In this document: positions 1 through 64,000 of the stretch, piece by piece
Layout: every line of letters starts with the position of its first letter
Numbering within the stretch: the stretch's first letter is position 1
DNA from: Jiella flava
GTDB taxonomy: Bacteria; Pseudomonadota; Alphaproteobacteria; Rhizobiales; Rhizobiaceae
NCBI RefSeq assembly: GCF_017349315.1
Contig: NZ_JAFMPP010000001.1
Location: forward strand, 434,001-498,000
Direction of reading: 5' to 3'
DNA length: 64,000 bases
Translations under genes and position numbers: made by a program
Notes under the pieces: generated by a model
What the model was told of the DNA's origin: nothing
The model's input: only the letters and a program-made list of their open reading frames with translations
Databases searched by the model: none

Positions 1-159
1 GGAATCGATGTCATCGGCCATCGGGTTGTCGCCGCGGGGGCGATCGTCGGGACAAACTCGCCGCAAATCGGCATCGATCGGCTTTTGAAGCCGTCACGCC
101 AGCACGCATCCCGGTCACCGCCCTCCCGAAACCGGACATTCCGTCAGTCTCTTCTTTGA
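1..159 (+). CDS. possible 3' end of a hexapeptide-repeat transferase (partial)
   Basis: Reading frame 1 is open from the window edge to a TGA at 157-159. Its first residues, IGHRVVAAGAIVGTNSP, resemble the closing turns of a left-handed beta-helix acyltransferase, where short hydrophobic hexads end in a VVAAGAIV-like turn. The rest of the tail is basic and low in complexity. The start lies outside the window, so neither length nor substrate can be judged. This may simply be a chance open frame. Confidence 0.25.
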   Translation, partial: GIDVIGHRVVAAGAIVGTNSPQIGIDRLLKPSRQHASRSPPSRNRTFRQSLL

Positions 160-594
160 GCCACGTCCGGACGCATGGTGACCGTCACTTGCCTTTCGGG
201 TAAGGACCCCGCAAACTCGGCGATGATGCGCAACGGGCGGCGCTGCCGATCCGGTCGACACGGGGCACAAAATTGCTGCGTCTCGCGAATGTGATGAGCG
301 TGGCGCTCGACGCTGACCGTCGGCAAACCGGTGACTTCGCGGTGCTGCGGATCGCACCAAACCCTTTTCAAACCCTTGCCTTGACCATGACGCAAAAAAT
401 AAAAAATTGGCGACGCCTTGCCAGGGACACAAGGAAAGTCCATACTTACTGTGTCGATCTTGCATGATTAATTTCGGTTCTGCGCCAGCCGTTCTTCGTT
501 TTTGGCGCCCAGACTGACGTTCTCTTCAAAATCGAATCAAGTATTGGGCACTCGGCTCGATACAATCCATTATGTCGATACGAAGGAGATCGTC
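160..594. other. 435-base gap upstream of the cold-shock gene
   Basis: No credible gene was found on either strand; the short open frames here have no family-like composition. The stretch should hold the promoter and probably a long 5' leader of the cold-shock gene, since such leaders are common in csp mRNAs. I could not assign a promoter. A ribosome-binding site, AAGGAG at 583-588, lies just before the csp start. Confidence 0.4.
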
Positions 595-804
595 ATGCCT
601 GTAGGTACCGTCAAGTTTTTCAACACCCAGAAGGGTTTCGGCTTCATCGCGCCTGAGGATGGCTCGAACGACGTGTTCGTTCATGCCACGGCCGTCGAGC
701 GCGCCGGCCTCGGCACCATCGTCGAGGGTCAAAAGCTGCAGTTCGAGGTGGTCACGGACCGCCGCACCGGCCGCAGCGCCGCCGACAATCTTTCGGCTGC
801 CTGA
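595..804 (+). CDS. cspA: cold-shock protein, CspA family
   Basis: This 69-residue protein is a single cold-shock domain that binds single-stranded RNA and DNA and melts mRNA structure. It carries both RNA-binding motifs of the family, KGFGFI (RNP1) near residues 13-18 and VFVHA (RNP2) near residues 27-31. The ATG at 595 is chosen because AAGGAG lies 6 bases upstream and the protein then has normal family length; a longer in-frame reading from 502 adds residues that do not belong to the fold. The gene stands alone, with hairpins downstream. Whether it is cold-induced or a stationary-phase or constitutive paralogue cannot be read from the sequence. Confidence 0.95.
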
Positions 805-897
805 TCAGGGCTGCTCGGCCTGACCGCCGAGCCCACAATCGTCGCAGCGGCACGGATTGCTTCCATGTTCTAAGCGGCGACCGGCAATGCCTTGGGG

Positions 898-921
898 AAG
901 GCCGGCTGTACCCGGCCTTTT
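898..921 (+). terminator. intrinsic terminator-like hairpin
   Basis: AAGGCCGG (898-905) pairs with CCGGCCTT (912-919) around a 6-base loop, followed by a short T run to 921. It lies about 95 bases after the cold-shock stop. A second 7-bp hairpin (813-819 with 826-832) lies nearer the gene but has no T run. Confidence 0.55.
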
Positions 922-1158
922 CTCTATGACAGCGCCAACACTCCGCGACGGCATCGATGCACGCGTTGGGCAAGTTTTTTCAAAGGTCCATAGGGCATCA
1001 TGGGGAGCGCACCCCATCAAGCGGACAACGTTCGCGGCGTGGCGACGCGGCGCCCTTAAAGCGGGCAGATCGCGGCCGGGCGAACGAAGCGGGCCGATCA
1101 AACTGGCCCGACCTGCGGCGAAGCGTTCATTCGCGCGCTGCCTCCTGGAGGACAATCG

Positions 1159-1386
1159 ATGGACGAGAAAGTCATGCAGCGGGCCGAGCGTGTTTTCGGC
1201 ACCCCGGTCGAGCGTCACGAAAAGGGCTCTGCCATGAGCCTGATCCGTCAGGAAACCGACGCCACCCGCGCCAAATCCGAGCGTCTGAAAGCGCTCCGTC
1301 TGGCCCGCGAGGCGAATGAGCCTGCAGCCGCTGCCCCCAGAAAGCGGGCGACGGAAACGAAGCGGCCGAAACGCGGCCGGTCCTGA
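1159..1386 (+). CDS. small hypothetical protein, basic C-terminus
   Basis: This 75-residue protein is not recognised. The ATG at 1159 has a good ribosome-binding site (GGAG around 1147-1151), which supports translation. The middle is probably helical and rich in Ala, Arg and Glu. The C-terminus is strongly basic (PRKRATETKRPKRGRS), as in small nucleic-acid-associated proteins. There is no signal peptide or membrane segment. It stands alone between the cold-shock gene and the sulfur locus and is separated from both by gaps of more than 300 bases. No function is assigned. Confidence 0.55.
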   Translation: MDEKVMQRAERVFGTPVERHEKGSAMSLIRQETDATRAKSERLKALRLAREANEPAAAAPRKRATETKRPKRGRS

Positions 1387-1833
1387 TCGCCGCCCCCCCT
1401 TCTTGGCCAAGGCTTGGAAGGGAGCTGGTAGTCTATCTGGCGCGCTGAACGGCGGCCATGTTCTCAGGCGGCCGGCAGACCGGGCGCAGACCTTCGCCCC
1501 CCTGTCCCCGCCATCGCTTCCACGCACATCGACCGCCCGTTGATATGCCGGCGGCGACCGACCATTCCCTTCGAATGACGATTCGTGCTTTCGGCGGGCG
1601 ACGATCCCGGCGTGGCTGGCGCTATGGGATTGGCCGCGCGCCCGACAAGGCTTTGCACGAATCTTCTCCCCGGCCATGCTTGTCCGAAAATTTGTTTCCC
1701 TCGTGCCGGGCACAAGGCAATTCGGATCGGCGATCCGTTGGCTGATCCGGCCTATTTAGAATGCCAACAAATCGGCGGGCGCTCCCGTTCGTCCGATGGC
1801 AGCGGCGATGAATTGGCAGAGCGGAGTGAAGCG
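1387..1833. other. 447-base gap before the sulfur-assimilation operon
   Basis: No gene could be supported. The promoter of the DUF2849-cysI-DUF934-cysH unit should lie here. In many alphaproteobacteria this position holds a siroheme synthase gene (cysG); no trace of its motifs was seen on either strand. Confidence 0.4.
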
Positions 1834-2184
1834 ATGGCGAAAGACCACCGGGCGGGATCGAAAGTTCGCGGCGACAAGCTGCCGGCGATCCTGATGGCGA
1901 GCCATCTTCTCGAAGGCGATACCGTGTTTCTCACCGATGGCGACTGGACCCGTGATCCGTCTGCCGCGAAAATCGCCCATGACGCAGAGACGGCCGAGGC
2001 AATGGAAGTCGAGGGCAAGGCGGCAGCCGCGGCCAACCTTGTCATCGATCCCTATCTCGTGCCGGTCGAGCTGACGGATGCCGGCCTGCCGGTCGCCCGC
2101 CATTTCCGCGACGCGATGCGGCAAAAGGGCCCGTCAGTCCATAAGGACATGGGCAAGCAGGCCGAATTCCAGCCGCTCGGCTAA
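1834..2184 (+). CDS. DUF2849-family protein of the cys operon
   Basis: This 116-residue protein resembles the DUF2849 family, small proteins usually encoded just before sulfite reductase in alphaproteobacteria. The recognisable features are the LLEGDTVFLTDGDWT segment near residues 25-40, with the family's G-x-V-x-[FY]-L-T-x-x-G-x-W pattern, and a later 'VIDPYLVPVEL' strand near residue 75. It is soluble, without a signal peptide. The ATG at 1834 is chosen because GGAGTGA lies about 6 bases upstream; an open frame extends back to 1585, but that part has no family-like sequence. The N-terminus is longer than usual by about 15 residues. Its biochemical role is unknown; position alone ties it to siroheme or sulfite reductase function. 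Confidence 0.8.
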   Translation: MAKDHRAGSKVRGDKLPAILMASHLLEGDTVFLTDGDWTRDPSAAKIAHDAETAEAMEVEGKAAAAANLVIDPYLVPVELTDAGLPVARHFRDAMRQKGPSVHKDMGKQAEFQPLG

Positions 2185-2202
2185 TCTCTAAAGTCCGCCC
2201 CA

Positions 2203-2216
2203 CTCAGCCGGCTGAG
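2203..2216. promoter_or_regulatory. 14-bp perfect palindrome before cysI
   Basis: CTCAGCCGGCTGAG is perfectly self-complementary and lies 40 bases upstream of the cysI start, inside the 71-base gap after the DUF2849 gene. It could be an operator or an RNA hairpin that adjusts expression within the operon. There is no T run, so termination is unlikely. Confidence 0.3.
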
Positions 2217-2255
2217 ACACCCCGGCTTTCGACCAGACCCTTCAAAGGACGCTGC

Positions 2256-3947
2256 ATGTACCGCTACGATGAATTCGACGAACGTTTCGTGCGCGAACGC
2301 GTCGCCCAGTTCCGCGGCCAGGTCGAGCGCCGGGTGGACGGCTCCCTGTCCGAGGACGAGTTCAAGCCGCTGCGCCTCAAGAACGGTCTTTATCTCCAGT
2401 TGCACGCCTATATGCTGCGCATCGCCGTACCCTACGGCACGCTGAATTCGCGGCAGTTGCGCCAGCTCGCCCGCATCGCCGAAACCTATGACAAGGGCTA
2501 CGGCCACTTCACCACGCGCCAGAACCTGCAGTTCAACTGGCCGAAGCTGAAGGACGTGCCGGATATTCTGGATCTTTTGGCCGATGTTGAGATGCACTGC
2601 ATCCAGACCTCCGGCAACTGCATCCGCAATGTCACCTCCGACCAGTTCGCCGGCGTCGCCAAGGATGAGGTCGAGGATCCGCGCCCGACGGCCGAGCTTC
2701 TGCGGCAGTGGTCGAGCCTGCATCCGGAATTCGTCTGGCTGCCGCGCAAGTTCAAGATCGCCGTCACCGGCGCCGAGCACGACCGCGCCGCGATCAAGGT
2801 CCACGACATTGGCCTGAAGCTGAAGCGCAACGCTGCCGGCGACGTCGGCTATGAGGTGATCGTCGGCGGCGGCCTCGGGCGCACGCCGATGATCGGCAAG
2901 GTGATCCGCGAGTTCCTGCCGAAGGACGAGCTGCTCGCCTATCTCGAAGCGGTGATGCGGGTCTACAATTCCGACGGTCGGCGCGACAACAAGTACAAGG
3001 CGCGGGTGAAGATCCTCGTCCATGAGACCGGCGAAGACGAATTCCGCGCGCTGGTCGAGGCTGAATACGCCAAGCTCGACGGCCCGACGATCAACGCACC
3101 CGCCGACGAGGTCGAGCGGATCGCCGCCTATTTCGCGCCGCCGGCCTATGACGCCCTGCCCGAGACCTCCGAGACCTTGGCCAAGGCCCGCGCCGACGAT
3201 GCGGAGCTCGATCGCTTCGTCGCCCAGAACGGCTTTGCCCACAAGGTGCCGGGCTACATCGCGCTCACCGTCGCGCTGAAGGAGATCGGCGCGGTGCCCG
3301 GCGACATGAGCGCCGCTCAGATGCGCGCCTTTGCCGACATTGCCGAACGCTATTCCTTCGACGAATTCCGCGTCACCCACAGCCAGAACCTCGTTCTGCC
3401 GCATGTCAAGCAGGATGACGTTCCGGCGGTCTATGCCGCGCTCAAGGCGGCGGGCCTTGCCTCGGCCAATGCCGGCCTGATCACCGACATCATCGCCTGC
3501 CCGGGGCTCGACTACTGCGCGCTCGCCACCGCCAAATCGATCCCGATCGCCCAGTCGATCGCCCATGCCTTTGCCGATCCGGCGCGCCAGCGGGCGATCG
3601 GGCCGCTGCCGATCAAGATCTCCGGCTGCATCAATGCCTGCGGCCATCACCATGTCGGCGCGATCGGCATTCTCGGCCTCGAAAAGGGCGGCCGCGAGAA
3701 CTACCAGATCACCGTCGGGGGCGACGCCAGCGAACATGCCGCGCTCGGCGAGCGCCTCGGCCCGGGCATCGACGCCGAGGACGTGCCGGGCGCGATCGAG
3801 GCGATCGTCGACACCTACCTCGCCGAGAAAGAGGGCGAGGAAAGCTTCATCGAAACAGTGCGTCGGACCGGCGCAGAGCCGTTTAAGGCCGGCTTTGCGA
3901 CCTTTATTGAAAGTCGGGCCGCCACCGCGAGCGAGGCTGCGGAATAA
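2256..3947 (+). CDS. cysI: assimilatory sulfite (or nitrite) reductase, siroheme/4Fe-4S protein
   Basis: This 563-residue siroheme and [4Fe-4S] enzyme performs the six-electron reduction of sulfite to sulfide in the cytoplasm. The duplicated nitrite/sulfite reductase fold is visible: an N-terminal ferredoxin-like part with 'GHFTTRQNLQFNW' near residue 80, its second copy 'FRVTHSQNLVLPH' near residue 370, and the cluster-siroheme ligands C-x5-C (about residues 415 and 421) and C-x3-C (about 458 and 462, in SGCINACGHH). Nitrite reductases share these motifs, but the company of cysH, cysD and cysN argues for sulfite. The stop overlaps the next start as TAATG. Electrons probably come from ferredoxin or a separate flavoprotein, since no cysJ is present in the window. 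Confidence 0.93.
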   Translation: MYRYDEFDERFVRERVAQFRGQVERRVDGSLSEDEFKPLRLKNGLYLQLHAYMLRIAVPYGTLNSRQLRQLARIAETYDKGYGHFTTRQNLQFNWPKLKDVPDILDLLADVEMHCIQTSGNCIRNVTSDQFAGVAKDEVEDPRPTAELLRQWSSLHPEFVWLPRKFKIAVTGAEHDRAAIKVHDIGLKLKRNAAGDVGYEVIVGGGLGRTPMIGKVIREFLPKDELLAYLEAVMRVYNSDGRRDNKYKARVKILVHETGEDEFRALVEAEYAKLDGPTINAPADEVERIAAYFAPPAYDALPETSETLAKARADDAELDRFVAQNGFAHKVPGYIALTVALKEIGAVPGDMSAAQMRAFADIAERYSFDEFRVTHSQNLVLPHVKQDDVPAVYAALKAAGLASANAGLITDIIACPGLDYCALATAKSIPIAQSIAHAFADPARQRAIGPLPIKISGCINACGHHHVGAIGILGLEKGGRENYQITVGGDASEHAALGERLGPGIDAEDVPGAIEAIVDTYLAEKEGEESFIETVRRTGAEPFKAGFATFIESRAATASEAAE

Positions 3948-4462
3948 TGACGCTGATCACCAAAACCGGCGCCGCCGACGACCGCTTCACCCGCTTCGAT
4001 ACGCTCGAGGACGCTCTTGCGACCGACGAACCGGTGCTGATCCCGCTCGCCTTTGCCCCGGCCTATGTCGAGCAGCGGCCGGGTGCAGAATTCGGCATTT
4101 CGGTTCCCGGCTCGGCCGCGATCGAGGACGTCGCGCCGCATCTTGAGACCGCGGCACTCGTCGCGGTGGAGTTTCCGTCCTTTGCCGACGGACGCGGCTT
4201 TTCGCTGGCGAGGAAGATCGTCCGCGAAGGCTTCGCCGGAACGCTGCGCGCCTCGGGCCCGCTGATCGCCGATCAGTTTCTCGACGCGCTCGCCTGCGGC
4301 TTTACCGAGGTGGAGCTGCCCGAGACCATGGCGAACCGTCAACCGGCGCAGCAATGGTTGAGCGCCAAAGAGACGATGAGCGATCATTACCAGTCCGGCT
4401 ACGGGACGGAGCCGAGCATCCTGCAAAAGCGCCTTGCGGCGCGCAAGGGAGCGTCAGTGTGA
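3947..4462 (+). CDS. DUF934-family protein of the cys operon
   Basis: This 171-residue protein belongs to the DUF934 family, which is nearly always found between sulfite reductase and cysH in alpha- and betaproteobacteria. It begins inside the cysI stop codon (TAATG) and ends inside the cysH start (GTGA), so all three are translationally coupled. Typical features are the 'FPSFADGRGFSLARKIR'-like stretch near residues 80-95 and the C-terminal 'YQSGYG' near residue 150. It is soluble. Its molecular function is undefined; coupling suggests a role in assembly or electron supply for sulfite reductase, which is inference. Confidence 0.9.
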   Translation: MTLITKTGAADDRFTRFDTLEDALATDEPVLIPLAFAPAYVEQRPGAEFGISVPGSAAIEDVAPHLETAALVAVEFPSFADGRGFSLARKIVREGFAGTLRASGPLIADQFLDALACGFTEVELPETMANRQPAQQWLSAKETMSDHYQSGYGTEPSILQKRLAARKGASV

Positions 4463-5205
4463 TTCATGATTCCAACCTCCTGTCCGACACCCTGAATACG
4501 GAGTTTCAGCCGCTGACGCCGCTCGAGCGGCTGAAACGGCTGCGCGAGAAGGTGACAGGCCGCATCGTCTTCACCACCAGTCTCGGCCTTGAAGATCAGA
4601 TGCTGACCCATCTGATCTTCGCCCATGACGTCAAGATCGAGGTCGTCACCCTCGACACCGGACGGCTGTTTCCCGAAACCTACGAGGTTTGGCGGCAGAC
4701 CGAGGAAAAGTACGGCAAGCGCATTCACGCCAAATATCCGCAATCGGCAGCGCTCGAAGAGCTGATCGAGGATCAGGGGATCGACGGCTTCTACTATGCC
4801 AAGGAGTTCCGGCTGACCTGCTGCGGCGCGCGCAAGATCGAACCGCTCGGCCGCGCGCTGGAAGGGGCCACAGCCTGGGTGACCGGGCTGCGCGGCGACC
4901 AGTCGCAGAACCGGCTGTCGATGCCTTTCGTCAGCTACGAGACCGGCAAGAAGCTGATCAAGGCCAACCCGCTGCTCGATCAATCCCGCGAGCGCATTGC
5001 CCATTTCAACGACGATGTCGGTGTGCCGGTCAACGCGCTGCATGCCAAGGGCTTTTTATCGATTGGCTGCGCCCCGTGCACGCGAGCGATTCAGCCGGGT
5101 GAGTCCGAGCGCGCCGGGCGTTGGTGGTGGGAAGACGACACAAAACGCGAGTGCGGCCTGCATGTGCCAGACTCGACGACGGTCAGCGAAGGCGCGGGCA
5201 TCTAA
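4459..5205 (+). CDS. cysH: phosphoadenylyl/adenylyl-sulfate reductase
   Basis: This 248-residue cytoplasmic enzyme reduces APS or PAPS to sulfite with thioredoxin. The Cys-Cys pair near residues 121-122 and the C-x2-C near 204-207 (CAPC) are the four ligands of a [4Fe-4S] cluster, the mark of the APS-using assimilatory class. The catalytic Cys is in ECGLH near residue 232. PAPS-only enzymes lack the cluster, so direct APS reduction is expected, consistent with the absence of an APS kinase domain in CysN. The start is GTG at 4459, overlapping the upstream TGA and preceded by GGGAG. Without it the protein would begin 35 residues earlier in a region with no homology-like sequence. Confidence 0.93.
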   Translation: MIHDSNLLSDTLNTEFQPLTPLERLKRLREKVTGRIVFTTSLGLEDQMLTHLIFAHDVKIEVVTLDTGRLFPETYEVWRQTEEKYGKRIHAKYPQSAALEELIEDQGIDGFYYAKEFRLTCCGARKIEPLGRALEGATAWVTGLRGDQSQNRLSMPFVSYETGKKLIKANPLLDQSRERIAHFNDDVGVPVNALHAKGFLSIGCAPCTRAIQPGESERAGRWWWEDDTKRECGLHVPDSTTVSEGAGI

Positions 5206-5444
5206 ACGCCGGCCGATACCACGGCGCCGCCAGAGCCGCTGCATCGACAACGGGCGGAGCGCCGGGATTGCAGCGCACGCCGGTCCGATGGCCCGGTGGT
5301 GGAGACCTATTGAAGACAGGCCCGCGAGGCGCCCCCCGCATGGGCGGATTTAATATGCATGCCCGAGCCCCGCTCGGGCCGACGACCTTGGATGATGCGC
5401 CGCGCTGCAAGCAGCCGCCGCGTCCGGCATGAGAAGGCTTCCCG

Positions 5445-6347
5445 ATGAAGCATATGACCCATCTGCAACGGCTCGAAGCCGAGTCGATCTTCATCATCCG
5501 CGAGGTGGCGGCCACGGCCGAAAACCCGGTGATGCTCTATTCCATCGGCAAGGACTCGGCAGTGATGCTGCATCTGGCGCTCAAAGCCTTCCTGCCGGGC
5601 AAGCCGCCCTTCCCGCTCCTGCATGTCGACACGACGTGGAAATTCCGGGAGATGATCGAATTTCGCGATCGACGCGCCCGCGAGCTCGGCCTCGATCTCA
5701 TCGTCCACACCAATCAGGACGGGCTGAAGCGGGGCATCAACCCCTTCGCCTCCGGCTCGCGCGTCCATACCGACGTGATGAAGACCGAGGCGCTCAAACA
5801 GGCGCTCGACCAGTATCAGTTCGACGCGGCCTTCGGCGGCGCGCGGCGCGACGAGGAAAAGTCGCGCGCCAAGGAGCGGGTGTTCTCGCTGCGCACACCC
5901 GAACATCGCTGGGACGCCAAGAACCAGCGGCCGGAGCCCTGGCGGCTGTTCAATACCCGCAAGCGCAAGGGCGAGAGCTTCCGTGTCTTCCCGCTGTCGA
6001 ACTGGACCGAGCAGGACGTCTGGGACTACATCGCGCTCGAAAGCATCCCCGTCGTGCCGCTCTATTTCGCCGCGCCGCGCCCGATCGTGAAGCGCGACGG
6101 CGCGCTGATCATGCGCGACGACGACCGCATGGACCTGCGGCCAGGCGAGAGCGTCGAAACCATGATGGTGCGCTTTCGCACCCTTGGCTGCTACCCGCTG
6201 ACGGGGGCCGTCGAATCGAATGCCGCCTCGATCGAAGACATCATCGCCGAAATGCGTTCCTCGCGGGTTTCGGAGCGCCAGGGCCGGGTCATCGACCAGG
6301 ATTCCGGCGCCTCGATGGAAGAAAAGAAGCAGGAGGGCTATTTCTGA
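5445..6347 (+). CDS. cysD: sulfate adenylyltransferase small subunit
   Basis: This 300-residue ATP pyrophosphatase subunit makes APS from ATP and sulfate, driven by the CysN GTPase. The PP-loop motif [14 protein letters not shown] sits near residues 33-46, followed by the conserved '[10 protein letters not shown]' and '[15 protein letters not shown]' (about residue 130) segments. Length is normal for the family. The ATG at 5445 has GAGAAGG about 8 bases upstream. It is separated from cysH by 239 bases, in which I see no gene, so it probably has its own promoter. It overlaps cysN by one base (TGATG). Confidence 0.95.
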
Positions 6348-8080
6348 TGTCGAGCATCCTCAAGGCCAAGACCCTCGCCGACGAGGCGGACACCGCGCAG
6401 AGTTCCACCCCCGCGGCCTTCGAAGACCAGAGCTTCGCCGGCCCGGCGCCCGACCAGCCGGCCGCAGCCGGACCCGTGATAGCCCCGCAGGCGAACGGAC
6501 AAGCGCTGAGCGCACCGGCGGTCTCGCTCTTGCGTTTCATCACCTGCGGATCGGTCGATGACGGCAAGTCGACGCTGATCGGCCGGCTTTTGTTCGAGAC
6601 CAATGCGGTCTTCGACGACCAGATGGAAGCCTTGAAGCGCGACTCCAAGAAGTTCGGTACCACCGGCGACGATCTCGATTTCGCCCTGCTCGTCGACGGG
6701 CTTTCGGCCGAGCGCGAACAGGGCATCACCATCGATGTCGCCTATCGCTATTTTTCGACGGCGAGCCGCGCCTTCATCATCGCCGACACGCCGGGCCACG
6801 AGCAATATACCCGCAATATGGCGACCGGCGCCTCCCAGGCGGAACTCGCGATCATCTTGGTCGACGCGCGCAAGGGCATTCTGCCGCAGACCCGGCGGCA
6901 TTCCTTCATCACCTCGCTGGTCGGCATCAAGTCGGTGATTATCGCCGTCAACAAGATGGACCTCGTCGACTTTTCCGAGGAGCGTTTCGCTCAGATCAAG
7001 CGCGACTATCAGGCCATTCTTCCGGCGCTTGGTTTCACCGACGTCACCTTCGTGCCGGTCTCGGCCAAGAATGGTGACAATATCGTCAGCCGGTCGGCGA
7101 ACACACCCTGGTACGACGGCGAGACGTTGCTGGAGCGGCTGGAATCGGTCGAGCCGGCGACCTTTGATGCCGGCCGCGAGCCGTTCCGCATGCCGGTCCA
7201 GTGGGTCAACCGGCCCAATCTCGACTTCCGCGGCTTTGCCGGCTCGATCGTCGGCGGCGAGATCGCCAAGGGCGATGCGGTCGTCGCGCTTCCCTCGGGC
7301 GGGCGCAGCCGCGTCAAGGGCGTCTTTGGCCCGGATGGCGAGGTGGGCAGCGCCGAAGCCGGCGAGGCCGTCACCATCACCCTCGAAGACGAGATCGATG
7401 TCTCGCGCGGCGACGTTCTGACCGCCGCCAATAGCGCGGCCGGCGTCTCGCGCCGTTTCTCCGGCGAGCTGCTCTGGATGGCGAACCATCCGCTGATCAA
7501 GGGCGGCCGGCTGATCCTCAAGCTCGCCAGCGCCCAGACGCCGGCGACGCTGTCGGCGCTTGACGCCGCGATCGACATCCACTCCTACGCCGCCAAACCC
7601 GCCAACGCCTTGTCGATGAACGAGATCGGCAAGGTGACGATCACGGCCGACCGTCCGATCGTCGCTTTGCCCTATGGCGACAACCGCGAGCTTGGCGCCT
7701 TCATCCTGATCGATCCGGTCAACAACGAGACCGTGGCGCTCGGCGTGGTGCGATCCGTCGGTGAACCGGAGAGCAACAAGGCGGCCGCCACCGAGGCCGA
7801 CAGCCGCTCGGGTCTGCAGCGTCTGCGCGATCTCTGGCTCGGCCAGGCGGCGCGTGACGACGCCGCCCACCGTCAGGCGAAGATCCGCGCGCGGATCGCC
7901 GGATCGGTGCTCGTCGGGTTCCTCGCCCTGCTCTTCCATATGCCTCTGGCGCTGGTGCCGCTGCTGGCGATCCTCGACTTCCTGCTGCGGCCGTTCCTGG
8001 CCGTCGCCTTCGGCGCCGATCAGCTGCCCGAAGAGCGGCCGGTCGATCCGACCGTCGTCGACGATGGGGGCGGCATATGA
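6347..8080 (+). CDS. cysN: sulfate adenylyltransferase GTPase subunit with hydrophobic C-terminal tail
   Basis: This 577-residue GTPase couples GTP hydrolysis to APS formation by CysD. GTPase motifs are GSVDDGKST (about 68-76), DTPGH (about 147) and NKMD (about 202), followed by two EF-Tu-like beta-barrels up to about residue 475. An unusual Pro/Ala-rich N-terminal extension of about 55 residues precedes the G domain. Instead of the APS kinase (CysC) domain common in rhizobial NodQ/CysNC fusions, the C-terminus has a charged linker and then a hydrophobic hairpin near residues 515-550 containing 'ILDFLLRPF', vaguely like DUF4395 membrane proteins. This would tether the complex to the membrane. 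It is coupled at the end to a 60-residue membrane protein by ATGA. Confidence 0.93.
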   Translation: MSSILKAKTLADEADTAQSSTPAAFEDQSFAGPAPDQPAAAGPVIAPQANGQALSAPAVSLLRFITCGSVDDGKSTLIGRLLFETNAVFDDQMEALKRDSKKFGTTGDDLDFALLVDGLSAEREQGITIDVAYRYFSTASRAFIIADTPGHEQYTRNMATGASQAELAIILVDARKGILPQTRRHSFITSLVGIKSVIIAVNKMDLVDFSEERFAQIKRDYQAILPALGFTDVTFVPVSAKNGDNIVSRSANTPWYDGETLLERLESVEPATFDAGREPFRMPVQWVNRPNLDFRGFAGSIVGGEIAKGDAVVALPSGGRSRVKGVFGPDGEVGSAEAGEAVTITLEDEIDVSRGDVLTAANSAAGVSRRFSGELLWMANHPLIKGGRLILKLASAQTPATLSALDAAIDIHSYAAKPANALSMNEIGKVTITADRPIVALPYGDNRELGAFILIDPVNNETVALGVVRSVGEPESNKAAATEADSRSGLQRLRDLWLGQAARDDAAHRQAKIRARIAGSVLVGFLALLFHMPLALVPLLAILDFLLRPFLAVAFGADQLPEERPVDPTVVDDGGGI

Positions 8081-8259
8081 CCGCCAGTTGTTGCGGCGAG
8101 GCCGAGCCGTCGAGCACGTGCGCAGCCAAGGCGGATGATTTCCGCCCGATCGGCGCCGAGCGGCGACGGTATCGCCCGCCGATGCCGGTTCTGGAAATCA
8201 TTCAGCTGACCGGCGCCGTGCTGGTGTGCGCCGCGCTGATCGGCGGCTTTCTCGGATAG
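8077..8259 (+). CDS. small Cys-rich single-pass membrane protein coupled to cysN
   Basis: This 60-residue protein is unrecognised. It starts in the ATGA that ends cysN, so translation is probably coupled. The N-terminus holds three cysteines within 15 residues (TASCCGEAEPSSTC), then a basic stretch (ERRRYRPP) and one C-terminal membrane helix near residues 38-59. The basic residues before the helix predict a cytoplasmic N-terminus. The TAG stop is the first triplet of the repeat that follows. It could be a metal- or sulfur-handling partner of the membrane-tailed CysN; that is inference. Small size leaves some doubt that it is real. Confidence 0.55.
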   Translation: MTASCCGEAEPSSTCAAKADDFRPIGAERRRYRPPMPVLEIIQLTGAVLVCAALIGGFLG

Positions 8260-8363
8260 AGCGCCCTGCGTCCGATCGGACGCAGAAAGGTCGCTCTCAC
8301 CCTTTGAACCGACGCATCGTGCTTTGCCGAAAATCGATTCCGATGTTCGGGCCGATGCTGGAG
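8258..8363. repeat. dispersed bipartite palindromic repeat, copy 1
   Basis: The first half is a hairpin built on CTGCGTCCGATCGGACGCAG, flanked by AGAGCG and CGCTCT. The second half is a stem, GCATCG...CGATGC, enclosing CCGAAAATCG and its near complement. Related copies lie at about 13654, 13968, 25772, 36656 and 40925. This copy overlaps the end of the small membrane-protein gene and supplies its stop. Confidence 0.85.
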
Positions 8364-8455
8364 GCCTTGTGCGTCCCTCAGCCGTGCCCATCATTGCGGG
8401 CGCGGCCATCGGCGCCGTTGCGGCGCCCGCCGCGATCGCTGATAGGCTGGGCGCC

Positions 8456-9571
8456 ATGCGCGACATCGTTCTCATCGGCGGCGGCCACGCCCATCTCTTC
8501 GTCCTCGAAGCCTTCGCGAAGCGGCCACGGTCCGATATCCGCCTGACCCTGATCGCACGGGAAGCCTTCGCGCCCTATTCCGGCATGCTGCCCGGCCGAG
8601 TCTCGGGCCAATATCCGATCGACGCCGGCGAAATCGACCTTCAGCGCTTGGCCGGCCGGGCCGGCGCTCGCTTCGTTCATGCCAGTGCGACCAGGATCGA
8701 CCGGAGCGCCAGGCGCGTCGAGCTCAGCGATGGCACGAGCCTCGCCTATGATTGGCTCTCTCTCGATATCGGCATCGTGCCCGACGTCTCGGCGATCGCC
8801 GACGCCGCATCCCATGGGCTGATCGTCAAGCCGATCTCGACATTTCGCCAACGGCTGGAGCCGCTTCTCGCGGGGATCGATGCGGGAGCCGCCCGGCATC
8901 TGGCGGTGGTCGGCGGCGGGCCGGCGGGTTTCGAGCTTGCCCACGCCGTGCGGCGGCGGCTCCACAGGGCAACGCCGAACCCCGGCACGACGGTAACGCT
9001 GCTCGCCGGCCATAAGCTTCTCGCCGACCTGCCCGCTCGCGGCCAAAGCCTTGGTCGCCGGTCGCTGCAGCGGCTCGGCATCGCCCTCGTCGAAGGGCCC
9101 AAAGCACAGGCCATCGGGGCCGACCACATCCGCCTCGACGACGGGCGAGCAATCGCCGCCGACGCGGTGATCGTTGCGACCGGCGCCGCCGCACCGCCGC
9201 TGTTGCGGGCCTGCGGTCTTGCCGTCGACGCGGCCGGTTTTTTGCGCGTCCGCCCGACGCTCCAGGCCGAAGACGACGATCACATCTTCGCCGCCGGCGA
9301 CTGCGTCACATTGATCGGTCAGGAGCGGTCCAAAGCCGGCGTCTATGCGGTGCGCCAAGGCCCCGTCCTTGCCGCCAATCTCAGCCGCGCCGCGCAATCG
9401 CGCCCGCTGCGCTTTTACGACGCTCAAAGCGCCCATCTGATGCTTCTCGCCCTCGCCGACGGCTCCGCCATCGCCGCGCGCGGCCGCTTCGCCCTTAAAA
9501 CCCGCCTCGCCTTTCGATTGAAAGACCACATCGACCGCCGTTTCGTCGCCCGCTTCTCAGCCCCGACTTGA
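8456..9571 (+). CDS. FAD/NAD(P)-dependent oxidoreductase, SelD N-terminal-domain type
   Basis: This 371-residue flavoprotein has two dinucleotide folds: GGGHAHLFVLEAF at the N-terminus (FAD) and VVGGGPAGFELA near residue 145 (NAD(P)H), and an FAD-binding 'IFAAGDCV' near residue 280. The opening GGGHAH and 'APYSGMLPGRVSGQY' near residue 40 match the oxidoreductase family that is fused to selenophosphate synthase in other bacteria; no SelD domain is attached here. The ATG at 8456 puts the FAD motif at the very start, as the family expects; longer readings run into the upstream repeat. Its substrate is unknown. Its position after cysDN suggests sulfur redox chemistry, possibly like sulfide:quinone reductases. 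Confidence 0.8.
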   Translation: MRDIVLIGGGHAHLFVLEAFAKRPRSDIRLTLIAREAFAPYSGMLPGRVSGQYPIDAGEIDLQRLAGRAGARFVHASATRIDRSARRVELSDGTSLAYDWLSLDIGIVPDVSAIADAASHGLIVKPISTFRQRLEPLLAGIDAGAARHLAVVGGGPAGFELAHAVRRRLHRATPNPGTTVTLLAGHKLLADLPARGQSLGRRSLQRLGIALVEGPKAQAIGADHIRLDDGRAIAADAVIVATGAAAPPLLRACGLAVDAAGFLRVRPTLQAEDDDHIFAAGDCVTLIGQERSKAGVYAVRQGPVLAANLSRAAQSRPLRFYDAQSAHLMLLALADGSAIAARGRFALKTRLAFRLKDHIDRRFVARFSAPT

Positions 9572-9606
9572 AGACGATCAGGCAGCTTGCCTCATGCGGT
9601 TCACCC

Positions 9607-10920
9607 TCAGCTCCGCAAGCTGTCGATATGCGTCATCGCGCGTTCGACATGCTCTGGCCAGGTGAGTGGGCGATAGCCTCTCGCCTTGTCGGTCAAGGCC
9701 GCGCCCATCTGACTGCCGTCGGCCGTCATGGCGACGATCGCGTCGGTCCATGCGGGCCCGTCGATTGGATCGATCAGGAGCGCTCGATCCTCCGATATCT
9801 CGCGATGGACCGGAATGTCCGATGCGATGACGGGCGTCTCCATTGCCAATGCTTCGGCGACAGGCAGGCTAAATCCTTCAACCTGCGAAGGCGCCACCAG
9901 CGCCCGTGCACCGCTTAACAGATGCGACAAACCGAGATCGGACAAATCGGCGACTTCCACGATGTGGGGTCCGATCTCACGCGAGCGCTCGAGAACGTCG
10001 ATCATGTTCTCATTTTCCCAGCCGCGACGGCCGACCAGAACCAGTTTCGGCGCGGCCGGCCCAAGACGCTGGACGACGGCGCGCCAGACATTGAACAGGA
10101 AAATCAGGTTCTTGCGCGGCTCGATGGTGCCCACACAAACGAAATACGGCGCCTGCGGGAGCAACGCCGCATTGACCGGCACGGCCGCAAACCAGCGATC
10201 GACCCCAAGCGGCACCACCTCGACCCGCGGCACCCGCCAGCCTTCGCCTTCCATGTATCGCGTGACCGCCTCGGCCGTCGCCGCCGAATTGACGACGATC
10301 AGTTCGGCCCTCGCCGCGACCGTCTTTAACCGCTCGTGATGGCGCGCCGCCGAGCCGGGCGAGCAAAATTCGGGGTAGTCGACCGGAATCGCGTCGTGAA
10401 TGAAGAAGGCCGACGGGATCTTGTTGGCCGCAAGCCAGGAGAAGCGGTCGGGTTTGTCGAGCTGAGTATGCGAGGAATGGTAGTAGCAGCGCTCGGCCGC
10501 GGCCGACGCCTTCAAGGTCTTGCGCATCGCCCGCGGCGCATTGGCGATCTGGCGAAACGGAAATTGCAGCGTCTTTTTGGCGTGATGCAGGCGCCCGGCC
10601 CGCTTCAAGCTCGTCGCGCCCGCTCGCGTTGGATCCGCCGGCGCATCGATCGCCTGTTTGACGCTCATATATAAACCATCGCCGGACGCATCCGCGCGAT
10701 CGCGCATCCAACCCGCCTCGATCTTCGCCAGATGATCGCGCATCACCTCGCCTGGGATCGAGCCATTGCCGACTGGCGTCGTGATGATTGGAACGACGGC
10801 GCCGTATTTCTCTTTCGTCACGAGTTCGTCGGCGTAAGCGAATTCGACCCGGTCGATGCCTGTCGGCGCACCGCGCAACAGGCGTGAGGAAATTCGCGTA
10901 AGATCAAGGAAGACGGTCAT
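9607..10920 (-). CDS. glycosyltransferase family 4 (GT-B fold)
   Basis: This 437-residue retaining glycosyltransferase probably adds a sugar to a surface polysaccharide in the cytoplasm. The C-terminal GT4 domain is clear: GTIEPRKNL near residue 245 and the nucleotide-sugar binding run 'SQVEGFSLPVAEALA' followed by 'TPVIASDIPVHREI' near residue 370. The N-terminal half has the 'TGIDRVEFAYA' segment found in capsule mannosyl- or rhamnosyltransferases. The start is the ATG at 10920 (MTVFLDLTRISSRL), which begins at the first strand of the fold; an upstream frame adds 21 unlikely residues. It is the last gene of the minus-strand Kps block, 102 bases after kpsT. Donor and acceptor are unknown. 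Confidence 0.88.
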   Translation of the reverse strand: MTVFLDLTRISSRLLRGAPTGIDRVEFAYADELVTKEKYGAVVPIITTPVGNGSIPGEVMRDHLAKIEAGWMRDRADASGDGLYMSVKQAIDAPADPTRAGATSLKRAGRLHHAKKTLQFPFRQIANAPRAMRKTLKASAAAERCYYHSSHTQLDKPDRFSWLAANKIPSAFFIHDAIPVDYPEFCSPGSAARHHERLKTVAARAELIVVNSAATAEAVTRYMEGEGWRVPRVEVVPLGVDRWFAAVPVNAALLPQAPYFVCVGTIEPRKNLIFLFNVWRAVVQRLGPAAPKLVLVGRRGWENENMIDVLERSREIGPHIVEVADLSDLGLSHLLSGARALVAPSQVEGFSLPVAEALAMETPVIASDIPVHREISEDRALLIDPIDGPAWTDAIVAMTADGSQMGAALTDKARGYRPLTWPEHVERAMTHIDSLRS

Positions 10921-11022
10921 CAGATTAAGCGTTGAACCGGAGCGAAGGCGTTTGCAGCTCAGAAATGGAGGGCCGGCGATCACCGATTTTCACGGGCACA
11001 CCGGTTGAGACAGCCGGGCCGA

Positions 11023-11844
11023 TCAAAGGCTGCCGTAAATTTGGAGCGCGAATTCAAGATCGTTGAAGAGACGGCTGCGGCCGCGCTTCATGACGATCGC
11101 CTTCGAGCAGTATTCGAGGATCGTCTGACGATGATGGCTGACAAGGATCATCGAGGCATGTCCATGAGTGCCGAAAAGAGCATCACGACATTTTTGCTGG
11201 AACCGTTGGTCACCGACGGCAAGAACTTCATCGATCAAATAACACTCAAAATCAATGGCCATCGTCAAAGCAAATGCCAATCGCGTCTTCATGCCGGATG
11301 AATATGTCTTGACCGGATAGCGAATATACTTCCCAATCTCGGCAAAATCTGCCACATAATCAATCGTTTCTTGAATTGGCTTATTATAAATCCGCGCAAT
11401 GAAGCGGATATTGTCAAGGCCGCTCATGTTGGGATGGACACCGCCGCCGCCGAATGACAGCGGCCAAGACATTTTCAAACCGCGATGCACGCTGCCGCTC
11501 GTTGGTTGTTCAACGCCGCCGATCAATTTGACGAGTGTCGACTTGCCGGCGCCGTTCTTTCCCAGAACAGCAATCTTTTCCCCCGGCCCCACTTCAAAGC
11601 TGATGCCGTCGAGCACACGAACGGGCCCGGTCTCGCCGTGATAGCACTTGACGATATTATTGATGCTGACCTTGCGCGTGTCGCTGACGAGCGAACTCTG
11701 GACTTTCGCAGCGGGTCGGACACGTTCGTTTTCGAACAGCCGTGGACGCGCAGGCACCAACGGAAGCAATCGCTTCGGCGTTATCGTCTGGAGTGCGCGG
11801 CCGATCGCCGAGGACGCCCCGCCATGCTTCTGCACCAAACTCAT
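11023..11844 (-). CDS. kpsT: capsular polysaccharide ABC transporter, ATP-binding subunit (KpsT/Wzt type)
   Basis: This 273-residue ATPase powers export of a lipid-linked polysaccharide across the inner membrane. Walker A GKNGAGKST is near residue 95, the signature 'YSSGMKTRLAFA' near 190 and Walker B 'CYLIDEVLAVGD' near 208. The 'PLSFGGGGVHPNMSGLDNIRF' region near residue 130 is the hallmark of KpsT/Wzt exporters. A non-homologous extension of about 55 residues, rich in Arg and Pro, precedes the ATPase domain. There is no C-terminal carbohydrate-binding domain, so it is KpsT rather than long Wzt. It overlaps kpsE by four bases (ATGA). The matching permease lies 5.5 kb away at 17358. Confidence 0.92.
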   Translation of the reverse strand: MSLVQKHGGASSAIGRALQTITPKRLLPLVPARPRLFENERVRPAAKVQSSLVSDTRKVSINNIVKCYHGETGPVRVLDGISFEVGPGEKIAVLGKNGAGKSTLVKLIGGVEQPTSGSVHRGLKMSWPLSFGGGGVHPNMSGLDNIRFIARIYNKPIQETIDYVADFAEIGKYIRYPVKTYSSGMKTRLAFALTMAIDFECYLIDEVLAVGDQRFQQKCRDALFGTHGHASMILVSHHRQTILEYCSKAIVMKRGRSRLFNDLEFALQIYGSL

Positions 11845-13415
11845 ACCACGTGTTCCATCGCGTCCTTCATCAGCACCCCGACGACCTTATAAAGGGCAAT
11901 GCCGACGAGGCCGACAATGAACGCCCAAAATACGGGTCGCGGCCCCGAAGGCCGATCCGGCAGATTTGGTGCCGTGATCGTTTGAAGATAAAACCGATTG
12001 GAAAACGCCTCCTGACGCGCCTCTTCCATCGATGCGTAGGCACTGGTGAGCGCCTGGATCGCCAAGGTCCGCTCTAAATCCAAGCTTTCGTAGGCTGAAA
12101 TTTTCGGCGCGAGCGAATTATCGGACCCCACGAGCCTCTCGCGGATAGCCTTGATCTGCTTCTGAAGCGCCCTGCGCTGCTCACGCAAACTGGCAAGACG
12201 CGGATTCTTCGGCGCCGACGAGCTGAGCTGTGCAATCTCAGTATCAATCGTCGTTGCCTGTGAGGTGAGCGTCGTGATCAGGCCAAGCTCGGTGTCGGAT
12301 TGGGCTTGCGGATCCAAAAGCTGTTGCGAATTCCGAAAATCGGTCATGCGCTTTTGAACGTCTCTGACCCGATCCTCACTCGTGGCGAGAACGGCTTTTG
12401 TGAACGCGATTGCATCGTCCGTCGCGCGCTTGTTCATACTATTGATGAGCTTTTCGGCTTCGCTTAACAACGACGTCGCGAGTTGCTGAGCATCTTGCGG
12501 CGAAAATGCCGTCACACTCAGTGTCGAGATACCGGTATCGGAATCGATACTGACATCAACGGCATCCCGCATCGCGTCGTAAAGACCCTCTTTGTTGTCG
12601 CTATAAAAAATTCCCGGAAAATCTGAAAATACGTCGCCCGACGGCTTCATTAATTTATTTTTCAGATCATCAGCCTTCGCAAGATGCTCGGCCGCATCGC
12701 GCGACTTGAAATACACAAGAATTGCTTCACTGGACTCATTGGAAGCCGTGATTCCGGACACGGAGAGACCCAGTCCTGCGGTCGAAAGTCCTTTACGAAC
12801 GACGTATGTTGCTTCAGACGTATATCGATATGGAGCAAAAACCGAAAGATAGATTGCGGTGATCAACGCCGGAAAGACGACCAAGCAGAGAAACAACCAA
12901 GGCGGTCGGCGCGACGACGCTCGAACGACACCGACATCGTCCAAGCGATTGACATGTTCCGTCAACTCCGAAGCCAACGCGATATTCTTGCTCAGCGGCG
13001 CGCGAGCCGGTGGCGTCGTTACAGGATGACGAGCAGCCGGATCGGCAGGAACGACGGTGTTGGAAGACGGCTTGGCCTGGGCATTTCCCCCTTCCGCAAC
13101 GACCAGCTTTGGCTCGAGACGCGCTTCGCCGCCATGATCGGCCGCGAACAGACCAAACACATTTGCCATCCGGCCGATTTCGCGCGGCTTGAGCGGCCGC
13201 AAGACAGCCGCGAGACTGCCGAGCCCAGACATCGGCGCGTCGAGAACCTGGTTTATCCGCGCACGCCGCTCGGTTGGCGACGCGTCACCGAAAGCAGACC
13301 GGGACGTTGGTCGCTTCTGAGCGTCGTTCGATTTCCGGGAAAAATGTGCTTGGGAGTCAGGCAGCCCAGTTTGCATCCGCTTCGCGCGACCTTTTCCGAA
13401 CGAGGACATCGACAT
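11841..13415 (-). CDS. kpsE: capsule export inner-membrane protein, KpsE/PCP family
   Basis: This 524-residue polysaccharide co-polymerase-type protein bridges the ABC exporter and the periplasm. It has two membrane helices, near residues 171-193 (WLFLCLVVFPALITAIYLSV) and about 497-515 (VFWAFIVGLVGIALYKVVG), enclosing a periplasmic part with 'YRYTSEATYVVR' and a long coiled coil near residues 330-450. The cytoplasmic N-terminus of about 170 residues is far longer than in E. coli KpsE and is largely low in complexity. Two in-frame ATGs, 13415 and 13409, are possible; AAAGG is better spaced for 13409. It is the first gene of a coupled kpsE-kpsT pair. Confidence 0.9.
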   Translation of the reverse strand: MSMSSFGKGRAKRMQTGLPDSQAHFSRKSNDAQKRPTSRSAFGDASPTERRARINQVLDAPMSGLGSLAAVLRPLKPREIGRMANVFGLFAADHGGEARLEPKLVVAEGGNAQAKPSSNTVVPADPAARHPVTTPPARAPLSKNIALASELTEHVNRLDDVGVVRASSRRPPWLFLCLVVFPALITAIYLSVFAPYRYTSEATYVVRKGLSTAGLGLSVSGITASNESSEAILVYFKSRDAAEHLAKADDLKNKLMKPSGDVFSDFPGIFYSDNKEGLYDAMRDAVDVSIDSDTGISTLSVTAFSPQDAQQLATSLLSEAEKLINSMNKRATDDAIAFTKAVLATSEDRVRDVQKRMTDFRNSQQLLDPQAQSDTELGLITTLTSQATTIDTEIAQLSSSAPKNPRLASLREQRRALQKQIKAIRERLVGSDNSLAPKISAYESLDLERTLAIQALTSAYASMEEARQEAFSNRFYLQTITAPNLPDRPSGPRPVFWAFIVGLVGIALYKVVGVLMKDAMEHVV

Positions 13416-13653
13416 CCTTTATTCCCAGACCGCCAAATGTGACCAATTCGTGGATCGGCCCATTTAGCATACATCATGTCCGCGACGGCACACGGGTAGC
13501 AAAGCGGGCAATCTGCGCCCACACGCCCTGATCGTTGCGGCCGCCCGCATCGAACGCTCACTCAGATCGCCAACCAGATCGTCAAACGCCGCGCTCGAAG
13601 CCAGATTCCCCGCCAGGCCCAGCCGCACACGCGGCTCGGCATCCTTACCCATT

Positions 13654-13755
13654 TAGAGCGCCCTGCGTCCGATCGGACGCAGGGCGCTCTAAGCCTTGAA
13701 TCGACGCATCATGCTTTGCCGAAAATCGATTCCGATTTTCGGGCCGATGCTGGAG
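13654..13755. repeat. dispersed bipartite palindromic repeat, copy 2, with 38-bp perfect palindrome
   Basis: Bases 13654-13691 are an uninterrupted perfect palindrome with 19-base arms (TAGAGCGCCCTGCGTCCGA and its complement). The second half (about 13706-13752) has GCATC...GATGC enclosing CCGAAAATCG-ATTC-CGATTTTCGG, also a perfect stem. This is the least decayed copy in the window. It lies in the 750-base gap between kpsE and the phosphomannomutase gene, in which I see no gene. Confidence 0.9.
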
Positions 13756-13967
13756 CATGTGCCATTCTGGACATCGCCCAGGTGTCGGACACATCCGAAA
13801 ACTCTTGAGCACGCACCAATTTCTATCTGACTCTCGTTACCGGATCGGCACCAGCCTCTGCAAGCCGGCGGCCGTATGATGATCCGCTCACCCCGACGTC
13901 ATCTATGCTCTCGCGCGCCGTTCGTCTGAAAGGACGCACAAAGGACGCGCGATCTTACTGATTCTTC

Positions 13968-14010
13968 GCATCTGCTGTCCAAAAATCGATTCCGATGTTC
14001 GGGCCGATGC
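13968..14010. repeat. half copy of the bipartite repeat (second stem only)
   Basis: GCATC at 13968 and GATGC ending at 14010 enclose AAAAATCGATTCCGATGTTC, the second half of the repeat family. The first half is absent. It shows that the two halves can occur separately. Confidence 0.75.
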
Positions 14011-14167
14011 TGTAGGCAGGGCTTGTGCCGATTTTGTGATCGACACCCTTCCGGTAAGCGAAAAATGAGCAAAATGGCAAATGCGACCAAGCGTTCGGCC
14101 AACCCGCCACCGCTTCCATGAGTGAGAGCCCGATCGCCAAGCAGCGACGCTCACCGCTATCGCCCGC

Positions 14168-15610
14168 TCACCGTCCCAGGGCCTGCTCTGCGGCAGCAAG
14201 TCCCCAATCAAGCAGCCGTTGCGCGACGTTGGCACCGGCCGCTTCAACGTAGCAGCGCAATTCCGGGGCGTTGCCGGAGGCGCGATAGTGCAGGGTTTCG
14301 CCGCTCTCGAGCACGACACGCACACCATCGAGCTGATCGACACTCGCGACCGCGCCGATCGCTGCGAAGAAGTCGCGGCGATAGCCGGCGTCCGTGCCGA
14401 GGGCCTGCAGGAACGGGCCGCTTTCGCTTGCCGGCACGTCCTTGAGACGATGAGCCGCGGTGAAGCCCGCATCGAGGCCCGCGACGATCGTTGCCAGAGG
14501 CGTCTTGGACGCCGCCATGGCGGCAAGTACGGCAAGGATCGGAAGGACGCTGTCACGGGTTGGCAAGGCATCAAGCCGCCGCCCTTGACGCGCGATGGCA
14601 GAGCCAAGCAACAGGCCGCCATTGGCTTCAAAACCCACAATACCCGCTTCGCCGGACCCCGCGGCAGCCGCCATGCCGGCGATGACATAGGGGCTACCAA
14701 CCTTGGTGCGCCGGACCGTTGTCGCGATGCCCGACCGCTCGATCGCCGCGCTCGATGTGACCGGCGTGACGATGGTCGAAAGCCCAAGATGCCGGGCCGT
14801 CAAAAGCCCGATGACGTCACCGCGCAAGACCGCACCGCTCGCATCGGCGACGAGCGGGCGATCCGCGTCGCCGTCGGTCGAGACAAAAGCGTCGCAGCGC
14901 CCGTCTTTCGCCCACTCTGCCAAAAGCGTCAGATCCTCGGGCCGATGGGCCTCTGTATCGACGGGAATGAAACGGTCGGCGCGGCCATAGACCACCGTCT
15001 GCGCCCCGAGACGCTGCAGGATCTCGACCAAGAGATCACGCGCGACAGACGAATGCTGATAGACGCCGACTGTCAGGCCCGTCAGGGCCTCGCCGCCGAA
15101 AAATGCGGTATAGCGCGCGACGAAGGGCGCCGCCGCATTGAGCGCCTCGGCCTCCCCTTCAGACGCTGAATGCCTGTCGAAATCGGCGCGATCGTCCTCG
15201 CTCAAGCCATCGAATGCCGCCACGATCCCGATCTCGTCGGCTTTTCCGATCTCACCGGACGGGGCGTAGAATTTCAGGCCGTTGCGATCCTCAGGGATGT
15301 GACTTCCGGTGACCATGATGGCCGGTACGTTGCGCGTGAGTGAGGCCAAGGCCACGGCCGGCGTCGGCACGGCGCCACAATCGATCGGCGTGAAGCCGGC
15401 CCGTCTGGCGGCGGCGATGACGAACGCCGCGATTTGTGGGCTGCTGAAGCGCAGGTCGCGCGCCACGAGCACCCTTCGCGCATCGGGCGCGATTCCGCCG
15501 GCCTCCTCGAGGTAACGCAGGAACGCCAGGGTGTAGCCGTAGCTCGGCCAGCCAAGCAGATCGGTGACGAGGCCGCGCAGACCGCTGGTCCCGAATTTCA
15601 AACTGGTCAT
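14168..15610 (-). CDS. manB: phosphomannomutase / phosphoglucomutase
   Basis: This 480-residue alpha-D-phosphohexomutase converts mannose-6-phosphate to mannose-1-phosphate (or the glucose pair). The catalytic phosphoserine loop TGSHIPEDRNGLKFY is near residue 97, the Mg-binding 'STDGDADRPLV' near residue 230, and the sugar loop 'GFEANGGLL' near 322. Length and order of the four domains are normal. The ATG at 15610 gives the family start MTSLKFGTSGLRG and has GGAAGAG a few bases upstream. The gene lies 121 bases after manC in the same direction and together they provide GDP-mannose. A GlmM role is less likely because the guanylyltransferase is adjacent. Symbol is by context. Confidence 0.88.
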   Translation of the reverse strand: MTSLKFGTSGLRGLVTDLLGWPSYGYTLAFLRYLEEAGGIAPDARRVLVARDLRFSSPQIAAFVIAAARRAGFTPIDCGAVPTPAVALASLTRNVPAIMVTGSHIPEDRNGLKFYAPSGEIGKADEIGIVAAFDGLSEDDRADFDRHSASEGEAEALNAAAPFVARYTAFFGGEALTGLTVGVYQHSSVARDLLVEILQRLGAQTVVYGRADRFIPVDTEAHRPEDLTLLAEWAKDGRCDAFVSTDGDADRPLVADASGAVLRGDVIGLLTARHLGLSTIVTPVTSSAAIERSGIATTVRRTKVGSPYVIAGMAAAAGSGEAGIVGFEANGGLLLGSAIARQGRRLDALPTRDSVLPILAVLAAMAASKTPLATIVAGLDAGFTAAHRLKDVPASESGPFLQALGTDAGYRRDFFAAIGAVASVDQLDGVRVVLESGETLHYRASGNAPELRCYVEAAGANVAQRLLDWGLAAAEQALGR

Positions 15611-15731
15611 CGTCTCTTCCTTTACGGGGATGTTGCCCAGCAGGCCGGCGCGGGCGAGACGGCGCCCATTTTGGCGATCGGCGGCCCGCACTCGTCAGAA
15701 GCGAACCGCTCGTCCTGTCGGAACCGATCCG

Positions 15732-17147
15732 TCAGCTGCGCGCGTAGACGTCTTCGATCCGTACGATGTCGTCCTCTCCGGTGTAGCTGCCGACCTGAAC
15801 CTCGATCAGCTTGAGGTCGATCTTGCCGGGATTGTGCAAACGATGGACGCAGCCGATCGGCAGATAGGCCGCCTCGTTTTCATGGTAGAATTGCACCGCC
15901 TCGTCGATCGTCACCTCGGCCGTGCCATGCACGACGACCCAATGCTCGGCGCGATGGTGATGACGCTGCAGACTGAGGCGCCCCCCCGGCTTGACGCAGA
16001 TATGCTTGACCTGGAAGCGATCACCAATGTCGATGCGCTGATACCATCCCCACGGGCGATGAATCCGCAGATGCTCGCCCGCCTCGCGGCGGCCGGCCTT
16101 CTTCAACTCGGCGACCAGCGTCTTGACCTTCGGCGCCGCTTTCATCGACGAGACCAGCACCGCGTCATGGGTGGTCACCACGACCACCCCGTCGAGCCCG
16201 ACGACGGCGGTCAACGCCTCTTCGGAGCGCACGAAGCTGTCATGCGTGTCGATCGCGACGACGTCTCCTTCGAGACGATTGCCGTTGGCGTCCCTATTCT
16301 TGACCGCATGCAGCGAATCCCAAGAGCCGATATCCGACCAGCCGAATTCCGCTGCGAGAACGCCGCCGAGCTTGGTCCGCTCCATCACCGCATAGTCGAT
16401 CGAAATCGTCGGCGATGACGCGAACGCCGCCTCGTCCAGCCGAATGAAATCGAGGTCACGCACCGCCTTTTCGACGGCGCGGCGAGCGGACTCCAACACC
16501 TCCGGCGCGTAAGACTGGAGTTCGCCGACCATCGTCTCGGCCGAAAACGCAAAATTGCCGCTGTTCCAGAGATACCCTTCCGTGATGTAGGTTTCAGCGG
16601 TCTTGCGATCGGGCTTTTCAACGAAACGCGCAATGGAGTGGGCGCCGATATCGAGTTCAATGTCCCCCGGCTGGATGTAGCCATAGGCGGTCGAGGGATG
16701 ATCGGGCGTGATCCCGAGGGTCATGATCCGTCCGGACGATGCCATCCCGGCCACTTTCCGAACGGCGACGCCGAAGCCTGCCTCATCACCGATCACGTGA
16801 TCGGAAGCGAGCAAGAGGCATGCGCCGCCGGCGCTTCTGCGTTCCGCCAGGAGCGCCCCCACCGCCACGGCGGCAGCGCTGTCGCGCCGTTGCGGCTCAA
16901 GCACGATCTCCGCATCGCAGCCAATGACAGCCAACTGCTCAGCCGCAATGAAGCGAAAGTCATTGTTTGTGATCACGATCGGTCGATCGAAGTCGGCGCC
17001 CGACACCCGCAACATCGTCGCCTGGAAAGCCGAATGCCCATCGTCGAGCAGCGGAATGAACTGCTTCGGCATCGAATCGCGCGAGACCGGCCAAAGTCGG
17101 GATCCTGCGCCCCCGGCCATGATGATTGGAGTAATTGCCTGCACCAC
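15732..17147 (-). CDS. manC: mannose-1-phosphate guanylyltransferase / mannose-6-phosphate isomerase
   Basis: This 471-residue bifunctional enzyme forms GDP-mannose from mannose-1-phosphate and GTP. The nucleotidyltransferase signature is near residue 10 (IIMAGGAGSRLWPVSR), the 'FVEKPDRKTAETYI' loop near 172 and 'WNSGNFAF' near 193. The C-terminal type II isomerase cupin is seen from about 370, with 'HRPWGWYQRID' and 'VKPGGRLSLQRHHHRAEHW'. The start is GTG at 17147, followed by a second GTG, with AAAGGA about 8 bases upstream. It leads the manC-manB pair inside the capsule region. In AlgA/XanB relatives the same protein also interconverts fructose- and mannose-6-phosphate. Confidence 0.93.
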   Translation of the reverse strand: MVQAITPIIMAGGAGSRLWPVSRDSMPKQFIPLLDDGHSAFQATMLRVSGADFDRPIVITNNDFRFIAAEQLAVIGCDAEIVLEPQRRDSAAAVAVGALLAERRSAGGACLLLASDHVIGDEAGFGVAVRKVAGMASSGRIMTLGITPDHPSTAYGYIQPGDIELDIGAHSIARFVEKPDRKTAETYITEGYLWNSGNFAFSAETMVGELQSYAPEVLESARRAVEKAVRDLDFIRLDEAAFASSPTISIDYAVMERTKLGGVLAAEFGWSDIGSWDSLHAVKNRDANGNRLEGDVVAIDTHDSFVRSEEALTAVVGLDGVVVVTTHDAVLVSSMKAAPKVKTLVAELKKAGRREAGEHLRIHRPWGWYQRIDIGDRFQVKHICVKPGGRLSLQRHHHRAEHWVVVHGTAEVTIDEAVQFYHENEAAYLPIGCVHRLHNPGKIDLKLIEVQVGSYTGEDDIVRIEDVYARS

Positions 17148-17357
17148 GCGAGATCCTTTCAGCCTCGGCGTCGTCGACGCATCACTCTGCGAGCGACATC
17201 TGACGAATTGCGACCGCGATATTGCGCCGAAAACGAAAATGATTCCTCAAATCATCCCCGCATTTCAATCTCACGCCGAGCCCACACCGAGCCTAAAATC
17301 CGATCGTACCATCACACATGCGCCCGCCGAAAGTCGCCCCGCAAAAAATAGATCAAA

Positions 17358-18143
17358 TTATACCGCCATATGTTTCTCTGCATATTTCAGATACGTAATA
17401 CCCAACGCATTGGAAACAATTCCACAGATGACAAGATAGATCGGATCATAATGAAACACGAATTCATTTCCATAAAACCCAGCCCGGAACATTTCACTCG
17501 CGTGGACCATCGGAAAGTATAAAAGCAATTCCTGAGCACGCGCTGGCAACCAAGACACAAGCGAGAATGCGCCAGAAACAGGCAAGCTGAAATACATAAT
17601 CGGCTGCATTAATCGATCCGCAGCATCGAATTGCTCGCATAAAGCTCCAACGAACATCAACACACCCATATTAAAAAATACCATTAATGCATACGCCGTA
17701 CACATCAAGAGCGGGTCATAAATCATATTAACTAAGTTAAATATATATAAAATTGTAAAACACACCAAAAACGACGTCATAATCCCTAGAGCTTCCATTA
17801 TTACATTGGCAATAATTGTATCTATTATTTTAACATTTTGGTGAAATAATAGGCCGCCATTGACGCGCATCGATCGAATGCCGAAGCCAATCATATGACG
17901 CCAAAGCGTCAACATTGAATAGCCGGTTAACGCGAAGCCAACGATCGGCATGTGATGCACCGATTCGCCGCGACGTATGCTCCAAAGTATAATCACGCCG
18001 CCAATCAGGAATACAGGCTCCCCGACATACCAAAGAAATCCGATATTCTCTCGGCCATAGCGACTCATCAGCTCGCGGATCACCAACGCATAGATCACTC
18101 GACCCTGAATGATGAATTTCGAAAGAACTACGCTGGCGCCCAT
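17358..18143 (-). CDS. kpsM: capsular polysaccharide ABC transporter permease (KpsM type)
   Basis: This 261-residue ABC-2-type permease carries the polysaccharide through the inner membrane with KpsT. It has about six membrane segments and the family opening 'RVIYALVIRELMSRYGRENIGFLW' near residues 15-38. A C-terminal 'HASEMFRAGFYG' near residue 215 also fits KpsM. The ATG at 18143 gives normal length; AAGGA lies about 10 bases upstream. Base composition falls well below the neighbours between about 17370 and 17850, hinting at separate acquisition. It is 3.9 kb upstream of kpsE, separated by manC, manB and a repeat-bearing gap, an unusual arrangement for partners normally encoded side by side. 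Confidence 0.9.
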   Translation of the reverse strand: MGASVVLSKFIIQGRVIYALVIRELMSRYGRENIGFLWYVGEPVFLIGGVIILWSIRRGESVHHMPIVGFALTGYSMLTLWRHMIGFGIRSMRVNGGLLFHQNVKIIDTIIANVIMEALGIMTSFLVCFTILYIFNLVNMIYDPLLMCTAYALMVFFNMGVLMFVGALCEQFDAADRLMQPIMYFSLPVSGAFSLVSWLPARAQELLLYFPMVHASEMFRAGFYGNEFVFHYDPIYLVICGIVSNALGITYLKYAEKHMAV

Positions 18144-18615
18144 GACGCGGCATCCTTTTCTCCGTTCGGCATAGACCGAACAAGTCTGCCGAACAATGTT
18201 CGTACGCCGGAACGGCAAAGCCTTGCATAAATAGGTGATAGCGCCGCGGACGAGCAGCACCACGCCTCAGTGACATCGCTCGACAGCAAGAGGACACGAC
18301 GCGTTGCCTGACGACCGTCAGCGACGCCGGCGCGGGCTCGGCCATCATCGACGCGAAGTCGCAACACATTCTATCCCGCCACCCGCGGTCCAAACAAGCA
18401 TGCCGAACTGCAGGGGCCTCGCCCTCACTAAGCCTGGCAACGGCGGGCCGACCACGCCCTTGCCGAGACCGGCACAGCCATACCAGCGGCCCCATCACGG
18501 CTCCGGAAAGTGCCGCTTGTCGACAGCAAATGCAGCCAAATCATGTCACCTATGGCGGCATTTCACCGACAGCGCATAACCGTTGCGGACCGCGGACCTC
18601 ATCCATCACAAATAC
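18144..18615. other. 472-base gap upstream of the KpsM-like gene
   Basis: No gene was found. The stretch should carry the minus-strand promoter for the KpsM-like gene. Open frames here lack codon bias or motifs. Confidence 0.4.
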
Positions 18616-18651
18616 AAAAAAGCGGCCCGCTTCGACATGAAGCGGACCGCT
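18616..18651 (-). terminator. intrinsic terminator after the L,D-transpeptidase gene
   Basis: On the minus strand a stem AGCGG-CCGCTTC / GAAGCGG-CCGCT, with one mismatch and a 5-base loop, is followed by six T. It lies 95 bases past the L,D-transpeptidase stop and is oriented to end its transcript. Confidence 0.8.
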
Positions 18652-18745
18652 CATTTGTCTCACGGCGAGAGGCAACCGATCCGTCGATTGCCTCGCAATC
18701 ACGATTGTCACCGCGTCGCTGACGGACGCGTTCAGCAACCCCCGA

Positions 18746-19483
18746 TCAGCGCGAAGCGAGCTTTTCGTTGCCCTGCTTGACAATCACCTTGGCATTCAGC
18801 GGCACGCGGCTGAACAGGTCGATGATGTCCTGATTCATCAGCCGGATACAGCCCGAGGATGCAGCTGTGCCGATGGTCCACCATTCGGGCGTGCCATGCA
18901 AACGGAACAGCGTGTCCTTGCCGTTCTGCCAGAGATAGAGCGCGCGGGCGCCAAGCGGGTTGGTCAGGCCCGGCTGCATGCCGTCGGCATACGGCTCGAG
19001 TTCCGGCTTGCGGGCGATCATCTCCTTCGGTGGGAACCACTTCGGCCAATGCTGCTTGTCGTGCACCTCGGCGTCGCCAGCCCAGGAGAAGCCGCTGCGG
19101 CCAACACCGATGCCATAGCGCATCGCCTTACCGCCAGGCTCAATCAGATAGAGAAACCGGTCAGGCGTATCGACGATGACCGTCCCTGGCTCAAGACCGA
19201 TCCCCTCCGGATAGGACACTTCTTGGCGCCGAAACTGCGGATCGACTTTTTGGTAGGGAATGGCCGGCAGATGGAAGCCGTCATCGTCGCGCGCCGCATA
19301 GTCGGCCTTCCAGGTGGCGTCGAGGTCACCTGCCGCCGGCATCGTTTCGGGGCTTGCATAGGCCGCAGCCATCGGAGCGGCAGCGCCCGTATTCAGGCTC
19401 TCCTTTTGCGGATTGTCCGCACATCCGGCGAGCATGAGCGTGGCGATTGCGGCGCCTACTGCAATGGAAAGCTTGAACGTCAT
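18746..19483 (-). CDS. L,D-transpeptidase lipoprotein (ErfK/YbiS/YnhG family)
   Basis: This 245-residue envelope enzyme probably forms 3-3 cross-links in peptidoglycan or attaches proteins to it. The signal peptide ends in the lipobox LMLAGC near residue 20, so it should become a lipoprotein through LspA and Lnt, both encoded in this window. The YkuD catalytic domain holds 'HGTPEWWTIGTAASSGCIRL' near residue 200, with the catalytic His and Cys. The conserved Gly-Val-Gly-Arg (GVGRSGFSWAG) is near residue 125. The ATG at 19483 gives a standard signal peptide; a TTG four codons earlier is possible. It is monocistronic, divergent from cueR, with its own terminator. Confidence 0.9.
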   Translation of the reverse strand: MTFKLSIAVGAAIATLMLAGCADNPQKESLNTGAAAPMAAAYASPETMPAAGDLDATWKADYAARDDDGFHLPAIPYQKVDPQFRRQEVSYPEGIGLEPGTVIVDTPDRFLYLIEPGGKAMRYGIGVGRSGFSWAGDAEVHDKQHWPKWFPPKEMIARKPELEPYADGMQPGLTNPLGARALYLWQNGKDTLFRLHGTPEWWTIGTAASSGCIRLMNQDIIDLFSRVPLNAKVIVKQGNEKLASR

Positions 19484-19714
19484 GACAGATGCCAATGCGG
19501 TTTGGATAGCAACGATTTCGGGTTCCCCAAAACTCGTGGGCCCATTTCAGAATATCTTTCCGATAGGCCGCATCGATGGATCGGGCAATGTCCCCATTGG
19601 ATGCGGTCATGGTTAAGAAAACGTTTGTTGCGACGTCGTCACAGTTGACCTGTGGCCGAGCTGCGACATCTGCGTGATGAAAAGGGATCCGCGCGAACCC
19701 ATGAGGTTCACATC

Positions 19715-20110
19715 ATGAACATCGGAGAAGCCTCTCGCCTGTCCGGCCTGCCCCCCAAGACCATCCGCTATTACGAGGAGGTTGGGCTTATCAAGCCGAT
19801 GCGCGCGAACAATGGCTATCGGGACTATCGGGACCGGGACGTGCATGTCCTGCGCTTTCTGCAACGCTCGCGCTCGCTTGGCTTTTCCATCGCCGAGGCG
19901 CGCAAACTCCTGTCGCTCTACGGCGACGAAAGCCGCCAGCGCGAGGATGTGCGCCGGCTGGTGACGCGCCGGATCGCTGAAATCGACCACAAGATCGCCG
20001 AGCTGCATTCTTTGAAGCGGGCACTGGCGACCCTCACCGACCGGTGCCAGGGCGGCTCGAGCCCCGATTGTCCGATCCTCGAGGAAATCGCCGGCGAGCG
20101 GGTGGAATAG
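19715..20110 (+). CDS. cueR: MerR-family Cu(I)-responsive regulator CueR
   Basis: This 131-residue regulator bends operator DNA to activate copper export genes when Cu(I) binds. The winged helix-turn-helix begins MNIGEASRLSGLPPKTIRYYEEVGLI, followed by the dimerisation helix. The metal loop is C-x7-C, CQGGSSPDC near residues 110-118, matching CueR rather than Zn- or Hg-type MerR proteins. The ATG at 19715 has GAGG about 8 bases upstream. No copper ATPase, oxidase or chaperone is adjacent, so its targets must lie elsewhere. No clear CueR-type dyad was seen in the gap shared with the divergent L,D-transpeptidase gene. Confidence 0.88.
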   Translation: MNIGEASRLSGLPPKTIRYYEEVGLIKPMRANNGYRDYRDRDVHVLRFLQRSRSLGFSIAEARKLLSLYGDESRQREDVRRLVTRRIAEIDHKIAELHSLKRALATLTDRCQGGSSPDCPILEEIAGERVE

Positions 20111-20312
20111 GCCGTCTTTTGTTCAGCCGACTCGCGGGCCGCGCGAGATCGAAGCGCCTTCCCGCCACGATCGGCGAAACGCGCCGAGGACGCGTAACGT
20201 CGTCCGCTTGCGCCGCCAGCGATCACAGTTGCGTCAGAAGCGCGGGAAGGCCGCTCGGTGTGGCCGTCCCCGCGCCGACGTTCTCATCTCCGATTGCATA
20301 CTGTCGCGATTC

Positions 20313-20328
20313 GTTTGTGTTTTGTTTC
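20313..20328. promoter_or_regulatory. candidate LexA-like direct repeat upstream of mmcB
   Basis: GTTT-N7-GTTTC begins 26 bases before the mmcB start. Alphaproteobacterial LexA binds a direct repeat GTTC-N7-GTTC; here both half-sites have T for the last C. The spacing is exact. mmcB is LexA-controlled in Caulobacter, which makes the site plausible. Confidence 0.4.
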
Positions 20329-20338
20329 GTCGGCCATT

Positions 20339-20836
20339 ATGGCTTTGCCGATGCCCCTCGTCTCACCCTTCACGCCGGATCCGCTGGTCGATGGCCGCCA
20401 ATCCGAGCGCGCCATGATGGTCCGCCGCGGTGTTCAACGGCTGATGCAGAGCCATCGTGTGTCTTTGCTACCGGAAATGCCCCTGGATTCGGGCCGCCGG
20501 GCGGATCTCGTCTGCCTGTCGGAAAAGGGCGAGATCGCGATCATTGAAATCAAGACCTCGATTCAGGATTTCAGGGTCGATCAGAAATGGCCGATCTACC
20601 GCCGGCACTGCGACCGGCTGTATTTCGCGACGCACCCCGGGGTGCCGACCGAAATCTTTCCGGACGAGTGCGGGCTGATCCTTTCCGACGGCTTCACGGC
20701 GGAAATTCTGCGCGAGGCCCCGCTTGAACGGCTCGCGCCGGCCACCCGCAAGGCGATGACCCTCAAATTCGCCCGGCTTTCGGCCAACCGCCTGCTGCAG
20801 GCGGAATGGGCCGCCAATCCCGCGGCGATGGACTGA
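20339..20836 (+). CDS. mmcB: MmcB-family DNA repair protein (DUF1052 nuclease-like)
   Basis: This 165-residue protein belongs to the MmcB family, restriction-endonuclease-like proteins that help cells survive mitomycin C and other DNA damage in alphaproteobacteria. The core is visible: a helix with 'ERAMMVRRGVQRLM', then 'RRADLVCLSEKGEIAIIEIKTS' near residues 60-82, an (E/D)-x-K nuclease-type strand, and 'DQKWPIYRRHCDRLYFAT' near 90. There is no signal peptide. The ATG at 20339 matches the family's short N-terminus; an open frame continues upstream without homology. A LexA-like repeat lies upstream. It converges with pheT, 48 bases away. Confidence 0.85.
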   Translation: MALPMPLVSPFTPDPLVDGRQSERAMMVRRGVQRLMQSHRVSLLPEMPLDSGRRADLVCLSEKGEIAIIEIKTSIQDFRVDQKWPIYRRHCDRLYFATHPGVPTEIFPDECGLILSDGFTAEILREAPLERLAPATRKAMTLKFARLSANRLLQAEWAANPAAMD

Positions 20837-20884
20837 CAGCGGAGTCGGGCGGCCTCTCGCCCGATACGCCCGCCATGATACTCA

Positions 20885-23299
20885 TCACCCTCGCAGGATC
20901 GCGCCGGTCGCCTTCTGCACGCCGGCGATGATCTTCGCGGAGACCGCCTCGAGCTCCTCGTCGGTGAGGGTGCGCTCCGCCGGTGCCAGGGTCACTTCAA
21001 TGGCGACCGACTTCTTGGCGTCGCCGAGCGACGCGCCGGCAAAGACGTCAAAAACCCGCACGTCCTTGACCAGCGCTTTGTCGGCGCCCTCGGCCGCCCG
21101 CACGATCCGACCCGCTTCGACCGTCTCGTCGACGACGAAGGCGAAGTCGCGCCGCACCGGCTGAAAGAGCGAGAGCGTCAGCACCGGCTTGGTGCGCGTC
21201 GCCTTCTTCTTCGGCTCCGGCACCTTGTCGAGAAACACCTCGAAGCCGCAGAGCGGACCCAAGACATCGAGGGTCTTCAAAACCTTCGGATGGAATTCGC
21301 CGAATTCGGCGATCACCACCTTCGGACCAAGCTTGATCCGGCCCGAGCGCCCGGGATGATACCAATCGCTCGCCGGCGCCTCGATCATCAGCTTGTCGGC
21401 CGGAAAGCCGACCGCTTCAAGCACGGCGAAGACATCCGCCTTGGCGTCGAAAACCGTCACCGCCGGCGCCGTGCCCGACCAGAAGCGGCCCGGCCCGTCA
21501 GGCCCCGCGGAGCCACGCCGGACCCCCCCGGCCACGCGCTTTTGCCCGTCCGGCGTATCGGTGAGATAGGTCGCCGCGACCTCGAACAGGGCGGTATCGC
21601 CATAGCCACGGGCGGCATTGCGCCCGGCCGCCGCAATCAGCCCTGGCAGCAGCGACGGCCGCATGTCGGAGAGATCGGCCGAGATCGGATTGGCCAGCTT
21701 CAACGCCGGCGAGCCGCCACCGAAGGCCTCGGCTTCGGCCTGCGAGACGAAGCTGTAGGAGACGCATTCGACCATGCCGCGCGCGGCAAGCGCCCGGCGC
21801 GCCGTCCGATCGCGGGATTGGGCCGTCGTCAAAATGCGGCCGTTGACGGCGCTATGAGCAGGCAGCGGCGCCGGCTTGATTTCATTCACGCCCTTCAGCC
21901 GCATCACCTCCTCGACGAGGTCGGCCTTGCCCTCGACGTCCGGCCGCCAGCTCGGCACCGTGCAGACAAGCGCCTCGCCCTCGCGATGGGGCACGAATCC
22001 GAGAACGGACAGGATCCGCTCCTGCTCATCCGGCGTGCTCGCAAGACCCGTCAACCGCTCGAATTCGCCGAACGGCAGGCGGATTTCCTTTGGGTGATGC
22101 GGTTTGACACCGGCCACGATCCGCGTCGACGGCGTGCCGCCGCACAGATCGAGCACCATTTCAGTCGCCAGATCGAGGCCCGACTCCATGAAAGCCGGGT
22201 CGACGCCACGCTCGAAGCGGTAGCGAGCGTCGGTGATAATGCCGAGCGAGCGGCCGCTGCGGGCGATATCCAGCGGCTCCCAGAGCGCCGACTCGATCAG
22301 CACCTCGGTGGTCGTCTCGTCGCAGCCCGAATGTTCGCCGCCCATGATGCCGGCGATGGATTCAACGCCGTTGTCGTCGGCGATCACGCAGGTGCCGGCG
22401 GGCAGCGTGTAGTCGCGATTGTCGAGCGCCAGGATCGTCTCGCCCGCCGCCGCATCCCGCACCTGCAGCGCGCCCGCGACCTTTGCCGCGTCGAAGACGT
22501 GCAACGGCCGGCCGCGATCGAAGGTGATGTAGTTGGTGATATCGACGAGCGCGTTGATCGGGCGAAGGCCGATCGCCTTCAGCCGCTTCTGCAGCCATTC
22601 CGGCGACGAACCGTTGGCAACGCCTGAGACCCGGCGAAGGGCGAAACCGAGGCAGGTCTTGCTGGTCACGGCGAGCGCCACGCCGACATCGCCCTCGCCC
22701 TCGATGCGGGCCGGCTCGGTCGTTTTCAACCGGCCGAGGCCGGAGGCTGCGAGATCGCGCGCGATGCCGGAAACGCCTGTCGCATCGGGGTGGTTGGGGG
22801 TCAGATTGATCTCGATGACGGGATCGATCAACCCGGCATAATCGGCATAGCGCGTGCCGACCGGCGCATCGCTCGGCAGATCGATGATACCCTCATGGGC
22901 CTCGGACAACTCGAGTTCGCGCTCGGAACACATCATGCCGAAGGATTCGACGCCGCGGATCTTGCCGACTGACAGCGTGGTGTCGATGCCCGGGACATAG
23001 GTGCCGGGAAGCGCCAACACGCCGACGAGGCCCTCACGCGCGTTCGGCGCGCCGCAGACGATCTGCAGCGGCTTGCCGTCGTTCACCTTCGGGCCGGCAT
23101 CGACCGACAAGAGCTTCAGCCGATCGGCATCGGGGTGCTGGCCGGCCGACAAAATGCGGGCGATGACGAAGGGCGCGAACACCGCCCGGTCGTCGACGGA
23201 TTCGACTTCGAGGCCGATCATCGTCAGCCGGTCGCAAATGTCCGCAAGGCTCGCCTCGGTGTCGAGATGGTCCTTCAGCCAGGAGAGTGTGAATTTCAT
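20885..23299 (-). CDS. pheT: phenylalanine-tRNA ligase beta subunit
   Basis: This 804-residue subunit of the alpha2-beta2 synthetase binds tRNA-Phe and edits mischarged tyrosine. It opens with [18 protein letters not shown], then an EMAP/Trbp111-like tRNA-binding domain near residues 40-150 ('[18 protein letters not shown]'), B3/B4 editing, B5 and the ferredoxin-fold anticodon-binding (FDX-ACB) domain at the C-terminus ('[15 protein letters not shown]'). Length is normal. The ATG at 23299 is the family start; a longer frame adds 17 residues. Usually it follows pheS directly; here three unrelated genes intervene. Confidence 0.95.
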
Positions 23300-23407
23300 G
23301 TCTATCCCGCGTCGTCTCGTGTTCTGCGCGACCGCTATCGGCCGCTTCAATGAAATTGCGCCGCGCCGCCCGTTTCAATCGGCGGTTTGCGGCGGATCAG
23401 TGCTCGG

Positions 23408-23824
23408 TCATGGCCGGCGCACGCTCATCGCCGCATGCCCCGGCAGATCGACCGTGATCGCGGCAAAGGGCAGCGCCTCGCCCGCAAAGGCCTGAAGGCG
23501 TGGCGCAAAGCGCGCCGGTTCGTCCATGGCGCCGAGGTAGACATAGATTCGGTCGGCCAGTCGCCCGTCCTCGTAGGCGATCGGCGCTCCGCAGGTCGGG
23601 CAGAAGGACCGCGTGACATCGCCCTCGCCATAGCGCTGGCCCGTATCGCCGACAAAGCTCAGCTGCGAGCGGTAAAAGCCGACAAAGGCCAGAAACGGCG
23701 CGCCGGAGGCCCTGCGGCAATCCACGCAATGACAAATCGCGGTGTAATGCGGCTCGGCCGAAGCGGTGAACCGCACCGCCCCGCAGCGGCAGCCACCAGT
23801 GTGGGCAATGGGAGCGTTGGTCAT
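23408..23824 (-). CDS. GFA-family (glutathione-dependent formaldehyde-activating-like) zinc protein
   Basis: This 138-residue protein has the GFA/CENP-V fold with structural and catalytic zinc sites: GGCRCGAVRF near residue 10, 'CHCVDCRRASGAPF' near 31 and 'FCPTCGAPI' near 74. Members are annotated as glutathione-dependent formaldehyde-activating enzymes, but few have shown activity. AAGGTG lies 6 bases before the ATG. It sits between the HEPN gene and pheT on the same strand, 108 bases before pheT, and has no obvious link with translation. Confidence 0.88.
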   Translation of the reverse strand: MTNAPIAHTGGCRCGAVRFTASAEPHYTAICHCVDCRRASGAPFLAFVGFYRSQLSFVGDTGQRYGEGDVTRSFCPTCGAPIAYEDGRLADRIYVYLGAMDEPARFAPRLQAFAGEALPFAAITVDLPGHAAMSVRRP

Positions 23825-23851
23825 CCAAACACCTTCGATCGCGTCACTGGA

Positions 23852-24310
23852 TCAATCCCTTCGATCCCGGAACAGCAGGCAGACAGCCAACGTCCGACGC
23901 TCGTCTCGACCCAATCCCCGAAGATCGACGATCACGCCTTGCGCCTGGACCAAGAGGTCGGTGACGACGTTGAGCGAGAACAAGGACGGATCGCAAGGAA
24001 GGTAGTCGGCGCGAGCTCTTTCGACCTGCAGCTGAACGACCGCGTTGCCGATCGCGCGGAAACGATTATCATCCTTCAACGGCGCCTGCATGAAGGCGTT
24101 TTTCAACCGCCTATGCTCCAAGGCGCGATACACACGCACATAGGCGTCTGAAGCACGGGCAACCCCGGGCAGCAAACTTTCGCTCGCCAGCTCCGCCAGC
24201 GCATGAAAAACGGCATAATAGGCCGTGCTCACGGCGCGTCGCAGACAAGCCGACGTCTGGTTCGGCTCGCCCGCCAAAAGCCTGGCGCTGTCGAGCAACT
24301 CATCAATCAT
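23852..24310 (-). CDS. HEPN-domain protein
   Basis: This 152-residue all-helical protein shows the HEPN signature 'RRAVSTAYYAVFHALAELA' near residues 24-42, typical of the YYAxFHA class. A second basic element, 'VYRALEHRRLKNAF', follows near residue 62. HEPN proteins are often RNases or RNA-binding partners in toxin-antitoxin and defence systems; the strict R-x4-6-H ribonuclease motif is not clearly present, so catalysis is uncertain. The ATG at 24310 overlaps by eight bases the end of the upstream small gene, showing coupling. No nucleotidyltransferase (MNT) partner is present, unlike classical HEPN-MNT pairs. Confidence 0.75.
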   Translation of the reverse strand: MIDELLDSARLLAGEPNQTSACLRRAVSTAYYAVFHALAELASESLLPGVARASDAYVRVYRALEHRRLKNAFMQAPLKDDNRFRAIGNAVVQLQVERARADYLPCDPSLFSLNVVTDLLVQAQGVIVDLRGLGRDERRTLAVCLLFRDRRD

Positions 24311-24620
24311 GACCGGGTTCTGCCGGCTGCGACAGCCCTGGGGCCGCAAGTCCCTCTGGCCGCCGATAGGTCAACAGTGCGAACCGCTCGTCGCCCCGCT
24401 CCAGCAAAGCCCCGCGAATGGCACCACCGATATCGAGCATCACGCGTCCCGGTACCTGGTGGTCGACATCGACGGTCATTCTCAGAACAGCATCGCCATC
24501 AAAATCTCTCTCGGAGGCGATAGCGACGCCGCGAAAGCCAAAGTCTCTCAGTCGCTCTTGCAAGATCGACTGAGCAAGCTCCTCGGCTTGCTGATCGTTC
24601 AAGGCAATGACCGTGGACAT
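24303..24620 (-). CDS. small acidic partner of the HEPN protein, function unknown
   Basis: This 105-residue protein is not assigned to a named family. It has an N-terminal helix (LNDQQAEELAQSILQERL) and then alternating strands, 'SERDFDGDAVLRMTVDVD' and 'GDERFALLTYRRP'. It is net acidic, as antitoxins often are, but has no recognisable DNA-binding motif. AAGGAG lies 8 bases before the ATG. It is the first gene of a two-gene unit whose stop overlaps the HEPN start, and follows pheS by 50 bases. A toxin-antitoxin or sensor pair is possible; the sequence alone does not decide. Confidence 0.65.
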   Translation of the reverse strand: MSTVIALNDQQAEELAQSILQERLRDFGFRGVAIASERDFDGDAVLRMTVDVDHQVPGRVMLDIGGAIRGALLERGDERFALLTYRRPEGLAAPGLSQPAEPGHD

Positions 24621-24670
24621 GGCATCTCCTTCGCGGCGCGCGGAATTTCCGGCCGAGCGCTGTCACTCTC

Positions 24671-25753
24671 TCACGTGCTCAAGCCCCCGAACAGTGTCGG
24701 CATGTCGAGCGGGCGGAAACCGTAATGGTCGAGCCAGCGGATGTCGGCGTCGAAAAAGGCGCGCAGATCCGGCATGCCGTATTTCAGCATGGCGATGCGG
24801 TCGATGCCCATGCCCCAGGCAAAACCTTGATAAACATCCGGATCGAGCCCGACGCCCCGCAGAACGTTCGGATGGACCATGCCGCAGCCCAAAATCTCCA
24901 TCCAGTCGGTGCCCTCGCCAAAGCGCACCTCCGCGCCCGAGCGGTCGCATTGAATGTCGACTTCGAGGCTCGGCTCGGTGAAGGGGAAGAAGGAGGGGCG
25001 GAAGCGCATATTGAGCTGCGGCACCTCGAAGAAGGTCTTGCAGAACTCCTCCAACACCCACTTCATGTTGGCGATGTTCGACGTGGTGTCGACCACCAGC
25101 CCCTCGAGCTGATGGAACATCGGGGTGTGCGTGGCGTCCGAATCCTGGCGATAGGTCTTGCCCGGAATGACGATGCGGATCGGCGGCTTCTGGGCCTCCA
25201 TGGTCCGGATCTGCACCGGCGAGGTATGGGTGCGCAACACCTTGCGCTCGCCCTTGTCATCAGGCGCGAGGAAGAAGGTGTCGTGCATCTCGCGGGCGGG
25301 ATGGCCTTCCGGGAAATTCAGCGCCGTGAAATTATAGTGGTCGGTCTCGACGTCCGGCCCCTCAGCGATGGAAAAGCCCATATCGGCGAAAATCGCGGTG
25401 ATCTCGTCGATGACCTGGGAGATCGGATGGATGCGCCCGCGCGCTGCCGCCGCCTGGCGGACCGGCAGCGTGACGTCGACCCGCTCGGCGGCGAGCCGCG
25501 CGGCAATCGCCTTGTCGGCGAGCGCCTCGCGCTTCGTCGTAATCGCGCCCTGCACCGCGTCACGCAGGCCGTTGAGCCGCGGGCCGGCGGTCTTCCGCTC
25601 CTCGGGGCTCATCTTGCCGAGCCCCTTCATCATCTCGGAAATCCGGCCCTTCTTGCCGAGCTCGGCGATTCGGATCGTCTCCAGTGCAGCCTCGTCTCCC
25701 GCCGCCTCGATCGCCGCGAGAAGCTCGCTCTCCAGCGCGTCTGTGTCGCTCAC
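24671..25753 (-). CDS. pheS: phenylalanine-tRNA ligase alpha subunit
   Basis: This 360-residue catalytic subunit charges tRNA-Phe. It has the N-terminal coiled coil (residues 1-85) and the class II core with motif 1 '[19 protein letters not shown]' near 110, motif 2 '[19 protein letters not shown]' near 200 and motif 3 '[14 protein letters not shown]' near 315. The start is GTG at 25753 with AGAGGTGA upstream; it gives the family's normal N-terminus. It lies downstream of rpmI-rplT in the common alphaproteobacterial order, but a terminator and a repeat intervene, so it probably has its own promoter. Confidence 0.95.
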
Positions 25754-25771
25754 CTGTCACCTCTTTCGCCG

Positions 25772-25855
25772 AGAGCGCCCTGCGTCCTGTCGCACGCAGA
25801 ACGGACGCTCTAACTCTTTGAAGCTCCGCATCGGCCGATCGGCCCGTGCATCGCA
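25772..25855. repeat. diverged copy of the bipartite palindromic repeat
   Basis: AGAGCGCCCTGCGTC at 25772, its complement to the CGCTCT near 25812, and a GCATCG...CGATGC-like second stem to 25855 match the family with several changes. It lies directly upstream of pheS and may form part of its leader. Confidence 0.65.
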
Positions 25856-25881
25856 TGTCGATCACCGCGCCTTCATGACGC

Positions 25882-25921
25882 AAAAAGGCCCGCTGCGGTC
25901 AAATCCCGCGCGGGCCTTTTT
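25882..25921 (-). terminator. intrinsic terminator after rplT
   Basis: AAAAAGGCCCGC (25882-25893) pairs perfectly over 12 bp with 25910-25921 around a 16-base loop. It ends in T runs on both strands, so it can serve the minus-strand rpmI-rplT transcript. It lies 80 bases past the rplT stop. Confidence 0.85.
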
Positions 25922-26001
25922 CTCGATTCAAAACCGGCGCCTGATGTCCGTTTCGTCTGATCGCATCGGACCCGCCGCGTGGACGATCCAGGGATCAGGC
26001 G

Positions 26002-26421
26002 TCAGGCTGCGCGCTTTTCTCCGACCGCCCGCTCGTAGGCGCCGGGAAACTCACCGTCCTTCAGATAGGCGAGCGCCTGCTTGGCCGATTCGCAGAGCGC
26101 GGCGAACGCCTCGGGCTCGTGAATGGCGATGTCGGACAGAACCTTCCGGTCGACCTCGATGCCGGCCTTGTTGAGGCCGTCGATGAAGCGGCCATAGGTC
26201 AGGCCGTGCTCGCGGACCGCGGCGTTGATGCGCTGGATCCACAGGGCGCGGAAATTCCGCTTCTTCACCTTGCGGTCGCGGGTCGCATACTGCTTCGACC
26301 GATCGACGGCCGCCTTGGCGGTGCGGATGGTATTCTTGCGGCGGCCGTAGAAACCCTTGGCCTGCTTGAGAACCTTCTTGTGCTTGGCGTGGGCGGTAAC
26401 GCCCCTCTTGACGCGTGCCAT
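26002..26421 (-). CDS. rplT: 50S ribosomal protein L20
   Basis: This 139-residue protein binds 23S rRNA early in large-subunit assembly. It begins [16 protein letters not shown], with '[20 protein letters not shown]' near residue 23 and '[21 protein letters not shown]' near 48. The C-terminus extends about 20 residues beyond E. coli L20, usual for rhizobia. It follows rpmI with a 139-base gap holding a palindromic repeat. In many bacteria L20 represses its own operon through the mRNA; no such leader can be confirmed here. infC is not in the window. Confidence 0.97.
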
Positions 26422-26451
26422 GATCTAAACTCCTGAAATCTCTGAGATGCC

Positions 26452-26505
26452 TAAAGCATGATCCGGAAAAGTGGGAACCGGTTTTCCGACAGGATCATGC
26501 GCTGA
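26452..26505. repeat. rhizobial palindromic repeat, second family
   Basis: GCATGATCC at 26456 and GGATCATGC ending at 26500 enclose GGAAAAGTGGGAACCGGTTTTCC, a nested second stem. Very similar dispersed palindromes are common in rhizobial genomes. It lies between rpmI and rplT, where it may stabilise or process the mRNA. Confidence 0.75.
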
Positions 26506-26560
26506 AACGATCGCGGGGGGGACGGCGGCTCGATTGGAGTGCGTCCCGCATGTGCGCCGC

Positions 26561-26761
26561 TCAGCGGTCGTAGGGCATGTAGGTCTTGACGATCCGCTCG
26601 TCGGGCTTCGACAAAATCATCGTGCCGCGTGCATCGCGAATGAAGTCGTTGGAGCGTTTGATCATGCCGTGGCGTTTGCCGGCCGGCTGCGCCTTGACGT
26701 GGCCGTTGGCGGTCATGCGGAAGCGCTTCTTGGCGCTCGACTTGGTCTTCATCTTGGGCAT
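26561..26761 (-). CDS. rpmI: 50S ribosomal protein L35
   Basis: This 66-residue basic protein of the large subunit begins [17 protein letters not shown] and contains '[18 protein letters not shown]' near residue 20, as expected. It is the first gene of the rpmI-rplT unit and lies divergent from trpS across 316 bases. Confidence 0.97.
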
Positions 26762-27077
26762 TTTGCTCTCCTGATTAAGAGGATCGCGACGCCCGGAGCG
26801 GTCGCAAGCCTTGCAAAGGCCCTGCGCCGTCCTGCCTTCATTGAAGGAATGTCGCGAACAGCATTTAGAACCGCCACGGCATGCCCTGCCGGCCGGCTCT
26901 CTGAACGGGGCGTCTCATACGCGAGCGGCGGGAAATGCGCAAGGCCTCAATCGCGGCGGCGAGCGACGTGCCGCTTGTAGAAGCCGGCCCTGTCTTGAGA
27001 CCGCCGGCCGCTTGATCGCGCCCGCGCCGTCCGCCATAAGGCGCGGCAATTCCTAAAGTGTCCTCGGAGCCGCCAGC
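26762..27077. other. 316-base divergent gap, rpmI / trpS
   Basis: No gene seen. The stretch should contain the rpmI promoter on the minus strand and the trpS promoter on the plus strand. No infC remnant was recognised. Confidence 0.4.
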
Positions 27078-28142
27078 ATGAGCGATTTCGCCCCCCGCGT
27101 CTTTTCCGGCGTGCAGCCGACCGGAAACCTGCATCTCGGCAACTATCTCGGCGCGATCCGCAAATTTGTCGCCCTGCAGGAAAGCCAGGACTGTCTCTAT
27201 TGCGTGGTCGACCTGCATTCGATCACCGCGCAGCTCGTCCATGACGATCTGAAAGGCCAGATCCGCTCGATCACCGCCGCCTTCCTCGCCGCCGGCATCG
27301 ATCCGAAGCGCCACATCGTCTTCAATCAGAGCCGGGTCGCGGCCCATGCCGAGCTCGCTTGGATCTTCAACTGCGTCGCCCGCATCGGCTGGATGAACCG
27401 GATGACCCAGTTCAAGGAAAAGGCCGGCAAAGACCGCGAAAACGCCTCCCTCGGCCTCCTGGCCTATCCAAGTCTGATGGCCGCCGACATCCTGCTTTAT
27501 CGCGCCACCCATGTTCCCGTCGGCGACGATCAGAAGCAGCATCTGGAGCTGACCCGCGACATCGCCATCAAGTTCAACAACGACTTCTCGCCGCGCATCG
27601 CCGCGGCCGGCCTCGGCACGCCGATCCAGATGGGCGAGGAGACGGTGAATGGCTACTTCCCGATCACCGAGCCGCTGATCGAAGGGGAGGCGACCCGGGT
27701 GATGAGCTTGAAGGACGGCGCCAAGAAAATGTCGAAGTCGGATCCCTCCGACCTGTCGCGCATCAACCTGACCGACGACGCCGAGCAGATCGCCCGCAAG
27801 ATCAAGAAGGCGAAGACCGATCCGGACGCCTTGCCCTCGGAGGTCAAAGGCCTTGAAGGCCGCGCCGAGGCGGACAATCTCGTCGGCATCTTCGCGGCGC
27901 TGGCCGGCCAGAGCAAAGCGGCGGTGCTGAAGGATTTCGGCGGCAAGCCGTTCTCCGAGTTCAAGCCGGCGCTGGCCGAACTGGCGGTCACGGTGCTGGA
28001 GCCGATCACCGCCGAAATGCGGCGGCTCACCGACGATCCTGCCCATATCGACGCCGTTTTGAAGGATGGCGGCGAGCGCGCCGGGGCGATCGCCGAAAAG
28101 ACGATGCGCGACGTCAAGGAGATCGTCGGCTTTCTGCAATAG
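27078..28142 (+). CDS. trpS: tryptophan-tRNA ligase
   Basis: This 354-residue class I synthetase charges tRNA-Trp. The HIGH-equivalent is [12 protein letters not shown] near residues 14-25 and the KMSKS motif is [10 protein letters not shown] near 217. Length is normal for an alphaproteobacterial TrpS. It is monocistronic or heads the long plus-strand housekeeping block. In many relatives trpS follows murJ; here murJ is 14 kb away on the other strand. Confidence 0.95.
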
Positions 28143-28165
28143 CCGGGCCGAAGGCCGCGACCGAG

Positions 28166-28188
28166 CGCCCGCGCCGCCACCGCGGGCG
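28166..28188 (+). terminator. GC-rich hairpin after trpS
   Basis: CGCCCGCG (28166-28173) pairs with CGCGGGCG (28181-28188) around 7 bases. A T-rich tail is weak (TCTTG), so termination may be inefficient. It lies 24 bases after the trpS stop. Confidence 0.4.
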
Positions 28189-28290
28189 TCTTGACTCAAA
28201 AGGCCTTGATCGAACGGATTTTCTGAAACCGGATGCAGTTGCGAAACGGGCCGCCTTGCCGCGGTCGTTCTCTGCAGCCATTTTACCGTC

Positions 28291-28782
28291 ATGGTTTCGA
28301 AACGACTCGGCCGCGACGCAGGCGGCAAACGAAAATTTCTGGCGATCATCGACGGCACCCCCGAATGCACCCGGGCGGCCTCCTATGCCGGCTATCGCGC
28401 CAAGGCGAGCGGCGGCGGCGCGGTGCTGCTCTATGTGATCGAGCCGGGCGACTTCCAGCATTGGCTCGGCGTCGAGAAGCTGATGCGCGCCGAGGCCGAG
28501 GAAGAGGCCGAGAACAGCCTCGCCAAAGTCGCCGAGGAACTGCGCGAGGTGATCGGTATCGAGCCGGAAACGGTCATCCGCGAGGGCAAGATCATCGAAG
28601 AGATCCACGCCCAGATCGAGGCCGATCGCGAAATCGCGATTCTCGTTCTGGCCGCCGGTGAAGCCGGCGAGGGACCGGGGCCGCTGGTCTCCTCCGTCGC
28701 CGGCAAGGGCGCGGCCTTTCCGATTCCCGTCACCATCGTGCCGGCCTCGCTGACCGACGACGAAATCATCAGCTTGTGCTGA
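28291..28782 (+). CDS. universal stress protein, UspA family
   Basis: This 163-residue protein has the Usp alpha/beta fold: the strand KFLAIIDGTPECTRAA near residue 15 and 'ADREIAILVLAAGEAG' near 112. The nucleotide-binding G-x2-G-x9-G pattern is not clear, so it may be an ATP-independent member. The ATG at 28291 begins with a basic leader. It occurs in the conserved order trpS-usp-nfuA, and its partners suggest a link to translation or Fe-S stress, but that is context only. Confidence 0.85.
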   Translation: MVSKRLGRDAGGKRKFLAIIDGTPECTRAASYAGYRAKASGGGAVLLYVIEPGDFQHWLGVEKLMRAEAEEEAENSLAKVAEELREVIGIEPETVIREGKIIEEIHAQIEADREIAILVLAAGEAGEGPGPLVSSVAGKGAAFPIPVTIVPASLTDDEIISLC

Positions 28783-28975
28783 ACACCGCAGCGATGCGCT
28801 GGCCGCCGAGCAACGGCTGACCAGCCCCCTCTCCCGCGCACGGGCGCGAGCTGCGGCGATGGAAATGGCCGGCGCGCGCGCCCATTTCTTGTAAGGGTCG
28901 CGGCGAAGCGATACCCTTGACGACATTCCACCAAGATGACCCGCTGCCAAGGGCAGCCGGCCAGAGGCGAAGTTC

Positions 28976-29548
28976 ATGTTCATCCAGACCGAAGTCACAC
29001 CCAATCCCGCGACGCTGAAGTTCCTGCCTGGCCGGGTTTTGATCGAAAGCGGCACGGAAGAGTTTTCCGACCGGGACGAGGCCGAGGCGCGCTCGCCGCT
29101 GGCGGCCAAGCTGATGGCAATCCCGGACGTCGCCGGCGTGTTCTTCGGCTTCGACTTTGTGACCGTGACCAAGCGCACCGGCGAATGGCAGCATCTGAAA
29201 CCGGCGGTTCTCGCGACCCTGATGGAGCACTTCATGGCCGACGAGCCGGTGATGGCCGCCAATGGCGGTCCGGCAGCCACGAGCGGCGAGGAGTTCTTCT
29301 CCCAAGCCGACGAGCAGACCGTCGCGACCATCAAGGAACTGCTCGAGACACGCGTGCGCCCGGCCGTCGCCCAGGATGGCGGCGACATCACCTTCCGCGG
29401 CTTCAAGGACGGCACGGTCTATCTCAACATGCGCGGCGCCTGCGCCGGATGCCCCTCGTCGACGGCGACGCTGAAGCACGGCATCCAAAATCTCCTGCGC
29501 CATTTCGTGCCCGAGGTAGAGGCGGTCGAGGCCGTCGAGGCGGCGTGA
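28976..29548 (+). CDS. nfuA: NfuA-type Fe-S cluster carrier
   Basis: This 190-residue carrier delivers [4Fe-4S] clusters to enzymes such as aconitase, MiaB and sulfite reductase. The N-terminal Nfu_N domain (MFIQTEVTPNPATLKFLPG) is followed by the NifU-like domain with the cluster-binding C-x2-C, 'GACAGCPSS' near residue 160. AGAGGCGAAG lies before the ATG. The C-terminus ends in Glu/Val/Ala repeats. It resembles the eukaryotic NFU1 layout more than E. coli NfuA, the usual form in alphaproteobacteria. Confidence 0.94.
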   Translation: MFIQTEVTPNPATLKFLPGRVLIESGTEEFSDRDEAEARSPLAAKLMAIPDVAGVFFGFDFVTVTKRTGEWQHLKPAVLATLMEHFMADEPVMAANGGPAATSGEEFFSQADEQTVATIKELLETRVRPAVAQDGGDITFRGFKDGTVYLNMRGACAGCPSSTATLKHGIQNLLRHFVPEVEAVEAVEAA

Positions 29549-29582
29549 TGGTCGATAGAGCTTGCAGCCCTCGGTCGATCAG

Positions 29583-29882
29583 ATGATGGTATCTGATGGC
29601 GGGCAGCGCAAAGGATCATCCGATAAAGATTCCAATAGCCCCGCAGCCGAGGGCCACTTGAACGATCTCGTCAGCCGGGCTGTGGCCGGAGAAGATATCG
29701 TCCTGACACGCGATGGCGCGGTCGTCGTTCGTCTTTCGCCGATTGAGCGCGAGGAAAAGCGCGCTCTTTTCTTCGCTGGCATCGCAGCCTTGCAAGAAGA
29801 AGTGCGAGCGACGGCATGGCCCGGCCCCCGCGCGGCGCGGAGCCAGGATTTTCTCTATAACGACGACGGCCTGCCCGGTTGA
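29583..29882 (+). CDS. Phd/YefM-like antitoxin, orphaned
   Basis: This roughly 99-residue protein has the core of Phd/YefM or VapB antitoxins: 'AEGHLNDLVSRAVAGEDIVLTRDGAVVVRLSPI' near residues 22-54. The N-terminal strand that usually opens the family (NIxEAK) is replaced by a polar Ser/Gly-rich stretch, so the repressor half may be damaged. The C-terminal tail fits VapB proteins that bind VapC. The start is uncertain (ATG 29583 or 29586, TTG 29562). The partner toxin is reduced to 16 codons overlapping its stop, so this is probably a relic or a stand-alone antitoxin. Confidence 0.6.
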   Translation: MMVSDGGQRKGSSDKDSNSPAAEGHLNDLVSRAVAGEDIVLTRDGAVVVRLSPIEREEKRALFFAGIAALQEEVRATAWPGPRAARSQDFLYNDDGLPG

Positions 29883-29929
29883 TCGTGCTCGACACTTCGG
29901 CCCTGATGGGCTGGGCAAAGCGCCTCTGA
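29879..29929 (+). pseudogene. truncated VapC (PIN-domain) toxin remnant
   Basis: A TTG at 29879, overlapping the antitoxin stop as TTGA, opens a 16-residue frame, LIVLDTSALMGWAKRL, then a TGA. The first ten residues are the classic N-terminus of VapC toxins, including the first PIN-domain Asp (VLDTSAL). The remaining 110 or so residues are missing; tsaB begins 39 bases later. The spacing and overlap are those of an intact vapBC operon, so this is best explained as a toxin gene deleted from its 3' side. Confidence 0.7.
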
Positions 29930-29967
29930 CCGCCGCGATCCCAAGGCTTTCCATTTGAAATCGCCCC

Positions 29968-30693
29968 ATGCCCTCGCTGATCCTCGCCATTGACACGGCC
30001 TTTTCCCGCTGCACCGCCGCGCTGTTTGATCCGCGCGGCGACGGGCGGCTGTTGGCGGCGGCCGAGCCGGAGATTGGCAAGGGCCATGCCGAGCGGCTGA
30101 CGGGGGTGATCGACAGCGTCTTGGCCGAGGCCGGTGTGGCTTACGGCGATCTTGCCCGCATTGTCGTGACGACCGGGCCCGGGTCCTTTACCGGCGTTCG
30201 CGTCGGCGTCGCCGCCGCCAGGGGGCTGGCCCTCGCGCTTGCCGTCCCGGCGATCGGCGTCTCGACACTCGACGCGCTGGCGGCGTGTGCCCTTGGCGGA
30301 TCCAAGGCTCAAAACCCGGCCGCGCCGGTGCTCGCCGTTCTCGATGCGCGCCGCGACGAGGTCTATGCCGCGCTCTATGCCGCAGACGGCGCGATGATCA
30401 GCGCAGCGGCGGCCCTCGCACCGGAAGCATTGGGCGATGTCGTCGCCGCCTGCCCGGCCGCAACGCCGCTCATCCTCGTCGGCACGGGCGCAAAGATCGC
30501 CGCCGACCAACTCGCCGCCCGACCAACGACGATCGAGCAGGACAGCGACCGTATCGATCCGGAAACGCTTGCCCGGCTTGGCGCCACGACCATCCCCGGC
30601 GAGCCGCCGCGGCCGCTTTATCTGCGCGGCGCCGATGCCAAGCCCTCGTCGATGCGCTCGTTGCGTGCGGTATCCATAGAAAGCATTCCCTAA
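29968..30693 (+). CDS. tsaB: tRNA t6A37 threonylcarbamoyladenosine biosynthesis protein TsaB
   Basis: This 241-residue member of the ASKHA fold scaffolds TsaD in making t6A at position 37 of ANN-reading tRNAs. The family marks are 'LILAIDTAFSRCTAALF' at the N-terminus, 'GHAERLTGVIDSVL' near residue 40 and 'VVTTGPGSFTGVRVGVAAARGLALAL' near residue 66. Length is normal. It is followed by rimI, its most common neighbour; tsaD and tsaE are outside the window. Confidence 0.93.
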   Translation: MPSLILAIDTAFSRCTAALFDPRGDGRLLAAAEPEIGKGHAERLTGVIDSVLAEAGVAYGDLARIVVTTGPGSFTGVRVGVAAARGLALALAVPAIGVSTLDALAACALGGSKAQNPAAPVLAVLDARRDEVYAALYAADGAMISAAAALAPEALGDVVAACPAATPLILVGTGAKIAADQLAARPTTIEQDSDRIDPETLARLGATTIPGEPPRPLYLRGADAKPSSMRSLRAVSIESIP

Positions 30694-30813
30694 TGCGCTT
30701 CGGCGTAGCATAGAGTGGAATGCCCTTCGCGTGTCGCCAAGGAGAATTCGCAAGCAACGCGAATAATTTCGGCCGCAGCGGCATGCGTAGGAATGCGGGG
30801 GAGAGTGACGCAC

Positions 30814-31338
30814 ATGTACTGGCTGTTGCCTTGGGTCTGGACGACGAGTTGGATGGAGGGCTTTCTCGGCCAGGGGGAGACCATCGCCTTGGACCTCACC
30901 GACGAGGATCTGGATGCCGCCGCCGAGCTGCATAGCGAGGCCTTCGACCAGCCCTGGTCCGGAGACGAGCTCGGCACGCTTCTCGCCCAGCGCGGCAGCT
31001 TCGGCTATGTCGTCCACAAGATCGGCGTGGCGCGCAGCGAGCCCCTCGGCTTCGTCCTCGCCCGCAACATCGCCGGGGAAGCCGAGATCCTCACCATCAC
31101 CGTGTCACGCCGCTACCGCCGCGGCGGTCTCGGCCGGATGCTGATGGATCAGGTGCTGCAAAAGCTCCATGCCGACCGGGCCGAGTCGCTGTTTCTCGAG
31201 GTCGACGAGGAGAACGAAGCGGCGTTGAGGCTTTACAAGCGGCTGCGTTTCGAGGAAGTGGGACGGCGCCCCGCCTATTACTGTCATCCGGACGGCCGGC
31301 GGACCAGTGCCCTGACCTTGAAACGGAGCCTGGCCTGA
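30814..31338 (+). CDS. rimI: ribosomal-protein-alanine N-acetyltransferase RimI-like (GNAT)
   Basis: This 174-residue GNAT enzyme acetylates the N-terminus of S18 or similar targets with acetyl-CoA. The acetyl-CoA motif is 'ILTITVSRRYRRGGLGRMLMDQVL' near residues 90-113, and the C-terminal motif 'LEVDEENEAALRLYKRLRFEEVGRRPAYY' near 130, with the Asn-x-x-A-x-x-x-Y pattern of RimI. The ATG at 30814 has GGGGAGAG upstream. About 25 hydrophobic, Trp-rich residues (MYWLLPWVWTTSW) precede the fold, which is unusual; a later start at the next Met is possible. In many relatives fur follows; it is absent here. Confidence 0.88.
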   Translation: MYWLLPWVWTTSWMEGFLGQGETIALDLTDEDLDAAAELHSEAFDQPWSGDELGTLLAQRGSFGYVVHKIGVARSEPLGFVLARNIAGEAEILTITVSRRYRRGGLGRMLMDQVLQKLHADRAESLFLEVDEENEAALRLYKRLRFEEVGRRPAYYCHPDGRRTSALTLKRSLA

Positions 31339-31424
31339 CGCGGCGAGGCGCCGTCCCGCCCCTGTCGAGCTGCCGCCGTCATGACCGCACGCCTTCGCCT
31401 CTCCCTTGCAGAGACCGAACGATC

Positions 31425-32216
31425 ATGATCGCCCGGGCGCGCGTTGCAGTCGTCGCGACATCTCTCGTCCTGATGACGCTGGTGCTCTGGCCGTTGCAGG
31501 CGCTCGCCATGTGGCGAGGCTGGCCGCTGCAACGCAAGCTGCCGCATCTTTGGCACGTGATCGCCTGCCACATCGCCGGCCTCAAAGTGCATGTGAAAGG
31601 CCGGCCGGCCAGCGAGCGCCCCTTGCTGCTCGTCTCCAATCACCAGTCCTGGTCGGACATCATGGTGCTCGGACGGGTGATGCCGCTCTCCTTCATCGCC
31701 AAGGCCGAGGTGCGCGACTGGCCGGCCTTCGGCCTCCTGGCCAAGCTGCAGCGCACGGTCTTCGTCGAGCGCGAGGCGCGGCGGCGCACCGGCCATCAAG
31801 CCTCGGCGATTGCCGATCGTTTGTCTGAGGGCGATGCGATGGTGCTCTTTGCCGAAGGCACGACCTCCGACGGCAACGAGGTGCTGCCGTTCAAGACCGC
31901 GCTGTTCGGCGCGGCGCAAATGGCGCTGCGCGATAGCACATCCGGCTCGGTTCAGGTTCAGCCCGTTGCCATCGCTTATACCCATGCAAGCGGCCTGCCA
32001 CTCGGCCGCTTTTTCCGCCCCCTCGCCGCCTGGCCCGGCGACGTCGAACTTGGCCCGCATCTCCTCGGCTTTCTGAAAGAGGGCGCGATCGACGCGACGG
32101 TCGCCTTTGGCGAGCCGCTGACTTTTACCGAAAGCTCCAGCCGCAAGGCCATGGCCCGCGACGCGGAAGACAGCGTCCGCAGGCTGCTCGCCGACAGTCT
32201 CGCCGGACGCGATTGA
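31425..32216 (+). CDS. 1-acylglycerol-3-phosphate O-acyltransferase family (PlsC/OlsA)
   Basis: This 263-residue membrane-associated acyltransferase shows the catalytic NHxxxxD (NHQSWSD) near residues 69-75 and the acceptor-binding 'FAEGTTSDG' near 142. An N-terminal membrane helix spans about residues 7-27. It makes phosphatidic acid or, as in rhizobial OlsA, acylates lyso-ornithine lipid. An OlsB-like gene is present at 51050, so OlsA function is possible, though homologues in this position are usually called PlsC. The gene stands between rimI and miaB. Confidence 0.88.
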   Translation: MIARARVAVVATSLVLMTLVLWPLQALAMWRGWPLQRKLPHLWHVIACHIAGLKVHVKGRPASERPLLLVSNHQSWSDIMVLGRVMPLSFIAKAEVRDWPAFGLLAKLQRTVFVEREARRRTGHQASAIADRLSEGDAMVLFAEGTTSDGNEVLPFKTALFGAAQMALRDSTSGSVQVQPVAIAYTHASGLPLGRFFRPLAAWPGDVELGPHLLGFLKEGAIDATVAFGEPLTFTESSSRKAMARDAEDSVRRLLADSLAGRD

Positions 32217-32360
32217 CACGATGCGAAAGACGCAGGTCCCGCTTGCGCTCAGTCACGATGCCGTCGATATAGGAAGATAAGAATGGCGCCGAACGGGACC
32301 AATCGGCGCCGTCACAGCGACCAATGACACCTCGAGACGAAAGCCTGACCTGAAGGGCGC

Positions 32361-33776
32361 ATGAGCGATATCAGCCAAGCCAGACTGACGCCGACGACGC
32401 GAGCCGGTTCACGCAAGGTCTTTATCAAGACATATGGCTGCCAGATGAACGTCTATGATTCCCAGCGCATGGGCGATGCGCTGGCGAATGGCGGCTATGT
32501 GGCGACGGAGACCATGGAGGATGCCGATCTGATCCTCCTCAACACCTGCCATATCCGGGAAAAGGCCGCGGAAAAGATCTATTCCGAGCTCGGCCGCATC
32601 CGCGATATGAAGGCCGAGCGGGCGTTGGAAGGCCGCGACATGCGCGTCGCCGTCGCCGGCTGCGTCGCCCAGGCCGAGGGCGAGGAAATCATCGCCCGGG
32701 CGCCGGTGGTCGATCTCGTCATCGGGCCGCAGACCTATCATCGCCTGCCCGAGGCTTTGGCACGCGTCGACAAGGGCGAGCGGGTGATCGAGACCGACTA
32801 CGCGGTCGAGGACAAGTTCGAGCATCTGCCGAGGGCAGCCAAGAAGGACATCCGGGCGCGCGGCGTCACCGCCTTTTTGACCGTGCAGGAAGGCTGCGAC
32901 AAGTTCTGCACCTTCTGCGTCGTGCCCTATACGCGGGGAGCGGAAGTCTCGCGGCCCTTCGCCCAGATCCTCGACGAGGCACGGCAACTCGCCGAAGCCG
33001 GCGTGCGCGAGGTGACGCTGCTCGGCCAGAACGTCAATGCCTGGCATGGCAAGGACCCCACGGGAAAGTCGATCGGCCTCGGCGGACTGCTGTTCGCGCT
33101 TGCCGAGATCCCCGGCCTGAAGCGGCTTCGCTACACCACCTCGCATCCGCGCGACATGGACGACGCGCTGATCGCCGCCCATCGCGATCTGCCGGCGCTG
33201 ATGCCCTATCTGCATCTGCCGGTGCAGTCCGGCTCCGATGCGATTTTGAAGGCGATGAACCGTCGCCACAGCGCGGCTGACTATCTGCGGCTGATCGATC
33301 GCATCCGCACGGCACGGTCGGATATCGCGTTGTCGGGCGACTTCATCGTCGGCTTTCCCGGCGAGAGCGAGGCCGATTTCGAGGCAACGATGCAACTGGT
33401 CTCGGATGTGGACTACGCCTCGGCCTTCTCGTTCAAATATTCGGCACGGCCCGGCACACCGGGCGCGGCGCTTTCCGACCATGTCAGCGAGGCGGTGAAA
33501 AGCGAGCGCCTGGCCCGGCTGCAGGCGCTGCTGCGCCGGCAGCAACAGGCGTTTTCCGAGAGCCTCGTCGGCCAGAGCTTGAGCGTCCTGATTGAGAAGC
33601 CCGGCCGCCGCCCCGGCCAGATCGTCGGCCGCTCGCCCTATCTGCAGCCGGTGGTGATGCGCCAGGGCGTCGGCGCGATCGGCGACATCGTCACGGTCGA
33701 GATTGCCAATTCCGTCGCCAACTCGCTGATCGCGGAGGGCGCGATGCACCTCGAACCCACCGGAATGGTCGCATGA
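32361..33776 (+). CDS. miaB: tRNA-2-methylthio-N6-dimethylallyladenosine synthase
   Basis: This 471-residue radical-SAM methylthiotransferase modifies i6A37 to ms2i6A. The N-terminal UPF0004 domain has cysteines in KTYGCQMN and '[10 protein letters not shown]'; the radical-SAM motif CxxxCxxC is 'CDKFCTFC' near residue 178; a TRAM RNA-binding domain ends the protein ('[11 protein letters not shown]'). Two [4Fe-4S] clusters are expected. GAAGGG precedes the ATG. Its stop overlaps the ybeZ start (ATGA). It is a likely client of NfuA, encoded upstream. Confidence 0.96.
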
Positions 33777-34819
33777 AGCCGACGCGTGGCGTGACACCCG
33801 CATCCGGCGCCTCCGACATGGCGCACATTGTCCTGACCTTCGAGGACAATCGCCTGGCAAGCGCTCTCTTCGGTCAGTTCGACGAGCACCTGGCGTTGCT
33901 TGAGCAAAAGCTCGGCATCGACGCCCGGGCGCGGGGCAACAAGGTCGAGATTCGCGGTGAAGCAGGCGTCGTCGAACAGGCGAGGCGCGCCCTTGATCAT
34001 CTCTACGAGCGTCTGCAGGGCGGCAGCGAAATCGGCACCAAGGATGTCGACGGCGCGGTGCGCATGGCGATTGCCCAGGACGACCAGCTGTATCTGCCGA
34101 CCCTTGAGAAGAAGGGCCGCATGGCGCTGGCGCAGATTTCGACGCGCAAGAAGACCATCCATGCTCGCACCCCGACCCAGGACGCCTATATGCGGGCCCT
34201 CGACCGGGCTGAACTGGTCTTCGGCGTCGGCCCGGCCGGCACCGGCAAGACCTATCTCGCCGTCGCCCACGCCGCCCAGCTTCTGGAGCGCGGTCAGGTG
34301 GATCGCATCATCCTCACCCGGCCGGCGGTCGAAGCGGGCGAGCGGTTGGGCTTCCTGCCGGGCGACATGAAGGAAAAGGTCGATCCCTATCTCAGGCCGC
34401 TCTATGATGCGCTCTACGATATGATCCCGGCCGAAAAGGTCGAGCGGGCGCTGACGGCAGGGGCGATCGAGATCGCCCCCCTCGCCTTCATGCGCGGGCG
34501 CACGCTGGCCAACGCCGCCGTCATCCTCGACGAGGCGCAGAACACCACCTCGATGCAGATGAAGATGTTCCTGACCCGGCTCGGGGAAAACGCCCGCATG
34601 GCGGTGACCGGGGATCCCTCGCAGATCGATCTGCCGCCCGGCCAAAAGTCCGGCCTGGTCGAAGCGCTGCGGGTGCTCGAAGGAGTTTCCAACGTCGTCA
34701 CCGTCCGATTCGAGGCGAAGGATGTGGTGCGCCATGCCTTGGTTCAGGCGATCGTCGAAGCTTATGAGCGCGACGCCACCGAACAACGAAGCGCCGGCAG
34801 CCTGCCGCTCGATCGATAG
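33773..34819 (+). CDS. ybeZ: PhoH-family RNA-associated ATPase (YbeZ)
   Basis: This 348-residue ATPase is the partner of the YbeY endoribonuclease in rRNA processing. An N-terminal KH-like part (about residues 30-90) precedes the PhoH domain with Walker A '[13 protein letters not shown]' near 150 and Walker B '[13 protein letters not shown]' near 247. The ATG overlaps miaB by ATGA, and ybeY follows after 103 bases. The first 15 residues are probably disordered. Confidence 0.94.
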
Positions 34820-34922
34820 CGCCGATGCCTGGATTTGAGGAGTGGGAGCGGCCTTTGTGCGGTCACGCGCACGCACGGCGCTGCAAGGATGACATGATCA
34901 GCCGACGAAAGATCCGTCTTTC

Positions 34923-35480
34923 ATGAGCGCCGAAGGCGACGTTTGCCTGGTGGGATCGGATCTGCCGGTCTCCCTACCGGGCTATCCCGATCTGACCCTC
35001 GCCATCGCCGTGGAATGTGAGGCGTGGGAGGCTGCATTTCCGCACGAGGCGCTGACGGCGTTGGCAGCAAAAGCCCTGGCGGCGGCGGCAAACCATCTCG
35101 ATCTGCCGGCGAGCCTGACCAGCGAGATCGCCGTCACCTTCGCCGACGACCGGACCGTTCAGGAGGCGAACCGCGACTGGCGCGATAAGGACAAGCCGAC
35201 GAATATTTTGTCCTTTCCGATGAGCCAGCTGGAAACCGGCGATCTGCCTGGCCCCTTGGCCGGCGATCTTTTGATCGCATTTGAGACCGTCGCCCGCGAG
35301 GCCGAGGCCGAGGCCAAGACGACCGGCGATCACCTCAGCCACCTGATCGTTCACGGCTTTCTGCATCTCCTCGGCTATGACCATCTTTCAAACGCCGACG
35401 CGGAAACAATGGAAGCCCACGAGGTGGCGATCCTGGCCGCCCTTGGCATTGCCGACCCTTATGGCGACGGGAATCAATGA
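34923..35480 (+). CDS. ybeY: endoribonuclease YbeY, rRNA maturation factor
   Basis: This 185-residue single-strand metallo-RNase matures 16S rRNA and takes part in ribosome quality control. The zinc motif H-x3-H-x5-H is 'HGFLHLLGYDH' near residue 143, preceded by 'LIVHG'. The conserved 'NRDWRDKDKPTNILSFP' is near residue 80. The N-terminus is about 20 residues longer than E. coli YbeY. It completes the conserved miaB-ybeZ-ybeY-corC order. Confidence 0.94.
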   Translation: MSAEGDVCLVGSDLPVSLPGYPDLTLAIAVECEAWEAAFPHEALTALAAKALAAAANHLDLPASLTSEIAVTFADDRTVQEANRDWRDKDKPTNILSFPMSQLETGDLPGPLAGDLLIAFETVAREAEAEAKTTGDHLSHLIVHGFLHLLGYDHLSNADAETMEAHEVAILAALGIADPYGDGNQ

Positions 35481-35578
35481 CGCTGCGGACGGGCAAGATT
35501 TCGCTCTCTTCGCGAACGATCTCGCATCCGCGACAACAATCCCCTATCTTGCAAGGCGCATGAACTTTGAGTGAGACG

Positions 35579-36658
35579 ATGTCACGCAACGACAACGCTG
35601 CGGAAAGCCCGGCAATCGACCCGGCGGCCGCAAGCGACGATTCCGCCGGCGACGACCGAAGTCGATCGTCGCACGCTTCGGCACCGCAACCCCATGGCGG
35701 CCGCAGATTTTTCGACGGACTGTTCGAACGGCTGCGCCCGCGCATGCCGCGCCTCGTGCGCGAGGACCTGACCAAGGCGCTGCTGACCGCCGATTCGGAA
35801 GAAGACGCCTTTTCGCCCACCGAACGGGCGATGCTCAACAATATCCTCAGGCTGCGCGAGGTCCGTGTCGAAGACGTCATGGTGCCCCGCGCCGATATCC
35901 GGGCCGTGGAAATCACGACGACGCTTGGCGAACTGATGAAGCAGTTCGAGGCGAGCGGCCATTCGCGCATGCCGGTCTATGGCGAGAGCCTCGATGATCC
36001 GCGCGGGATGATCCACATTCGCGACGTCGTCGGCCACATCACCCGCGTCGCACGCCCCGCCAAACAGGCCAACGGCAACGGCTCCAGCGCCCGCAAACCA
36101 CGCGCCGGCCTCGATCTGCGGCAGATCAATCTCGCCCGCAAGGTCGAGGATCTCGGCATCATCCGCAAGGTGCTGTTCGTGCCACCCTCGATGCTCGCCA
36201 CCGATCTGATGGCGAAAATGCAGGCCGCCCGCATTCAGATGGCGCTGGTCATCGACGAATATGGCGGCACCGACGGGCTGGTCTCGCTCGAAGACGTAAT
36301 CGAAATGGTGGTCGGCAACATCGAGGACGAGCACGACGACGAAGCGCCGATGATCACCGAGCGCGGGGATGGTATTTTCTACGCCGACGCGCGAGCCGAT
36401 CTCGACGAGGTCAAGCAGCTGGTCGGCGAGGATTTCGACATCTCCGAATATGAACAAGAGGCGGATACGATCGGCGGCTTGTTGTTTTCCGAGCTTGGCC
36501 GCGTGCCGGCCCGCGGCGAGGTGATCCAGGCCGTTCCCGGCTTCGAATTCCAGGTGCTCGAAGCCGATCCGCGCCGGGTGAGGCGGGTTCGGATCGTGCG
36601 CTTTCGTCAAGGCGAAAAGCGCCGGCGGATCGTCGAGGGCTTGGCCGACCAAGCCTAG
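35579..36658 (+). CDS. corC: CBS-domain transporter-associated protein (CorC/TlyC type)
   Basis: This 359-residue cytoplasmic protein contains two CBS domains ('VEDVMVPRADIRAVEI' near residue 96 and 'MALVIDEYGGTDGLVSLEDVIEMVVGNIEDEHD' near 220) and a C-terminal CorC/HlyC domain ('DTIGGLLFSELGRVPARGEVI' near 295). CorC proteins modulate Mg/Co efflux; rhizobial members are also labelled hemolysin-like. A linker 'QANGNGSSARKPRAG' near 165 is an unusual insert between the CBS domains. Start is uncertain: ATG 35579 follows a close GAGTGAG, while a TTG at 35567 has AAGG at a better distance. The TAG stop is the first triplet of a dispersed repeat. Confidence 0.9.
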   Translation: MSRNDNAAESPAIDPAAASDDSAGDDRSRSSHASAPQPHGGRRFFDGLFERLRPRMPRLVREDLTKALLTADSEEDAFSPTERAMLNNILRLREVRVEDVMVPRADIRAVEITTTLGELMKQFEASGHSRMPVYGESLDDPRGMIHIRDVVGHITRVARPAKQANGNGSSARKPRAGLDLRQINLARKVEDLGIIRKVLFVPPSMLATDLMAKMQAARIQMALVIDEYGGTDGLVSLEDVIEMVVGNIEDEHDDEAPMITERGDGIFYADARADLDEVKQLVGEDFDISEYEQEADTIGGLLFSELGRVPARGEVIQAVPGFEFQVLEADPRRVRRVRIVRFRQGEKRRRIVEGLADQA

Positions 36659-36758
36659 GGCGCTCTGCGTCCGATCGGACGCAGAAAGGCCGCTCTCACC
36701 CTTTGAACCGACGCATCGTGCTTTGCCGAAAATCGATTCCGATTGTCTCGCCGATGCT
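36656..36758. repeat. dispersed bipartite palindromic repeat, copy downstream of corC
   Basis: TAGGGCGCTCTGCGTC starts on the corC stop codon, followed by the hairpin core TCCGATCGGA and then the second stem GCATCG...CGATGC ending at 36757. Its second stem is imperfect (GATTGTCTCG for GATTTTCGGG). It resembles copy 1 closely, including AAAGG-CGCTCT. Confidence 0.85.
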
Positions 36759-36943
36759 GTAAGACACCGATCTTTCCGCCCTGGAGCGGGAGCATCGGGG
36801 CACGGCCGGATGCACCATCCGCATCACCCGCCTGACGATCAGGCTTACGAAAGCGCGCTGGCGTCTGATACAGGTCTCGGGTAAGTCGATCGGGAGTTGA
36901 GCCGGACACGGACGATTCCGGCGAAAGCGGCGGGCGGGAGTCG

Positions 36944-38638
36944 TTGGGCGTAGCGGTCATCGAGTCGAAGAAGTCAGGTGCGGGGTGGTTGGTCGACCGC
37001 CTGGCGCGGCGCGTGATATTGCTGGAGGGGTTGCCTCGGATTCTCGTGGCGGTCGCATCCGGTGCGATCGCCGCCCTGGCCTTGCCGCCGCTCGATTTTC
37101 CCGCCGCCCCCTTCATCGCCTTTCCGCTTCTCGTCTGGCTCTTGGACGGCATCGGCACGCGCCGGACGCTGCTCGGCGCCCTGTTTGCCGACTTTGCCAT
37201 CGGATGGCTGTTCGGCTTTGGCTATTTCCTCGCCGGGCTTTGGTGGCTCGGCAGCGCGATGCTGGTGGATGCGGCGGCGTTCGCCGTGTTCATCCCGGTC
37301 GCCGTTCTCGGTCTGCCGGCGGTGTTGGCGGTCTATTTCGGCCTGGCGACCCTCATCGCCCGCCGATTTTGGATCGACAGCGCCCTGCGCATCCTGGCCC
37401 TCGCCGCCTCGCTGGCGCTGCTCGAATATTTCCGCGCCTTCGTCCTAACCGGCTTTCCCTGGAACGAACTCGGCGTGCTCGCGGCCCAGACGCCGCTGTT
37501 GTCGCAATCGGTCAGTGTCGTCGGCCTGCACGGCCTCAGCCTCTTGGCGCTCATCGTCTTCGCGGCCCCGGCCGTCATCGCCGATCGCCACGCCCGCGCC
37601 CCGATGCTCGTCGTTGCGGCGCTGATCGTCGCCCTCGACCTTGGCTATGGAGCTTGGCGCCTGGCCAACCATCCAACCCGCTTCGTCGATGACCTCACCG
37701 TAAGCGTCGTCCAGGCAAACATCGCCCAATCCGACAAATTCGACGAAGCTCAGGCGCAGAAGATCTTTGCCAAGCAGATCGCCGTGACGGAAAAGGGCCG
37801 CCAGGATCGGCATGACAAGGCATCGATCCCGGCCAAGACCGGCGGGCCGGCAATCATCGACGCGACGGAGAAAAAGACCCACAGGCTGATCATCTGGCCG
37901 GAATCCTCGATCCCCTTCATTCTCACCGAGCGACCGGAAGCCGTTGCCCAGCTCGCCGACATGATCCAGCCGGACGAGACGCTGATCGCCGGCGCGCCGC
38001 GCATCGAGCCGATGCCGTCGGGCGGCGAGCGGCTCTACAACTCCGTCCTGGTCGTCGATGACAATGGCGAAATCGTCGACGCGCGCGACAAGGTGCATCT
38101 CGTCCCGTTCGGCGAATATATGCCGTTCGGTCCGTTGATGGAGCGGCTCGGCATCATGAATCTGACCGAGATGCCCGGCGGTTACTCCGCCGGCACACAG
38201 CGCGAGGAGATCAAGCTCAAGGGCATCCCGGCCTTCCTGCCACTGGTCTGCTACGAAGCGATCTTTCCCGATGAGATCGTCGCGAGCATGAGGGGCTCAC
38301 GCCCCGGCTTTCTCGTCAACGACACCAATGACGGCTGGTTCGGCATGACACCCGGCCCGCATCAGCACCTGCGGCTCGCGGAACTGTCCGCGGTCGCCGT
38401 CGGCCTGCCGCTGATCCGCGCCGCCAACACCGGCATTTCGGTCGTCACCGACGCCTATGGCCGAGAAATCGACGCCCTGGCGCTCGGGGCGACCGGCACC
38501 ATCGAGTCGCGACTTCCGGTAGCCGCGCCCGCGACGCCATACGCTCGCCTTCAAAATATTCCGTTCTTCATTCTAATGAGTATGTGTTTTTTCGCGATTC
38601 TCGTCGTTCGGCGGTTTATCAGCCGGCAAACGAGTTGA
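36944..38638 (+). CDS. lnt: apolipoprotein N-acyltransferase
   Basis: This inner-membrane enzyme adds the third acyl chain to lipoproteins. The N-terminal half has about seven membrane segments; the C-terminal half is a nitrilase domain with catalytic Glu ('IIWPESSIPF' near residue 325), Lys ('DKVHLVPFGEYMPF' near 383) and Cys ('LVCYEAIFPD' near 432), and the last residues form another helix. Up to 564 residues. The start is not settled: TTG at 36944 has GGGAG just upstream, TTG at 36989 begins closer to the family N-terminus (VDRLARRVILL). LspA and a lipoprotein substrate are encoded elsewhere in the window. Confidence 0.94.
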   Translation: MGVAVIESKKSGAGWLVDRLARRVILLEGLPRILVAVASGAIAALALPPLDFPAAPFIAFPLLVWLLDGIGTRRTLLGALFADFAIGWLFGFGYFLAGLWWLGSAMLVDAAAFAVFIPVAVLGLPAVLAVYFGLATLIARRFWIDSALRILALAASLALLEYFRAFVLTGFPWNELGVLAAQTPLLSQSVSVVGLHGLSLLALIVFAAPAVIADRHARAPMLVVAALIVALDLGYGAWRLANHPTRFVDDLTVSVVQANIAQSDKFDEAQAQKIFAKQIAVTEKGRQDRHDKASIPAKTGGPAIIDATEKKTHRLIIWPESSIPFILTERPEAVAQLADMIQPDETLIAGAPRIEPMPSGGERLYNSVLVVDDNGEIVDARDKVHLVPFGEYMPFGPLMERLGIMNLTEMPGGYSAGTQREEIKLKGIPAFLPLVCYEAIFPDEIVASMRGSRPGFLVNDTNDGWFGMTPGPHQHLRLAELSAVAVGLPLIRAANTGISVVTDAYGREIDALALGATGTIESRLPVAAPATPYARLQNIPFFILMSMCFFAILVVRRFISRQTS

Positions 38639-38653
38639 CATCCTAACGGTTAT

Positions 38654-38691
38654 AGGTCACCCCCTTGGAAAATTTTAGTTAGCCGTGACCT
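38654..38691. promoter_or_regulatory. inverted repeat AGGTCAC-N24-GTGACCT in the XRE-regulator promoter region
   Basis: AGGTCAC (38654-38660) and GTGACCT (38685-38691) face each other around an AT-rich 24-base core in the gap between lnt and the XRE gene. The position, 80 to 117 bases before the start, suits an operator, perhaps for autoregulation. Confidence 0.4.
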
Positions 38692-38770
38692 TTGTATACC
38701 CCCGTCGATTTACCCGCTGGCGGGCCGGAGTCACCGCGGCTGAAACGAGCAAATGCGAAAGGTCATCGCA

Positions 38771-39202
38771 ATGCAGGAGAGCCGGAAGAAGCCGAATCCG
38801 ATCGACACCCATGTCGGGTCGCGCGTCAGACTCCGCCGTACCATGCTCGGCATGAGCCAAGAAAAGCTCGGCGAAGCTCTCGGCATCACCTTCCAGCAGG
38901 TTCAGAAATACGAGAAAGGGTCGAACCGGATCGGCGCCAGCCGCCTGCAAAACATCTCGGATGTCCTGAACGTCTCGGTCAGCTACTTTTTCGAGGATGC
39001 CCCCGGCACGGCGGCGTCTGCAGCGCCCGGTCTGAACGAGCAGAGCCCGGATTACGTGGTGGATTTTCTCTCCACGACTGAAGGCATTCAGCTGAATCAG
39101 GCGTTTGTGCGGATCGCGGATCCAAAGGTCAGAAAACGCGTGATCGACCTCGTTCGCACCCTCGCCGAGGGTGGCGAGACTGCTCAAAAAGGCGAAAAAT
39201 AG
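38771..39202 (+). CDS. XRE-family transcriptional regulator (PhrR/PraR-like)
   Basis: This 143-residue DNA-binding protein has a helix-turn-helix, 'VGSRVRLRRTMLGMSQEKLGEALGITFQQVQKYEKGSNRIGASRL', near residues 15-60, and a C-terminal helical part for dimerisation. The family is conserved next to metK and lnt in rhizobia, where it is known as PhrR or PraR and affects biofilm and quorum responses. Two ATGs are possible (38753 and 38771); AGG at about 38760 is better placed for 38771. An inverted repeat upstream could be its own operator. Confidence 0.9.
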   Translation: MQESRKKPNPIDTHVGSRVRLRRTMLGMSQEKLGEALGITFQQVQKYEKGSNRIGASRLQNISDVLNVSVSYFFEDAPGTAASAAPGLNEQSPDYVVDFLSTTEGIQLNQAFVRIADPKVRKRVIDLVRTLAEGGETAQKGEK

Positions 39203-39388
39203 GTCAATTGCGTCACTTCCAGACCGCATTCGACTTGACCTTGCATCGGCCTTGACGCAAACCCCGCACCGGCCAACGGGAACCATCGATCCCGAAAAGT
39301 TCGACTGAGACCGGCGCGTGCGTTCGCGGCCACGCGGACCGGCGCGCCCGCTTTGCGGGATCCGTCGTCACAGCAAAGGGAAAAACGT

Positions 39389-40657
<1,269 letters not shown>

Positions 40658-40712
40658 CGCGGATCGGCTTCATGGACCTGCCCGCGAAAACCCAAACAGC
40701 GGCGGGCGATCC

Positions 40713-40755
40713 TTCAAACACAAGGGCCCGGCAATGCCGGGCCCTTGTGTTTGAA
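40713..40755. terminator. 20-bp perfect hairpin after metK
   Basis: Bases 40713-40732 pair without mismatch with 40736-40755 around the loop AAT. It lies 56 bases after the metK stop. There is no strong T run, so it may act as a bidirectional terminator or an mRNA stabiliser; the core is AAGGGCCCGGC and its complement. Confidence 0.7.
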
Positions 40756-40924
40756 GCGCAGGCTCGGCAAAAACCCGCGCATTATCAGCCGCTGACGTAT
40801 CGAGCGCCCTGCGTCTGACCTGCCGGTCATGTCCCTCTCGGCCTTGGTTCAAACGCCGTCAGGGCTTGCCTGCGAACACATGAATGCGATGCCCTCGGGT
40901 GTTCGCGGATATAACGCCTCGATT

Positions 40925-40976
40925 CCATGCATCGCGCCTTCAGAAAATCGATTGTGATTTTCGGGCCGATGCATGG
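40925..40976. repeat. second-stem copy of the bipartite repeat upstream of trmB
   Basis: CCATGCATCG (40925-40934) pairs with CGATGCATGG (40967-40976) around AAAATCGATTGTGATTTTCG. A degraded first half (CGAGCGCCCTGCGTCTGA) begins at about 40801. An in-frame ATG at 40973 lies inside it. Confidence 0.75.
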
Positions 40977-41002
40977 AGCAGATTGAAACGGAGACAGCGA
41001 TC

Positions 41003-41704
41003 ATGGTCGCGGACGGGCATCCTGAACGGCGGCGGGAAGCGTTTTTCGGTCGCCTGAAGGGGCCGAAGCTGCGGCAGCACCAGGCCGCGCTGATCGCTAA
41101 CCGCCTGCCGGCTCTCCGCCTCGATCTAACGATGCCGCCCCCCGCAGCGCTATCGGCCCTTTACGCCTCGCCGAAAGAACGCTTCCGCCTGGAGATCGGC
41201 TTTGGCGGCGGAGAACATCTGCTTCATCGATCGGGCGAGGATTTGGCCTGTGGCTTCATCGGCGTCGAGCCGTTCGTCAACGGCATGGCGAAGCTGCTCT
41301 CCGCCCTCGAGGCGGCGCCGCGCGACAATCTGCGGCTGTTCGACGACGATGCGGCCCTGTTGCTCGATTGGTTACCCGCCGCCAGTCTCGATGCGGTCGA
41401 TCTGCTCTATCCCGATCCCTGGCCGAAGAAGCGCCATTTCAAGCGTCGTTTCGTCAATACCAAGAATCTCGACCGCATCGCCCGCGTCCTCAAGCCCGGC
41501 GGGTATTTCCGATTTGCCTCGGACATCGACACTTATGTGAACTGGACACTGCGCCATGTCGGCGATCACAGCGCCTTCATCTGGACCGCGGCTCGGCCAG
41601 CGGATTGGCAGACGCCCTTTGCGGGCTGGCCGGGCACACGATACGAAGCCAAGGCCATCCGCGAGGGCCGCCCGCCGGCCTATCTGACGTTTCAGCGGGT
41701 GTGA
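41003..41704 (+). CDS. trmB: tRNA (guanine-N7-)-methyltransferase
   Basis: This 233-residue methyltransferase puts m7G at position 46 of tRNAs. The SAM-binding strand is '[14 protein letters not shown]' near residue 57 and the catalytic '[18 protein letters not shown]' near 133. The conserved C-terminus '[19 protein letters not shown]' is present. The ATG at 41003 is preferred because GGAG lies 9 bases before it; the in-frame ATG at 40973 lies inside a dispersed repeat. The common downstream genes rimP and nusA are absent; a convergent VOC gene follows. Confidence 0.94.
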
Positions 41705-41725
41705 GGACACGGCCAGCTGCTGCCG

Positions 41726-42118
41726 TCAGGCTGGCTGAATGAGATCCCAGCGATTGCCGCAAAGATCCTCGAAGACCGCGACGGTACCATAGGACTCGAC
41801 ACGCGGCGCCTCCCAGAAACGCACGCCCTCGGCCAGTATCCGCGCGTGATCGCGATCGAAGTCATCGGTTTGGAGAAACAGCCAGACCCGGCCGCCGTCC
41901 TGCCGCCCGATGCTGGCATGCTGTTCGGCGTCGGCAGCTTCGGCAAGCAGCAGTTCAGCCCCGCCGCCACCGCGGGGCGCAAGGCGCACCCACCGCTTCG
42001 CATCGCCGAGCCGCGTATCCTCCAGCAGCTCGAAGTCGAGGCATCGGCAGAACCAGGCGATCGCGGCGTCATAGTCATCGACGAGCAGCGACAACCTTGC
42101 GATGGACCGGCCGCTCAT
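41726..42118 (-). CDS. VOC-family (glyoxalase/bleomycin-resistance-like) protein
   Basis: This 130-residue protein is built of two beta-alpha-beta-beta-beta modules: 'IARLSLLVDDYDAAIAWFCRCLDFEL' at the N-terminus and 'VWLFLQTDDFDRDHARILAEGVRF' near residue 75, ending in 'VAVFEDLCGNRWDLIQ', the usual last strand with a metal-ligand position. VOC proteins bind a divalent metal and act on small molecules; the substrate is unknown. The start overlaps the end of murJ by ATGA, so it is the last gene of the glnD-murJ-VOC unit. Confidence 0.87.
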   Translation of the reverse strand: MSGRSIARLSLLVDDYDAAIAWFCRCLDFELLEDTRLGDAKRWVRLAPRGGGGAELLLAEAADAEQHASIGRQDGGRVWLFLQTDDFDRDHARILAEGVRFWEAPRVESYGTVAVFEDLCGNRWDLIQPA

Positions 42119-43761
42119 GACGTCGTGTCCTCGGACGCGACCGTCTTGGCCGCCTCGGCACGGCGCCGGCGCCGCACCACCGTCAAGAACATCGTGCGAT
42201 CGGCGGCACCGGTCGCAAAGGCGAGAACGAAATAGATCGCCATGGCCCCGAGCACCATGCCGCCGAGCGCCGGGAGTTGTCGTTCGAGCCCCGCGCCCGA
42301 AGCGAGCCATGGCGACAGGCCGTGAAGCGCATACAGCAGCGCGCCCCCCATGACGGCCGCCGAGAGACAGACAAAGCCCGCCCGCTTCAAAAGCGCATGG
42401 TCGACCTCCCACAAACCCCGCCGATACAGGCCCGCGAACAGCAAGCCGGCATTCAGCCAGCCCGCGATGGTGGTGGCGAGCGCGATGCCGCGTTCGGCGA
42501 GCAGCCAGAACAGACCGAGCGACAGAACGATGTTGGCGCCCGCCGAAATCAGCGTCGCGACCATCGGTGTCTTGGTGTCTTCCCGCGCAAAGAACCCCGG
42601 CGAAAACACCTTGATCATCACAAAGGCCGGCAGTCCGAGCGCGTAGAGACCCAGCACCGAACCGACGGCGATCGTCGCCGCCGGATGGAACTGACCACGC
42701 TCATAGATCACCCGGATGATCGGCTCGGGAATGATGAACAGCGCGACGGCCGCCGGGATCGTCAGGAACAGCGCAAATTCCAGGCTGCGATTCTGGGTGT
42801 GCTGGGCCTCGCGCAAGTGTCCCGCCTTCAATGCCCGTGACAGCTCGGGCAGGAGTACGACGCCGATCGCAACGCCGACCATGCCGAGCGGCAGCTGATA
42901 GGGCCGATCGGCATATTGCAGGATCGAAACGGCGCCGGGCTTGAAGGAGGCGATCGCCTGCCCGACGAAGAGATTGATCTGGGTGATCCCGCCGATCAGA
43001 GCCGCCGGCCCCGCCAGCACCAGGAGGCGCTTCAGGCCCTTGGTCCAGCGGGGACGCTTCAGCGCGACACCGAAGCCGGCAATCCGCATGGCGACGACGA
43101 CCATGGAGAGCTGGGCAAAGCCCGCGATCAGAACGCCCCAGCTCATCAGAAAGCCGATGGTCTGCTTGTCGGCATGGATGTGCAATGCGTATCCGATCAC
43201 GCCGATCAGAATGAAGTTGAGCAAGGTCGGCGCCGCGGCCGCGGCGAAGAACCGGCGAAAGGCGTTGAGGATCCCGCACACCATCGCCATCATCGACATA
43301 CAGGCGAGATAGGGGAACATGATACGGGAAAAGGCGATGGTGATGTCGTATCGCGCGGCGCATGAAATCACCTTGCCGCCGGTCGACGGATCGTCGACGC
43401 AGACCGATAATCCCGGCGCGATGATCGTTTTTACCAGGAACGGCATGAAGATCAGCGCCAGAATGGTCAGCACGACCAGCACGGTAAAGAGCGTCGAGAA
43501 GATTTCCGAGGCAAAGCGCCTCGCGCCCACCTCGCCCTCGTCCTCCAGCGACCGGGCGAAGAGCGGAATGAAGGCGGCATTGAAAGCCCCTTCTGCAAAC
43601 AATCGCCGGAAGAGATTGGGAAAGCGGAAGGCGAGGTTGAAGGCGTCGGCCACCGGCCCGACGCCCAGCGCCGAGGCCATCAGCATTTCGCGGGCAAAGC
43701 CGAAGATGCGGCTGACCAAGGTCGCGCCGCCGACGGTCGCAAATTTCGAGAAGAGACTCAT
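42115..43761 (-). CDS. murJ: lipid II flippase MurJ (MviN)
   Basis: This 548-residue MOP-superfamily flippase moves lipid II across the inner membrane for peptidoglycan synthesis. About 14 membrane helices are visible, and the N-terminus 'FATVGGATLVSRIFGFAREMLMASALG' and 'FNAAFIPLFARSLEDEG' near residue 60 are diagnostic. A loop near residues 115-135 (CVDDPSTGGKVISCAARYD) is an insert with two cysteines seen in some rhizobial members. Start and stop overlap glnD and the VOC gene by ATGA, so the three are coupled. Confidence 0.95.
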   Translation of the reverse strand: MSLFSKFATVGGATLVSRIFGFAREMLMASALGVGPVADAFNLAFRFPNLFRRLFAEGAFNAAFIPLFARSLEDEGEVGARRFASEIFSTLFTVLVVLTILALIFMPFLVKTIIAPGLSVCVDDPSTGGKVISCAARYDITIAFSRIMFPYLACMSMMAMVCGILNAFRRFFAAAAAPTLLNFILIGVIGYALHIHADKQTIGFLMSWGVLIAGFAQLSMVVVAMRIAGFGVALKRPRWTKGLKRLLVLAGPAALIGGITQINLFVGQAIASFKPGAVSILQYADRPYQLPLGMVGVAIGVVLLPELSRALKAGHLREAQHTQNRSLEFALFLTIPAAVALFIIPEPIIRVIYERGQFHPAATIAVGSVLGLYALGLPAFVMIKVFSPGFFAREDTKTPMVATLISAGANIVLSLGLFWLLAERGIALATTIAGWLNAGLLFAGLYRRGLWEVDHALLKRAGFVCLSAAVMGGALLYALHGLSPWLASGAGLERQLPALGGMVLGAMAIYFVLAFATGAADRTMFLTVVRRRRRAEAAKTVASEDTTS

Positions 43762-46685
43762 GAACGGGCGAACCCATAGGCCTTTTCAGCCGCCAGCACA
43801 CCAGCCGTCACCGGCTCGCTACCTGGGTTTTCGAAGACGTGGACGAGCCAGTCCACGATCCGCTCGGTGCGGCTGCCGCTGGTGATCTTGGCACCGACGA
43901 GGTCGGTCACATAGAACACGTCGACGGCCTTTTCGCCATAGGTCGAGATGTGCGCCGAGCGGATATCGAGATTGAGATCGGCCATGGCGCGGGTCAGGTC
44001 GGAGAGCAGGCCCGGTCGGTCGAGCCCTTCGATCTCGATCACCGTGAACTGGTTCGACAGATCGTTGTCGACCCTGACACTGGGGCGCATCGCGAAGGCC
44101 GCCGGCGGCCGCTTCGCCTTTTGCTCGGAAATCAGTCGCGTGCGCGAGTCCTCGCCCTGCAGGAGCTTGCGAATGTAGTCGGAGACCCGCTCGCCGCGAC
44201 GCAGTTCGTCGGCGTCTTCGGCAAATTGACGGTTGAGCACCAAAACGTCGAGCGCCCGACCGTCAGACATGGTGAAGACCTGCGCGTCGGCAATGTTCGC
44301 GCCCGCCCCTGCACAGGCGCCGGCAAGCATCGACAGCAAGCGGGGATGATCCGGTGCCAGGACCATGATTTCGGTGATGCTCTGGAAGGCGTCGGTCCTG
44401 ACCGCGATCACCAGAGGGTCCTCGGTCGCCGCGGCGCGCACGAAGTCCGCGTGCCGAACCTGGTCTTCGAGCGGCGTCGTCAGGAAATAGTTCGGATAAT
44501 GCAGGTCGAGATAAGCATCCCGCTCGCTCGCCTCCCAGTCCGATAGCCGCGCGGCCAACCGCTCGCGCGACACCGCCAGGCGCTCGGCCCGGGTCGACCG
44601 GGTGAAGCCGCCGGTCAGGGTCGGCTCGGTCTCCAGATAGAGCGAGCGCAGAAGCTGGCCCTTCCAGCCGTTCCACACCCCCGGCCCAACGGCGCGGATG
44701 TCGCAGACCGTCAGGATCATCAAAAGATTCAAGCGGTCGAGAGTTCGCACCCGGACGGCAAAATCGTGAATGGTCTTACGGTCGTTGATGTCGCGCTGCT
44801 GCGCGGTCATCGACATCACCAGATGGTCTTCGATCAGCCAGGACACGAGTTCGGTCTCGCGATCGTCGAGTCCCAGCCGCGGGCAGAGCTTGCGGGCGAT
44901 CTTCGCCCCGGCGATCGAATGGTCCTCCGGCCGGCCCTTGGCGATGTCGTGCAGCAACAGCGCCACATAAAGAGCCCGCCGCTCTTTGACCTGCGGCAGC
45001 AATTCGCTCGACAGCGGATGCTCGTCGGCGAGTTCCCCGAGCTCGATCCGCGACAAGATGTCGATCGAACGCAAGAGATGCTCATCGACCGTGTAGTGAT
45101 GGTACATGCTGAACTGCATCATCGCGACGATCTTGCCGAATTCCGGGATAAACCGCCCGAGAACGCCGGCTTCGTTCATCCGCCTGAGATGAAATTCCGG
45201 GTTCTGGCGATCGGTCAGGACGTCGAGGAACAGGCTGTTGGCTTCGGGATTGTCGCGCAACTCGGCATTGATCAGCTTTAAAGAGCGGCGGATCAGCTTC
45301 AGCGTATCGGGGTGATATTCGAGGTTGTTCGACGCCGCCAGCCGGAACACCCGGATGAGGTTCACCGGATCGTCCTTGAAGACGCTCGGCGAAGAGACGT
45401 TGATCCGATTGTTGTCGATGTGGAAGTCGATCGTGCCCGGGATCGTCTTCGCCCGGCCGCGCAGGCTCCGGACCAGATCGCGAATGCCGCCGATGCCGGG
45501 GGCGGCCTTGGCGTGCTGCTCTTCCAGGGCCGCGCACAGGATGCGGGTCAGATCGCCGACATCCTTGGCGATCAGGAAGAAGTGCTTCATGAAACGCTCG
45601 ACATCCTTCAGACCCGGATGGGCGTTGTAGCCGAGCCGCTCGGCGATTTCGGCCTGCAGGTCGAATGACAGGCGTTCTTCCGCCTTGCCGGTGGCAAAAT
45701 GCAGATTGCAGCGCACCGCCCAGAGGAAATCCTCGGCCTTGTGAAACAGCCGCATCTCCCGACGGGAGATCACCCCGAGATCCGCCAAGGCTTCGCTGGT
45801 GGTGACGCGGTAGTGGTATTTGGCGATCCAGAACAGCGTGTTGAGGTCGCGCAGACCGCCCTTGCCTTCCTTCACATTGGGCTCGACCACATAACGGGTA
45901 TCGCCCCGCTTGGCATGGCGGGCGGAACGCTCTGCCAACTTGGCGGCGATGAACGCCTCGCTGGAGCCTTCGACGACCTCGGCTTCGAACCGCGCGCCGA
46001 GTTGGTCGAACAGATCACGATCGCCGACGATCAGCCATCGCTCGAGGATCGAGGTGCGGATGGTCATGTCGGCCTTGGCGAGCTTAATGCACTCCTCGAC
46101 GGTGCGCGAAGCGTGACCGACTTTGAAGCCGAGATCCCACAGGAGGTACAACAAATACTCGGCGACCTGTTCGCCAAGGGCGGTCTGCTTATAGGGCAGC
46201 AGAAATAGGAGATCGATGTCGGAGGATGGCGCCAGCGTACCACGGCCATAGCCGCCAACGGCAACAATCGCCATGCGTTCGCCGGCCGAGAGATTGGACG
46301 AGGGAAAGACATAGCGCAGCGCGAAATCGTGGACGCTGCGGATTAGAACGTCCTGGATCGTCGCCAGCCGGCGGGCGCAATCAAAGCCGGCGCGATCCTC
46401 CCGAAACGCCAATTCAACGCGGCGGCGCGCTTCCTTGACGGCCTCCCGCAGCACTGCGAGCACCGCGGCGCGTGCATCGTTCGACGCGCCGCCCGCCGAG
46501 TCGGCTTCGGCGATCGCCGCCAGTCGCTGTGCCAGCCCGGTCGCATCGATGAAACCGGACACGTCGATTTGCGACAGTGGATCATCTGGCGAGGTCGCAC
46601 GGCTCGTGACCGCTTGCTGTGGCATCGGCATTCCTGGGGCAACCGAATTCGAACCCGAAGGCCCTCGCGTCATGGTGCCTGACAT
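43758..46685 (-). CDS. glnD: bifunctional [protein-PII] uridylyltransferase / uridylyl-removing enzyme
   Basis: This 975-residue nitrogen sensor adds UMP to PII proteins when nitrogen is low and removes it when glutamine is high. Domains in order: nucleotidyltransferase with 'GGYGRGTLAPSSDIDLLFL' near residue 142, a linker helical part, the HD hydrolase domain with 'LLLHDIAKGRPEDHSIAG' near 580, and two ACT domains near 780 and 895 that bind glutamine. The N-terminus is longer than in E. coli. The stop overlaps the murJ start (ATGA). Confidence 0.95.
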   Translation of the reverse strand: MSGTMTRGPSGSNSVAPGMPMPQQAVTSRATSPDDPLSQIDVSGFIDATGLAQRLAAIAEADSAGGASNDARAAVLAVLREAVKEARRRVELAFREDRAGFDCARRLATIQDVLIRSVHDFALRYVFPSSNLSAGERMAIVAVGGYGRGTLAPSSDIDLLFLLPYKQTALGEQVAEYLLYLLWDLGFKVGHASRTVEECIKLAKADMTIRTSILERWLIVGDRDLFDQLGARFEAEVVEGSSEAFIAAKLAERSARHAKRGDTRYVVEPNVKEGKGGLRDLNTLFWIAKYHYRVTTSEALADLGVISRREMRLFHKAEDFLWAVRCNLHFATGKAEERLSFDLQAEIAERLGYNAHPGLKDVERFMKHFFLIAKDVGDLTRILCAALEEQHAKAAPGIGGIRDLVRSLRGRAKTIPGTIDFHIDNNRINVSSPSVFKDDPVNLIRVFRLAASNNLEYHPDTLKLIRRSLKLINAELRDNPEANSLFLDVLTDRQNPEFHLRRMNEAGVLGRFIPEFGKIVAMMQFSMYHHYTVDEHLLRSIDILSRIELGELADEHPLSSELLPQVKERRALYVALLLHDIAKGRPEDHSIAGAKIARKLCPRLGLDDRETELVSWLIEDHLVMSMTAQQRDINDRKTIHDFAVRVRTLDRLNLLMILTVCDIRAVGPGVWNGWKGQLLRSLYLETEPTLTGGFTRSTRAERLAVSRERLAARLSDWEASERDAYLDLHYPNYFLTTPLEDQVRHADFVRAAATEDPLVIAVRTDAFQSITEIMVLAPDHPRLLSMLAGACAGAGANIADAQVFTMSDGRALDVLVLNRQFAEDADELRRGERVSDYIRKLLQGEDSRTRLISEQKAKRPPAAFAMRPSVRVDNDLSNQFTVIEIEGLDRPGLLSDLTRAMADLNLDIRSAHISTYGEKAVDVFYVTDLVGAKITSGSRTERIVDWLVHVFENPGSEPVTAGVLAAEKAYGFARS

Positions 46686-46743
46686 CCGTTGCGGTTGGAT
46701 TAAGTCTCTCGGCTATAACCGAAGTCCGGCAGCGGGCAAAGCG

Positions 46744-46776
46744 AAAGGCCGCCCGGACATCGTCCGAACGGCCTTT
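46744..46776 (-). terminator. terminator after the secreted repeat protein
   Basis: AAAGGCCG (46744-46751) pairs with CGGCCTTT (46769-46776) around an inner GGAC...GTCC pair. It has A/T ends on both sides and can serve the minus-strand gene that stops 37 bases before it. It also separates that gene from glnD. Confidence 0.75.
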
Positions 46777-46812
46777 GTCAGGATCATCAAGCGGGCCAAG
46801 CCCGCCGTCCGA

Positions 46813-47235
46813 TTACTTGACGGCGTCGGTGGTTGCCGAGTCCTGGAGAACCTGGCCCTTCATGCTCTGCGGCTCATTGCCGGTCAAGAAGGTTGCGCCC
46901 GAGCCCGGCACCAACACGTCGCTGTTGGCATTGGCGTCGTCGCTGGTCATCGCGCCAGTCGTCATGGTGTCCTCGCCGGCAGCGACGGCGTTGCGCTCGT
47001 CAGCGTTCTGCATCTGGCGCTCGGTCGAATTGCCGGGAACGATTGTGTCCGGACGAACGTCCGTAGCCGTGCCATTGCCCGGGTTGGCGGCAACGTTCGC
47101 TCGCTCCTGCGCATTCTGCTGCTCGGTCACGGTCTCGGAACCGGGAATCTTCGGCATGGCGGAATCGGCATAGGCGGCAGCGGCGGTCAACGACACAGCA
47201 AAGAAAGCCGAAGAAATGATGGCGGTCGTCTTCAT
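46813..47235 (-). CDS. secreted acidic repeat protein, function unknown
   Basis: This 140-residue protein has a clear signal peptide ending 'LTAAAAYADS' near residue 23. The mature part is acidic, Asn/Ala/Thr-rich and probably disordered. It contains three units opening with IPGS, VPGN and VPGS; the first two continue into EQQNAQERANVAA and ERQMQNADERNAVAA, an internal duplication. AAGAGGT lies before the ATG. It has its own terminator and an AT-rich upstream region, so it is a single-gene unit between mutS and glnD. No function is assigned. Confidence 0.8.
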   Translation of the reverse strand: MKTTAIISSAFFAVSLTAAAAYADSAMPKIPGSETVTEQQNAQERANVAANPGNGTATDVRPDTIVPGNSTERQMQNADERNAVAAGEDTMTTGAMTSDDANANSDVLVPGSGATFLTGNEPQSMKGQVLQDSATTDAVK

Positions 47236-47581
47236 AATACATACCTCTTAAGATAATAAAATTCGCCTAATATACCGTCATCTTCGGCGTTATCGACGAA
47301 TTTTCGTGACTTGTGACTGTTAAATGGCCTTTTCAAAAAATTGTTCCGCTGCGGTTGGAAAAAATGGACTTTGAAATTTACGTGAAATCCTCGTGATTGG
47401 CGCAAAAATTGGCGAAAAATGCCGTCAAATTGGAAAAATGAGATGCGTCGACTGCATGGTAATAGTTTTATAAGACGAATAGGAAATCCGAGAATAGCTC
47501 GGCGTCAGCGTCGGAATGTCGCTCGAACTGGCGCCAGGCGGCCGTGACCAATGCCCCGTTCCATCGCGGTCAAAGCCTGCG
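47236..47581. other. AT-rich 346-base gap before the secreted protein gene
   Basis: Base composition falls sharply against the GC-rich neighbours, and A-tracts recur (about 47315-47435). No gene was seen. The stretch should hold the minus-strand promoter of the secreted protein; binding by a nucleoid protein is plausible for such DNA. Confidence 0.5.
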
Positions 47582-50275
47582 TCACTTTGCGCCGGCGATC
47601 TGCTTGAGACGATAAAGCGTATCGAGCGCCTCACGCGGCGACATCTGGTCCGGATCGATCTCGCCGACCGCCCGCACGAGTGCCGATGCCTCCGGTGCGG
47701 GCAACTCGTCACGAGCGATCTCCTTGGCGGCAGCCGCCGAGAACAGCGGCAGATCGTCGATGAAGGCCGTCCGCCGGGCCTCAGATCCGCCGCGCTCCAA
47801 TTCCGTCAAGACGTGGCGGGCGCGCTCGACGACGCTCTTCGGCAAGCCGGCGAGCTTGGCCACCTGAATGCCGTAGGACCGGTCAGCCGTTCCCGCCGTC
47901 ACCTCGTGCAGAAAAATCACCTCGCCCTTGTATTCCTTGACCCGCATCGTCGCATTGCGGATCCGGCCAAGCTTCTTGGCCAGCGCCGTCATCTCGTGGA
48001 AGTGGGTGGCAAACAGCGCCCGGCAGCGGTTGCTTTCGTGCAGATGCTCGACCGTCGCAAAGGCCAGCGACAAGCCGTCATAGGTGGAGGTGCCGCGGCC
48101 GATCTCGTCGAGGATGACGAGCGCCCGCTCGCCGGCCTGATTGAGGATCGCCGCCGCCTCGACCATCTCGACCATGAAGGTCGAGCGTCCCTCCGCGAGG
48201 TCATCGGAGGCGCCGACGCGGGAAAACAGCCGGTCGACGACGCCGATCCGGGCGCTCTTTGCCGGCACGAAGGAGCCGATCTGGGCCAGAACCGCGATAA
48301 TCGCATTCTGGCGCAGGAAGGTCGACTTACCGCCCATATTCGGGCCGGTGAGCAGCCAGATCGCGCCGTTGCCGCCGCCGTTGCCGCCATTGTCGGGGGA
48401 CAGATCGCAGTCATTGGCGACAAACGGATCGCCCGAGCCGGCCTTCAATGCCGCCTCGACCACCGGGTGGCGTCCGCCTTCGATGGCGAAGGCGAGCGTG
48501 TCGTCGACATGTGGCCGGGTCCAGTTCGCCTCGACGGCGATTTCGGCAAGCGCAGCGGCGACGTCGAGGATGGCCAGCGCCCCCGCGCCGTCGCGCAAGG
48601 CATCGGTCTGGCTGAGAACCGCCGCGGCAAGCGTGTCGAAACAGGCCAGCTCCAGCGATAGCGCCTCGCTCTGGGCACCGGCGATGCGGCTTTCGAGATT
48701 GGCCAGCTCTTCGGTCGAAAAGCGCATGGCCGAGGCCATGGTCTGGCGATGGCGGAACACCGCTCCCCCGTCGCTCGCCATCAAGGCCTTCGCCGGCGCC
48801 TCGCCCATCTCGATGAAGTAGCCGATGACGTTGTTGTATTTGATCCTGAGGTTCCGCACACCGGTCTCGGCAGCATAGCGGGCTTCGAGTTCGGCGATCA
48901 CCCGGCGGGAGTTCTCGCCGAGCAGCCGCGCCTCGTCGAGCGCGGCAATGGCGCCCGCGCGCACGAAGCCGCCGTCGCGTTTGAAGGGCGGCGGCGCATC
49001 GGTGAGGTGATCGGCGAGCCGATCGGCGAGATCTGTCGGCAGCGCCCGCAGCGCGTCGCGCGCGGCGGCAATTTCGGCCGGCAGCGGATCGCCAAAGGTT
49101 TCGGCGAGCGCCAGCGCCGCCGCCAGGCAATCGCGCACACCGGCCAGATCGCGCGGCCCGCCGCGCCCGAGCGCCAGCCGCGAGAGGGCGCGCTCGCTGT
49201 CGGGCAGCCCGGCCAGTGCCTTGCGCAGAGCCCGACGCAGATGCGGCTCATCGACGAGAAAGGCGACGGCGTCCTGATGAGCGGCGATCGCCGCCGTGTC
49301 GGTCAGCGGTGTGGCGATTCGCGCCGCCAACAGCCGCGCGCCGGCACCGGTGACGGTGCGATCGATGGTCGAAAGCAGCGAGCCCTGACGCTTACCCGAG
49401 AGAGTCCGGGTCAGCTCCAGCGAGCCGCGGGTCGCCGGGTCGATCTCCATGATCGAACCGGCTGCGACCTGAACCGGGCGCTCCAGCATCGGCTTGGCGG
49501 CGAGCTGGGTCTTGCCGAGATAGGCGATCAGCGCGGCCGCCGCCGACAGCTCGGCCCGCGAGAAGCGACCGAGGCCCTCAAGCGTCGCAACGCCGAAGAA
49601 GCGGCAGATTCGGGCTTCGGCAGTCGAGCCGTCGAAAAACGCCTGGGGCTCAGGCCGCACCGCCCGGCCGAAACGCTTCAGTCGCGGCGCCAGCCTAACA
49701 TCGTGAAACAGCGGCTCGGCGACGACAATCTCGCTGGGCTCGATCGCCGCGATCTCGGCCTCGATCCGCTCGCGCTCGACCTTCGCCGTGCGAAAGCTGC
49801 CGGTGGACAGATCCGCCCAGGCCAGCGCGTAGTCCTCGGCGCCGCTGGCACCGATCCGCGACAGGGTCATCAGATAGTTGGCGCGGCCGGGTTCGAGCAG
49901 CGCCTCCTCGGTGATGGTGCCGGGCGTGACCAGACGCACGACGTCGCGCTTGACCACCGACTTGGCGCCGCGCTTCTTTGCCTCCGCGGGATCCTCGATC
50001 TGCTCACAGACTGCAACGCGATGGCCAAGGGCAATGAGCTTTTGCAAATAGTCGTCGGCGGCATGAATCGGCACGCCGGCCATCGGGATGTCCTCGCCGA
50101 GATGCTTGCCACGCTTGGTCAAGGTGATGCCGAGTGCCCGCGAGGCCTCGGCGGCATCATCGAAAAACAGCTCGTAGAAGTCGCCCATGCGATAAAACAG
50201 CAGGCAATCGGGATTGGCCGCCTTGATCTCGATATATTGGGCCATCATCGGCGTCGGAGCGGCTTCGCTGGTCAT
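47582..50275 (-). CDS. mutS: DNA mismatch repair protein MutS
   Basis: This 897-residue ATPase recognises mismatches and starts repair. The N-terminal mismatch-binding domain shows '[14 protein letters not shown]' near residue 24, including the Phe-x-Glu that touches the mismatch. Walker A '[16 protein letters not shown]' is near 650, and the '[11 protein letters not shown]' and '[14 protein letters not shown]' motifs follow. Length is normal for rhizobia. GAGGTGA lies before the ATG at 50275. It is upstream of glnD and murJ, as in other Rhizobiales, but the secreted-protein gene lies between. Confidence 0.96.
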
Positions 50276-50670
50276 CGCCGGGTGTCACCTCGTCGCAAGG
50301 CTCATGATCGATCGTTTGATCGGCAGGGCGCGGCCGCGCCATTTGAATAGCTGGCGCAGCGCCCGGCCGTTCGGCAGATCGCTATCGGCCGGGGCGCCCG
50401 CACGCAAGCCAAGCGCCGCCTTGATCCCCGAGCTTTCACGGCGCGGCGGAAAATCGCAACGAACCGTTCCTCAATCCGACCGGCATTTATGAGCAATACC
50501 GGTCATTCCACTCTGGGCGCGACGCCCCCATTTGTGAGACAGTGGGTGCACCGCTTGGATCAGCGGCGCCCTGCTCAGCTTCCGTTCATTGGACTCATGC
50601 GATTGAACGGGATGAATGCGCTTGAGCAAGTCCGGCGTTCGAACGATGATAAAAATTGAGGAAAGTCTTG
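50276..50670. other. 395-base divergent gap, mutS / DUF1236-like gene
   Basis: No gene seen. It should contain the mutS promoter (minus strand) and that of the small secreted protein (plus strand). No repeat copy was found. Confidence 0.4.
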
Positions 50671-50958
50671 ATGCTGAAGAGAACCATCGCCGTCGCCGCG
50701 CTGTTCGCACTCCAGCTCGCCGTGTTCACGCCGGCCCAGGCGGCCGATGATCGCGTCAACGTTCTGCAGTATGCCCTCGCCCATCCGACCGACAATTCAC
50801 GCCTGCCGAACCCGCCGGCGCTCGGCGATTCCGTTCCGGGCTCGGTCAAACTCGAGCGGCCGAACGGCAGCCACGCCTTCGCCTATTTCTACTGGGGCGG
50901 CCAGCCGGTGATCGTCGATCTGAAGACCCGCAGCATCGTGCGCATCGGCGGCGGCTGA
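50671..50958 (+). CDS. small secreted DUF1236-like protein
   Basis: This 95-residue protein has a signal peptide, LKRTIAVAALFALQLAVFTPAQA, cut near residue 24. The C-terminus 'PVIVDLKTRSIVRIGG' resembles the end of DUF1236 proteins (VIVDPRTRRIVRV), and 'GDSVPGSVKLE' fits their first half, but a Gly-Ser-His insert and 'FYWGGQP' differ. The ATG at 50671 is preferred because GAGGAAAG lies just before it; a TTG 15 bases earlier is less likely. Function is unknown; periplasmic location is expected. Confidence 0.7.
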   Translation: MLKRTIAVAALFALQLAVFTPAQAADDRVNVLQYALAHPTDNSRLPNPPALGDSVPGSVKLERPNGSHAFAYFYWGGQPVIVDLKTRSIVRIGGG

Positions 50959-51049
50959 GCCACGGCCTGATCGCGCGGACGAAAAACGCCGTCCGGGAGG
51001 ATCCCGCGACCGGCATCTTCATTCGACACAAACGGCTCGGGCTTGCCGA

Positions 51050-52045
51050 TCAGGCCGCGAAGCGGCCGCCATCGGCGCCGTAATAGCCGACATAGCGCGG
51101 GTTGATCTTCTCTCGCGGCAGGACGATCAGGACGTCGGTGGTGCCGAATTGACGATCCACCACGGCGCCTTCGCCGACATAGCCGCCGAGCCGCAGATAG
51201 CCTTTGACAAGCGGCGGCAGACTGGCGAGAGCCCGGCGCGGATCGAGACTCTCTGCCGCCATCGTGTCGATAAACGTGCCGCGATGGGAATGCGCCCGCA
51301 CCCGCCATTCGGCCGGCGCCGGCGCGTTCGACTGCAGAAATGACAAGGGCGCGGCCAGCGTCGCCGTGTCGGTGCCGGCGAGCGAGGCGCAGCCGAACAA
51401 CACGTCGATGTCATGGGCGAGCACATAGGCCCAGATGCCCTGCCAAAGCAGCTCGACCGTGCGCTTGCCGCGATAATCCTTAAGGACGCAGGAGCGGCCG
51501 AGTTCGAGGAAGCGCTTGCCGGGATGGCGGGCGAGCATCGGCGCGATGTCGAATTCCTGCGCGGTGTAGAAGCCGCCGGCAAGCGCCGCGCGATCGCCGC
51601 GCATCAGCCGGTAAGTGCCGACGATCCGCTGCGCCATCGGGCCGCCGCGGGCATGATCGATGACCAAGAGGTGGTCGCAGTAGCGGTCGAAGGAATCACG
51701 ATCGCGGCGGGTCATCTTCTGCAGCTTGGAAGGCTGAGCGCTCATCTCCTGATAGAACACCCGGTATCGCAGCTGCTGCGCCGCTTTCACCTCGGCGGCG
51801 TTGCGCGCCAGCCGCACTTCGAGATTGCCGAGCCGCCCGAGCAGCGGCGAGGACGAATCGAAGCGCTTGACGAAGTGCAGGAGCTTGGCCGGCATCGTTC
51901 CGAGACCGGCTGGAGCCTTGTCGAAGCCGGCATCACGGAGAAACTCCGGCAGCGGGCGCCGCCCGAGCCGGTGACGACCGGCAACAGCCCGATCGGAATG
52001 CGTTCCGCGCGGCTCCTCCGCGATCCCGACACTCTGAGCGATCAT
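51050..52045 (-). CDS. olsB: ornithine N-alpha-acyltransferase, OlsB type
   Basis: This 331-residue GNAT-like enzyme transfers a 3-hydroxyacyl group from ACP to ornithine, the first step of ornithine-lipid synthesis. Visible family segments are 'AQQLRYRVFYQEMSA' near residue 85, 'RIVGTYRLMRG' near 135 and 'LELGRSCVLKDYRGKRTVELLWQGI' near 165. The start is ATG 52045, with GGAGAA upstream; an ATG nine codons earlier lacks such a site. The N-terminus of about 60 residues is longer than usual. The second enzyme, OlsA, might be the PlsC-like gene at 31425. Relatives are annotated as hemolysin-like. Confidence 0.85.
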   Translation of the reverse strand: MIAQSVGIAEEPRGTHSDRAVAGRHRLGRRPLPEFLRDAGFDKAPAGLGTMPAKLLHFVKRFDSSSPLLGRLGNLEVRLARNAAEVKAAQQLRYRVFYQEMSAQPSKLQKMTRRDRDSFDRYCDHLLVIDHARGGPMAQRIVGTYRLMRGDRAALAGGFYTAQEFDIAPMLARHPGKRFLELGRSCVLKDYRGKRTVELLWQGIWAYVLAHDIDVLFGCASLAGTDTATLAAPLSFLQSNAPAPAEWRVRAHSHRGTFIDTMAAESLDPRRALASLPPLVKGYLRLGGYVGEGAVVDRQFGTTDVLIVLPREKINPRYVGYYGADGGRFAA

Positions 52046-52221
52046 CCGAATTCTCCATCGACCTGTCGACATTCCGTGCTGGTTTAAGGAGCCTAAGCAA
52101 CGGTTTCGTGACCGGGTTTACCTCTATATGACGCCTGACACCCGCAGGACACAAGGGCAGCCCGCCGCGAGACCGTGTCAACAACGCGATTCCACTGACC
52201 CCAAGGTGTTGAAAAGCAAGA

Positions 52222-53214
52222 TCAATCAAACATCGCGACAACCCGTCCGCGGATCGTTCCCTCGACAATCTGGTGGGCTTTGTCGATCAAACCGTCAAAG
52301 CCGATTTCGGTGGCCATCGCGTCAAGAATTTGGGGATCGAGATCTTCGGCCAGCCTTGCCCAGGCGATCTGGCGCTTGCCGAGCGGCGCCATCACCGAAT
52401 CAATTCCGAGCAGCGACACGCCGCGCAGGATGAACGGCGCGACCGTCGCCGGCAGATCCATCCCCTGCGCCAAACCGCAGGCCGCGACCGCTCCGCCATA
52501 GCGTGTCGCGGCGAGCACATTGGCGAGAACCTGGCTGCCGACGGCGTCGATGCCCGCCACCCAACGCTCCTTGGCGAGCGGTTTGCCGGGCGCGGAGAGT
52601 TCCGCCCGGTCGATGATTGTGCTCGCGCCGAGGCTCGTCAAATAATCCGCCTCATGGGTGCGCCCGGTGACCGCGAGAACCTCCCAGCCGCGCTTGGCAA
52701 GCAGCGCGATGGCGACGGAGCCGACGCCGCCCGACGCACCGGTGACCACCGCCGGCCCATCCTGCGGCGACAGGCCGGCCGCCTCGATGGCGAGAACCGA
52801 TAGCATCGCCGTATAGCCGGCGGTGCCGATGACCATCGCGTCGCGGGCGGAAAGCCGCTCGGGCAGCGGCACCAGCCATTCGCCCTTCAGCCGCGCTTGG
52901 CCGGCATAGGCGCCGTAATGGGCTTCGCCGACGCCCCAACCGTTGAGCACCACCCGATCGCCCGGATGCCAGCGCGGATTGTCCGAGCGCAGCACCGTGC
53001 CGGCGAGATCGACGCCCGGGATCATCGGCCAGCGGCGCACCACCGGCGACTTGCCGGTGATGGCCAGGCCGTCCTTGTAGTTGACGGTGGTCGCCTCGAC
53101 CTTGACCTCGACATCGCCCGGCATCAGCTCGTCGGCTGTCATTGCGACCGTCGCCACCGACTGTGTCTTCGCCTCGTCGCGCGTGATCAGGATCGCCTGA
53201 AACGTCTCAGCCAT
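52222..53214 (-). CDS. acuI: YhdH/AcuI-type medium-chain oxidoreductase (acrylyl-CoA reductase-like)
   Basis: This 330-residue NADPH-dependent, zinc-free MDR reduces acrylyl-CoA or quinone-like enones. The family marks are 'VNYKDGLAITGKSPVVRRWPMIPGVDLAGTV' near residue 45 and the Rossmann 'VVTGASGGVGSVAIALLAKRGWEVLAVTGR' near 150. 'LNGWGVGEAHYGAYA' near 93 is typical of AcuI. GGGAGG lies before the ATG at 53214. It stands between olsB and lspA on the same strand, without known functional link. In some bacteria AcuI serves DMSP or propionate metabolism; here the role is inferred from family only. Confidence 0.9.
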   Translation of the reverse strand: MAETFQAILITRDEAKTQSVATVAMTADELMPGDVEVKVEATTVNYKDGLAITGKSPVVRRWPMIPGVDLAGTVLRSDNPRWHPGDRVVLNGWGVGEAHYGAYAGQARLKGEWLVPLPERLSARDAMVIGTAGYTAMLSVLAIEAAGLSPQDGPAVVTGASGGVGSVAIALLAKRGWEVLAVTGRTHEADYLTSLGASTIIDRAELSAPGKPLAKERWVAGIDAVGSQVLANVLAATRYGGAVAACGLAQGMDLPATVAPFILRGVSLLGIDSVMAPLGKRQIAWARLAEDLDPQILDAMATEIGFDGLIDKAHQIVEGTIRGRVVAMFD

Positions 53215-53320
53215 CGTCGCCTCCCTTCACGGCGCCGTGGGCATCATCCCCATTCGATGACGCGTCGGCACTCATCGGTTTGTCTGATCATCACAATGGG
53301 CGCGGCCGCGACCATGTCAA

Positions 53321-53827
53321 TCAATCGCTGCGGCGCCCGACATCGGCCGATTTGCGATTGCCAAGGCCGGCGACGACGAACTCATCGAGCAAAATGATGA
53401 TCGCTCCCACCGTGATGAAGGCATCGGCGAGGTTGAAGACGGCAAAGTCGAAAGCCGGCGTGTGGAAGTAGACATAGTCGACGACATAGCCGAGACGGAC
53501 ACGGTCGATCAGATTGCCGATCGCTCCACCGACGATGATCGCCAGACCGAAATGCGTGAGCTTGCGCTCGGCCGGCGTCTTCACCCAGAGGAACAGGACG
53601 ATCAGCAGCACCGCCCCGGCCAGGACCGACAGGCCGACATCGCCGAATTCGGAAAACATCGAAAAGGCGATCCCGGTATTGCGGGCATGCAGAAGCGCCA
53701 GGAACGGCAGGAGCGGGATCGCCGAGCCGAGCGGCATCGTCGCGACGACGATCGCCTTGATCAGTTGGTCCAGCATGACGGCGATCAGAACCGTCGTCAG
53801 ATTCCCCATCAGCAGCTTGCGGATCAT
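53321..53827 (-). CDS. lspA: lipoprotein signal peptidase
   Basis: This 168-residue membrane aspartyl protease removes signal peptides from diacylated prolipoproteins. It has four membrane segments, with the catalytic Asp residues in 'GNLIDRVRLGYVVDYV' near 112-127 and 'FNLADAFITVG' near 140. 'LLHARNTGIAFSMFSE' near 44 is also conserved. The start overlaps the trmH-family gene by ATGA. Its substrates include the L,D-transpeptidase lipoprotein encoded at 18746. Confidence 0.95.
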   Translation of the reverse strand: MIRKLLMGNLTTVLIAVMLDQLIKAIVVATMPLGSAIPLLPFLALLHARNTGIAFSMFSEFGDVGLSVLAGAVLLIVLFLWVKTPAERKLTHFGLAIIVGGAIGNLIDRVRLGYVVDYVYFHTPAFDFAVFNLADAFITVGAIIILLDEFVVAGLGNRKSADVGRRSD

Positions 53828-54693
53828 AGGGTCAGGGCTCCGCGGCGCGCCTCGAAGAGCATGACACCCGTCGCGACGGCGAGATTGAGACTGTCGGCGC
53901 GGCCCATCTGCGGGATCCGCACCAAGCGGTCGCAGCTCTGCGCCAAGGGATCGGACAGGCCCGCCTGTTCGTTCCCCATCAGAAGAAGCGTCGCGCCGAC
54001 GTGATAATCGGGCGTGCGGTAATCCACCGTCCCGGCCATGTGCGTCCCGACGATTTGGCCTGAAAAGCCGCCCCGCCAGGCAAGAAACTCGCCTTCCTTC
54101 GCCCGGATCACCGGCACCGCGAAGATCGAGCCCATGGTCGCTCTGACGGTTTCGATGGCGAAGGGATCGACGCAATCGCCGATCAGGATCACCGCCTTGG
54201 CGCCGACCGCGTCGACGCTGCGCAGGATGGTGCCGAGATTGCCGGGATCGCGCACCCGGTCGAGCGCCACGGCGACGTCACCGGCTGCGAGCGTCAACCC
54301 CTTGAGCGGCGCCAGCTGCCGGCGGAAGACGCCGATGGCGCTCTGCGGATTGTCGCGTCTGGCGATCGCCTCCAGCACCTTGGCGCTCGCCTCAACGACA
54401 TCGGCGCCGTGGGCGACCGCGCGCGAGACGACCCGGGTCAACACCTCGCTGCCCCCCTGCAGGGCGGCCTTGGAGACGACGAGGGTCTTCAGCTCCCAGC
54501 CGCTTTCCAGCCCGTCGAGCACCAGCTTCAAGCCCTCGACCAGAAACAGGCCGGTCTCCTCGCGATGGCGCTTTTGGGCAAGCTGGCGGATATCCTTGAC
54601 GATGGGATTGGCGGCGCTGGCAATCTCCTTGATCCGGCCCGGTGCGGCAAGGCCACGATCGTCACCGCGGCGAGGAAAGGTCGGGTCAGGCAT
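53824..54693 (-). CDS. TrmH/SpoU-family RNA 2'-O-methyltransferase
   Basis: This 289-residue SPOUT enzyme methylates the ribose of tRNA or rRNA. The N-terminal substrate-binding domain (residues 20-120) is followed by the trefoil-knot fold: 'ALDRVRDPGNLGTILRSVDAVGA' near 143, 'LLLMGNEQAGLSDPL' near 235 and 'IPQMGRADSLNLAVATGVMLFEARR' near 260, the three SpoU motifs. The target is unknown; RlmB- and TsnR-like members look similar. It overlaps lspA and the preceding methyltransferase gene, forming one coupled unit. Confidence 0.9.
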   Translation of the reverse strand: MPDPTFPRRGDDRGLAAPGRIKEIASAANPIVKDIRQLAQKRHREETGLFLVEGLKLVLDGLESGWELKTLVVSKAALQGGSEVLTRVVSRAVAHGADVVEASAKVLEAIARRDNPQSAIGVFRRQLAPLKGLTLAAGDVAVALDRVRDPGNLGTILRSVDAVGAKAVILIGDCVDPFAIETVRATMGSIFAVPVIRAKEGEFLAWRGGFSGQIVGTHMAGTVDYRTPDYHVGATLLLMGNEQAGLSDPLAQSCDRLVRIPQMGRADSLNLAVATGVMLFEARRGALTL

Positions 54694-55819
54694 CGGCGAT
54701 CCAGCGGCTGAAGAGAGAGGTCGAGAGGAGACGCGGCTCCGCGCCGGATTCCTCGATCACCAGTTCGCCGGCCTCGATGCGCCCGGCCAGCCCACGAAAG
54801 GCCTCGCCCATCAAAGCACCGAGCGAATAGAAGGACGAGCGGATCGAATAGGCGGTAAGGATCACGCCATCCGGCCGGTCGGACAACAGCGCCCGGGTCA
54901 GGGCGACGAGATAGGGTAGATCCTCGAACAGCTGCCAGGTTTCGCCCTTCGGACCCCGGCCGAATTTCGGCGGATCGAGCAGGATCAGATCGTAGCGGCT
55001 GCCGCGCTTGACCTCGCGCTCGACATACCGGACGGCATCCTCGCAGACCCAGCGGATCGGCTTGTCCTGAAGCCCTGCCATCTCCTGGTTCTCGCGTGCC
55101 CAGCCGATCGCCTTTTTCGACGCGTCGACATGGGTCACCTCGGCCCCGGCCCGCGCCGCGAGCAGCGAGGCCAGACCCGTATAGCCGAAAAGATTGAGCA
55201 GCCGAGGCGGCGAGCCGGCCCCGATCCGCGCCTTGATCCGCTCTTCGGCAAAGGCCCAATGGGCCGCCTGTTCGGGAAAGACCCCGACATGGCGGAAGGA
55301 GGTGAACCGGCCGAGATAGGCCAGGCCGTCATGGGCGAGCGGCCAGGTCTCGCCAAGCGCCTCGCGGGGAAACTGCCAACGGCCGAGACCTTCCTCTTCG
55401 GTATCGCCGGTAAAACTGGCATGGACACCGTCCCATTCGGCAGCCGGCCGGCGGCGCGGCCAGATCGCCTGGTTCTCCGGCCGGCGGATGCGGTAGGGCC
55501 CGTAGCGCTCGAGCTTTTCGCCGTCGCCGCTGTCGAGAAGGGCGTAGTCGTCATTCGGGCGAACGGTGAGGACGATAGGCGCGACAAGGGCGGGACGCGC
55601 GCCGCGCGGCGGGTCGAGATCGAGCCGCTTGGCCGGCGCCGAAGCGGGCCCGACGAGCGCCTCGACGGACGCTGCCGGCCGTTCTGACGCGGCAGATCCC
55701 CGCGCGGACGGCTTTGGCGCCCTGTCCTCGCGACGCGTCTTCAAACGCGGGTTGCCGGCATCGGCCCCGGCATGGGATTTGTTCGGGCGGCGGCTGCGCG
55801 CCAAGGCCGTTCTCCTCAT
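54686..55819 (-). CDS. class I SAM-dependent RNA methyltransferase (RlmI-like)
   Basis: This 377-residue protein has the Rossmann SAM-binding strand 'LLNLFGYTGLASLLAARAGAEVTHVDASKKAIGWA' near residue 205 and the catalytic 'LILLDPPKFGRGPKGETW' near 274, as in 23S rRNA cytosine methyltransferases (RlmI/RlmK type). The basic first 70 residues are low in complexity. The PUA domain of RlmI is not obvious, so the target may differ. Its stop overlaps the next gene by eight bases. The start at 55819 lacks a clear ribosome-binding site. Confidence 0.85.
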   Translation of the reverse strand: MRRTALARSRRPNKSHAGADAGNPRLKTRREDRAPKPSARGSAASERPAASVEALVGPASAPAKRLDLDPPRGARPALVAPIVLTVRPNDDYALLDSGDGEKLERYGPYRIRRPENQAIWPRRRPAAEWDGVHASFTGDTEEEGLGRWQFPREALGETWPLAHDGLAYLGRFTSFRHVGVFPEQAAHWAFAEERIKARIGAGSPPRLLNLFGYTGLASLLAARAGAEVTHVDASKKAIGWARENQEMAGLQDKPIRWVCEDAVRYVEREVKRGSRYDLILLDPPKFGRGPKGETWQLFEDLPYLVALTRALLSDRPDGVILTAYSIRSSFYSLGALMGEAFRGLAGRIEAGELVIEESGAEPRLLSTSLFSRWIADA

Positions 55820-55965
55820 CGAGTCGCCGGCGTTTTCACTATGGGACGCTCTCTATCGATTCTCATGCGGCTTGGCAAAACGAACAAAAACGGCAAGTTA
55901 GGGCAGCTCGCAGGCAAAGCGTCTCGGCCGCGCGGGCCGGCCAGATAAACGGAGGGAGGACAAGG

Positions 55966-56430
55966 ATGGATCTGAAGGGCGAATACCGGCTTGCAGCCAG
56001 CCGCGAAACCGTTTGGGACAAGCTGAACGATCCCGAGGTTCTCAAACGCTGCATTCCTGGCTGCCAAGAGCTGGAAAAGACCGGCGACAACGAAATGAAG
56101 GCGACCGTCACCGCCAAGGTCGGCCCGGTCAAGGCGACGTTCAACGGCGAGGTCCGGCTGGAAAATATCACTCCGCCCGAGAGCTATTCGATCGTCGGTG
56201 AGGGCAAGGGCGGTATCGCCGGCTTTGCCAAGGGCGGCGCGGATGTGCATCTGACCGACGAGGGCAACGAAACGCTCCTGACCTATGAGGTGAAGGCTCA
56301 GGTCGGCGGCAAACTCGCCCAGCTCGGCGGACGGCTGATCGACTCGAGCGCGAAGAAACTGTCCGGTCAGTTCTTCGATAATTTCGCCAAGGAGGTCGAG
56401 GCAGCGGAATCGGGTGACAACGCGGCCTGA
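55966..56430 (+). CDS. coxG: CoxG-like SRPBCC protein
   Basis: This 154-residue protein belongs to the CO-dehydrogenase subunit G (CoxG) family of START-fold (SRPBCC) proteins. Typical segments are 'MDLKGEYRLAASRETVWDKLNDPEVLKRCIPGC' and 'GGKLAQLGGRLIDSSAKKLSGQFFDNFAKEV' near residue 120. CoxG may recruit a molybdoenzyme to the membrane. No coxLMS genes are in the window, so this is an orphan member, common in alphaproteobacteria. The ATG at 55966 has a strong GGAGGGAGGA upstream. Confidence 0.88.
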   Translation: MDLKGEYRLAASRETVWDKLNDPEVLKRCIPGCQELEKTGDNEMKATVTAKVGPVKATFNGEVRLENITPPESYSIVGEGKGGIAGFAKGGADVHLTDEGNETLLTYEVKAQVGGKLAQLGGRLIDSSAKKLSGQFFDNFAKEVEAAESGDNAA

Positions 56431-56548
56431 TCTCGACAGCGGCGCTCCCGGTGCGGCAACGACGGGGCGCCAGGATGACGGCAGGATTGGCGGCGGGGTG
56501 CGGTGATCCACCGTCCGCGTAGACCAAAGCGCCAACGGGGACGACAGC

Positions 56549-57520
56549 ATGACCGACAGCGCAGACGATCCCCGCTTCGTGGAGATCCCCGGCAATCCGC
56601 CCCCGCCGGGGCTCACCGGCGGCTATTTTTCGACCTCCGACGGCCGCAGGCTGCGCTATGCGATCTCCAAGGGGGAACGGCCGACGCGCGGCACCATCGT
56701 CCTGCTGCAGGGGCGCAACGAGGCGATCGAGAAATATTTCGAGACCATCGCCGACCTCAATCGCCGCGGCTTTGCCGTCGCCACCTTCGACTGGCGTGGC
56801 CAGGGTGGCTCCGAACGCTTGCTGCGCCGCCGAAACCTCGGCCATGTCCGGCATTTCGGCCAATATCTGACCGACCTCGAATGCGCGATGCAGGAGGTCG
56901 TGCTGCCCGATTGCCGCGCGCCCTACACCATCCTCGCTCATTCCATGGGGGGCTTGATCGCGCTGCACGCGTCGTCGCGGCTGCCGATCAGCGTCGAGCG
57001 CATGGTGCTGCTGGCGCCGCTGATCGGATTTGCCCGCAGCGTGCCCAATCTCAAAACCTTGGATCGCGTCGGCGCGCTCGGCCGCCTGCTCGGCCTCGGC
57101 ACCCTGCCCGTGCGGCGCTCCGTCCCCGATCGCCTGCTGCATCCGGCGACCAACCCGCTGACCTGTGACCGCCGGCGGTTCGACCGCAATCGCCGGTTGG
57201 CAAAAACCGCGCCCGAGCTGTTCCTCGGCAGCCCGACCCTTGCCTGGCTCGCGGCTATGGCCAAAGCGATGCGGCGGCTGGAAAATTCCGACGAGATTGC
57301 CGCTTTGTCGATCCCGACGCTGATCGTCACCGCTGGCGCCGATAGCGTCGTCTCGGCGGCCGCGGCCGAGCGCCTCGCCTGGCGGATGCGCTGCGGGTCA
57401 AGTCTGACGATTCCGCTCGCCCGCCACGAGATGCTGCAGGAAAGCGATCGGTTTCGCGAACAGGTGCTGGAGGCCTTCGACGCCTATGTCGGCGAGGACA
57501 CGCCGCTCGCCGCCGCGTGA
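56549..57520 (+). CDS. alpha/beta hydrolase, lysophospholipase-like (PldB type)
   Basis: This 323-residue alpha/beta-fold hydrolase carries 'GTIVLLQGRNEAIEKYFETIADL' near residue 48, the nucleophile elbow AHSMGG near 132, an Asp in 'TLIVTAGADSVVS' near 260 and the final His in 'PLARHEMLQE' near 290. This triad and 'FDWRGQGGS' near 80 match lysophospholipases. No signal peptide is present, so it is probably cytoplasmic. Upstream is coxG with a 118-base gap; it converges with hisN. Confidence 0.88.
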   Translation: MTDSADDPRFVEIPGNPPPPGLTGGYFSTSDGRRLRYAISKGERPTRGTIVLLQGRNEAIEKYFETIADLNRRGFAVATFDWRGQGGSERLLRRRNLGHVRHFGQYLTDLECAMQEVVLPDCRAPYTILAHSMGGLIALHASSRLPISVERMVLLAPLIGFARSVPNLKTLDRVGALGRLLGLGTLPVRRSVPDRLLHPATNPLTCDRRRFDRNRRLAKTAPELFLGSPTLAWLAAMAKAMRRLENSDEIAALSIPTLIVTAGADSVVSAAAAERLAWRMRCGSSLTIPLARHEMLQESDRFREQVLEAFDAYVGEDTPLAAA

Positions 57521-57568
57521 GACCCGTCCCGCACCTGCCGCGATCGATCACGATTGACACCCCCGCGT

Positions 57569-58345
57569 TCAGCCCACGAGAATCGCGCAAGCCGCCGCGT
57601 GAAGCTCCGGCGTTGCCGCCGCGACGATGTCGCCGCCCTGTTCCGGCCGATCGCCGGAAATCGTCGTGACGACTCCGCCGGCCTGCTCGATCAGCGCGAT
57701 CAGGGCCGCGATGTCATAGGGCTTCAGACCACTCTCGACGACGAGATCCACATGGCCTGCGGCGAGCATGGCAAAGGCATAACAATCGGTGCCGTAGCGC
57801 GACAGCCGCACCGCGCCCTCCAGCGCCTCGAACCGCGGCAGCAGATCGCCGGAAAACAGCCGCGGCGAGGTGGTAAAAAGCGTCGCGCCCGCAAGCCGCT
57901 CGGCCTTGCGGGTCGCCAGTTGCTGCGGCGCGCCATCGCCCCGCTTCAAGAAGGCGCCCGCGCCATCGGCATAGAAGCGCTCGCCGGTGAACGGCTGAGA
58001 CATCAGGCCGAGCCGCGCCCGCCCCTCGACATAGTGGCCGACCAGCGTACCCCACACCGGCAGGCCGGTGATGAAGGCGCGAGTGCCGTCGATCGGATCG
58101 ATCACCCATTGGCGCAGATTGCCGGGGCGTTCGCCAAACTCCTCACCCAGGATGGCGTGATCGGGAAAGCGGGCCGCGATATGCGCCCGGATGGCCGTTT
58201 CAGCGGCGCGATCGGCCTCGGTGACCGGATCAAAGGCACCCGCCCCAAGCTTGTTGTCGACACCGCCGCCAGCGCGAAAGCGCGGCAGGGTCTCGCGGTC
58301 GGCAGCGTCGGCAAGCTCCAGCAAAAATGTGCTATCCGGCTCCAT
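57569..58345 (-). CDS. hisN: histidinol-phosphatase / inositol-monophosphatase family
   Basis: This 258-residue Mg-dependent phosphatase has the Li-sensitive fold: 'DPVTEADRAAETAI' near residue 38, 'ILGEEFGE' near 62, 'WVIDPIDGTRAFITGLPVWGTLV' near 78 and 'ESGLKPYDIAALIALIEQAGGV' near 205, matching HisN of the histidine pathway. The ATG at 58345 has GGAGG...AAGG upstream. A divergent small-RNA gene starts about 140 bases away. Suppressor-of-heat SuhB shares the fold, so an inositol phosphatase role remains possible. Confidence 0.88.
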   Translation of the reverse strand: MEPDSTFLLELADAADRETLPRFRAGGGVDNKLGAGAFDPVTEADRAAETAIRAHIAARFPDHAILGEEFGERPGNLRQWVIDPIDGTRAFITGLPVWGTLVGHYVEGRARLGLMSQPFTGERFYADGAGAFLKRGDGAPQQLATRKAERLAGATLFTTSPRLFSGDLLPRFEALEGAVRLSRYGTDCYAFAMLAAGHVDLVVESGLKPYDIAALIALIEQAGGVVTTISGDRPEQGGDIVAAATPELHAAACAILVG

Positions 58346-58408
58346 CACACCTTTCCCCCTCCGGTTTTTGCATAGAAAATTGCCAGAAATCCGACCTGCT
58401 GACATTTT

Positions 58409-58431
58409 GTTCACATGATTGTGATCTGAAC
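58409..58431. promoter_or_regulatory. dyad between hisN and the small RNA
   Basis: GTTCA (58409-58413) mirrors TGAAC (58427-58431), and TCACA (58411-58415) mirrors TGTGA (58420-58424). The nested dyad is located about 40 bases before the likely -35 element of the sRNA and upstream of hisN. It may bind a regulator of one or both. Confidence 0.4.
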
Positions 58432-58455
58432 AGGGTGAAAAAACAGTCAATGCCG

Positions 58456-58484
58456 TTGACATATTTGGCGGTGCAACATAGCTT
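58456..58484 (+). promoter_or_regulatory. sigma-70 type promoter candidate for the small RNA
   Basis: TTGACA at 58456-58461 is a perfect -35 element, rare in this GC-rich window. A -10 element about 17 bases later is weak (around CATAGCTT, 58477-58484). Transcription would start near 58488-58490. Confidence 0.55.
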
Positions 58485-58574
58485 CTGCATTGCGGCATCC
58501 GTTGCCGCTGCCCTTATGGGCGTTTCCTCCCTAGACTTCAAACCGCGCTGCCGCGAAGCAGTGCGGTTTTTTTT
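58482..58574 (+). ncRNA. small RNA of the suhB / alpha-r14 family (candidate)
   Basis: The region folds into three hairpins: GCGGCA-TCCGT-TGCCGC (58492-58508), GCCC-TTAT-GGGC (58510-58521) and a 12-bp terminator stem (58540-58551 with 58558-58569) followed by eight T. Between the second and third is an unpaired TTTCCTCCCT (58523-58532), complementary to Shine-Dalgarno sequences as in trans-acting rhizobial sRNAs. It is divergent from hisN, an inositol-monophosphatase-family gene, the setting that gave the alphaproteobacterial suhB RNA its name. I infer the family from setting and structure, not from an alignment. Confidence 0.65.
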
Positions 58575-58758
58575 GCGTCTTGGACGGGAAGCGCCGGCGC
58601 CATCGGAGTGTGCAAGGTGCGGCCCCGACGGGACCGCGCAAAAGAGCCAAGGCTCTAAGCCGAGCCCGCCTGACCGCCTGACCACCTGACCGCAAAAGAA
58701 AGCCCGATGCTCAGGCCAATGGATAGCGAGCTGTGCGTCCTGCCGGGCGCGTAGCGCG

Positions 58759-59646
58759 CTACTCCGCCGCCGCCGGGCGCGACTCGTCGGCGGCGACATC
58801 GGCGGCAAAACGCGCCACGAACCGCGCCAATTCCTCGCGCAAGAGCTCGAAGCCGCCATGGGGGCGAAATTCCCGCTCGTCGGCATAAAGCGATCGATTG
58901 ATCTCGATCTGGATGGCGTGCAGCCCGACTGACGGACGCCCGTAGTTTTCGGTGATATAGCCGCCGGCATAGGGCTTGTTGCGGGCGACATCGAAGCCGA
59001 AAGTGGTCAGATGCGCCGTCGCCATGGCGACCAGCCGGCTCGACGCACTGGTGCCGTAGCGATCGCCAATGACGATATGCGGGCGTCGCCCGCCCGGCAA
59101 CGCCCGGACGCTCGACGGCATCGAATGACAGTCGATGAGAATGGCAAAGCCGAACTGCTCGCGGGTGCGCATAAGCAGGCGCTCAAGCGCGGCATGGAAC
59201 GGCTTGTAAATCATCTCGATCCGCCGCAGCCCTTCCATCACGGACAGCGGCCGGCGGTAGATCTCCTCATTTTCGGCAACGATCTTCGGAATGGTGCCCA
59301 GCCCGCCGGCGACCCGCAGCGAGGTCGTGTTCACATAAGCAGGCAGCGCCTCGTCGAACATTTTCGGATCGAGCTCGAACGGCTCGCGGTTGACGTCGAG
59401 ATAGGCGCGCGGAAATCGTGCCTGGATCATCGGCGCGCCGAAGCCCGGCGCAAAGGCGAAGAGCTGGTCGACGAAGATATCCTCCGAGCGGCGAATGGCA
59501 TCGCGCCCGAGCCGTGTCGCCGCCAAAAGATCACGGGGATAATCCCGGCCGGAATGGGGCGAGCAGAACACGAACGGAATGGCTTGCTCCGACGGCTCGA
59601 TGACCTCGAACGCCGGGACGAGACCATCGCTCGTCTGCAATGTCAT
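58759..59646 (-). CDS. hutG: N-formylglutamate amidohydrolase
   Basis: This 295-residue zinc hydrolase of the HutG/FGase family releases glutamate from N-formylglutamate. The metal site residues are in 'CSPHSGRDYP' near 31, 'DCHSMPS' near 160 and 'HAIQIEINRSLYADE' near 240. The ATG at 59646 gives a normal N-terminus; a TTG four codons upstream is possible. It is divergent from cpdR, an arrangement common in rhizobia. No other hut gene is nearby, so a role in histidine degradation is not certain. Confidence 0.88.
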   Translation of the reverse strand: MTLQTSDGLVPAFEVIEPSEQAIPFVFCSPHSGRDYPRDLLAATRLGRDAIRRSEDIFVDQLFAFAPGFGAPMIQARFPRAYLDVNREPFELDPKMFDEALPAYVNTTSLRVAGGLGTIPKIVAENEEIYRRPLSVMEGLRRIEMIYKPFHAALERLLMRTREQFGFAILIDCHSMPSSVRALPGGRRPHIVIGDRYGTSASSRLVAMATAHLTTFGFDVARNKPYAGGYITENYGRPSVGLHAIQIEINRSLYADEREFRPHGGFELLREELARFVARFAADVAADESRPAAAE

Positions 59647-59813
59647 GACCTCGGCCAATCGCCCCCCTTTCCTGGCTCACGACCAAAAAATAGGGCCGAA
59701 GCCCGCAGCTCGCCAATTCCTTTTAGAAAATATTGGGCCTATCTGGTATGAAATTCGTGTAAGATCGCTGTGAGGAGCGAGCCGTTGGGGCCGGGCGAAT
59801 TCGGATTTTGGGA

Positions 59814-60179
59814 ATGACGAAGATACTGCTTGCAGAAGACGACAACGACATGCGCCGCTTCCTGGCCAAGGCGCTGGAGCGCGCCGGCTACGAGGTGATC
59901 GCTTTCGACAATGGCGGCAGCGCCTATGAGCGCCTTCGCGAGGAGCCGTTCTCCCTGCTCCTCACCGACATCGTCATGCCCGAAATGGACGGGATCGAAC
60001 TGGCCCGCCGGGCAACGGAGCTCGATCCGGATCTCAAGGTGATGTTCATCACCGGCTTTGCCGCAGTGGCCCTCAACCCCGATTCGAAGGCCCCGAAGAA
60101 CGCCAAGATCCTGTCGAAGCCATTCCATCTGCGCGAGCTGGTCGACGAAGTCGGCAAGATCCTCGAAGACGCCGCCTGA
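59814..60179 (+). CDS. cpdR: response regulator CpdR
   Basis: This 121-residue stand-alone receiver domain directs ClpXP proteolysis in the cell cycle. It starts MTKILLAEDDNDMRRFLAKALERAGY, with acidic residues at 9-10, the phospho-acceptor Asp in 'LLLTDIVMPEMDG' near residue 51 and the conserved Lys in 'ILSKPFHLRELV' near 102. In Caulobacter and Sinorhizobium CpdR is controlled by the CckA-ChpT relay. The ATG at 59814 is used; a TTG two codons upstream would add only two residues. Confidence 0.92.
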   Translation: MTKILLAEDDNDMRRFLAKALERAGYEVIAFDNGGSAYERLREEPFSLLLTDIVMPEMDGIELARRATELDPDLKVMFITGFAAVALNPDSKAPKNAKILSKPFHLRELVDEVGKILEDAA

Positions 60180-60526
60180 GGCTGAGGCCGCCGCGGACGC
60201 GGACAAGAGCAACGCGAGCGCGCACACGCTTGGGGCCGTGACATCGGCGCAGAGACGGCGGGCTTTGCGCACCAAGCCATGACCCGGTCCGCGGTCGACA
60301 CCGACCGGGCGCTGACGAGCGCTCTGAGCGGCTGCGGTCAGCGCACCGCCGAACACCCGACCGCCTCGAGAAAAACAGCGATAGCGTGACCCACCGGCGC
60401 TCGGTCGCGTTTGCGAAAACCCCACACCTCGAGCCGACCTCCGAGGCGTTCCGGCAAATCCACCGTCAGCGGCATTTCTCTATTGACGGGGCAATCGGAC
60501 CTGTGGTCTATGCCGCTCCGTCGAAT
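60180..60526. other. 347-base gap, cpdR / tRNA-Val
   Basis: No gene found. Probably holds the tRNA promoter (TTGACG near 60483, weak). Nothing else stands out. Confidence 0.4.
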
Positions 60527-60601
60527 GGGCGTGTAGCTCAGCGGGAGAGCACTTCGTTGACATCGAAGGGGTCACAGGTTCAATCCCTGTCACGCCCACC
60601 A
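60527..60601 (+). tRNA. tRNA-Val (anticodon GAC)
   Basis: A complete 75-base cloverleaf: acceptor stem GGGCGTG / CACGCCC, D arm GCTC...GAGC, anticodon stem CTTCG/CGAAG with loop TTGACAT and anticodon GAC, variable loop GGGTC, T arm ACAGG-TTCAATC-CCTGT, discriminator A and an encoded CCA. It reads GUC (and by wobble GUU) codons. It stands alone next to cpdR, a usual place in rhizobia. Confidence 0.97.
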
Positions 60602-61152
60602 TTCGACCTTCAGCCAATCGTTTGAATGTTTGGGGTGACAGGTTCCCCGCGTCCAGATCCCGGATATGGATGGTGGCCGTTCCGGATTCTCACGCCCCGG
60701 CGACGATTTCAGCGCGGCACCCCGCAAGCTCTGATGCTGCGGGGCGGACCCCCATGGACATTTCGGACGGTAAGCGGGCGGCCAATGCCCGTATCTTCGC
60801 CGGCGCGGAAGCGAAGCTCCCACGGCTCTTGCCTCGACACAGCCCCTGCAGCAGTGACCGCCAAAGCCGGGCGACAGACGCCCCTGACCCGCCAGCTCCC
60901 GCCTCAAGCTTGCGCAACACAAGTCTTTGACAGCAATCACCCCATCATCTACGAGAAGCAAGCGCCAAACTGAGAGGCCTCAGCATGTGTCTTCGACAAT
61001 TTTTCCGCCAAGAAATCTCAATAGACAGGATCATCTACTATGGATTTTCCATTTGAATTTTCCCAATAACAAGAATTAACAAGAAAATCCCATCAAATAG
61101 AAATAGGGCCAGAGGCGACAACATTCGCCTTCCTTATCATGGTGCCTCTTTT
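60602..61152. other. 551-base gap after tRNA-Val
   Basis: No gene could be supported; several overlapping open frames have no recognisable content. The last 150 bases before the TPR-glycosyltransferase are AT-rich, suggesting its promoter. The 3' half of tRNA-Val is not repeated here or later in the window. Confidence 0.4.
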
Positions 61153-63993
61153 ATGCGCGATATGTCCGACCGATTGAGACCTCTCGCAATCCGGCTGTTC
61201 CGGCGTCGGACGTTTCACGTCATGCGCGGCGATCATGCCAATGCCGAGAAAAACTGGGCCGCTGCGATTGCCCATTATGAGAAGGCGCTGGCCATCGATC
61301 CCAGCCTGACGGCAATCTGGGTCCAGCTCGGACATGCGCGACGTGAAATCGGCCAAGACGAGCAGGCGACAAAAGCCTATCTTCGAGCGCTTCAACTGGC
61401 TCCTTTCGATAAGGCTAGCGCAAATTTACTCAATATTACCCGCGATTTGATCGAATCTCAGAGCAAATATCGCAAAAAAACTGAATTAAAACCGGTAGAT
61501 TATAAGAAATCAAATTATAATTACATAAGAAAATTTGCTTTAAACAGATCTCTTAGGCCACTTCACGGCGGACGTTATTTTGTCCGCGCCCTGATTTGGC
61601 TGGGTAACCGAGCCAATGCGGCCAAAGACTGGAAGGACGCGATCGAGTTTTACGAAAGAGCGCTCGCGATCAACGATGATCTGACTGCTATCTGGATTCA
61701 ACTCGGTCACATGCGACGCGAAGTCGGCCAATTCGCGACCGCTGAGACGGCGTATTTAAGGGCCCTCGAACTCGATCCGACCAACAATGACGCCAGATTT
61801 TTTCTCGGCGTGACGAGAGACGAGCTCGATCGCGATATCTGGGCCCCACCGGACGCGGTTCAGTCGGTCGACCTTCCCATCGAGGAGCCCGCAACCGGCA
61901 ATCCGGCATTGAGCTTCCCGTTCCATCCCATGCCGACGGCGGCAATTGCTTCGATCCCTCGCTCCGCCTCTCAGCCCGATCTGCCCAAGATCATGCTGGG
62001 CGATGTCGAACTCGGCGTTTACGACGGGGCCACGACTGTCCCCGTTGCCGGATGGTCGCGCATTACAGAGACCTTCAATCGTCTGAGTTTTTGTGACGCT
62101 TCGCTGACGATCGGCGAGCGCCATATCGAGTCTTCGCATGATGAGACAGAGGCGGCGATGGCGAGGGCAAGCGCCATTCCCGCGCAAAATGACCGTCTGT
62201 TTGAGACGCTCCCGGCAGATCTCGAATTATCAGATGTATGGTTCGTGAACGAGCGTCTGCTCCGGCTGCGATGGACCCCCACTTCAAGACAGGCGAGCGA
62301 TCGCGTCATCCGGATTTTCCAGCGATCGATTGCGGATCGGCACAAACTGCTCGTCTTAAGCGAGACGATCGTTCCGATGGATCAGACGGCGCTTTTGGAT
62401 TGCCGAACGGCCAATCCATTCATGCCGCTCCTCATCGCCATCTGCGATGCCGAACACCGACTCCTCGCTCTGGCGACACTGCCGTTTCCCTCCCTGTGCA
62501 GAGGTGGCGTGCATTTCGGTGAACTCCTCGCCGTGGAACCCCAGCGTCCCTATGTCGAGGCGCTTGAAACGCTCTCCAGCCTGCTGGCTGCGGCAGAAAC
62601 AGGACGCCAATCGCAATCACCGAAGATCGAGCGCATCGTCGTGGATCTCTCAGAGGCGACGGGGCGGGAGATGATTTTCTCGCCGGCATTGGTGGCTTGG
62701 CTTTGCCATGTCCTCAACATCCGCTTCGATTCGACCGGCGATCCGATCGCCGTCAACGACGCCATCGCGCGATATCGCGCCGCCGCCCTGGAGGGTCGCT
62801 CCGCCAATCCGGACCCATCACCTTCGACGCTCCACCTCCCCTCAGACGCCATTCCGTCGCTGCATAGTCTGCTGGACCGCCAGATCGTCGTGCAAACCGG
62901 CGAACATTGCGGTTCCTTCGTCCTGGCCAATCTTGCCGACGCGCAGCCCATCCTGGTCATCGCACCGCCGCTCTCGGAGGCCGCGCTCCCGTCCCAGACT
63001 CGTTCGCTGTTTCCCGTCATCTCGGCGTCAACGCCAACACCAACCGATGCAAACACCCCCTGCCAATCCAAGGCGCCGCTCGCCGTGCGGATGCGACGCA
63101 TCAGGTCTCCCATCGAGGCCGAGCTGTTGCGTCCTTTGGGACCCGAAATATCCACCCGCGAGATGGCAGCTCGGCTCGGCGGGGGATCTTTGCCGCCCTT
63201 GACCGTGATTTGCCGCTTCTCCGGCGACGAGCGTCGGCTGGCGGGGTGTATGGACGCGATCTTACTCCAGGAAGGGCTTGGCCCGGTCGAGGCCATCGTC
63301 GTCGCCGAGAAGACGGATCAAACGGCCGCAAGACGGGTCTTGGGCCGACTGTTTTCGAGCCGCGGCCAAATCGTCGACGATCGCTCGTCAAGACGCCATC
63401 CGCAGTGGTTCAAAGATGCCGCGCAGCTCGCCAAGGGCGACTTTGTGCTGATCCTCGACGACGATCTTCTCTTCCATGATTGCCGCACGCTCGCCGTCCT
63501 GATGGATATCGCCAGCCAGAGCAAAACCGCCTCGGCCAGTTGCATCCTCGTCGGGCCCACCGCCGCGACAAAAGTCGAGACCTATAGCATGATTTCGGCC
63601 GGCCGCGCTTCAGACGGCCTGGACGCCGAGGAAGCCGCATGGTCCTCATCTGAGACGATCGATGCGCTGTTGCATCTGCCTCCCGTCACCTGGCCGATCG
63701 CGGCAGCACCGACACATCCGATCGTGATGCGACGGGATATTTGGCAGCGAATCGAGCCCGCGCTGTCGCCGGCCGAAGGACCACCAGACGCAATTTCCCC
63801 TCAGAACCTGCCGGATTTCTGGCTTGAAGCCGGCCGCCTGGGGCTTCGGCACTACGTTACGACAACCGTGTCAGCGAGCGTCACCGATCGCGACGCGGCG
63901 CTCGCACGCGTCAGCGAAGCCGCATCCCTCGACTGGCCGCTGCCGCAGGACGGCCTTAAACAGTCCGTTCAGGTCCGGAGACTGGTCGCATGA
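61153..63993 (+). CDS. TPR-containing glycosyltransferase-like protein
   Basis: This 946-residue protein starts with two related TPR modules ('AIAHYEKALAIDPSLTAIWVQLGHARREIGQ' near residue 38 and 'AIEFYERALAINDDLTAIWIQLG' near 165), about 45% alike, joined by an AT-rich, basic linker near residues 98-135. A middle part of about 400 residues has no recognised fold. The C-terminus resembles GT-A (GT2) transferases: 'PPLTVICRFSGDERRLAGCMDAILLQEG' near 680 and a DxD-like 'LILDDDLLF' near 768. There is no signal peptide. The start lacks a clear ribosome-binding site; an in-frame ATG lies three codons later. It overlaps the next gene by ATGA, so they form an operon. Confidence 0.75.
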   Translation: MRDMSDRLRPLAIRLFRRRTFHVMRGDHANAEKNWAAAIAHYEKALAIDPSLTAIWVQLGHARREIGQDEQATKAYLRALQLAPFDKASANLLNITRDLIESQSKYRKKTELKPVDYKKSNYNYIRKFALNRSLRPLHGGRYFVRALIWLGNRANAAKDWKDAIEFYERALAINDDLTAIWIQLGHMRREVGQFATAETAYLRALELDPTNNDARFFLGVTRDELDRDIWAPPDAVQSVDLPIEEPATGNPALSFPFHPMPTAAIASIPRSASQPDLPKIMLGDVELGVYDGATTVPVAGWSRITETFNRLSFCDASLTIGERHIESSHDETEAAMARASAIPAQNDRLFETLPADLELSDVWFVNERLLRLRWTPTSRQASDRVIRIFQRSIADRHKLLVLSETIVPMDQTALLDCRTANPFMPLLIAICDAEHRLLALATLPFPSLCRGGVHFGELLAVEPQRPYVEALETLSSLLAAAETGRQSQSPKIERIVVDLSEATGREMIFSPALVAWLCHVLNIRFDSTGDPIAVNDAIARYRAAALEGRSANPDPSPSTLHLPSDAIPSLHSLLDRQIVVQTGEHCGSFVLANLADAQPILVIAPPLSEAALPSQTRSLFPVISASTPTPTDANTPCQSKAPLAVRMRRIRSPIEAELLRPLGPEISTREMAARLGGGSLPPLTVICRFSGDERRLAGCMDAILLQEGLGPVEAIVVAEKTDQTAARRVLGRLFSSRGQIVDDRSSRRHPQWFKDAAQLAKGDFVLILDDDLLFHDCRTLAVLMDIASQSKTASASCILVGPTAATKVETYSMISAGRASDGLDAEEAAWSSSETIDALLHLPPVTWPIAAAPTHPIVMRRDIWQRIEPALSPAEGPPDAISPQNLPDFWLEAGRLGLRHYVTTTVSASVTDRDAALARVSEAASLDWPLPQDGLKQSVQVRRLVA

Positions 63994-64000
63994 AGATCTG
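63990..64000 (+). CDS. first codons of a coupled downstream gene (partial)
   Basis: An ATG at 63990 overlaps the TPR-glycosyltransferase stop as ATGA and continues as MKI before the window ends. Coupling suggests a glycan-related partner; nothing more can be said. Confidence 0.5.

Follow-up and report, generated by a model that had tools for sequence, protein, structure and literature searches.

A single-copy alpha-R8 (suhB/MmgR) small RNA gene beside hisN in Jiella flava and its possible link to PhaR and carbon storage

The gap between hisN and an N-formylglutamate amidohydrolase gene of Jiella flava raises the question what kind of RNA is encoded there and which genes it might control. The initial annotation of the window (the whole stretch of 64,000 nucleotides that was analysed) had described a small RNA gene at this place, and the TTGACA hexamer, the three hairpins, the unpaired UUUCCUCCCU and the terminator with eight T were all recovered at 58456-58574 (Table 1). 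The predicted fold of the RNA (58489-58574) has -39.8 kcal/mol with a z score of -5.28, which was equalled by 1 of 200 shuffled sequences, and no Pfam match was obtained for the two open reading frames crossing the RNA (58327-58689 on the plus and 58332-58991 on the minus strand). The anti-Shine-Dalgarno stretch is exposed as had been claimed, but it is not a 'CCTCCC loop': the seed (58523-58532) is predicted to be single-stranded, as a linker that joins hairpins 2 and 3.

The reading that we favour, with a probability of roughly nine in ten, is a single-copy alpha-R8 gene with a seed that would be presented by Hfq and would block the translation of carbon genes, and with a promoter that would be repressed by PhaR. 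An RNA of about 85 nt would be transcribed from the TTGACA promoter and end at the T run, Hfq would present the unpaired stretch, and the seed would pair with G/A-rich ribosome-binding sites, so that the translation of genes of carbon uptake and carbon storage would be blocked. PhaR would repress the promoter until PHB granules titrate it away; thus we propose that the small RNA could act as a brake when the carbon stores fill.

Table 1. Features of the small RNA locus and its neighbours (positions in the window)
Feature	Position	Strand	Basis or remark
-35 element TTGACA	58456..58461	+	position read from sequence
Candidate PhaR (AniA) box 1, GGCGGTGCAACA	58467..58478	+	between -35 and -10; core GCGGTGC 58468-58474
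Putative weak -10 element TAGCTT	58479..58484	+	inferred from 17-nt spacing
Candidate second PhaR-type box, TGCATTGCG	58486..58494	+	over likely start point
Predicted alpha-R8/suhB/MmgR small RNA, ~85 nt	58490..58574	+	start inferred, +/- few nt
Hairpin 1, GCGGCA-TCCGT-TGCCGC	58492..58508	+	fold
Hairpin 2, (U)GCCC-UUAU-GGGC(G)	58509..58522	+	fold
Unpaired seed UUUCCUCCCU (written TTTCCTCCCT), alpha-R8 10-mer, anti-Shine-Dalgarno	58523..58532	+	fold
Rho-independent terminator, 12-bp stem	58540..58574 (stem 58540-58569)	+	pattern scan and fold
T run, eight T	58567..58574	+	sequence
hisN, histidinol-phosphatase, inositol monophosphatase family	57569..58345	-	TIGR02067; divergent from RNA
N-formylglutamate amidohydrolase family gene	58759..59658	-	PF05013; convergent with RNA
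cpdR-type cell-cycle response regulator	59808..60179	+	NF046022 over cut-off; just beyond amidohydrolase gene

The locus is a member of the alpha-R8 (suhB/MmgR/SisA) family. The suhB covariance model, which had been named beforehand as a check, gave a match over threshold: RF00519 suhB, described in Rfam as mmgR, was found at 58503-58581 with 64.9 bits versus a gathering score of 41 (E-value 4.3e-11 in the whole window and 4e-13 in a 601-base subregion), and this copy is the single RF00519 match of the genome. Alpha-R8 RNAs are characterized by a weak hairpin that is followed by a single-stranded UUUCCUCCCU, and by a terminator, and in most species one copy adjoins an N-formylglutamate amidohydrolase gene (PMC12559287), which is a published hallmark of these loci; the seed after a weak hairpin, the terminator and the amidohydrolase neighbour are all present here. 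SisA-D of Caulobacter crescentus share the identical 10-mer, the preceding weak hairpin and the terminator, and sisA adjoins the same type of neighbour, although Caulobacter has four copies and Jiella flava one. MmgR of S. meliloti belongs to the same Rfam family, has three stem-loops and a promoter box between -35 and -10, and its published length of 77 nt is in the size class of the RNA predicted here; its host is a symbiont, in contrast to the Jiella/Aurantimonas-type bacterium of this study. Eleven Rfam matches in the 601-base region (mir-8932, STnc180, CC0196 and others) were dismissed as lying far under their cut-offs.

The suhB half of the proposed 'suhB/alpha-r14' label is thereby confirmed, while the other half merges two families, since MmgR is alpha-r8 and NfeR1 is alpha-r14, with AbcR as alpha-r15 (PMC7143759). 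Membership in alpha-r14 or alpha-r15 would have been conceivable from the common anti-Shine-Dalgarno chemistry: NfeR1 and AbcR1/2, likewise from Rhizobiales, have CU-rich motifs and three hairpins, and AbcR is partly homologous to suhB (PMC7143759). Both were ruled out on the published descriptions, by which the two families were set apart and according to which NfeR1 carries the motif unpaired in all loops and AbcR has two CU-rich motifs (PMC7143759), whereas CCTCCC occurs once in 58456-58574 and stands in the linker rather than in all three loops. Furthermore the synteny is of the alpha-R8 type, the loci of NfeR1 and AbcR1/2 being different, and in the 64-kb window suhB and one tRNA are the only families over the Rfam gathering score; we regard this alternative as extremely improbable.

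The divergent inositol-monophosphatase-family gene noticed at the outset was confirmed as hisN (294 bits to TIGR02067 versus a cut-off of 275.15), in the arrangement in which the suhB RNA was originally discovered in A. tumefaciens (PMC2873474). Its start was taken as ATG 58345, the profile aligning from residue 5, and an in-frame ATG further upstream (58498) is unneeded by the profile. Among 51 distinct loci the opposite-strand neighbours included the amidohydrolase gene in 45, hisN in 42 and both in 40, the remaining cases being a pool of prematurely ending contigs or stretches and perhaps of true absences. The suhB model matched at E <= 0.001 in 53 of 61 genomes and over the cut-off in 43 (own genome included); all 10 genomes of the genus have a single match, and many genomes outside it have two to eight. 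A 28-base clade pattern returned 18 named stretches in a contig search, 14 of them from Jiella or Aurantimonas; the amidohydrolase is closest to that of loci L009/L039 of Jiella endophytica (81%), and the values for HisN were 80% in L009/L039 and 81% in L099. In some relatives with multiple suhB copies, close pairs were seen (e.g. G023, G018:C24, G026:C4, G054:C45).

The promoter starts on the strand opposite to hisN, 111 bp ahead of the start adopted for that gene, and such proximity could point to a cis-acting leader or to antisense control of hisN. The RNA gene, however, points away from hisN, shares no bases with that gene as read and has a terminator of its own, and neither the amidohydrolase neighbour nor the extra copies in other genomes fit a hisN-specific element, so this explanation is judged very unlikely.

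Copies of the alpha-R8 gene were compared after scanning 88 loci for the exact GTTTCCTCCCT pattern; 27 loci without it were excluded (all in L103-L133, mostly weaker or second copies), and the 64 copies in 61 loci were reduced to 54 distinct ones, with subsets of 46 and 17 analysed further. Conservation of the GTTTCCTCCCT stretch in the 54 copies and invariance of the 10-mer in the 46 are no test, since the copies were selected by this pattern. In the Rfam structure of RF00519 the first seven positions are unpaired, yet the same positions form the 3' arm of hairpin 1. A stem of at least 6 pairs stands directly before hairpin 2 in 44 of the 54 distinct copies, in very different sequences, and the mean fold z of this region is -2.4 (z < -1 in 47/54), although in the copy of the window alone hairpin 1 is unremarkable, an equally long stem being found in 18% of shuffles (z -1.6). 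In the 17 close relatives (16 distinct rows) 98.6% of the cells of the three-hairpin structure are paired, versus 30.8-68.2% when the structure is slid. Changes on both sides were recorded in 4 of 22 pairs, three of them in hairpin 1, which is 100% paired with both-side changes at 3 of its 6 pairs; these double changes comprise only 5 cells, and hairpin 2 is invariant. This 5' hairpin, which covaries and is absent from the Rfam structure, is an addition to the anatomy of the family.

The promoter was only partly as first described. The TTGACA is perfect, yet the -10 element is poor, as no sigma-70 promoter passed the threshold of the pattern scan at the small RNA gene. A sigma-54 (-24/-12) promoter at TTTGGC...TAGC, considered by eye, was dismissed because of the wrong spacing. 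Between the two elements lies candidate box 1, with two departures from TGCRNYGCASMA, the PhaR consensus of B. diazoefficiens (PMC6201568). EMSA experiments show that PhaR of S. meliloti binds to the promoter of mmgR, at a site that holds TGCACCGCA (PMC12542648), compared with GGCGGTGCA in Jiella flava, and a review points to a dyad that is conserved between the -35 and -10 elements of mmgR (PMC8401924). The promoter dyad is already published, and the box is known for S. meliloti mmgR without having been published as a defining trait of the whole family; new here are the second zone and the altered box 1 of the genus, both described below.

Of the 54 promoters, 47 contained GC-RNY-GC in the zone from 80 to 28 bases ahead of the seed, versus 8.5 +/- 2.4 in shuffles (maximum 16), and the longer YGCRNYGCR in 37 of 54 versus 3.8 +/- 1.8. 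RNY filled GC-N3-GC in 64 of 72 cases in the promoter zone against 159/576 and 197/590 in the flanks. A TTGACA-like hexamer (at least 4 of 6 matches) precedes the GC-RNY-GC core by 4-7 bp in 39 of 54 copies, and the first PhaR-type zone is occupied in 40 of 54, the second one, which covers the probable start point, in 29. These patterns make PhaR control of the alpha-R8 promoter likely across the family. In two genomes with an over-cut-off RNA and without a PhaR match (G058, G025) the best copies (L019, L113) have no upstream GC-RNY-GC, and no amidohydrolase or hisN match was found in the available DNA of L019.

The phaR gene is present in the Jiella flava genome, and by analogy with S. meliloti mmgR the promoter is probably repressed by this PHB sensor. 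On the DNA pattern, PhaR control of the Jiella flava copy in particular is uncertain: in all 10 genomes of the genus box 1 reads GGC-RNY-GCA, the outer T of TGC being changed to G while the second core is retained, and box 1 was not among the sites obtained when the own genome was searched for the exact PhaR 12-mer, by which this control is perhaps weak or lost here. The first PhaR-type core is lost in L037 and L038 (Aurantimonas). The genus-wide base change, together with the weak TAGCTT and the promoter's absence from the scan, might suggest a relic, that is an intact gene with a promoter decayed in this lineage and with little RNA made. Among close relatives, however, the TTGACA, the spacer layout, the hairpins and the terminator are kept, and the complete pairing of hairpin 1 despite its changes is not expected from decay; a relic is accordingly unlikely in our judgement.

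The alpha-R8 family is thought to block the translation of metabolic genes. In Caulobacter the SisA 10-mer pairs upstream of the start codon of CCNA_03574 and represses it, the pairing being proven by compensatory changes, and further regulated targets have predicted pairing, with Hfq involved (PMC12559287); targets of SisA-D include TonB-dependent receptors. By analogy with SisA, the Jiella flava RNA is likely Hfq-dependent and trans-acting, with its 10-mer covering ribosome-binding sites, and the suggestion of a broad translation regulator is compatible with the published SisA regulon (PMC12559287). An hfq gene is present in the genome. There AGGGAGGAA-N1-10-ATG occurs 12 times versus 0 for the reversed pattern, and AGGGAGGA-N2-11-ATG 35 times versus 1. 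Recognisable products stand behind 10 of the 12 AGGGAGGAA sites: four periplasmic sugar- or solute-binding proteins, a PDH-E1-beta-type subunit, a class I PHA synthase, PanB, a formate-dehydrogenase-alpha-like protein, a universal stress protein and a DUF1467 protein. For the 298-aa protein of another site (L081) NCBIfam gave no match at 1e-10, and the site in L090 precedes a 46-aa frame.

The start of the own PHA synthase gene, phaC, carries the full 10-base seed complement AGGGAGGAAA (its frame is truncated in L089, while the complete gene exceeds its profile cut-off). The cut-off was passed by phaC in 47 genomes, a set that does not include G001, whose broken-up phaC scores under it. All but G045, in which a contig end cuts the gene, were read, giving 46 cases (from 30 loci and 16 further stretches); 3 had no start, and the starts, chosen by Shine-Dalgarno score for phaC and controls alike, numbered 43. 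Seed complements were found there as AGGGAGGA in 10, GGGAGG in 20 and GGAGG in 27, counts which are dependent events across related species; AGGGAGGA occurred in G030, in G032 and, within the genus, in 8 of 9 genomes that were read, and the full 10-mer complement in two only (G000 and G009). Neither AGGGAGGA nor GGGAGG was found at the amidohydrolase (0/45) or HisN (0/45) starts. Among 119 own-genome control starts, a non-random set since it was drawn from the window and from loci fetched by the PhaR pattern and hfq, AGGGAGGA was seen in 0 and GGGAGG in 3, and by duplex energy 3 of these 119 equal or surpass phaC in their pairing with the seed. Seed-complementary sites are therefore far commoner at phaC starts than in three control genes, although this excess is weakened by the overlap of the sites with the ordinary Shine-Dalgarno, which is subject to selection in its own right: among starts with GGAGG, the surplus of GGGAGG is modest (20/27 phaC starts versus 3/10 controls, p 0.02).

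It follows as a prediction that phaC may be a direct target of the alpha-R8 RNA. This is a concrete, unproven one, as no direct MmgR target had been described according to a review of 2020 (PMC7143759), and phaC/phbC mRNA is not named as such in the published MmgR passages among the matches listed. S. meliloti mutants lacking the MmgR core contain 20% more PHB (PMC8401924), a surplus that direct action on phaC would account for. The sites at phaC are a testable hint that the RNA helps control this carbon-storage polymer. The phasin mRNAs, on the other hand, were rejected as direct seed targets, with GGGAGG and AGGGAGGA in 0 of 28 ribosome sites (30 loci, one per matching genome, 2 without a start; the own second phasin was left out, and the start of the shorter L208 is less sure). 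PhaR-type boxes stand upstream of 27 of these 28 starts (L180-L209), often two of them about 30 bases apart. In S. meliloti PhaP proteins rise with unchanged mRNA (PMC8401924), and the phasin null result counts against a simple reading of these data; the rise could be indirect.

We therefore advance, tentatively and with somewhat less than even confidence, a model in which the PhaR circuit would have a post-transcriptional arm, namely the alpha-R8 RNA: PhaR itself would act on phasin genes through DNA, and the PhaR-repressed RNA directly on the mRNAs of phaC and of sugar-binding proteins. If it is true, phaC would be the direct target that explains the higher PHB of S. meliloti mmgR mutants. 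The locus adds a clean single-copy member to a widespread alphaproteobacterial RNA family that controls carbon storage and the shifts from feast to famine, and phaC is a specific target predicted for it.

Elsewhere in the window, the tRNA gene at 60527-60598 (plus strand) is the sole other Rfam match over its cut-off, and a 946-aa open frame at 61153-63993 (plus strand) has tetratricopeptide repeats in its first part and no family assignment for the remainder, its 16 Pfam matches being all to repeat families.
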